24,634 nucleotides of DNA from a virus, in IMG/VR virus record IMGVR_UViG_3300046323_000127, positions 1 through 24,634 of that record. One strand, written 5' to 3'. Each line of letters opens with the position of its first letter. Within the stretch, counting starts at the first letter, position 1. Below the pieces are notes generated by a model. That model searched no databases. It was not told where the DNA came from and saw only the letters and a program-made list of their open reading frames with translations. This document shows, piece by piece, positions 1-24,634 of the stretch. The position numbers and the translations under genes were made by a program.

Positions 1-16
1 ATTAAGGAGACACAAA

Positions 17-667
17 TTGTCTGATTACACAAAACTCACATCGTTTGACACCAAGGACGCCTTATCAACAGGTGATCCATTGAAGCGTGTCAAGGGAACA
101 GAGCTGGATGATGAATTTGATGCCATTGCTACAGCCGTTGCTACTAAGGCTAACAGTGCTTCTCCTGCCTTTACGGGCACTCCTACAGGCCCAACAGCTA
201 CAGCATTAACCAGCACTACACAGCTGGCTACAACAGCTTTTGTTCAGACAGCTCTTCAGGTGTTGTATCCAGTAGGAACCATCTACACCAACATTGCTGT
301 CAGTACAAACCCTGCCACCTTGTTTGGCTTCGGCACATGGGTTGCCATTACAGGGCGTGTTGTTGTTGGTCTAGATAGTGGTGATGCCTCCTTTGACACT
401 GTTGGTGAAACAGGCGGTAGTAAAGATGCTATTGTTGTAAGCCATACTCATACAGCGACAGACTCCGGACACACTCACGGCGTTCCAACATATTCTGGCT
501 GGGTGAACGGTGGAAACATTGACGGACGTGCTGATGGTGGTTACTATAGAGATGTGGCAACAACTACAGGAACTGCAAACATCTCTGTCTCAACAACAGG
601 CTCATCTGGCACTAATGCTAACTTACCTCCATACGTAGTGGCCTATGTTTGGAAGAGGGTTTCGTGA
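17..667 (+). CDS. Short tail fibre / tail collar protein, gp10 C-terminal type
   Basis: A 216-residue virion protein, probably part of the tail fibre or collar and so likely to act in host recognition. Residues 49-76 resemble the short phage tail-fibre repeat (SPAFTGTPTGPTA followed by TTQLATTAFV). From about residue 84 the pattern YPVGTIY...LFGFGTW...GRVVVG, a VGETGGS turn, HTH pairs near 143 and 152, and a PPYVVAYVWKR end match the phage tail-collar / T4 gp10 C-terminal fold. The start is TTG at 17, chosen because AAGGAG stands seven bases upstream and no better start follows. The upstream neighbour lies outside the window. The stop overlaps the start of the next gene (GTGA). The family is clear; the exact receptor role is inferred. 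Confidence 0.85.
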   Translation: MSDYTKLTSFDTKDALSTGDPLKRVKGTELDDEFDAIATAVATKANSASPAFTGTPTGPTATALTSTTQLATTAFVQTALQVLYPVGTIYTNIAVSTNPATLFGFGTWVAITGRVVVGLDSGDASFDTVGETGGSKDAIVVSHTHTATDSGHTHGVPTYSGWVNGGNIDGRADGGYYRDVATTTGTANISVSTTGSSGTNANLPPYVVAYVWKRVS

Positions 668-1068
668 AGTCAGTTGTTTGTAAGTTTTGTAATAAAGACT
701 TTGAAGCAACTAGAAGTGATGCTATCAGATGTCCTGCTTGTCGAGAAGAATATTTAAAAGAATATCGGCGAAAAGATGAAACAAAGCTAAGGCGTCGAGG
801 CCAGACAAGAAAACTTAGGGAGCAGGCACTAAACGGTTACGGTCACAAATGTGCTTGTTGTGGTGAAACCAGATTTGAATTTTTAGCAATAGATCACGTC
901 AATGGTGGCGGTAGGAAAGAAAGAGAAACAATGTCTCCTAGTCAAATAGCAAAAAAAGCAATTAACGAAGACTTTCCGCCAATGTACCAACTATTGTGCC
1001 ATAACTGTAATTGTGCTAAAGGCTGGTATGGGATTTGTCCACATCAAACCGAAAAGCGTACAGCGTAA
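664..1068 (+). CDS. HNH-family endonuclease with N-terminal zinc ribbon
   Basis: Probable site-specific DNA endonuclease of the free-standing homing type. With the GTG start at 664 it has 134 residues. Cysteine pairs at about 6/9 and 23/26 form a zinc ribbon. A second set, C63xxC66 and C112xxC115, brackets an IDHVNGGG motif (D77, H78) typical of HNH / recombination endonuclease VII-like nucleases. GTG at 664 overlaps the tail-fibre stop as GTGA and follows an AGAGGG box. An upstream TTG at 649 would add five residues inside the fibre gene and is less likely. Its place between virion genes suggests a mobile intruder. The family call is firm; activity is not shown. Confidence 0.75.
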   Translation: MKSVVCKFCNKDFEATRSDAIRCPACREEYLKEYRRKDETKLRRRGQTRKLREQALNGYGHKCACCGETRFEFLAIDHVNGGGRKERETMSPSQIAKKAINEDFPPMYQLLCHNCNCAKGWYGICPHQTEKRTA

Positions 1069-1069
1069 T

Positions 1070-1105
1070 ATGCAAGACATTCTTAAAGACATTAATGCAA
1101 AGTAA
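1070..1105 (+). other. Possible 11-residue peptide or gene remnant
   Basis: A short reading frame, MQDILKDINAK, begins one base after the HNH stop and ends in TAA just before the AAGGAA ribosome-binding site of the next virion gene. It has no clear ribosome-binding site of its own. It may be a real leader peptide, the remaining tail of a gene interrupted by the HNH insertion, or chance. Confidence 0.2.
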
Positions 1106-1116
1106 GGAATAAATAT

Positions 1117-2013
1117 ATGGGACTCTCTTTAAGTTCATTAGGCGCTATAGCAGGAGGTTTCTCTGGTATTCCCGGAGGTTCCATCATTGGCGGAACTATT
1201 GGTGGTATGCTTGATGGTAACGACACAAGCGGCTTAAGCGCCTATGGGCAACAAAACCAAGCAGCAGCACAGGCAGCGGCTGATGCAGCTAAGTTTAAGC
1301 CCTACAGCCTTACAACAGGCTTTGGTAAGAGCTTCTTTGACACAGAGAAGCAAACAGCTGGTTATGACATTGACCCACGCTTAGCAGCCTTTAGAGATCA
1401 GCTCTATGGACAAGCAGAACAAGCTCTAGGACAACTAGGCAGCACCAACCCACAAGCTGAAGCACAGAAATATGTTGACCAACAGATGGGCTTGCTTGCT
1501 CCTACAAGACAAGCAGAAGATATGGCCTTGCGTCAGAAGATGCTTGGTGGTGGACGTATTGGCTTAGGCCTGTCTTCAGGCTATGTTGGTGGGGATGGAC
1601 AAGGCTTGGTTAATCCAGACCAGTTTGGCTTGAACTTGGCACGTGAGAGAGCTAATGCTGAGATTGGTGCAGCTGGTACAGCCTATGGACAGAACATGAT
1701 TGACAAGCTAATTTCTCGTGGTACAGGCCTGTTCACCTCTGGTGCTGGTATTGAACAGCTCGGTATGTCTCCATTAACTATGGGTGCTGACTTAGGAAAA
1801 GCTGGTGTTGCTTCTGGCAATGCTCAAGGTCAAGCGTTGTTGTCAGGCGGTCAAGCAGCTGCTAATGCTAACTTGGCTTCTTCTTCGGGTACGCAGGCTT
1901 ATAATCAAGAGTTACAGAAACAGCTTTCTGGTCTTGATTACACAAAGGCTAAGAAGTATTTCAGTGGTTTGTTTACTTCTGAACCAGAACAACTTGGTGG
2001 AACCAATTATTAA
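1117..2013 (+). CDS. Putative internal virion (ejection) protein, gp14-like position
   Basis: A 298-residue virion protein. Residues 1-35 are glycine-rich and apolar (GAIAGGFSGIPGGSIIGGTIGG), like the membrane-seeking N-terminus of podovirus ejection proteins. The rest is alanine- and glutamine-rich with helical stretches such as LARERANAEIGAAGTAYGQ, a composition common in internal virion proteins. The ATG at 1117 follows AAGGAA at good spacing. It is the first of three consecutive large genes before the terminator, the position of the internal core protein genes of T7-like phages. The assignment rests on composition and order; no sequence motif proves it. It could equally be a tail-tube or scaffold component. 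Confidence 0.55.
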   Translation: MGLSLSSLGAIAGGFSGIPGGSIIGGTIGGMLDGNDTSGLSAYGQQNQAAAQAAADAAKFKPYSLTTGFGKSFFDTEKQTAGYDIDPRLAAFRDQLYGQAEQALGQLGSTNPQAEAQKYVDQQMGLLAPTRQAEDMALRQKMLGGGRIGLGLSSGYVGGDGQGLVNPDQFGLNLARERANAEIGAAGTAYGQNMIDKLISRGTGLFTSGAGIEQLGMSPLTMGADLGKAGVASGNAQGQALLSGGQAAANANLASSSGTQAYNQELQKQLSGLDYTKAKKYFSGLFTSEPEQLGGTNY

Positions 2014-2022
2014 GGAAACAAC

Positions 2023-3396
2023 ATGGCAAGCGATGTTTTAACACTATTCAACATGCCTTCTTCCAGAGAAGTTGGTCAAACCTATATGAATGAGGGCATG
2101 ATTAGTCCTACTCAATTAGGTAGTCAAGGGTTGCTTCAACAAGCTGTTTCATTACAGGGCAATAGAGGCGCTATGGCGGGCTATGGCGTTGGTAGACTAC
2201 TAGGTGGTCAAGCCCCTCAAGAAGCCCGTGCTAGAGGCATTGAAGAGGCTATGGCTAAGGTGCAAGGCTTAGGCTTACAAGACGATTCAGAAATGTATGC
2301 TGCCCTGTCTCAAGAACTGGCAACCAGAGGACTAACTCAAGATGCTTTACAAGCACGTCAAGCTGCTATGAAGGCAAGAGAAAGTTCCAGTAAAATCAAC
2401 TTACAAGAGAAGCAGGCTCAAAAGGCAGCTGCTTTTGAAAAGAACCAATCAGATACAGCAGCACAACGTTCATTAGTTGCTTCTGTTGAGACACGATTGG
2501 CTAATAATCAACCAGTATCCCCAGAAGAGCTTAATCAAGTTAAGTTTATTGCTATGGATAAGGGAAGAGGGAAGCAGTTTGTAGACGCTTCTGGCAATGT
2601 CATCACTATGCCCGGTATTGACTTCAACGAATTCCCTTCTGTATCTGCTGCCATTAAAGGCGCTGGTACAAGTGGTGGCGCTCCTGTGGCTAAAGTTACA
2701 GAAACACCAGCCTCTAAAGCAGGTAAGGAAAAAGAAATTGAAACTATCAACACAGCCGTGACTGGTATTGATGATGGTTTAAATGCTATCCAAGCAATTA
2801 GAGACATCCGTGTTGGTTCTCTTTCTACAAACCCTTGGCTGGTGGATAAGCTTAAAGAGTTCCCATCTGCTGCCATGGCTCAAGATGATTTAATTAAAAC
2901 AGTAACAGCTGGTAAGGTTATTGATACAATTAAGGAAATGAAATCTCAGTCAAAGACAGGTGCTACAGGCTTTGGTGCTTTGAACATAAAAGAACTGGAT
3001 TTGCTTGAAGCTGCTGCTAGAAGACTCAACCCACGTAGTCCTACCTTTGAAAAAGACTTAGCTTATATTGAGCAACGTCTGGTGCAGGCTAAAGGTGTGC
3101 TACAAGACTCTCTTACAAAGAAAGCTGAGACACCTACACAACCTTCTTGGCAAAACCAAGCAGGAGTCGAAGGCCAAGCAGCCATCTTAAATCAAGAGCT
3201 ACAGAAAGCCCGTGCTGCGGGTAACAAAGCTGATGAAGCTGGCCTATTGCGAGAGCTCGACAGGCTCAGCGGCGGGAAGCCAGCAGCTAAGTCAGCCTTG
3301 TCTTTTGAGCAAAAAGTACAGAAAACAATGCTTGCTAATCCCGGCGCTTCTCGTGCTAAAATAGAAGCACAGCTCAGAGCAGCTGGTCATCAATAA
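2023..3396 (+). CDS. Putative internal virion / DNA ejection protein
   Basis: A 457-residue protein with no enzyme motif that I recognise. It is strongly helical in composition, with many Ala, Gln, Lys and Glu residues. A likely coiled-coil stretch lies at about 100-150 (QEKQAQKAAAFEKNQSDTAA), and another lies at about 335-410 (QELQKARAAGNKADEAGLL). The ATG at 2023 lies nine bases after the previous stop and follows AAGGAA. The gene is the middle of three co-directional virion genes and ends nine bases before the next, which has its own AAGGAG. By position it may correspond to a T7 gp15-like ejection protein; this is inference from order and composition. Confidence 0.55.
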   Translation: MASDVLTLFNMPSSREVGQTYMNEGMISPTQLGSQGLLQQAVSLQGNRGAMAGYGVGRLLGGQAPQEARARGIEEAMAKVQGLGLQDDSEMYAALSQELATRGLTQDALQARQAAMKARESSSKINLQEKQAQKAAAFEKNQSDTAAQRSLVASVETRLANNQPVSPEELNQVKFIAMDKGRGKQFVDASGNVITMPGIDFNEFPSVSAAIKGAGTSGGAPVAKVTETPASKAGKEKEIETINTAVTGIDDGLNAIQAIRDIRVGSLSTNPWLVDKLKEFPSAAMAQDDLIKTVTAGKVIDTIKEMKSQSKTGATGFGALNIKELDLLEAAARRLNPRSPTFEKDLAYIEQRLVQAKGVLQDSLTKKAETPTQPSWQNQAGVEGQAAILNQELQKARAAGNKADEAGLLRELDRLSGGKPAAKSALSFEQKVQKTMLANPGASRAKIEAQLRAAGHQ

Positions 3397-3404
3397 GGAG
3401 CATT

Positions 3405-5549
3405 ATGGCAACTCGTCCACTTAGACGTGAAGAGGCTTTAAAGGCGATCAATGAAGAGCGCCTTGTCTATTCACGTTTGTTAAAACAAGCAGAAGCGGCT
3501 GGTGATAGGAACGCTTATCAACAATATTCTCAGAAGATTAGTGAACTAGATGCTAAGTCTAGATCAACAGGCGCTTTGGGAGAGTTTGGTAGTGGTGTTG
3601 CTTCTACAGCCATTGGTATGTTGACAGGCTTACCAGACATTGTAATCTCTGGTTACAACTCAGCTGCCCGTCCTACTACGCCTATTCCAACAGGTAGAGA
3701 ACTAGCATTGAAGTTTGCGGGTATGCCTGCTGAGGCCACCTCAGAAGAAGGTTCTATGTTGTATGGAACTCCTGAAGTGGCAACAGCGGCTACTGGCTTA
3801 GCTCAGTTGGGCTATATGGGTGTTACAGGTCTCGCTTCTTTCCTTAAGAACCGTAAAGTCACAGCCCTTAAAGATAAGATTGGTAAGGAAGACTTCAATA
3901 GACTTGAAGACCTTATGGTGGCTGGACAACGTTCTAAGAATCCAGCTGTTGCAGCCCAGATTGAGGCTATTAGAAAAGACCCTAAGTATGCTGAGTTTTT
4001 CTTTGAATTTGATAAAGAAGCTACTAAACGTACAATGCAAGGCATGTCTCCACGTCCTTCTCGTTTAGATGAGCCCACAGCTGCTAAGAATGCAATGACA
4101 GCCTTGGAAGATAGGCTGTCAACAATGAAAGATGCACGTTCTAAGGCAGGTAATGATAACTTCGGTAGAGCTATTGAGCTAGGCGGTGATAGAGCCATTC
4201 TCAGTACAGACAACCTGTTAAAACAAGTTAGAACATTGAAACAAGAGTTTGGTAATCAGAATACACCCTCAGCCGAGGCAGCTATCCGTTGGTTGCAAAA
4301 GGTTGAAGATGATATTGTCCCTTCCTTTAATGTGCCTTCTAGAGCAGGTACTTCCTACACGTCTCCTACAACAACAAGAGATACACTAACTAATGCCCCT
4401 ATTCCGGGCAAAGAAGTGACATACAACATTCCCGGTTCTGAGGCGTACACTGTTACACAAGCTCCTAGAAAGCTCACTGTCCAAGAGACACAGGCTAAGC
4501 TTAAAGAGTGGGGGAGGGCTTCTGCTGCTGAGGATAAAGTAGTTCCAGACTTGTCTTTAACAGATGAGAAGCGTATCAATTCCATCTTGTTTGGGGCTGT
4601 TAAGGATGATGTGGCTGCTTCTAAAGCAGTGGCTTCTGTCGCTGATAAAAAGGCTCTAGGGGCCTTAGAAAGCGCTAGAGAACAAACAAAGAGAGCCAGT
4701 GAAGCTTATTCAGATGCTGTCTCACAAGGCATTCCAGCCAAGTTTAAAGGCCGTCCAATCAATACAATTGACTTTGAAGAGTTGTCCACTGCTTATAAAG
4801 ACCTCAACCCCGCACAGAGAAGAACTTTCCGTGAATGGGTAGGTGAGAATAAACAAGAAGCCCTCCAAGCTATCGACAAGAAGGTGTACGATGATTTTGT
4901 TAATAAACATTATGGCCCATTACCTAGCGGTGAACAGGGCATCAATCTAAAGAGCTTAGCTGAGGAGTGGAATAAGCTCAAACAAACTTCTCCTAATGAC
5001 TTAGATGCCATTGCTGCTGCACTAGGAACCAATGTTACTGAGTTTGGTGGAAGAATGAACGATGCTTTAGCTTTCACTAGACGTATGCAGGTAGCAGGTG
5101 TAGCCTCTCCTGATAAGATTGCTTCTAAGGGCGCTGATATTGCTGAAAAAGCAGCAGGCGCTACTCTGGGCTATGGGGCTAACCAAGCCTTAAAGTTGGG
5201 TAGAGAGCTTATGGGTGTTTTTAATAAGGATGTTATTTCAACTGACTTGGCTGCTAAGGTGTTGTTCACTCCTCAAGGTAAGGACTTCCTGAAAACAGTT
5301 AACCTATCTTCTACGGATGCTACGAAGACGTTAGGTGCTTTGTCTGCACTTGAGAAGGCTACACCCCCTGCTAAGATAGCAAGCTATTACACACCCACTT
5401 CGTCTGTTGTAACTCCTGCTATTCCTGTAACACAGCAAGCAGAACCTGATGTTGTTTTACCTTCGTTTGATGAGCCTTCTCCTAATGGAATGCTTCCACA
5501 ACAAGAGCAACAGCAAGGGACTGAGATTATCATTCCAGCTTTTGATTAA
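3405..5549 (+). CDS. Putative internal virion protein, large
   Basis: The largest virion gene in the window, 714 residues. The N-terminus is charged and helical. Glycine/alanine-rich apolar segments lie at about 54-75 (FGSGVASTAIGMLTGLPDIV) and 125-146, followed by long helical stretches rich in Lys, Glu and Ala. The C-terminus is acidic and Gln-rich, ending in a PDVVLPSFDEP segment and a similar IIIPAFD tail. No lytic transglycosylase or peptidase motif is evident. The ATG at 3405 follows AAGGAG. It is the last gene of the plus-strand unit and a terminator follows 18 bases after the stop. It probably belongs with the two genes upstream as an ejected internal protein, but I cannot name its function. 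Confidence 0.55.
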   Translation: MATRPLRREEALKAINEERLVYSRLLKQAEAAGDRNAYQQYSQKISELDAKSRSTGALGEFGSGVASTAIGMLTGLPDIVISGYNSAARPTTPIPTGRELALKFAGMPAEATSEEGSMLYGTPEVATAATGLAQLGYMGVTGLASFLKNRKVTALKDKIGKEDFNRLEDLMVAGQRSKNPAVAAQIEAIRKDPKYAEFFFEFDKEATKRTMQGMSPRPSRLDEPTAAKNAMTALEDRLSTMKDARSKAGNDNFGRAIELGGDRAILSTDNLLKQVRTLKQEFGNQNTPSAEAAIRWLQKVEDDIVPSFNVPSRAGTSYTSPTTTRDTLTNAPIPGKEVTYNIPGSEAYTVTQAPRKLTVQETQAKLKEWGRASAAEDKVVPDLSLTDEKRINSILFGAVKDDVAASKAVASVADKKALGALESAREQTKRASEAYSDAVSQGIPAKFKGRPINTIDFEELSTAYKDLNPAQRRTFREWVGENKQEALQAIDKKVYDDFVNKHYGPLPSGEQGINLKSLAEEWNKLKQTSPNDLDAIAAALGTNVTEFGGRMNDALAFTRRMQVAGVASPDKIASKGADIAEKAAGATLGYGANQALKLGRELMGVFNKDVISTDLAAKVLFTPQGKDFLKTVNLSSTDATKTLGALSALEKATPPAKIASYYTPTSSVVTPAIPVTQQAEPDVVLPSFDEPSPNGMLPQQEQQQGTEIIIPAFD

Positions 5550-5567
5550 CACCTAAGCAGACATAAG

Positions 5568-5593
5568 AAGGCCCCAATTAAGGGGCCTTTTTT
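5568..5593 (+). terminator. Rho-independent terminator of the virion operon
   Basis: An eight-base-pair GC-rich stem (AAGGCCCC pairing with GGGGCCTT) with an AATTAA loop runs straight into six T residues. It stands 18 bases after the last virion gene and exactly where two convergent units meet. The T-run contains the stop codon of the last minus-strand gene. In the minus direction the stem is followed only by TTCTTATG, so it should terminate leftward transcripts less well. Confidence 0.9.
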
Positions 5594-5768
5594 ATTCTAA
5601 ATCGTAGAAATCTCCGATGTAGATTGATATGAAGGGTAGCTTGATGATGACACCAGAATAGGCAACGAAGTCATCTTCTCCTTCCTTCTCTCCTTCAACA
5701 ATGTGACAGATGTCTTCATTGAATTCAATGTCAAGGCCAATGCCCTGTCTAAGCTTAATTACAATCAT
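5592..5768 (-). CDS. Small conserved-looking phage protein, 58 residues
   Basis: Unrecognised acidic protein, beginning MIVIKLRQGIGLDIEFNEDI and ending in IYIGDFYDLE. It has alternating hydrophobic and acidic residues, suggesting a small beta-rich fold, and no cysteine pair or membrane segment. Its ATG overlaps the glutaredoxin stop as ATGA, so it is translationally coupled and is the last gene of the long replication operon. Its TAA stop lies inside the T-run of the convergent terminator. Support comes from the overlap and from a clean reading frame that fills the remaining space. Function unknown. Confidence 0.7.
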   Translation of the reverse strand: MIVIKLRQGIGLDIEFNEDICHIVEGEKEGEDDFVAYSGVIIKLPFISIYIGDFYDLE

Positions 5769-5944
5769 GTCATCTCCATATGCGGCATTGAACGAACCTG
5801 TGGGAACTTAGCACGGAAGGCTTCCTGTGTCATGTCCACTCCAACAACAACCTCAGAGAAGGGTTCCCCCTCCTTTGTAAGTCGTTCCTTGAGCATAACA
5901 CAAGCTGGACAGTTTTCCTTGCTATAAACGATAATTGTTTCCAT
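5765..5944 (-). CDS. Short glutaredoxin-like protein
   Basis: A 59-residue thioredoxin-fold protein beginning METIIVYSKENCPACVMLKE, with the redox pair C12-P-A-C15 after a first beta strand. A VRSMPH stretch near residue 50 aligns with the cis-proline loop (usually TVPQ or SVPH) of glutaredoxins. It probably donates electrons to the ribonucleotide reductase encoded just upstream, whose large subunit ends in CVAC. The ATG at 5944 follows AAGGAGAAAAG. It ends soon after the cis-proline loop and so lacks the last strand and helix of a typical 75-85-residue glutaredoxin. It is truncated relative to the family but kept in frame, with a coupled next gene. Confidence 0.8.
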   Translation of the reverse strand: METIIVYSKENCPACVMLKERLTKEGEPFSEVVVGVDMTQEAFRAKFPQVRSMPHMEMT

Positions 5945-5953
5945 CTTTTCTCC

Positions 5954-7663
5954 TTAAGCGTGACAAGCTACACATTCACCAGAGCTGGCACTAACGCCTG
6001 CCTTGGTACGTACATAATATAAGCTCAAGATGTTAGCATCTTTGAAGGCATACTTATGAACAGCACTGATGTATTCCTCTGGATCATCAGCACCGAAGAA
6101 CAAGTTGATTGACTGCCCTTGGCAGAGAAGACGCTGACGCTCTGAAGCTTGCTGCAACAAAGCATATTGATCAATCTCAAAGGCTGTCAAGAACACCTTC
6201 TTCTCTGCATCAGTAAGCCAGAACAAGTGTTGAACAGAGCCATCATGGCTAGCAATGTCTAACAACGTCTCACGGCTATACACACCTTCACGCTTCATAA
6301 TCTCAAGCAGCTCAGGCACTACACGGATGGTTTCACCTCCTGCACCTTGTTGTACAAAGACATTACCAATGAAGGGTTCAATCCCTTGGGATACTCCACC
6401 CATGAGTTGGGAGGTTGACATTGTAGGTGCAACAGCCAATCGGTGAGTGTTTCGCAGCCCAAGTCCTTTACAGTATTCAGGTTCACCAAGAGTAGTTGCG
6501 AGGTATTGGCTTGCACGTTCAGAGTCCTTGTTAAGCTGTTTAAAGATGTCGATGTTAAGCTTACGAGCCTTGTAGTCATCAAAAGGAATCATTTCCTTAT
6601 GCAACAATGAATGCCATCCCAACACACCTAAGCCCAATGCACGGCTCTTCTTGGTGCTTGCAATGGCCTTCTCAAAGCCTCGTTTCCCCTTAGCCATAGA
6701 CAAGAACTCACTGGTCACACAGTCAAGGAACACAGTGGCTACAAACACAGCATCTGTATCTTTCCACTCACGGTATTTCTCTAGGTTCATAGAAGCCAAG
6801 ATGCATGTGAATGTTTCTGTCTCTCCGCTATGTAACATAATCTCAGTGCATAGGTTAGAAGCCTTAACATCCAAACCATGCTGCTTATAGGCCTCTGGAC
6901 GGGCCTCAGCCACCTTATCGGTGAAGAAGAAGTAGCCCTTACCTGTCAGCATCTTCAGCTTCAAAGCCTTCTGATAACGCTCTACAGCCTCTGGATGGCC
7001 TGAATCAAGAGCTTCCATAAACTCCTTGCTCACTGTCCAGCCTACGTTAGCATCATCTGGATTGTTCTTAACCCAATCAGCCAACTCATTGAAGTCTGGA
7101 TGATCAATAGGCAAGTAACCAGCCCATGCACCTCTACGAGCAACACCCTGTGTCACTCGCTTCATAGCATCTACATACGTTTGAAAGACTGGCAATACTC
7201 CCGAAGCAGTACCACCAGTACCGATTTGGGAGCCTCGGGGTCTAATGTCTCCCAGATAGCCGCTAGTACCGAAGCCGTTTTTAGTAAGCACAGCTGTATC
7301 AAGAAGCTCGCCATAAAAGTCAGCAACGCTGTCACCAATATACTGCCCACTGCAAGCCACAGGCATCCCTTTAGCAGTGCCAAGGTTAGCCAACGTAGGC
7401 GTTGAAGGGCTAAGCCAGCCGTTCCATATAACTTCATAAAATTTACCTTTCCAATCTGTACCGTCTTTAGGGGCATGTTTAGCAGCTGTCTCTGCAATTT
7501 GTTCTGCACGATGTTTGAAGGAAGTGCTTCCCTCCATATAGCGTGTTTTAAACAATTGCCAAGCACCGGTGGTGTACCACTCAGGAAGAACTGCCTGCTG
7601 TTGCAGTCGTTTTCGTTCTGCGCTTAAAAAATCGTATTTGTTTTCAATGATAGGTGTACTCAT
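5954..7663 (-). CDS. nrdA: Ribonucleotide reductase class I, large (alpha) subunit
   Basis: Reduces ribonucleotides to deoxyribonucleotides for phage replication, with the beta subunit encoded upstream. It has 569 residues, short for NrdA because the N-terminal ATP-cone is absent. Visible landmarks are C104 in PVACSG and C287 in TFTCILAS (active-site redox pair), N270-L-C272-T-E274 (radical cysteine with its Asn and Glu partners), GLGVLGWHSLL at 344-354, PTMSTSQLMGG at 413-423, Y549-Y550 (radical relay) and the C-terminal C564-V-A-C567 swinging redox pair. ATG at 7663 overlaps the stop of the HNH gene as ATGA. Loss of the ATP-cone suggests that overall activity is not shut off by dATP, which would suit a lytic phage (inference). 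Confidence 0.95.
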   Translation of the reverse strand: MSTPIIENKYDFLSAERKRLQQQAVLPEWYTTGAWQLFKTRYMEGSTSFKHRAEQIAETAAKHAPKDGTDWKGKFYEVIWNGWLSPSTPTLANLGTAKGMPVACSGQYIGDSVADFYGELLDTAVLTKNGFGTSGYLGDIRPRGSQIGTGGTASGVLPVFQTYVDAMKRVTQGVARRGAWAGYLPIDHPDFNELADWVKNNPDDANVGWTVSKEFMEALDSGHPEAVERYQKALKLKMLTGKGYFFFTDKVAEARPEAYKQHGLDVKASNLCTEIMLHSGETETFTCILASMNLEKYREWKDTDAVFVATVFLDCVTSEFLSMAKGKRGFEKAIASTKKSRALGLGVLGWHSLLHKEMIPFDDYKARKLNIDIFKQLNKDSERASQYLATTLGEPEYCKGLGLRNTHRLAVAPTMSTSQLMGGVSQGIEPFIGNVFVQQGAGGETIRVVPELLEIMKREGVYSRETLLDIASHDGSVQHLFWLTDAEKKVFLTAFEIDQYALLQQASERQRLLCQGQSINLFFGADDPEEYISAVHKYAFKDANILSLYYVRTKAGVSASSGECVACHA

Positions 7664-8130
7664 GTTCTCGCAAATTCTCCGTGAAATTGTTTCGTTACTT
7701 CTTTAGCCACAGCTGTTGCTTCTTCAAGTGAAGGATAAGTTCGAGCAAAGACAAGTTTCTTGTCAGCCGTCACCCGCACAACCCATTTGTTGTAAGTATT
7801 ACACCAAGAAACATTTTTGTATCCTGAAGTGTTCTTTCCATGTAGAGCATTATACATGTTTTGAGTTCTATTAGCCTCTCTAAGATTATCAAAAGAATTA
7901 TTAGCTCTATCTCTGTCCTTATGGTCTAAAAACTCTTCAGGCCATTTACCAGTATTGAGCCACCATACAATATGATGAACTCGAATCCTTTTTCCAAGTA
8001 CACTGACAAGTCTATAGCCGCCATCGTTTAACCACCCAGCTATTCGATTTTCTCTGCTATCCCATAGATCTTTACCTTTACATACAAACCGAGATCTAAT
8101 CTCTTGTTCATGCCTTTCTTCAACTACCAT
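7660..8130 (-). CDS. HNH endonuclease with AP2-like DNA-binding domain, between nrdB and nrdA
   Basis: Probable homing-type endonuclease, 156 residues from the ATG at 8130. An HNH_3-type core has H52-H53, D69-H70 (FLDHKDRDRANN) and a conserved FDNLREA segment near 80-86. It is followed by NTSGYKNVSW at about 100 and an AP2/integrase-like DNA-binding fold to about residue 150. ATG at 8130 was preferred over 8151 because GAAAGG stands six bases before it; it overlaps the nrdB stop. Its own stop overlaps nrdA. Free-standing endonucleases lodged between or in nrd genes are known in other phages (mobE in T4-like phages), so a selfish element targeting a conserved nrd site is plausible. Confidence 0.85.
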   Translation of the reverse strand: MVVEERHEQEIRSRFVCKGKDLWDSRENRIAGWLNDGGYRLVSVLGKRIRVHHIVWWLNTGKWPEEFLDHKDRDRANNSFDNLREANRTQNMYNALHGKNTSGYKNVSWCNTYNKWVVRVTADKKLVFARTYPSLEEATAVAKEVTKQFHGEFART

Positions 8131-9080
8131 ACAAAACCTTTCTCGTTCCATTTTCTGTGATATTGATTGCCAACCTTGGCAAAGAAGTCATGGATAGTAG
8201 AAGTGCTAATACCCAAGTAGAACCACTCAGAGATTGTATCACCTTCTTCGTCAAAGAGAGGATCAAAACCTAAGTTGCTCAAGCAGATGTTAGCACGAGA
8301 ATTAACAAAAGCTTTCATGGCTGTTGCATTAATTCCTTCAATGTCTCCTTGTGAGAACAGAAGGTCTACAATGCGGTGCTCATGGTCTACCAAAGCCTTA
8401 GCAGCCTTATTCACTCGCTCTTGCATCCAAGCCTTGTCCACCTTGTTCTCTTCCATGTAGGTACGGAAAAGCCATGAGCTGCCTTCGTGGTGGATGTTCT
8501 CATCACGCACAGAGAAGTTGATGCCTGCCACCAAGTTGCTCAGCTTGTTCTTACCATTGCTCTGGAAGTGCTTCAAGAAGGCAAAGCTGGAATAGAGAAC
8601 ACAGCCTTCCATCAAGGAGAACACAGCCAATGACAAGGGCAAATCTTTACCGCTAACAATGCTGTCGAGGTAGTCAATGCGACTAGCCAACACAGGGTCA
8701 TATTGCCACGAATGATGGAACTCTTCTGTTGCAAGGCCTAACAGCTCATTGATACGGTTGTAGAAACGAGCATGTACGTTGCTCTCAAAGTAACAGAAGG
8801 CATCAGCCATCAGCTCAATGTCAGGATGCTGGAAGCTGGGCTTAACAACACCAGACCAATATTCATTACCAACAATCAGTTCATACTTGGTGAACAGCTT
8901 CAAGGCCGTTGTAACACCATGTCGTTCAGCGTGGGTGAAGTCAGTGAGGATGCTATGTACATCCTTCTCTAAGTCAATCTCATCAAAAGTCCAGAAGACA
9001 CCATTCTGTTTGTCTGCAAAGGCCAGAGCCTCTGGGTAGTCAAACGTGTATGAAGTCTTCTTTGTCAGCAGGTTTCTCAT
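8124..9080 (-). CDS. nrdB: Ribonucleotide reductase class I, small (beta) subunit
   Basis: The radical-generating partner of NrdA, 318 residues, ferritin-like fold. Candidate metal ligands are E67 in KYELIVGNEYW, H103, E158 in SLMEGCVLYSSF, and E194 and H197 in RDENIHHEG. Y107, four residues after H103, occupies the place of the radical tyrosine (Y122 in E. coli). The second-helix signature is FESNVHARFY, so the acidic residue (E99) is four positions before the histidine instead of the usual three. ATG at 9080 overlaps the stop of the preceding 52-residue gene as ATGA. It is separated from nrdA only by the HNH gene. Class I is clear; the metal site subtype is open. Confidence 0.93.
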   Translation of the reverse strand: MRNLLTKKTSYTFDYPEALAFADKQNGVFWTFDEIDLEKDVHSILTDFTHAERHGVTTALKLFTKYELIVGNEYWSGVVKPSFQHPDIELMADAFCYFESNVHARFYNRINELLGLATEEFHHSWQYDPVLASRIDYLDSIVSGKDLPLSLAVFSLMEGCVLYSSFAFLKHFQSNGKNKLSNLVAGINFSVRDENIHHEGSSWLFRTYMEENKVDKAWMQERVNKAAKALVDHEHRIVDLLFSQGDIEGINATAMKAFVNSRANICLSNLGFDPLFDEEGDTISEWFYLGISTSTIHDFFAKVGNQYHRKWNEKGFVW

Positions 9081-9235
9081 TTTTGTTGTCCGTTCTTATT
9101 TATAATTTGGAGAATTGTGTTAATTGCTTGCACCAGTTCTAGCTGATCATGTAAATGAATTTTAGACAGAGGAAGGACAGGGTGGGGCCATTTGTCTCTC
9201 AGGGCATCCCAGAACTTAGTTACATCATCTGTCAT
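9077..9235 (-). CDS. Small phage protein, 52 residues
   Basis: Unrecognised. It begins MTDDVTKFWDALRDKWPHPV and continues with an apparently amphipathic helix (QLELVQAINTILQIINK) in its second half. There is no membrane segment or metal motif. Both ends are coupled: its ATG overlaps the stop of the 51-residue gene and its stop overlaps the nrdB ATG, each as ATGA. The gene fills the space exactly, which is the main evidence that it is real. Its position directly before nrdB hints at co-expression with nucleotide metabolism but does not give a function. Confidence 0.75.
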   Translation of the reverse strand: MTDDVTKFWDALRDKWPHPVLPLSKIHLHDQLELVQAINTILQIINKNGQQK

Positions 9236-9387
9236 AACAGCTCCTTCTCAATCCTATCTGCCTTGTCTTCAATCACATCCATGAATCTGTTTACAAGCTC
9301 GTCACTGTCAATGTCTAACAGCTCCAAGATTGTAACACAGTCTTCACGTCTGAGCAAGTCTGCTATGTCATGAACTGTTAAGCTCAT
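9232..9387 (-). CDS. Small acidic phage protein, 51 residues
   Basis: Acidic, helical protein beginning MSLTVHDIADLLRREDCVTI, followed by LELLDIDSDELVNRF and a charged C-terminal helix. Proteins with this LLELLDIxSxELVxRF pattern recur next to metabolic genes in T7-like phages in my recollection; no function is known to me. The ATG at 9387 overlaps the metallophosphoesterase stop as ATGA, and its stop overlaps the next ATG in the same way. Confidence 0.78.
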   Translation of the reverse strand: MSLTVHDIADLLRREDCVTILELLDIDSDELVNRFMDVIEDKADRIEKELL

Positions 9388-10154
9388 GCCGGCTCTCCAT
9401 ACTTCTTGCTCAAATACTCGATGGAGATGAACATTTCATCAAAGTGCCCATCTTCCACCTCATTCATCACCAACAAGCCTCGCCAATGACGGTTGCTCAG
9501 TTGATCCATATACCCTTCATCATGTAGATAATAGCTACCAGCGATAATAGCACAGATAGGCTTACCATCAGCTCTCTTCCCGTATGCAATAGATTTTCCT
9601 TGCTGGTGACCTGCCACGCAAGACATATGCAGCTTGCTAATAATAGCAGCGGGAGAAGCAGCAGGACGCCCCATAGCCCCAACAGGCCAATAGTGACTAA
9701 AGCCAACACCATTGATAAACACAGGCTTAAGGAATTCATGCACTTCCCAATCTTTCTCATATTCCAAGTCCTTTGTGGAGATTAGTCCTTCAAGCATTGG
9801 GTTGTTGTTTACAGCCCTGTGGATGCGCTGCTCGTGGTTTCCAAGGGTGAGCACCATACGGGGCTTATAAACCTTGTGCTTGGTGTCTTTCTGGGTCTTC
9901 TGAAGCTCTCTAAGAGGTGCTAGAAGGAGCCTCATACCCTCCTTAGCTGCCTCAATGTCCTTCTGGTAACGCAAGCCTTCAAAATACTTACTGCCCTTGA
10001 TGTCATGGCTTGAGAGACTAGGCATATCTGCATGGTCACCAATGTGTACAACAACGTCAGGCTTGTATTCACAGATAGCTTTACCAGCCCATGTAAGGTG
10101 CTCCATTGGAACGCCTTCTTTGACCTGAGTGTCTGGAATAACTAAGATTCTCAT
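9384..10154 (-). CDS. Calcineurin-like metallophosphoesterase
   Basis: A 256-residue phosphoesterase that should hydrolyse a phosphomonoester or diester with two metal ions in the cytoplasm. Motifs in order are PDTQ at 7-10 (DxH-like, with Gln in place of His), GDH at 39-41, GNHE at 105-108, H154 in FSHYW, and GHQQG at 182-186. The substrate is unknown; candidates are nucleotides or nucleic-acid ends. Similar proteins occur in SIO1-like phages. It is coupled on both sides (ATGA overlaps). The DTQ variant of the first motif is seen in other phage members of the family in my recollection, so it need not mean loss of activity. Confidence 0.88.
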   Translation of the reverse strand: MRILVIPDTQVKEGVPMEHLTWAGKAICEYKPDVVVHIGDHADMPSLSSHDIKGSKYFEGLRYQKDIEAAKEGMRLLLAPLRELQKTQKDTKHKVYKPRMVLTLGNHEQRIHRAVNNNPMLEGLISTKDLEYEKDWEVHEFLKPVFINGVGFSHYWPVGAMGRPAASPAAIISKLHMSCVAGHQQGKSIAYGKRADGKPICAIIAGSYYLHDEGYMDQLSNRHWRGLLVMNEVEDGHFDEMFISIEYLSKKYGEPA

Positions 10155-10408
10155 TTGTTTACCTCTACCTTTTCAATTGCAAGCTTCAAGTTAATCAGCT
10201 CATCAATGATGAGACCAAGCTTCTTAACGCGTTCAACTTTGCCCTTATTGTTATGAAAGCTAAGGTCAATTGACACAGTTTTATGGCAGTCTGCAAGTTT
10301 GAAACCAAAGTCTTTATAACTGCTTAAGTCATTAGAAGCAGCACATTCAATGTATGCTGTACCTTCTTTTGAATTGAGCCACTTACGTGAATAGAATTTC
10401 TTATTCAT
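10151..10408 (-). CDS. Hypothetical phage protein, 85 residues
   Basis: Unrecognised basic protein starting MNKKFYSRKWLNSKEGTAYI. A central segment (VSIDLSFHNNKG) may be beta structure and is followed by a helix rich in Lys, Leu and Ile ending in KVEVNK. The ATG at 10408 was chosen because GGAG lies six bases before it, and it overlaps the end of the upstream gene by eight bases. A start at 10459 would extend 51 bases into that gene. Its stop overlaps the metallophosphoesterase ATG. Confidence 0.7.
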   Translation of the reverse strand: MNKKFYSRKWLNSKEGTAYIECAASNDLSSYKDFGFKLADCHKTVSIDLSFHNNKGKVERVKKLGLIIDELINLKLAIEKVEVNK

Positions 10409-10649
10409 CAAATTCTCCAATGTGGTAAGGGAAATAGGTCTCGTAGTCATACACATCACCTCCTAAAAGCTTTGACATCTGTTCAACAACACCAATATAA
10501 CCAGCACCTTCAAGGAAGTGCAAGAAGAATGGAATCATTTTATCCCATGCAACACCGCTGTCCAGATAGGTGACTACTTGTGTATCCTGAACTGACTCAT
10601 AGTTGTCATCAACTTCTTTCATTACCAATGTTAAGATTTTCTTTCCCAT
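10401..10649 (-). CDS. Conserved-looking phage protein, 82 residues
   Basis: Starts at MGKKILTLVMKEVDDNYESV. Its centre (VTYLDSGVAWDKMIPFFLHF) and a following LEGAGYIGV segment look like a compact helical core; the acidic end is YHIGEFDE. The frame opens further upstream, but that part would read through the tRNA gene. The ATG at 10649 has AAAGGA at good spacing, so the shorter start is preferred. It is the first protein gene after the tRNA. No function can be assigned from the sequence. Confidence 0.72.
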   Translation of the reverse strand: MGKKILTLVMKEVDDNYESVQDTQVVTYLDSGVAWDKMIPFFLHFLEGAGYIGVVEQMSKLLGGDVYDYETYFPYHIGEFDE

Positions 10650-10663
10650 GTCTTTCCTTTGTT

Positions 10664-10740
10664 TGGCCTGCCCTAGTGGATTTGAACCACTGACCGCTTG
10701 CTTAGAAGGCAAGTGCTCTATCCAGCTGAGCTAAGGGCAG
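10664..10740 (-). tRNA. tRNA-Arg, anticodon UCU, with encoded CCA end
   Basis: A full cloverleaf is visible on the minus strand: seven-pair acceptor stem (CTGCCCT with AGGGCAG), D arm GCTC/GAGC, anticodon stem CTTGC/GCAAG with loop CTTCTAA (anticodon TCT), a five-base variable region, a T arm with TTCAAAT loop, discriminator G and templated CCA at 10664-10666. It reads AGA codons, which are frequent in the phage genes here. It sits inside the replication operon, five bases after one gene and 14 before the next start, so it must be cut from the mRNA by host RNases. Phage tRNA-Arg(UCU) genes are a known way to supply a codon rare in the host. Confidence 0.95.
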
Positions 10741-10745
10741 AAGTG

Positions 10746-11039
10746 TTACTCGTAATTATTCCATTCTGTCACTACAAACTGTAGTCGATAGTAAGGCTTT
10801 TCACTGTACGTCTCTTTATGTACATGCAAGCCACCTGTAGCCGTTGTAAAGGTATGGTGTCCAATACAAGATTTCATCAGGTAACGAGCCTGTTTACGCA
10901 TCTGCCCAATGGTAGGAACACCGTGCTCAGCATCGTGCCACACCCATTGCAAACACTCCATTACTTCCTGAGCTTTGGCAAAGTCAAACTCATCAAGAAT
11001 GTCTTCAATGATTTGTTCTTCATTCTGATACATCAGCAT
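10746..11039 (-). CDS. Hypothetical phage protein, 97 residues
   Basis: Helical N-terminal half with an acidic patch (EQIIEDILDEFDFAKAQEV), then WVWHDAEHGVPTIGQMRKQAR and a C-terminal beta-like part rich in Thr, His and Tyr. Several His residues (HHTFTT, HVHKET) could bind metal, but no known motif is formed. The ATG at 11039, four bases after AAAGGA, lies inside the last codons of thyX, and an ATG two codons later is an equally possible start. The stop is five bases before the tRNA. I do not recognise a function. Confidence 0.7.
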   Translation of the reverse strand: MLMYQNEEQIIEDILDEFDFAKAQEVMECLQWVWHDAEHGVPTIGQMRKQARYLMKSCIGHHTFTTATGGLHVHKETYSEKPYYRLQFVVTEWNNYE

Positions 11040-11658
11040 ACATTCCTTTAATTGTTGGAAACTGTTCAAACATTATACCACGAATTTGCTCTGCAACATC
11101 ACGGTGTTCCTTTTGTGTTGCTTTGTCACAACGAATATCAACATAATGTAGCCAGCTACGCAGGGTTCCATTCATGTACATATTGCTCTGTGTCATGCCT
11201 TCTGGAAGCAGCTTACGGGCCTGTTCTTTAGCAATGCCTTTAGCCAATGCACTCTCGTACATAAACTTAGCTTCATCCAACACACGCCTCTGAGCACCTT
11301 CCCACCAATAAGCCAGCCCCATGTCATCTGTCTCTAAGCTGTTCTGCCTGTTCTTGTGGTCTTGCAAGCGTGGCTCACTGTACTCAAAGCCTTGGGCTAC
11401 AGCATACCGTTGGCTAAACTCTTGAAAGGAGAAGCTTCGGTGACGGATGATTTGACGAGCAATGTCTCTTGTTGTTTGAATCTCAAGACACATTCCCACC
11501 ATCTCCATAGGGCTCCAGTGCTTATTGTCAATAAGGTATTTTAACAGTTTCGGAGCAGATGCAGGGTTGTTCTGGTTTGCCGGATTTGATACACGGGCCA
11601 TACGAGCAATAAGCTCCTCCGCTTTCGGTGTCACCCACACTAGACTCACTTGGGACAT
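11020..11658 (-). CDS. thyX: Flavin-dependent thymidylate synthase
   Basis: Makes dTMP from dUMP using methylene-tetrahydrofolate, FAD and NADPH. It has 212 residues from the ATG at 11658. The ThyX signature RHRxxSxxxxSxRY is complete (RHRSFSFQEFSQRY, residues 72-85), preceded by HWSPMEM near 47 and followed by QARKLLPEGMTQS and NGTLRSWLHYVDIRCD, all typical. The chosen ATG follows GAAGGAAAAGAGT; the frame opens six codons earlier. The start lies 131 bases inside the upstream gene, an unusually long overlap. With nrdA/nrdB it forms the phage's dNTP-supply set and could sustain dTMP synthesis when host ThyA is limiting. Confidence 0.95.
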   Translation of the reverse strand: MSQVSLVWVTPKAEELIARMARVSNPANQNNPASAPKLLKYLIDNKHWSPMEMVGMCLEIQTTRDIARQIIRHRSFSFQEFSQRYAVAQGFEYSEPRLQDHKNRQNSLETDDMGLAYWWEGAQRRVLDEAKFMYESALAKGIAKEQARKLLPEGMTQSNMYMNGTLRSWLHYVDIRCDKATQKEHRDVAEQIRGIMFEQFPTIKGMYADVSE

Positions 11659-11797
11659 ACTCTTTTCCTTCTTCAATTGCTCGTTTTAACACTGTGATTA
11701 GGCCAAGGTTTACCATTGCCTGTACTTCTAGAGGAGAGAGAGTCATGTCAAAGTCTGCACTCCCATCCTCATTCTCTCTGGTTAAGTTCAATATCAT
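11528..11797 (-). CDS. Small phage protein overlapping thyX, 89 residues
   Basis: Begins MILNLTRENEDGSADFDMTL and continues into LSPLEVQAMVNLGLITVLKRAIEE, which resembles a family of short phage proteins found near nucleotide-metabolism genes (recollection, not checked). The C-terminal 43 residues, rich in Cys, Gly and Pro (CSYGPCIKSG and PCICSE), are encoded inside thyX in another frame. The ATG at 11797 overlaps the upstream stop as ATGA and follows AAGGAG. The N-terminal half looks like a real protein; the overlapping tail may have arisen by stop-codon loss. Confidence 0.65.
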   Translation of the reverse strand: MILNLTRENEDGSADFDMTLSPLEVQAMVNLGLITVLKRAIEEGKEYVPSESSVGDTESGGAYCSYGPCIKSGKPEQPCICSETVKIPY

Positions 11798-12126
11798 GTT
11801 GTAAAGCTCCTTACCATCTCTGGGACATATGCACCATCAAGAGTAAACCGTGAAGCCTTCTTGATACGTGCCCTGATAAGCTCTTCTGCTTGTTTGTGAT
11901 GTTTCATCTCCATGTCGTCACTCTCAGCAATTAGCTTATAACACTCTTCATCATCCTTAGCCACTACCACTTGCATACCACCATACTCACTGGATGGAAA
12001 GGGAACCCAATAATTAACAATATACATTGTCATTGCTTCCCATTGTCCAGCATGTTTATTTGTTTCTGGCTCTTGTAGCTCGGGGCTTGGCTTTGGCTGG
12101 TTCTTGCTGCCCTTTGGTCTTGCCAT
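11794..12126 (-). CDS. Hypothetical phage protein with AT-hook-like N-terminus, 110 residues
   Basis: Starts MARPKGSKNQPKPSPELQEP; the RPKGSKN segment resembles the basic AT-hook-like starts of many phage DNA-binding proteins. A beta-rich part (MYIVNYWVPFPSSEYGGMQV) and a helical part with many Lys and Arg follow. AAAGGAAAGAAT precedes the ATG at 12126, which supports this start although it lies 71 bases inside the upstream HNH gene. An internal ATG near residue 34 would remove the basic tail. Function unknown; minor-groove DNA binding is a guess from the motif. Confidence 0.65.
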   Translation of the reverse strand: MARPKGSKNQPKPSPELQEPETNKHAGQWEAMTMYIVNYWVPFPSSEYGGMQVVVAKDDEECYKLIAESDDMEMKHHKQAEELIRARIKKASRFTLDGAYVPEMVRSFTT

Positions 12127-12484
12127 ATTCTTTCCTTTCGTCTTTCTCTTGTTTTGTCTTAACTAGATGGCACTCTTTACAGAGCGTTTGCATGTTTTTC
12201 TTGTCACAAAAAAGACGATTAATATAATCATCCCATGATGTAAATCCTCTTTTAGGGTCAATAACAGGCCTAATGTGATCTACTTCTACGTCTTTAGCTA
12301 CAAACTCATCATTGCACTCAGCGCACCGATAATGCTGAGCGAGTCTTCCTGTCTTGACATTAACTTTCTTCTCTGTTTTAGAATCGTTAAGTGTTTCATA
12401 CTTTGGAGGATAGCGGCGAGAAGCTGAGCGTAAAGCAGATGTAACAAAAGCTCTCCAGCGTCCTTCAGTCCATGGCTTGTACAA
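12056..12484 (-). CDS. HNH endonuclease, CxxC zinc type
   Basis: An HNH nuclease of about 142 residues. It has an Arg-rich start with WTEGRWRAFVTSALRSASRR, C54xxC57 (YRCAECNDEF), VEVDHIRPV with D69-H70, SWDDYINRLFC and C102xxC105 (LCKECH). This order is the classic zinc-stabilised HNH fold. No ATG precedes the domain; a TTG at 12484 with GGAG ten bases upstream is the likely start, though TTG at 12532 is possible. It overlaps the preceding HNH gene by 20 bases and the following gene by 71. Other phages carry similar genes that may act in packaging or as homing nucleases; the role here is not determined. Confidence 0.75.
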   Translation of the reverse strand: MYKPWTEGRWRAFVTSALRSASRRYPPKYETLNDSKTEKKVNVKTGRLAQHYRCAECNDEFVAKDVEVDHIRPVIDPKRGFTSWDDYINRLFCDKKNMQTLCKECHLVKTKQEKDERKEYGKTKGQQEPAKAKPRATRARNK

Positions 12485-12908
12485 GGTCTTTGAACTCCAT
12501 ATAAGCTGAATGGGCTTCCTCAGCAGTTTCAAACGTTCCTAAATGAATCAGTCCACGCACAGTTCCTAGACGAGCTGTGAATTTTCTTCCTGATCTAGAA
12601 ACACCAAGGAATCCAGTAGTTGAGTTTTTATGGGCCTTCTTCTTATTATACATGTTTTTAGACTGAGTAACATCACGCAAATTACATATACGGTTATCGT
12701 CTTTGATACCGTTTATGTGATCTATCTGTCCTGTAGGCCAGCTCCCGTGGTAAAAGAACCAAGCCAAAATATGTTCTTTGTATCTCTTACCTTTAAACAT
12801 TATTCTACGATAGCCTTTACAGGAATCGGAGCCGCCTGCTCTTGTGTCTGTAGAACACCTAAAGAAAAACCCAGTCGTAGGGTCATAGAGTAAATCATTT
12901 ATTTTCAC
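12465..12908 (-). CDS. HNH endonuclease with AP2-like DNA-binding domain
   Basis: A 147-residue probable homing endonuclease from GTG at 12908, starting MKINDLLYDPTTGFFF. The HNH_3 core includes H46 in KEHILAWFFYHG, D63-H64 in IDHINGIKDDNR and N76. NSTTGFLGVSRSGRKF near 95-110 starts an AP2-like domain ending at about residue 143. GTG at 12908 was chosen because GGAGAG precedes it by five bases and the frame then begins exactly at the domain; longer ATG starts would lie far inside the metallopeptidase gene. It has the same architecture as the endonuclease between nrdB and nrdA, implying related mobile elements in one genome. Confidence 0.8.
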   Translation of the reverse strand: MKINDLLYDPTTGFFFRCSTDTRAGGSDSCKGYRRIMFKGKRYKEHILAWFFYHGSWPTGQIDHINGIKDDNRICNLRDVTQSKNMYNKKKAHKNSTTGFLGVSRSGRKFTARLGTVRGLIHLGTFETAEEAHSAYMEFKDLVQAMD

Positions 12909-13206
12909 CCACTCTCCACAGTTGTACAAACGTTTGGTGGAGGAGGTTTCCAAAGGCTTCAACTTCTCGTTCATCGTGTCCTGTCTCTCCCATTGTAAAT
13001 TTAATTGCATGTACCAACTCGTGAAAGAAGGTTGCTTCAATTGCCTGTGGAGACATATTCTCTTTAAGAATAATTTCATACGTCATGGGGTTACATGTCC
13101 CCATCTCTGTAATGTCCTTGCTAAGAGAAACTGTCCACTTACACCCTGCTAGGTAGAAGGTGCTGTAAATAGGAGAAGCTACGCTCTTTGGTCTGGTGGA
13201 AGCCAT
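12895..13206 (-). CDS. Small HExxH zinc metallopeptidase-like protein
   Basis: A 103-residue protein with F61-H62-E63-L-V-H66 followed by an EREVEAFGNLLHQ helix, which offers a Glu about 15-17 residues downstream as third zinc ligand. This matches minimal ImmA/IrrE-like or SprT-like peptidases. No signal peptide is seen, so it would act in the cytoplasm; possible targets are a repressor or a host protein (inference). The ATG at 13206 overlaps the exonuclease end by 28 bases; the ribosome-binding site is weak (AAGAGAAC), suggesting coupling. The fold call is good, while the substrate is unknown. Confidence 0.75.
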   Translation of the reverse strand: MASTRPKSVASPIYSTFYLAGCKWTVSLSKDITEMGTCNPMTYEIILKENMSPQAIEATFFHELVHAIKFTMGETGHDEREVEAFGNLLHQTFVQLWRVGENK

Positions 13207-13862
13207 AGTTCTCTTGCCTTTCTACGTAAGTATAACAGTCGAGCATTCTCAAGTGTTCTTTCTTCTCCCATTGCCTCCAAGCACACAGCATACAGCTCTT
13301 GCTCGGTGGTAGCCTTTGCAAGCATCTTCTCTGCTTTCACTGGCCCAATGCCCTTGATGCCTGCAATGTTGTCGGCCTTGTCTCCCATCAAGATTTGCTT
13401 GTAGAAGAACCGCTGTCCTTCCTCTGCGGAGACATAATACTTTTTCTGTTTTACAAAATTGTAATGCCATCCTTGCACCTGATCGAAGTCTTTGTCCAAT
13501 GAAACGATGATGGAGCTATCACCAAGAGTTGTAGCACGAATAGCAATTAGATCATCTGCTTCTTCGTTACTGCTTGTCTCTGCTGCCCAAGCTGTTGTTA
13601 GGTAGCTTCGTAAGAGGTCTAGATGAGGAGGTCTATCGACATTCTTTCTGTTGCCCTTGTAAGGCACAGTGACAGCCACTTCATTACGAAAGTTGGTCTT
13701 CCCTGTTAGGAACACTTCCCATTCATTTAGATCAAGCTGTGTCATCAAGACATCCTCAAGGAAGGTAGCCATCGTCTTGATAGCCACCTTCTCAGACTCG
13801 TCTTTACAGGCAAATGCAATGCGGTAGCAAAACATGTCACCATCAACGAGAGCAACGGTCAT
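13179..13862 (-). CDS. 5'-3' exonuclease, FEN/PIN type (T7 gp6-like)
   Basis: A 227-residue flap/5' exonuclease that would remove RNA primers and degrade DNA ends during replication and recombination. Acidic metal ligands appear in order: D7 in LVDGD, E101-A-D103-D104, D123-D125-D127 in SLDKDFDQ, and D161 and D164. YKGNRK at 68-73 is the basic motif of the helical arch. IKGIGPVKAEKML at 169-181 is the helix-three-turn-helix DNA-binding element. The ATG overlaps the SSB-like stop by one base (TAATG). All expected residues are present. Confidence 0.93.
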   Translation of the reverse strand: MTVALVDGDMFCYRIAFACKDESEKVAIKTMATFLEDVLMTQLDLNEWEVFLTGKTNFRNEVAVTVPYKGNRKNVDRPPHLDLLRSYLTTAWAAETSSNEEADDLIAIRATTLGDSSIIVSLDKDFDQVQGWHYNFVKQKKYYVSAEEGQRFFYKQILMGDKADNIAGIKGIGPVKAEKMLAKATTEQELYAVCLEAMGEERTLENARLLYLRRKARELWLPPDQRA

Positions 13863-14311
13863 TACAGCACCACTTCTGCTTCTTCTTCTTCAACAGCAGA
13901 GCCATCAGGAGGGGCTACAAGCTCCTTAATCTTAATGGCAGGGTTACCCACACTGTGCAACAAGGAAGGAGCATTACCGTGCATTGCTGTCATCTTGTGA
14001 GCATAGCTGCTGACAGTGAGTTCAGCAATAGTGCCATTACCAATGGCTGAGGGAGCCACTTCTTTACCGTCTGCATCCACTGCCTTGATGACATACTTAG
14101 TCTTGATAATGATGTATTTACCACGATTGTATTTGTCATCTTGACGTTCTTTCACCTTCACATTGAGCTCGTCCTTCAAACGTGCAGCCAGTGAGTCTGA
14201 CAGACCACCGATACAGATTTCATTACGAACTTCCGCAGGGTTGAACTCTGTGTTTGGGGTGTCCATGTGTTTAGCCCAGAAGAGTTTACCAACCAGTTTT
14301 ACTTGTGTCAT
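13862..14311 (-). CDS. Putative single-stranded DNA-binding protein
   Basis: A 149-residue protein with a beta-rich core (KYNRGKYIIIKTKYVIKAVD, then IGNGTIAELTVSSYA) and a strongly acidic C-terminal tail (EEEEAEVVL). This is the layout of phage ssDNA-binding proteins such as T7 gp2.5, whose acidic tail contacts polymerase and helicase. Its position directly before the exonuclease and after the polymerase in the operon agrees. ATG at 14311 follows AAGGAAACTAAG. I see no diagnostic motif beyond this pattern, so the name is probable, not certain. Confidence 0.75.
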   Translation of the reverse strand: MTQVKLVGKLFWAKHMDTPNTEFNPAEVRNEICIGGLSDSLAARLKDELNVKVKERQDDKYNRGKYIIIKTKYVIKAVDADGKEVAPSAIGNGTIAELTVSSYAHKMTAMHGNAPSLLHSVGNPAIKIKELVAPPDGSAVEEEEAEVVL

Positions 14312-14326
14312 CTTAGTTTCCTTTGT

Positions 14327-14401
14327 TTATAAAATGCTGTCTTTCCAGCTGTCAATGTCTAGCGCAAGCAAATGCGAACGCCAGAGAGCATCATTGTAAC
14401 C
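14327..14401 (-). other. Coding-like tail in the +1 frame after the 67-residue gene
   Basis: After the TGA of the 67-residue gene, the +1 frame stays open to a TAA at 14327-14329 and reads GYNDALWRSHLLALDIDSWK then DSIL. The segment has no convincing start of its own and a stop just upstream of the overlap (TGA ATA CTC GGT). It fills the otherwise empty 79-base gap before the SSB gene. It may be the true C-terminus of the 67-residue protein after a frameshift, natural or from a sequencing error, or a remnant. Confidence 0.4.
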
Positions 14402-14594
14402 GAGTATTCACCACTCTGTCAAGTGTTTGTCTAGTAACCATGTTGGCAATAGTGCTATTAAGGATGTTAATCACCTCTTCTTCACTGTCAAAAGGGCTAT
14501 GAACAAGGATGAGTTGTCCGTCCTTAACGAAGATGTGAAGAGATGTGTCGCATTCCTCAGACAGCTTACGCATTGCTTCTTCAGTGTTTTCCAT
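14391..14594 (-). CDS. Hypothetical phage protein, 67 residues
   Basis: An acidic helical protein beginning MENTEEAMRKLSEECDTSLH, then a short beta segment (IFVKDGQLILVHSP) and a helix ending in VVNTRLQ. The ATG overlaps the DNA polymerase stop by one base (TAATG), so it is coupled. Unlike nearly all neighbours it ends well before the next gene; the vacant stretch is open in another frame (see 14327-14401), so the annotated C-terminus may be false. Function unknown. Confidence 0.6.
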   Translation of the reverse strand: MENTEEAMRKLSEECDTSLHIFVKDGQLILVHSPFDSEEEVINILNSTIANMVTRQTLDRVVNTRLQ

Positions 14595-16384
14595 TAATGG
14601 GTTTCCTTCCAGTTAGCACCAACATTGTATTCGCCGGAAACAGGGCAGAACAGCTTCAGTTCCACTCCTGCCTCTTCAATGGATTGTACAGCAAGTTTGC
14701 CCACAGCATCAGCATATTGTTTCTTTGTTTCAATCTGCCATTCATCATGAACATTAGCACAGAACCCGTGAGGAATCTTATGCTTATGTAGGTGATTGCT
14801 AAGAATTACCAACGCTTTCTTCATCACAATTGCGCCAGCCCCTTGAAGCAAGCTATTGAGTGCTGCATGTTCACTGCGAACCCAAATCTTTCTACCATCA
14901 AGGCTCGGTACATAGCCCTTGGACGCGACCACGGATACCTTATCACGTAAACGCTTGAGCGCGGGAGTCCTCGCAAGAAAGGTATCGATGAGCTTTTGTC
15001 CAGCCGTAGCACTACCACCGACAATCGCACCAATCTTCGAGGCCCCTGCCCCATATAAAAAGGCGTAGGCAAATGTCTTCGCTTGATCACGTGTTTGTAG
15101 ACCGGCTGCTTTTTGATTAACCGTGTGGACATCCGTACCATCTTTAGAGCTTCCCTCACAGACAGTTTTGACATAGTCTTCATCCTTCATGTAATGGGCC
15201 AACATACGCAGCTCAAGGCCACTAGCATCAGCACCTACTAACACATTGTCCTTGTCCACTGTCCATAGCTCACGGCATTCAGGGCCATAAATGGAACCAC
15301 TGTTAGGCACTTGAGCCATGTTAGGAGAGCTATGTGTCATGCGGCCTGTTACAGCCCCATTGGTGTTCACTCGTCCATGTACACGACCATCATCCTTCAC
15401 CTCCTCAAGCCAGCTAGACACCTGAGCTACACGTTTCTGTAGCATCAAATATTCCAGCAAAGCCTTAGCCTCTGGCAGATCAATGTTCTCCAACACCTTC
15501 TCGTCCACAATGATGGAGCCCTTGTCTGTTGTCTTAGAGAATTCAACACCAAGCCCTTGGAGGCGCTCAGCGATTTGTTGACGAGAGCCGGGGTTGAAAG
15601 GGATGATACGCTTCTTCATAGGGCCAGCCATTGCTTCATCTGCTAATGAAGCCTTAAAGCCTACCTCTTTAAGAATGCGTTTCAGCTCTGCCTTAGTCTC
15701 TGCCTGACAATCACCAATCTGCCAATAAGCAGGCTTCTTCATCTCTTCGATGGTAGGCGGGAAGATGTCCTGTAGCTTGCCTTCAATATCCACCATCTTG
15801 CCAGACAGAGACGCCAGTAAGCCCTGAGCTTTCGGAATGTCAAGTTTAAAACCATGTTCATGCTGTTTATAGACGATTATAGCGACTTCGTGTTCAAGTT
15901 GTCGGCACTCCTGTGAGAACTTCTCTTGGTCTAGCATCTTGTCAATAAGCTTCTCTACTTTTACAAGCACAGCTACGTCTTGTTGACAATATTCATACAT
16001 CAAGGGAAGAGAGGGATTGTCATAGCAATTACCCTCTAAACCTAGTTCTTTCCATCGTTGCTCATAATCAATCTTCTTCTCTCCCACTCTTTCGCCCCAA
16101 GCTTTCAGGCTGTGGCCTCCGTCTAAATTTGGATTGTATAGACGAGACAAGATCAAGGTATCTTTCGCCTTCTTCGCTGGTATCGTCACGTTCCAGCACT
16201 TCCTCAACACTGGCCCATCGAAGCCTATCAAGTTGTGTGCGATCACTGTTTCGGAGCTTGCGATTAAGGGTGTGAGTGTATCCGCTGTTTTGTGACATAC
16301 ATATCCATTGGTTTCATCATAAGTGAAACAACACCAAATCAAGTCGTGAGTTGTTGTTGTCTCAATGTCTAGATAGAGTTTCAC
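14594..16384 (-). CDS. DNA polymerase, family A, with 3'-5' proofreading domain
   Basis: The replicative polymerase, 596 residues, T7-like. Proofreading exonuclease motifs are D6-I-E8, N51...D56 (AHNLIGFDG) and Y132xxxD136 (YCQQD). Polymerase motif A has D386 in VGADASGLELR; motif B runs R432...K436...Y440 in RDQAKTFAYAFLYG; motif C is H546-D547-E548. Y440 takes the place of Phe762 in E. coli Pol I and Tyr526 in T7, the residue governing dideoxynucleotide discrimination. The start is GTG at 16384, five bases after GGAG and overlapping the upstream stop (GTGA). At about 600 residues it is shorter than T7 gp5 (704) but keeps both active sites. Confidence 0.96.
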   Translation of the reverse strand: MKLYLDIETTTTHDLIWCCFTYDETNGYVCHKTADTLTPLIASSETVIAHNLIGFDGPVLRKCWNVTIPAKKAKDTLILSRLYNPNLDGGHSLKAWGERVGEKKIDYEQRWKELGLEGNCYDNPSLPLMYEYCQQDVAVLVKVEKLIDKMLDQEKFSQECRQLEHEVAIIVYKQHEHGFKLDIPKAQGLLASLSGKMVDIEGKLQDIFPPTIEEMKKPAYWQIGDCQAETKAELKRILKEVGFKASLADEAMAGPMKKRIIPFNPGSRQQIAERLQGLGVEFSKTTDKGSIIVDEKVLENIDLPEAKALLEYLMLQKRVAQVSSWLEEVKDDGRVHGRVNTNGAVTGRMTHSSPNMAQVPNSGSIYGPECRELWTVDKDNVLVGADASGLELRMLAHYMKDEDYVKTVCEGSSKDGTDVHTVNQKAAGLQTRDQAKTFAYAFLYGAGASKIGAIVGGSATAGQKLIDTFLARTPALKRLRDKVSVVASKGYVPSLDGRKIWVRSEHAALNSLLQGAGAIVMKKALVILSNHLHKHKIPHGFCANVHDEWQIETKKQYADAVGKLAVQSIEEAGVELKLFCPVSGEYNVGANWKETH

Positions 16385-16695
16385 AATATCTCCGCTGATT
16401 TTAGTTTACCTGTTTCACCGTCAAAGATCAGCTTTAGTTGATCAGGCCAGTGATTAATAATAAAATGCTCATCAGCAGTGTAGGAATCATTAGAACTTAT
16501 TCCAAGATATTTTACAACATCAGGCCTTGGTGGCGGCTTAACACGGTATTCCTGATGTGGAATCCACTCTGGTTTCTCTATATTATACCAACCGCCCCAC
16601 TTGTTTTCACAAAGACTGCTACAAGACCTTGCTTGAATCTCAGCACCATCAGCCCAAGCTTTAATTACATCTGCGTGTATGTGTGGTTTGTTCAT
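16381..16695 (-). CDS. Conserved-looking phage protein (HIHADVIKAWADGAEIQ type), 104 residues
   Basis: Begins MNKPHIHADVIKAWADGAEI, a motif recurring in small proteins of many tailed phages and prophages in my recollection. WGGWYNIEKPEWIPHQEYRV then KPPPRP follow, and the C-terminus is acidic. The compact W/Y-rich pattern suggests a small beta fold. The ATG at 16695 is eight bases after GGAG; a GTG one codon earlier is also possible. It overlaps the previous stop and the polymerase start. Function not known. Confidence 0.75.
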   Translation of the reverse strand: MNKPHIHADVIKAWADGAEIQARSCSSLCENKWGGWYNIEKPEWIPHQEYRVKPPPRPDVVKYLGISSNDSYTADEHFIINHWPDQLKLIFDGETGKLKSAEIL

Positions 16696-17123
16696 CACTT
16701 TTTCTCCAGTTGTTTAACCACCAGTGTAGCATAGCCTGCAATGTCCACCCAGCTATCATCGTAATAAGGGTTGCCATTGACAATGCGTGACATCTTGTTA
16801 CAAATCATGTCAAGACTCTCTTGCATGTATGCTTCCATATGGGGCCAGCTCTTTGTACGGCGTAAGGCCAGCTTCATCTCTTGTGCTGTAAAGGCCACAT
16901 CACGGTAGTCACCATAGTTGTTGCCACGTTGTTCAAGGGTGTTTTCAATGTCCATAGGTTTCTTTCTTTCAATCATTACAGGGGCCTTCTTAAGCTCGTC
17001 AGTGGTGCATCGAATGGGGACAATGCCGCTGTCTAGACGCTCACGAAGCAGCTTACCTAATGCGTTGTTGGTGGTGTCTAGGGCATCTCCCCATTCATCG
17101 GTGTACGCTTCTTTCATTTTCAT
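16695..17123 (-). CDS. DUF6378-type phage protein, 142 residues
   Basis: The C-terminal part has the pattern of this phage family: LEQRGNNYGDYRDVAFTAQE near 64-83, then ESLDMICNKMSRIVNGNPYY and DDSWVDIAGYATLV to about residue 135. The Glu and Asp residues in these helices resemble the metal-binding arrangement of all-alpha nucleotide pyrophosphatases, so a MazG-like role in nucleotide pools is possible but unproven. Residues 1-60 form a separate, less typical extension. The ATG at 17123 overlaps the previous stop as ATGA. The gene lies two genes downstream of a clearer MazG-like enzyme. Confidence 0.75.
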   Translation of the reverse strand: MKMKEAYTDEWGDALDTTNNALGKLLRERLDSGIVPIRCTTDELKKAPVMIERKKPMDIENTLEQRGNNYGDYRDVAFTAQEMKLALRRTKSWPHMEAYMQESLDMICNKMSRIVNGNPYYDDSWVDIAGYATLVVKQLEKK

Positions 17124-17311
17124 AGATTATCTTTCTTAATGTCAACTGAAACAATACGTCCTACTTCGTCTCCAATCTCATTAGAATGAAGAACAAGAGT
17201 CTCTGGGTCTAAGACAGCCTCAAAGAACCATTCACGTTGTGCTTCTTCATCCCAATCACACATCATCTCTTCATCGAATTCTAGCACAACTGTCATTGTG
17301 ATTTGCTTCAT
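17120..17311 (-). CDS. Small acidic phage protein, 63 residues
   Basis: Begins MKQITMTVVLEFDEEMMCDW: a beta strand with alternating apolar residues followed by an acidic, Trp-containing helix (DEEAQREWFFEAVL). A second beta segment (VGRIVSVDIKK) follows. The shape suggests a compact alpha-beta protein of unknown role. Its ATG overlaps the MazG-like stop by one base (TAATG) and its stop overlaps the next ATG. Confidence 0.75.
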   Translation of the reverse strand: MKQITMTVVLEFDEEMMCDWDEEAQREWFFEAVLDPETLVLHSNEIGDEVGRIVSVDIKKDNL

Positions 17312-17733
17312 TAGATGAACTCCTTTAAGTTGGGGGCCCGATAGCTTGGGCCTTTGACAATCTTACCATAAGGGGAGAAGATAGGCTGTCCTGTCTCCTG
17401 TTCAAACTTGCTCCAGTTGCTTCGGTTCACTTCTTCCACTGCTTCGGCTGTGCGCATCTTAGCACAATGCCCAACACCAATAGCAGTGACAATTTGATCA
17501 GCCAAACTATCGAGGAAGCCTTCACGGTCTTTAATTGTAACAACTGTCTCTCCTTGTTTCAAGCGTGTAGCCAAGAGGCTCAGCTCATCAGCCAATGAAG
17601 CCCAGCTGTGATGGATGTCAAGAGCATCAAACATCTCTACAATTTCTTCAATGTGACAGCCTAGTTGCACCTGCAAGGCAGCATCATCAGGCTCTGGACG
17701 GGCACGTTTGTGCCACAGTTCTATGTTCTTCAT
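17311..17733 (-). CDS. MazG-like nucleoside triphosphate pyrophosphohydrolase
   Basis: A 140-residue all-alpha NTP pyrophosphatase that would split (d)NTPs or alarmone-like nucleotides to monophosphate and pyrophosphate. The metal-binding signature is E29-E30-x-x-E33 in HIEEIVEMFDAL, then D75...D79 in DSLADQIVTAIG. The substrate-side EVNRSNWSKF at 101-110 and the C-terminal GKIVKGPSYRAPNL are characteristic. In phages such enzymes may recycle nucleotides, remove dUTP or damp the host stress response; the sequence does not decide which. It overlaps the 55-residue gene upstream (ATGA) and the 63-residue gene downstream. Confidence 0.88.
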   Translation of the reverse strand: MKNIELWHKRARPEPDDAALQVQLGCHIEEIVEMFDALDIHHSWASLADELSLLATRLKQGETVVTIKDREGFLDSLADQIVTAIGVGHCAKMRTAEAVEEVNRSNWSKFEQETGQPIFSPYGKIVKGPSYRAPNLKEFI

Positions 17734-17897
17734 TCACGTTCTCCAATTAGCTTGTGGTATTCCTCAATAGCCCAATCCCATCCATCCCAATTATCAACAC
17801 CTCCATTAAGCAGGCAGTGTAGCATGAGAGAATTATCACGCAGGTTATCAAACACAGTCTTTGATATCTTCATCATTTCTTCGTTTATTGTTTCCAT
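17730..17897 (-). CDS. Small phage protein, 55 residues
   Basis: Begins METINEEMMKISKTVFDNLR and ends with GGVDNWDGWDWAIEEYHKLI plus an acidic tail. The NGGVDNWDGWDWA..EY pattern, rich in Trp and acidic residues, recurs in short phage proteins in my recollection. The ATG at 17897 sits just after the stop of the membrane peptide gene, with AAGGTG upstream, and its own stop overlaps the MazG-like ATG as ATGA. Real by overlap and composition; function unknown. Confidence 0.75.
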   Translation of the reverse strand: METINEEMMKISKTVFDNLRDNSLMLHCLLNGGVDNWDGWDWAIEEYHKLIGERE

Positions 17898-17899
17898 TA

Positions 17900-18049
17900 T
17901 TACACCTTCAAGTTAATAAACAAACCCACCTGAGCAAAGGCATAACCAATCCACATGATGCCAGCCCCTGTGTCTCCTTTGAGCCATTGCATTGTACCAA
18001 CAATGGCATAGCCAAAGCCAATGGTTCCTACAATTAGTTGTTCAATCAT
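17900..18049 (-). CDS. Small membrane protein, 49 residues, two predicted helices
   Basis: Two apolar segments, IVGTIGFGYAIVGTM (residues 6-20) and IMWIGYAFAQVGLFI (31-45), are linked by QWLKGDTGAG, which fits a helical hairpin in the inner membrane. Its ATG overlaps the primase-helicase stop as ATGA. Small hydrophobic proteins next to replication genes are common in phages; roles could include anchoring replication or altering host membrane proteins. A holin role is less likely without a lysis enzyme nearby. Confidence 0.75.
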   Translation of the reverse strand: MIEQLIVGTIGFGYAIVGTMQWLKGDTGAGIMWIGYAFAQVGLFINLKV

Positions 18050-19641
18050 AATGTTTCTTCCTCACGTTCAGACATACGGCCTGTGTGTTTATTGTACAAC
18101 AGCTTACAAGCAGGGCCAGTGATACCACTAAAGCGGTTCTTTAGCACACGCACCTTGGTTGTATTACGCTCTGTAATGTCTTCTGCCTGTCCATTACGCT
18201 CAAGACCAATCACCATGTCTGACAGCTGTGCAATGGAGCCTGAGCCACGCAGCTGAGCCAAGGATGTAGCAGCTCCCTCTTCATGTCCTTTGTCGCTTGG
18301 ACGTTTCAAATGGCTCACCACAATGAGAGCAATGTTTGTCTCTTGCACCAACATACGAAGCTTGGTCATAATTTCATCAATTGCCTTGCGTTCATCACCA
18401 CTCTCTTGTGCTGACACAATGATTGAGATGTGATCAAGAAAGACATATTTACATCCCATGCCCTTGGACAAGAAACGTACACGGTTGATGATGTTGTCAA
18501 TGGAGGTGCTACCGAAGTGATCAAACAAATAGAGACGTTCAGTGCCTAATGTGGCATCAAAGGCATCCTTACGTTGTTCATCAGACACTTCTACATCAGG
18601 CAAATGCAGAGGCATGTTAGCTGACATGCTCATAATGGACAAAGCTGTCTTCTTAACACTTTCCTCAAGGAACATCAAGCCAATGTTGTCCTTTGTCTTT
18701 TGCAAGATGTGCCACACCACTTCACGTAGCACTTGGCTCTTGCCTAAGCCACTACCAGCTGTGATGGTTACAAGCTCACCAGCACGAATGCCATAGGTGA
18801 GCGTGTTAAGCCCTTCCCAAGGGTAGGTGCAGTCTGCCTTAGCCATAGGCTTTGACACTTCTTCCCACAGGCTAGAACCAGCCACAATGCCATCAGGTAC
18901 AGCTGTCTCTGCTGCCCACCAACGATCAATAAACTCCTTCTCTTTCCCTGCTACAAGGAAGTCACAACCGTCCTTGTATCCGTCAACCCCCTTGAACACT
19001 TTCACCTTGCCTGAGAACAAAGCAGCCACTTGTTGTGCAGCTTGGTTACCAACAACATCATTATCAAAGCAGACAACAATGTTCTCAAAGGAGGAAATCC
19101 ATTCATAGTGTTCTTTGCAGTCTTTTGCAGCCCCACCAGCACCATTACGAATGGAGACAACGGGCCACTTACTGCCAAGCATTTGATACACAGCCAAGGC
19201 ATCATATTCACCTTCAACAATGGTGAGGTATTTACCGCCCTTGGTGAACAGCTGTTGTCCGAACAAGCCGGCTCCCTTCCATTCACCCGTGGTGCTGAAA
19301 GCCTTAGCAGCAATAGAACGCTTCTTAGCTGCCACCAGCTTGCCTTCATTGAAATAGGGGAAATAGACATCATCAGAAGAGGCTACAACGCCATACTTCT
19401 CCACAGAGGCCTTAGAGATGCGTCTGGAGGCAATGGAAGGGCTAGGAAGGCCTGCAAGGGACGCACGTAGGGAATCCACTGCCTGTGCGTTGAAGGGCTT
19501 CTCTTCTACTAATGTGTTCATCTCTGTGCTCTGGGTTAAGTTGTTACAGACAAAGCAATAGGTGCTTCCATCTGCATTGATTGAAAGGCCATCACTGCTT
19601 TGGCAGCTTGGGCACGGTTGGTGTGTCTTTACGAACGCCAT
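18046..19641 (-). CDS. Primase-helicase, T7 gp4-like
   Basis: Unwinds DNA and makes primers at the phage fork; 531 residues. A zinc-binding primase domain has C10-P-S-C13 and C29-F-V-C32. The TOPRIM fold shows E143-G-E-Y-D147 and FDND at 192-195. The RecA-like helicase domain shows Walker A at 295-302 (AGSGLGKS), Walker B FLDH at 401-404, a QLRGSGSIAQLSD segment at 463-475 for DNA contact, and NRFSG near 502 with a candidate arginine finger. ATG at 19641 follows GAGGAAAACA. The upstream 52-residue gene overlaps it by 50 bases. All active motifs are intact, so the protein should combine both functions as in T7. Confidence 0.96.
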   Translation of the reverse strand: MAFVKTHQPCPSCQSSDGLSINADGSTYCFVCNNLTQSTEMNTLVEEKPFNAQAVDSLRASLAGLPSPSIASRRISKASVEKYGVVASSDDVYFPYFNEGKLVAAKKRSIAAKAFSTTGEWKGAGLFGQQLFTKGGKYLTIVEGEYDALAVYQMLGSKWPVVSIRNGAGGAAKDCKEHYEWISSFENIVVCFDNDVVGNQAAQQVAALFSGKVKVFKGVDGYKDGCDFLVAGKEKEFIDRWWAAETAVPDGIVAGSSLWEEVSKPMAKADCTYPWEGLNTLTYGIRAGELVTITAGSGLGKSQVLREVVWHILQKTKDNIGLMFLEESVKKTALSIMSMSANMPLHLPDVEVSDEQRKDAFDATLGTERLYLFDHFGSTSIDNIINRVRFLSKGMGCKYVFLDHISIIVSAQESGDERKAIDEIMTKLRMLVQETNIALIVVSHLKRPSDKGHEEGAATSLAQLRGSGSIAQLSDMVIGLERNGQAEDITERNTTKVRVLKNRFSGITGPACKLLYNKHTGRMSEREEETL

Positions 19642-19750
19642 TGTTTTCCTCTGGTTTATCTGGCTTCTTGCCGAAGATTAAGTTCCAATTGTTTAAGACA
19701 GCTTGTGCATCTTCTTTACGTCTTGCACTGCCTTTTCCTCCATCACTCAT
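19592..19750 (-). CDS. Small phage protein of the MSDGGKGS type, 52 residues
   Basis: Starts MSDGGKGSARRKEDAQAVLN and contains NWNLIFGKKPDKPEE. The MSDGGKGS...NWxxIFGKK pattern occurs in short phage proteins of the replication region in my recollection; function unknown. The ATG at 19750 follows AAGGAG and overlaps the upstream stop as ATGA. A longer start at 19783 is rejected because it lies deep in the previous gene. The last 50 bases overlap the primase-helicase start. Confidence 0.78.
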   Translation of the reverse strand: MSDGGKGSARRKEDAQAVLNNWNLIFGKKPDKPEENNGVRKDTPTVPKLPKQ

Positions 19751-20373
19751 GTGTTCTTCTCCTTGAGCTTGGCTTCTGCCCACCAGACAGCCGATTCAAA
19801 TGCTTGCCGATCAACCCAAGATGAGTTACAGCCCCGTTCTATGTCCTCATCCGTCAGCGAGGCCCATGGCCTCTCCCATGTGCGTTGTGGTGGGCCTTCG
19901 CATTTCATGCTCGGTGGTGTGGTGTAGAGAGGCGTTGTATAACCACCTTCTTCACGCTCATGTTCGGCAGGACAAATCACATCAAAGATAAAACCGTCTT
20001 TGCCTTTCATGCCCCACGCCACAGGCTTGTCGCACGTAGTGCTCCCCTGCTCTTGCTTGGTGTTGGCAAGTTGATTTGTCAGTCGTGCAATTTCGGTACG
20101 CAACTCACACTCTTTGCTCATTTCCTCATGCGGGTGGCTTCGTGTGCAGTCATGCTCTTGCTTGGCTAACAAACTCATCACTTTGTCATTTAGCGTGTCG
20201 ATCGTTACTTGGCAATTAACGCATTGAAGACTAACAACTTGCTGCTCTTGCTTGGTAGGTAAATGCTCTAGATGGTTAGCTGTTTTCCAGTTCATTGCAT
20301 CTGCATAGCCTTGCTCATACAGCCCAAGGCGCTTGTTTTCATCATGCAAGGCCTGTAATGGTTCTTTAGTCAT
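19747..20373 (-). CDS. Modular hypothetical phage protein, 208 residues
   Basis: Several modules are visible: an N-terminal helix (GYADAMNWKTANH), a middle with three KQE elements, a cysteine pair (LQCVNC), a PVAWGMKGKDG...TTPLYTTPP segment, and a C-terminal SLTDEDIERGC...FESAVWWAEAKL helix. The PVAW/PLYTTPP and LTDEDIER modules are shuffled among many phages and prophages, often of Betaproteobacteria in my recollection. At DNA level the KQE elements come from three copies of TGCTCTTGCTTGG (20048, 20153, 20243 on the plus strand), a sign of module duplication. ATG at 20373 follows GGAAGC. No enzymatic role is suggested. Confidence 0.75.
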   Translation of the reverse strand: MTKEPLQALHDENKRLGLYEQGYADAMNWKTANHLEHLPTKQEQQVVSLQCVNCQVTIDTLNDKVMSLLAKQEHDCTRSHPHEEMSKECELRTEIARLTNQLANTKQEQGSTTCDKPVAWGMKGKDGFIFDVICPAEHEREEGGYTTPLYTTPPSMKCEGPPQRTWERPWASLTDEDIERGCNSSWVDRQAFESAVWWAEAKLKEKNT

Positions 20374-20374
20374 A

Positions 20375-20572
20375 TCAATGCTTCCAGTTGTTCAACAAGT
20401 TTTGCATGAAAGCTTTCTCCTCAGAAGAAAACTCACGTGCCTCATTACTTGCATTCAACACAATGCCAATGGCCTGTAGAAAGCCATCATAGCCAATGTG
20501 TTTAATCAAGTCCCTAATGTCCATCATGGTGAACATCAGGTGTGCCTCTAGCTCGTCAACATTCGTCTTCAT
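20375..20572 (-). CDS. Hypothetical helical phage protein, 65 residues
   Basis: From ATG at 20572 it reads MKTNVDELEAHLMFTMMDIR and continues with IGYDGFLQAIGIVLNASNEA and a charged C-terminal helix. It is wholly helical in appearance, with no metal motif. The start was chosen because GGAG lies nine bases before it; two other in-frame ATGs upstream would lengthen it inside the zinc-ribbon gene, which it already overlaps by 17 bases. The stop lies just ahead of the next start. Function unknown. Confidence 0.65.
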   Translation of the reverse strand: MKTNVDELEAHLMFTMMDIRDLIKHIGYDGFLQAIGIVLNASNEAREFSSEEKAFMQNLLNNWKH

Positions 20573-20750
20573 AGCTGTCTTCTCCATTTTCATCATCTTC
20601 ATGCCTTAAATCAACACGTTCAATGGTGCATACATCTTCCTTGATGAAGTGATAGCAGCCATTGCATACATCAAAGAAAGCCCCTGTTGTAGCACTTCTA
20701 CGTGTAGCTTCAAAGTCTGTCAGTTCAACATTACAACATAAACAGCGCAT
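20556..20750 (-). CDS. Small zinc-ribbon protein, 64 residues
   Basis: C3xxC6 (MRCLCCNVEL) and C29xxC32 (DVCNGCYHF) form a four-cysteine zinc ribbon with an ATRRSATTGAFFD turn between, a layout common in short phage proteins. The acidic tail (HEDDENGEDSYEDE) could act as a nucleic-acid mimic or protein contact; this is inference. The second of two adjacent ATGs, at 20750, is the better start because GGAGG lies four bases before it. It overlaps the end of the 58-residue gene. Confidence 0.78.
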   Translation of the reverse strand: MRCLCCNVELTDFEATRRSATTGAFFDVCNGCYHFIKEDVCTIERVDLRHEDDENGEDSYEDEC

Positions 20751-20926
20751 CATGCCTCCATATTCAGTTCATCATTCAAACGTAACAAAGACAAGTATAC
20801 ATGTCCTTGAAGCTGATAAAAGCTACAACCAATGTTCAGCAGTTCTTGATAATTAGCCTTTTCTCTGTCTAACATCTCATCCACTACATGTTGTAGGGCT
20901 GCTTTATCAACAAACACATTGTCCAT
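20750..20926 (-). CDS. First gene of the replication operon, 58 residues, unknown
   Basis: Begins MDNVFVDKAALQHVVDEMLD and continues REKANYQELLNIGCSFYQLQ, ending in an acidic stretch. It is helical and slightly acidic. AGGAGAAGAC precedes the ATG at 20926, and its stop overlaps the next start. It is the first gene after the sigma-70-like promoter and its palindromic leader, a place often used for small early or regulatory proteins, but no DNA-binding motif is visible. Confidence 0.75.
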   Translation of the reverse strand: MDNVFVDKAALQHVVDEMLDREKANYQELLNIGCSFYQLQGHVYLSLLRLNDELNMEA

Positions 20927-20940
20927 GTCTTCTCCTATAA

Positions 20941-20979
20941 GTTACATAGAAGGTTACATATATGTAACATACTATGTTA
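20941..20979 (-). promoter_or_regulatory. Overlapping palindromes in the leader of the replication operon
   Basis: A perfect 16-base palindrome GTTACATATATGTAAC at 20953-20968 shares four bases with an imperfect one, TAACATACTATGTTA, at 20965-20979; another half-site GTTACATA lies at 20941-20948. They stand between the predicted start of transcription and the ribosome-binding site. They could be operators for a dimeric regulator, or alternative RNA hairpins competing for the same bases. Confidence 0.6.
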
Positions 20980-21004
20980 ATTATCATTGTATGTACCTTA
21001 TATG

Positions 21005-21022
21005 AAGACCTCTTAAGGTCTT
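21005..21022 (-). promoter_or_regulatory. Inverted repeat at the transcription start
   Basis: AAGACCT and AGGTCTT are separated by four bases and abut the -10 box at 21023, so the repeat covers the predicted start point (about 21016). It may be an operator that blocks open-complex formation, or a protective hairpin at the 5' end of the mRNA. No T-run follows, so it is not a typical terminator. Confidence 0.5.
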
Positions 21023-21050
21023 ATTATACACAGTTTTGTTAATCAGTCAA
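21023..21050 (-). promoter_or_regulatory. Sigma-70-like promoter of the replication operon
   Basis: On the minus strand a -35 box TTGACT (21045-21050) is followed after 16 bases by a perfect -10 box TATAAT (21023-21028). It lies about 90 bases upstream of the first gene at 20926 in the only real break between coupled genes for many kilobases. Host RNA polymerase with its housekeeping sigma factor would read leftward through the replication genes. Confidence 0.75.
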
Positions 21051-21095
21051 TGCCTTGAGCAGAAATACAACACATAGAAGGATGAACACAGTCAT
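21039..21095 (-). CDS. Possible 18-residue hydrophobic peptide
   Basis: Reads MTVFILLCVVFLLKALTD, a single apolar helix long enough to enter a membrane. The ATG overlaps the stop of the 79-residue gene as ATGA, the same coupling used throughout this phage. It ends inside the promoter of the next operon, so the two functions would share DNA. The very short length keeps this tentative. Confidence 0.4.
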   Translation of the reverse strand: MTVFILLCVVFLLKALTD

Positions 21096-21331
21096 AGCTC
21101 ATTGTTTTGTTGTTTAAACGCAACAAGGAGATCATGTAATGTGTCTTCTGACAACAAGTTTCCAAACTCATGGCCTCCAACTAACACACTTTCCACATAG
21201 GCCACTTCTTCTTCATAATCGGTTAACGTATATGGGTCATGCTTTTCAATGGTATAGCTGTCCACAGCCACCATGAAGGGCACTCCATGCAGGCTCAGAA
21301 GCTCATAGGTTGGGTTATAAATGGTTTTCAT
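21092..21331 (-). CDS. Hypothetical early phage protein, 79 residues
   Basis: Begins MKTIYNPTYELLSLHGVPFM, followed by beta-like VAVDSYTIEK, acidic DYEEEVAYVESVL and a C-terminal helix (LHDLLVAFKQQNN). Small alpha-beta protein of unknown role in the early-type cluster. The ATG overlaps the upstream stop as ATGA, and its own stop overlaps the start of an 18-residue peptide. Confidence 0.7.
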   Translation of the reverse strand: MKTIYNPTYELLSLHGVPFMVAVDSYTIEKHDPYTLTDYEEEVAYVESVLVGGHEFGNLLSEDTLHDLLVAFKQQNNEL

Positions 21332-21543
21332 TGCTCAGTTCCTTTGTTTGTTAATGCAAATCTTACACCTTCATGCCACATGCCCAAGGCATCAACAATG
21401 ATTGTGTAGTTTTTCGATGAAGAATAACGAATCTCTTCCCCATTGTTCAGTTTTGTAATGAAATCTTCTACATCCTTGGTGTCGATGGTGCTCACGTGTT
21501 TATCGAACGCCTTAATGAAGGCCTGTTGTTCTGTGAATGTCAT
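21328..21543 (-). CDS. Hypothetical early phage protein, 71 residues
   Basis: Begins MTFTEQQAFIKAFDKHVSTI, then a helical DVEDFITKLNNGEEI and an aromatic-containing C-terminus (IIVDALGMWHEGVRFALT). The ATG overlaps the stop of a 21-residue frame (ATGA) and is preceded by GAAGAA. Its stop overlaps the next ATG. Nothing points to a known family. Confidence 0.68.
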   Translation of the reverse strand: MTFTEQQAFIKAFDKHVSTIDTKDVEDFITKLNNGEEIRYSSSKNYTIIVDALGMWHEGVRFALTNKGTEQ

Positions 21544-21605
21544 TTCTTCAATACTTTCTCAACAATGTGTTGAATGGTTAAAAACAAGGCTCTCAAGGTG
21601 CTCAT
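21540..21605 (-). CDS. Coupled 21-residue amphipathic peptide
   Basis: A 21-residue frame starting MSTLRALFLTIQ and ending in IVEKVLKK. On a helix, Leu, Phe, Ile and Val cluster on one face and the C-terminus is basic, as in membrane-surface peptides. It is joined on both sides: the ATG overlaps the stop of the 56-residue membrane protein and the TGA overlaps the start of the 71-residue gene, each as ATGA. Two exact couplings make chance unlikely. Function unknown. Confidence 0.55.
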   Translation of the reverse strand: MSTLRALFLTIQHIVEKVLKK

Positions 21606-21772
21606 ATTGGCTCACACAGAGAGGCTAACACGCCTGACACAATGGCAAGCCACAGCAAACCCCCTAGAAGGCCTCCAAAGGCCCCTACAAGGCCTGTGAA
21701 AGAGGCACAGAAGGCCCAGATAAGGAAACACACGAAAAGGGCGTGTATGGCCCAATTTAACAGCTTGCTCAT
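21602..21772 (-). CDS. Small membrane protein, 56 residues
   Basis: Highly apolar after a short MSKLLNW start. A first helix at about 9-24 (IHALFVCFLIWAFCAS) and a second, glycine-rich region at 27-53 (GLVGAFGGLLGGLL, then WLAIVSGVLASL) could form a hairpin in the inner membrane. GxxxG-type spacing (GAFGGLLGG) suggests helix packing or oligomers. The ATG overlaps the upstream stop as ATGA. It may affect the host membrane early in infection; this is inference. Confidence 0.7.
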   Translation of the reverse strand: MSKLLNWAIHALFVCFLIWAFCASFTGLVGAFGGLLGGLLWLAIVSGVLASLCEPI

Positions 21773-21963
21773 ATACGTCCCTCGCTTAAAGCTTTAAAGA
21801 ATTCATTGTCTGACATTTCAACAAGAGGCAAACACGTCACATGCTTGTTGTATTTCTGCAACACATTGTGCTCTCTTTTTGTTGCAACACGTTGCACACG
21901 TGGAGGCTCAACATATCGAAAGGGCCAACATTCCTTAATGTGAATACTTTTGTAAACAATCAT
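21769..21963 (-). CDS. Hypothetical early phage protein, 64 residues
   Basis: Basic protein beginning MIVYKSIHIKECWPFRYVEP. It has a basic centre (PRVQRVATKREHNVLQKYNK) and an acidic C-terminus with EMSDNEFFKALSEG. The ATG at 21963 follows GGAGGACTAACAA. The basic centre could contact nucleic acid. No recognised family. Its stop overlaps the start of the 56-residue membrane protein. Confidence 0.68.
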   Translation of the reverse strand: MIVYKSIHIKECWPFRYVEPPRVQRVATKREHNVLQKYNKHVTCLPLVEMSDNEFFKALSEGRI

Positions 21964-21966
21964 TTG

Positions 21967-22122
21967 TTAGTCCTCCACCAGTTCAACATAAACAGGGCCT
22001 ATGTCTACATAGCCGTTTTGTTCATAGGCTTTATCGATGGCGTCCTCCATACTTTCTGCCTCCACTTCAAATTCATAGCCATAACCCGCGTCATGGTCTA
22101 CATATACTACATAAGTGTTCAT
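21967..22122 (-). CDS. Small acidic early protein, 51 residues
   Basis: Begins MNTYVVYVDHDAGYGYEFEV and ends in DIGPVYVELVED. Alternating apolar and acidic residues with a central helix (EDAIDKAYEQNG) give a ferredoxin-like beta-alpha-beta appearance. It follows the hexapeptide-repeat protein gene by three bases and has GGGAGAATGAACA upstream. The acidic nature is compatible with a DNA-mimic or binding-partner inhibitor, but nothing proves it. Confidence 0.68.
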   Translation of the reverse strand: MNTYVVYVDHDAGYGYEFEVEAESMEDAIDKAYEQNGYVDIGPVYVELVED

Positions 22123-22125
22123 TGT

Positions 22126-22584
22126 TCATTCTCCCAGTGTTGTGGAAATCAACAGACAAAAGAGGCGATATTGCTCAAGGTGTTGGACATTGTTCGCATG
22201 TGTGTCTTCTATTGCCTCAGAAAAATCTTCAACAGAGCCAGAAAAACACCCACATGACACCCTCACCCCTATTTTTTCATCCCTATATGCAGTGGTGAAG
22301 CGTCCACTAGATTTAGCAGGGCCAACAAGAAGCCAATCTGCATCCCCTTCAACCCTTGCATCCCCATAAACCCTTGCATCCACATAAACCCTTGCATCCC
22401 CTGAAACCCATGCATTCCCTGAAACCCATGCATTCTCTTCGTGGCTCAAGTTTTCTTCTTTTTCAATAAAACCCCCCAATTCCCCTTCTTCAATACTTCC
22501 AAACGAACGCAAGGCACGAACACGTCGAAGCGTTACACCGTTCTGGGTTTTTGTATCGTTGTCCAATAGCTCATATTTTTTCAT
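22126..22584 (-). CDS. Hexapeptide-repeat (left-handed beta-helix-like) protein, 152 residues
   Basis: Residues 51-82 are a run of NAWVSG, DARVYV, DARVYG and DARVEG units, six-residue repeats typical of left-handed beta-helices. The N-terminus (MKKYELLDNDTKTQNGVTLR, then LGGFIEKEENLSHEENAWV) and the C-terminal VSCGCFSGSVEDFSEAI..THANN match a phage/prophage protein family with variable repeat number that I recall. Function is unknown. The repeats are near-identical at DNA level (22334-22441), so repeat number can vary. ATG at 22584 overlaps the upstream stop (TAATG). No catalytic residues of hexapeptide transferases are evident. Confidence 0.78.
   Translation of the reverse strand: MKKYELLDNDTKTQNGVTLRRVRALRSFGSIEEGELGGFIEKEENLSHEENAWVSGNAWVSGDARVYVDARVYGDARVEGDADWLLVGPAKSSGRFTTAYRDEKIGVRVSCGCFSGSVEDFSEAIEDTHANNVQHLEQYRLFCLLISTTLGE
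22334..22441. repeat. Tandem 18-base repeats inside a beta-helix gene
   Basis: About six successive 18-base units are visible, four strong ones starting at 22352, 22370, 22388 and 22406 on the pattern ACCCTTGCATCCCCATAA with few changes, flanked by more diverged copies. Each unit encodes two halves of a six-residue repeat on the minus strand and keeps the frame. They allow expansion or loss by slippage or recombination. Confidence 0.85.
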
Positions 22585-22769
22585 TATTCATTCTCCATTT
22601 TGCTAATTTCTGCCAATAAGTCTACATAAGCATTAATCATGGCTCTCAGGTCTTCATTTTCCCCTGAAAACCATAACATACGCTCCACTTCCTCCAATGC
22701 CTTGATTTTTATGTCATTGTCAAAGACATCAAGAGCCAATGCCTGATTGAGTTTGTTAGTAATTGTCAT
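22584..22769 (-). CDS. Hypothetical helical early protein, 61 residues
   Basis: Begins MTITNKLNQALALDVFDNDI. It is fully helical in composition with charged heptad-like stretches (KIKALEEVERML, INAYVDLLAEISKM) and may be a coiled coil. AGGGGAACCT precedes the ATG at 22769. Its stop overlaps the next gene by one base. No known family. Confidence 0.68.
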   Translation of the reverse strand: MTITNKLNQALALDVFDNDIKIKALEEVERMLWFSGENEDLRAMINAYVDLLAEISKMENE

Positions 22770-22783
22770 AGGTTCCCCTTTGG

Positions 22784-22927
22784 TTACATAAGTGCATCGG
22801 GCACTGTCGCCCTTTGCTGTTGCTCATACGCTCGCTCTTGCTCAGGTGTCCACGGCTTAGGCGGACATTCAGTAGGAAATGGCCATTTATCAGGCACAGA
22901 CGCCTCAAGGTGTTGTATTTTTACCAC
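22784..22927 (-). CDS. Small early protein with GTG start, 47 residues
   Basis: Reads from GTG at 22927, seven bases after GGAGGACATTCT begins. It has a Trp- and Pro-rich middle (PDKWPFPTECPPKPWTPEQE) and a charged helix with YEQQQRA. The PWTPEQERAY part resembles short segments in other phage proteins. The start overlaps the last codons of a 19-residue frame. Function unknown; likely disordered or a peptide that binds a partner. Confidence 0.6.
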   Translation of the reverse strand: MVKIQHLEASVPDKWPFPTECPPKPWTPEQERAYEQQQRATVPDALM

Positions 22928-22980
22928 AGAATGTCCTCCAGAATTAGATCAACACAGAAACAGACAAAGATTATCAACAT
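22921..22980 (-). CDS. Possible 19-residue hydrophobic peptide
   Basis: Reads MLIIFVCFCVDLILEDILW, apolar with two acidic residues near the end. AAGGGATAATT gives a fair ribosome-binding site before the ATG at 22980. Its stop overlaps the GTG start of the next gene, the coupling used across the region. Tentative because of its length. Confidence 0.4.
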   Translation of the reverse strand: MLIIFVCFCVDLILEDILW

Positions 22981-22982
22981 AA

Positions 22983-23183
22983 TTATCCCTTCGCAAAGTT
23001 GGCAACAAAGTCAAACGATGGGTGCAGCTCCTTGGCCCTAATCACGGCTTCTCTGCACGTCCGTGATGCATTAGTGGCCCCAAAGAACATTAGGCCCGCT
23101 GTGTGCTCACTGTCCTTTACATTGCTATTCTGTTTTACCCAAAGGTAAATTTTACGCTTATGCACTTTGAAATCGGTCTTCAT
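22983..23183 (-). CDS. Hypothetical early protein, 66 residues
   Basis: Basic start MKTDFKVHKRKIYLWVKQNS, then GLMFFGATNASRTCREAVIR and an aromatic tail (HPSFDFVANFAKG). It could be a small beta-alpha fold; the central Arg and Lys residues might contact nucleic acid. ATG at 23183 overlaps the upstream stop as ATGA and follows AAGGAG. No family recognised. Confidence 0.68.
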   Translation of the reverse strand: MKTDFKVHKRKIYLWVKQNSNVKDSEHTAGLMFFGATNASRTCREAVIRAKELHPSFDFVANFAKG

Positions 23184-23350
23184 TTTGTCTCCTTGATTGT
23201 GAAACTATCGGGCGTAAGTGTCTTATCCATGAAATAGCCCTTAAGACAATATGCCACGGCGTTAACGTCAATCCATCGCTGAGCACGGTCTAACGTGTCG
23301 CAGATACAATGAACGGCTAACGGGTTAGCCTTCTCAACTACTTTGAACAT
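23180..23350 (-). CDS. Small early protein, 56 residues
   Basis: Begins MFKVVEKANPLAVHCICDTL and continues into RAQRWIDVNAVAYCLKGYFM, ending in TLTPDSFTIKETK. There is a central helix and a C-terminal TPDSFTIKE strand, a pattern seen in short phage proteins that pair with their neighbours. GGGGGAAGC precedes the ATG at 23350, and its stop overlaps the next ATG as ATGA. Function unknown. Confidence 0.7.
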   Translation of the reverse strand: MFKVVEKANPLAVHCICDTLDRAQRWIDVNAVAYCLKGYFMDKTLTPDSFTIKETK

Positions 23351-23359
23351 GCTTCCCCC

Positions 23360-23698
23360 TTAAAACACTTGGTAAACCAGCTCACCATCAGTGGCCTCGC
23401 CTAAATAGGCGCTGTTGTCTTGGATGTACTCAATCACGGCTTGCTTGGCTTCATCATCATCTAGGCCCGCTAAGTCGATGGAATAATCAGACGCTATATG
23501 GGTGTAATGCTCCGCGTTATAGTCGCAACAAATGGCAATGACATCCAGCTCAATATCGGCGCCCGTTTCCTCTTCATATTGCTCTAAATAGTTATAGATT
23601 ACTTTGAGAGCTTCGTATCCGTAACCATCGTAACGGTCAAAACGTTTGAAGGCGTCGATGAAGTCATTGAAGTTGATTGATTGTTTACTGTTATACAT
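23360..23698 (-). CDS. Conserved-looking phage/plasmid protein, 112 residues
   Basis: Acidic protein with FNDFIDAFKRFDRYDGYGYE, then ALKVIYNYLEQYEEETGADI, the marked segment ELDVIAICCDYNAEHYTHIA and an end with TDGELVYQVF. I recall this ELDVIAICC-D-Y pattern from small proteins of phages and mobile elements; the function is not known to me. A role in counter-defence is possible given its acidic nature and place in the early-type cluster, but that is speculation. ATG at 23698 follows AAAGGG. Confidence 0.75.
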   Translation of the reverse strand: MYNSKQSINFNDFIDAFKRFDRYDGYGYEALKVIYNYLEQYEEETGADIELDVIAICCDYNAEHYTHIASDYSIDLAGLDDDEAKQAVIEYIQDNSAYLGEATDGELVYQVF

Positions 23699-23760
23699 AA
23701 TAAATCCCTTTGTTTGTCGTGATTGATGGTTGTAACTAGTCTTTTTGTCGTATATTTGCT

Positions 23761-23979
23761 TTACAAGGCAAGAATATCAAAGATCAAACCTTTAGGCCCA
23801 TGTAGTTGGACAAGGTTCTTAGCAGTGAATGATCTGCACTGCTCAGGTCGTTCTAAGTACTTAGAAAAGTCCTTGAGTGCTTGCTCCGGTGTAACTCCTG
23901 TGCCCTTGATGATGTGGTGTGTACCATTAACGCAGTCATTGTGCCACACGATAACTTTATAAGCGAAGATGTCTTGCAT
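23761..23979 (-). CDS. Hypothetical early protein, 72 residues
   Basis: Begins MQDIFAYKVIVWHNDCVNGT, then HHIIKGTGVTPEQALKDFSK and QCRSFTAKNLVQLHGPKGLI. It looks like a compact alpha-beta fold with a His pair at about 21-22. GGATCGAATCATC gives a modest ribosome-binding site before 23979. It is not overlapped by its neighbours, unlike most genes here. Unknown function. Confidence 0.62.
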   Translation of the reverse strand: MQDIFAYKVIVWHNDCVNGTHHIIKGTGVTPEQALKDFSKYLERPEQCRSFTAKNLVQLHGPKGLIFDILAL

Positions 23980-24015
23980 GATGATTCGATCCTTGAATAG
24001 TTGACTGAGAGATGG

Positions 24016-24129
24016 TTACAGTGTAACCCCAAACATAAGGGCAAAGAGGCCCATAATGGCAACGAAGTATACAAGGCCCAATGCTACATTGAGCAGGGCG
24101 TTAAGGGCGAGAGCTTTAGGTGTTGGCAT
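24016..24129 (-). CDS. Small membrane protein, 37 residues
   Basis: After a short MPTPKALALN head comes one long apolar segment, LLNVALGLVYFVAIMGLFAL, followed by MFGVTL: a single membrane helix. AAGGAAACCATC precedes the ATG at 24129. Second gene of the early-type unit after the sigma-54-like promoter. A role at the host inner membrane early in infection is likely in general terms; a specific target cannot be named. Confidence 0.65.
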   Translation of the reverse strand: MPTPKALALNALLNVALGLVYFVAIMGLFALMFGVTL

Positions 24130-24143
24130 GATGGTTTCCTTGA

Positions 24144-24242
24144 TTAGTTAAACAATGCACAATGTACCAGATAACCAGACAATGCTGGAATGGCAAATAG
24201 TGAAATTGTGATGATGATTGTTTCAATATCAAACTTAGTCAT
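24144..24242 (-). CDS. First early-type gene: membrane peptide, 32 residues
   Basis: Reads MTKFDIETIIITISLFAIPA followed by LSGYLVHCALFN: a charged head, then one membrane helix. AAAGGGCTAAACA precedes the ATG at 24242. It is the first gene downstream of the sigma-54-like promoter, whose predicted start point leaves a 31-base leader. Its place implies that it is among the first products of this unit. No homologue is recognised. Confidence 0.6.
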   Translation of the reverse strand: MTKFDIETIIITISLFAIPALSGYLVHCALFN

Positions 24243-24283
24243 TGTTTAGCCCTTTGAAGGTTAGTTGGTGATGCAAGATATAT

Positions 24284-24299
24284 AGCAAACACCGTGCCA
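24284..24299 (-). promoter_or_regulatory. Sigma-54 (-24/-12) promoter, leftward
   Basis: The minus strand reads TGGCACGGTGTTTGCT, which fits the RpoN consensus TGGCACG-N4-TTGCW at every fixed position, with GG and GC exactly 12 bases apart. The predicted start is near 24273, giving a 31-base leader with AAAGGG before the first gene at 24242. Such promoters need an ATP-driven enhancer-binding protein, and candidate sites lie about 100-160 bases upstream. Confidence 0.8.
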
Positions 24300-24385
24300 A
24301 CCATTGTTTTGTAATGCTTATTGTTTCATTGTTTATTATTCTCAACTATTATTAAACCTTTTGGCTTCTTGTGCCTATTATTTAA

Positions 24386-24443
24386 GCACTGCATTTTGGT
24401 GCATAGATCACTGTGTTGGTGCATTAATGCACAAGGTTGGTGC
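24386..24443. promoter_or_regulatory. Clustered NtrC-like enhancer sites
   Basis: TTGGTGC occurs at 24396, 24416 and 24437, spaced 20 and 21 bases, so on one face of the helix. The third belongs to GCACAAGGTTGGTGC (24429-24443) and the second to TCACTGTGTTGGTGC (24408-24422), both close to the NtrC dyad GCAC-N7-GTGC of enteric glnA enhancers. A perfect palindrome GTGCATTAATGCAC (24419-24432) bridges them. The first copy has a poorer partner (GCAC at 24386). Confidence 0.6.
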
Positions 24444-24450
24444 TTTTGGT

Positions 24451-24466
24451 TGGCATGGAAGTTGCA
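24451..24466 (+). promoter_or_regulatory. Sigma-54 (-24/-12) promoter, rightward
   Basis: The plus strand reads TGGCATGGAAGTTGCA, one base away from TGGCACG-N4-TTGCW, with correct GG to GC spacing. The predicted start is near 24477. It would serve a plus-strand gene beyond the window, giving a leader of at least 157 bases. The NtrC-like sites end eight bases before it, closer than usual for an enhancer, so some sites may act on the leftward promoter only. Confidence 0.6.
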
Positions 24467-24522
24467 TAGCGTCACCTTGATTGTGGCTGATAAGGGTGCA
24501 CCTTTGCCCCTCACCTTTGAGT

Positions 24523-24566
24523 TAATGACCGCCTAGTCAGTAGCACTAATGACCAATGAGTCAGTA
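24523..24566. repeat. Two direct 20-base repeats containing TGAC-N6-GTCA
   Basis: TAATGACC-N4-AGTCAGTA occurs at 24523-24542 and again at 24547-24566, identical in 16 of 20 positions and offset by 24 bases. Each copy contains the dyad TGAC-N6-GTCA. They lie just downstream of the rightward promoter's predicted start, a position suited to operators of a phage regulator. Confidence 0.7.
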
Positions 24567-24634
24567 ATGAAGGCCCGGGGGAGGGGGACAGCGTGTGTAA
24601 ACTATTGGTGTACCCTACCAGATACAAAAAAAGG

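Follow-up and report, generated by a model that had tools for sequence, protein, structure and literature searches.

Analyses of a 24,634-nucleotide stretch of viral DNA (positions 1 to 24,634 of IMG/VR record IMGVR_UViG_3300046323_000127; referred to here as the window) indicated that a host sigma-54/NtrC unit very probably drives the early genes of this phage, and in its sub-clade the late side as well, from a divergent control region. The evidence consists of the sites themselves, their spacing, direction and conservation in relatives, and their match to the NtrC grammar. Based on the sequence, we propose that positions 24144–24477 make up the divergent control region at the center of a lytic-type phage. 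The window is a fragment from a virus record, and the late arm, which lies beyond its end, was read from a relative (L003).

Predicted Sigma-54 Promoters and Gene Layout of the Window

The predicted leftward (early) sigma-54 promoter, TGGCACGGTGTTTGCT at 24284–24299 on the minus strand, has no mismatches to TGGCAYRNNNNTTGCW. Its GG (24298–24297) and GC (24286–24285) have 10 nt between them, and it conforms to the GG-N10-GC spacing with the TGGCAYR-N4-TTGC consensus, bearing out an earlier sequence-only reading that had called it a consensus-perfect site with exact -24/-12 spacing. Counts of GG-N10-GC across the window carry no information. Perfect sites on both strands of the whole window numbered two, against 0.076 expected under an order-1 Markov model, and both lay in one divergent intergenic region, in agreement with the earlier judgement that a chance match was unlikely. 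The second perfect site, absent from that reading, is TGGCATGGAAGTTGCA at 24451–24466 on the plus strand, divergent from the leftward site and approximately 150 bp from it. This predicted rightward (late-side) promoter, also with no mismatches and with a predicted start at approximately 24477, points to terminase genes past the window end. Late-side perfect sigma-54 sites were present in relatives L004, L005, and L006 too.

The leftward site is intergenic, and the gene that it precedes has a ribosome-binding site. Its predicted start is at approximately 24273, and the first ATG, at 24242, opens a gene for a 32 aa hydrophobic peptide (24144–24242, minus strand). A Shine-Dalgarno-like AAAGGG (24255–24250) lies 7 nt ahead of this ATG, consistent with the ribosome-binding site that had been described after the predicted start. 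The distance of 31 bases that had been given for the unit holds only from the predicted start to the ATG; measured from the site to the ATG it is 41 nt.

The second small leftward gene (24016–24129, minus strand) encodes a membrane-type peptide of 37 aa. In L102, a peptide resembling it comes after the promoter, and this 37–39 aa micropeptide, with the conserved core VYFVAIMGLFAL, is in both cases among the first early genes. Further along the minus strand are a 112 aa early protein of PHROG 9974 (23360–23698), which served as the homology anchor for finding relatives, a DNA primase-helicase (18046–19641) and a family A DNA polymerase (14594–16384). The small genes are thus followed by replication genes, including a 5'-3' exonuclease and ribonucleotide reductase as well as a thymidylate synthase, and the leftward unit is early-type, as had been claimed. 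Three HNH endonuclease-like genes were also observed in the window (649–1068, 7660–8151, and 12465–13079), one of them adjoining the gene for the ribonucleotide reductase large subunit. A search for a T7-like RNA polymerase found none, but the positive control gave no match either.

In L003, the 112 aa early protein is identical to that of the window and the promoter region is the same, and its sequence extends approximately 3 kb beyond the window end. Its rightward arm carries a large terminase gene and, where a small terminase would be expected, a 131 aa ORF, which indicated that the two sigma-54 sites of the window face the early and late arms. At 24570–24634, the window has a block resembling CCCGGGGGAGGGGG ... 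GTACCCTACCAGATACAAAAAA that is common to most relatives read (L024, L048, L077, L082, L097, L299, L365, and L403). It lies after the control region and before the terminase genes and may be a terminus or a packaging site (cos/pac).

The strongest alternative is that the sigma-54 promoter is secondary and conditional, with basal early transcription arising from sigma-70 promoters and sigma-54/NtrC boosting it only under nitrogen limitation. L080 and L098 have sigma-70-like sites 170–330 bp downstream of their sigma-54 sites, and TTGACA...TAGAAT was noted by eye downstream in L024 and L134, both of which are consistent with such an arrangement. However, there was no strong sigma-70-like site in the region of the window or in most relatives (6 found versus 3.0 expected in 20 regions), and we consider this explanation unlikely, while giving it appreciable weight.

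NtrC-Type Sites Between the Promoters

The sigma-54/NtrC reading, which we prefer, draws on a set of repeats lying between the two promoters that the sequence-only reading had not included. TTGGTGC starts at 24396, 24416 and 24437, a helically phased spacing of 20 and 21 bp. The copy at 24437 completes a perfect NtrC-type palindrome of the form GCAC-N7-GTGC (GCACAAGGTTGGTGC, 24429–24443), the only perfect palindrome in the window, and the copy at 24416 completes a second, imperfect site with one mismatch (TCACTGTGTTGGTGC, 24408–24422). The third is a half-site on the plus strand (24396–24402). Measured from the leftward start, the centers of the perfect, imperfect and half-sites are at approximately -163, -142, and -122; measured from the rightward start, they are at approximately -41, -62, and -82. 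The leftward promoter therefore has the two or more phased sites 80–200 bp upstream that are seen in NtrC-activated promoters. Compared to the more extended form GCACYA-N3-TRGTGC, the outer bases of the window palindrome are perfect and its right half fits, with an A instead of Y at base 5.

The same grammar occurs at E. coli glnA and glnK and at nitrogen genes of Pseudomonadota. As at E. coli glnAp2 and glnK, the -24/-12 site of the phage region is preceded at helical distances by GCAC-N7-GTGC palindromes (-109/-141 for glnA and -88 for glnK). Unlike the E. coli promoters, the phage region is phage-borne and faces replication genes, its enhancer distances in the family are mostly longer (-109 to -208), and the same enhancer would also be used in the window by another, divergent sigma-54 site.

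Conservation in Relatives

Homology to the 112 aa early protein, the terminase and the primase was used to collect 178 viral loci. For the family test set, regions upstream of terminase homologues were chosen by protein homology alone and dereplicated to 43. These regions contained 33 perfect sigma-54 sites, compared to 0.25 expected, and 31 of the 33 faced the early genes. Conservation in relatives, which had been put forward as a check on the leftward promoter, was thereby confirmed, with a perfect site missing in 22 of the regions and a perfect palindrome missing in 27. In diverged relatives, perfect or 1-mismatch counterparts were found at the same place and in the same direction, with variation in the N4 spacer bases.

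An anchored test was also performed, in which regions were chosen by their palindrome, with no promoter required, and searched for a sigma-54 site with at most one mismatch 60–200 bp to the early side. Such a site was present in 14 of the 15 palindrome regions (0.03 expected), and none was on the opposite strand. The palindromes of relatives occur at fixed, phased distances, at -135/-165 in one group and at -146 with -176 or -186 in another. A decoy pattern in which the palindrome follows the promoter was also scanned for. Many of its matches were control regions with palindromes between promoters, so it did not provide a clean null, and the dereplicated and anchored tests took its place.

The architecture was not universal. 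In L004, the early protein is 90% identical to that of the window, yet the leftward site is degraded and has lost the consensus. No such control region (perfect site plus palindrome architecture) was found in the eight cultured or environmental relatives checked: Vibrio J2, Vibrio 1.157.O, HTVC115P, Caulobacter RW, DSL-LC04, 023Pt_psg01, a MedDCM record and a Manatee Spring record. In several relatives, perfect or near-perfect sites also occur within the primase gene and approximately 400 nt past the terminase gene; we discounted these as probably coincidental matches in coding sequence.

Searches against phage records by megablast and tblastn identified no close isolate. A scan of genome contigs by terminase alignment, intended to find the host, was rejected because all of its matches were phage contigs that had been binned into MAGs from unrelated groups. 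The MAGs that contain relatives L181–L184 carry the labels Verrucomicrobiales, Sphingobacteriales, Acidimicrobiaceae, and Crocinitomicaceae; these placements are very likely binning errors.

Probable Identity of the Activator

Calibration on E. coli K-12 showed that the same two patterns recover glnAp2, with palindromes at -109 and -141 and a sigma-54 site with one mismatch, and glnK, with a palindrome at -88 and a perfect sigma-54 site. The two were combined for bacterial genomes into a single grammar of a palindrome, 55–85 bp, and a sigma-54 site. This grammar gave 22 matches in 299 Pseudomonadota genomes, versus one for the reversed control, and no matches in 99 Bacteroidota genomes. The ten located Pseudomonadota matches precede genes for PII proteins (two; glnK/glnB), glutamine synthetase (three; glnA) and solute-binding transport proteins (five). 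Pfam confirmed the PII and glutamine synthetase assignments and placed four of the transport proteins in general binding-protein families and the fifth in none; by our own reading, two of the transport proteins are urea-type and two are nitrate-type.

The middle bases of the phage palindromes, which were not selected for, agree with the NtrC consensus of E. coli, and the GCACYA-N3-TRGTGC form accounted for 53% of 164 control-region palindromes, compared to 3% of 60 palindromes elsewhere. In addition, no AAA+ sigma-54 activator domain (PF00158) was identified in 29 family records, many of them fragmentary, with the control positive in 14 of 14 genomes. From this absence we infer that the activator would be the host's, and it is probably the host's NtrC. 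The sequence-only reading had predicted dependence on host enhancer-binding proteins; the upstream NtrC-type sites, together with the lack of an activator in the 29 records, support this predicted dependence in a more specific form.

It could instead be that the sigma-54 promoters are real and the activator is not NtrC, being either another host enhancer-binding protein that reads a site resembling GCAC-N7-GTGC or a set of sub-clade-specific activators. One sub-clade (L058, L062, L082, L095, and L098) indeed has two to three tandem perfect sigma-54 sites and no palindrome, and a palindrome was found within 300 bp at just 2 of 118 tandem-site viral loci among the matches listed. In palindrome-bearing phages, however, this explanation is at odds with the NtrC-like unselected bases and with the nitrogen-assimilation genes that the grammar pulls out in bacteria, and we judge it improbable.

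Extent Among Viral Contigs

A scan of all viral contigs identified 27 with two palindromes and a sigma-54 site, some of them from phages whose terminases are only distantly related, L201 being an example. The number of perfect palindromes in a control region reached five in L365 and seven in L212. Tandem pairs of sigma-54 sites were found at least 120 times in viral contigs versus 2 for a reversed decoy, a ratio that is rough because the reversed pattern differs in dinucleotide make-up. At the new tandem-pair loci among the matches listed, the pair was outside any long open frame in 86 of 118.

Some contigs had arrays of perfect sites within short control regions: 13 in L265 (7749–8719), 11 in L260 (3065–4098), 9 in L443 (3441–3621), 8 in L429 (19–256), and 6 in L472 (1663–1854), with sites on both strands in L443 and L265. 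Since NtrC palindromes are mostly missing from the arrays, as from the tandem-site loci listed (present at 2 of 118), the arrays may depend on a different activator or have some other role.

These arrays, facing both ways in two contigs, and the clusters of DnaA-box-like TTATCCACA in the same region of several relatives could indicate that the TGGCAY-N5-TTGC sites are not promoters, and are instead bound by a phage protein for replication or partition or act as decoys that tie up the sigma-54 polymerase of the host. We regard this as very unlikely for the window family, where the sites occur singly or in small numbers, are directional, keep fixed distances to the NtrC sites and have the exact GG-N10-GC spacing that is the sigma-54 signature, with, in the window, a location close to the first early gene. 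Although random single -24/-12 matches do occur and the one-palindrome pattern has considerable background in so large a collection, chance resemblance is refuted at the family level by the excess of sites in the dereplicated, anchored and tandem-pair counts.

Proposed Mechanism and Known Systems

Sigma-54 promoters require an activator and ATP for opening and are normally silent before a signal. In the sigma-54/NtrC mechanism that we favor, host RNA polymerase with sigma-54 would bind the leftward -24/-12 site as a closed complex. Host NtrC, phosphorylated under nitrogen shortage, would occupy the phased GCAC-N7-GTGC-type sites 120–165 bp upstream and loop over, leading to open-complex formation and leftward transcription of the early and replication genes. 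The second sigma-54 site of this sub-clade would share this enhancer and fire toward the terminase and late genes.

Replication genes behind a promoter that is silent without a signal would let a host nutrient sensor decide infection. As the promoter is of the nitrogen-starvation type and the layout is common to many relatives, infection may be tied to host nitrogen supply. A broader reading, which we hold tentatively and rate a little short of evenly balanced, is that a large guild of uncultured Pseudomonadota phages has lytic replication gated by NtrC/sigma-54 and activated with ATP. Infection by these phages would be conditional on, or boosted by, nitrogen starvation, possibly self-triggered through a glutamine drain, and some of the viruses would have multiplied the sites into arrays of 6–13. 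Replication genes under a sigma-54/NtrC promoter would create a direct link from nitrogen limitation to viral lysis, testable with reporter genes. Such control would also limit the hosts to bacteria that carry rpoN and ntrC, a restriction that might aid the culturing of these phages.

No precedent for sigma-54/NtrC early control in phages was found in the open-access subset of the literature searched, in which the closest precedents both came from cyanophages: NtcA sites identified by prediction (PMC3037559) and Pho boxes that had been tested (PMC10976474). In T4-like cyanophages, phage genes are likewise predicted to be under a host nitrogen-stress regulator, with sites scattered over many genes (PMC3037559). 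However, NtcA is cyanobacterial and is not a sigma-54 activator, whereas here the predicted sigma-54/NtrC unit is in the central early control region. Pho boxes at promoters of cyanophages P-SSM2 and S-PM2d are bound by the host regulator, as determined by gel shift for S-PM2d, in a study that also cautions that motif prediction by itself was unreliable (PMC10976474). That system similarly places a host nutrient-stress regulator at phage promoters, but it concerns phosphate and PhoB.

The closest cultured phages by primase and polymerase were Pelagibacter phage HTVC115P and its relatives, at 46–55% identity. In the 50 kb of HTVC115P read, there was no perfect sigma-54 site or palindrome. SAR11 hosts are not known to have RpoN.

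Other motifs were observed in the control regions of relatives. The TTATCCACA clusters adjoin sigma-54 sites in L102, L009, L097, L077, L056, L048, and L055, and a control region with such clusters may double as a replication origin. In L097 (150–700), two copies of the palindrome GTTCCATGTGGAAC, which is close to bacterial parS sites, are next to tandem sigma-54 sites. In L212 (627–1297) and L350 (3588–4069), the Fur-box-like GAGAATGATTCTCAT, or a near match to it, lies among the sigma-54 sites and palindromes.
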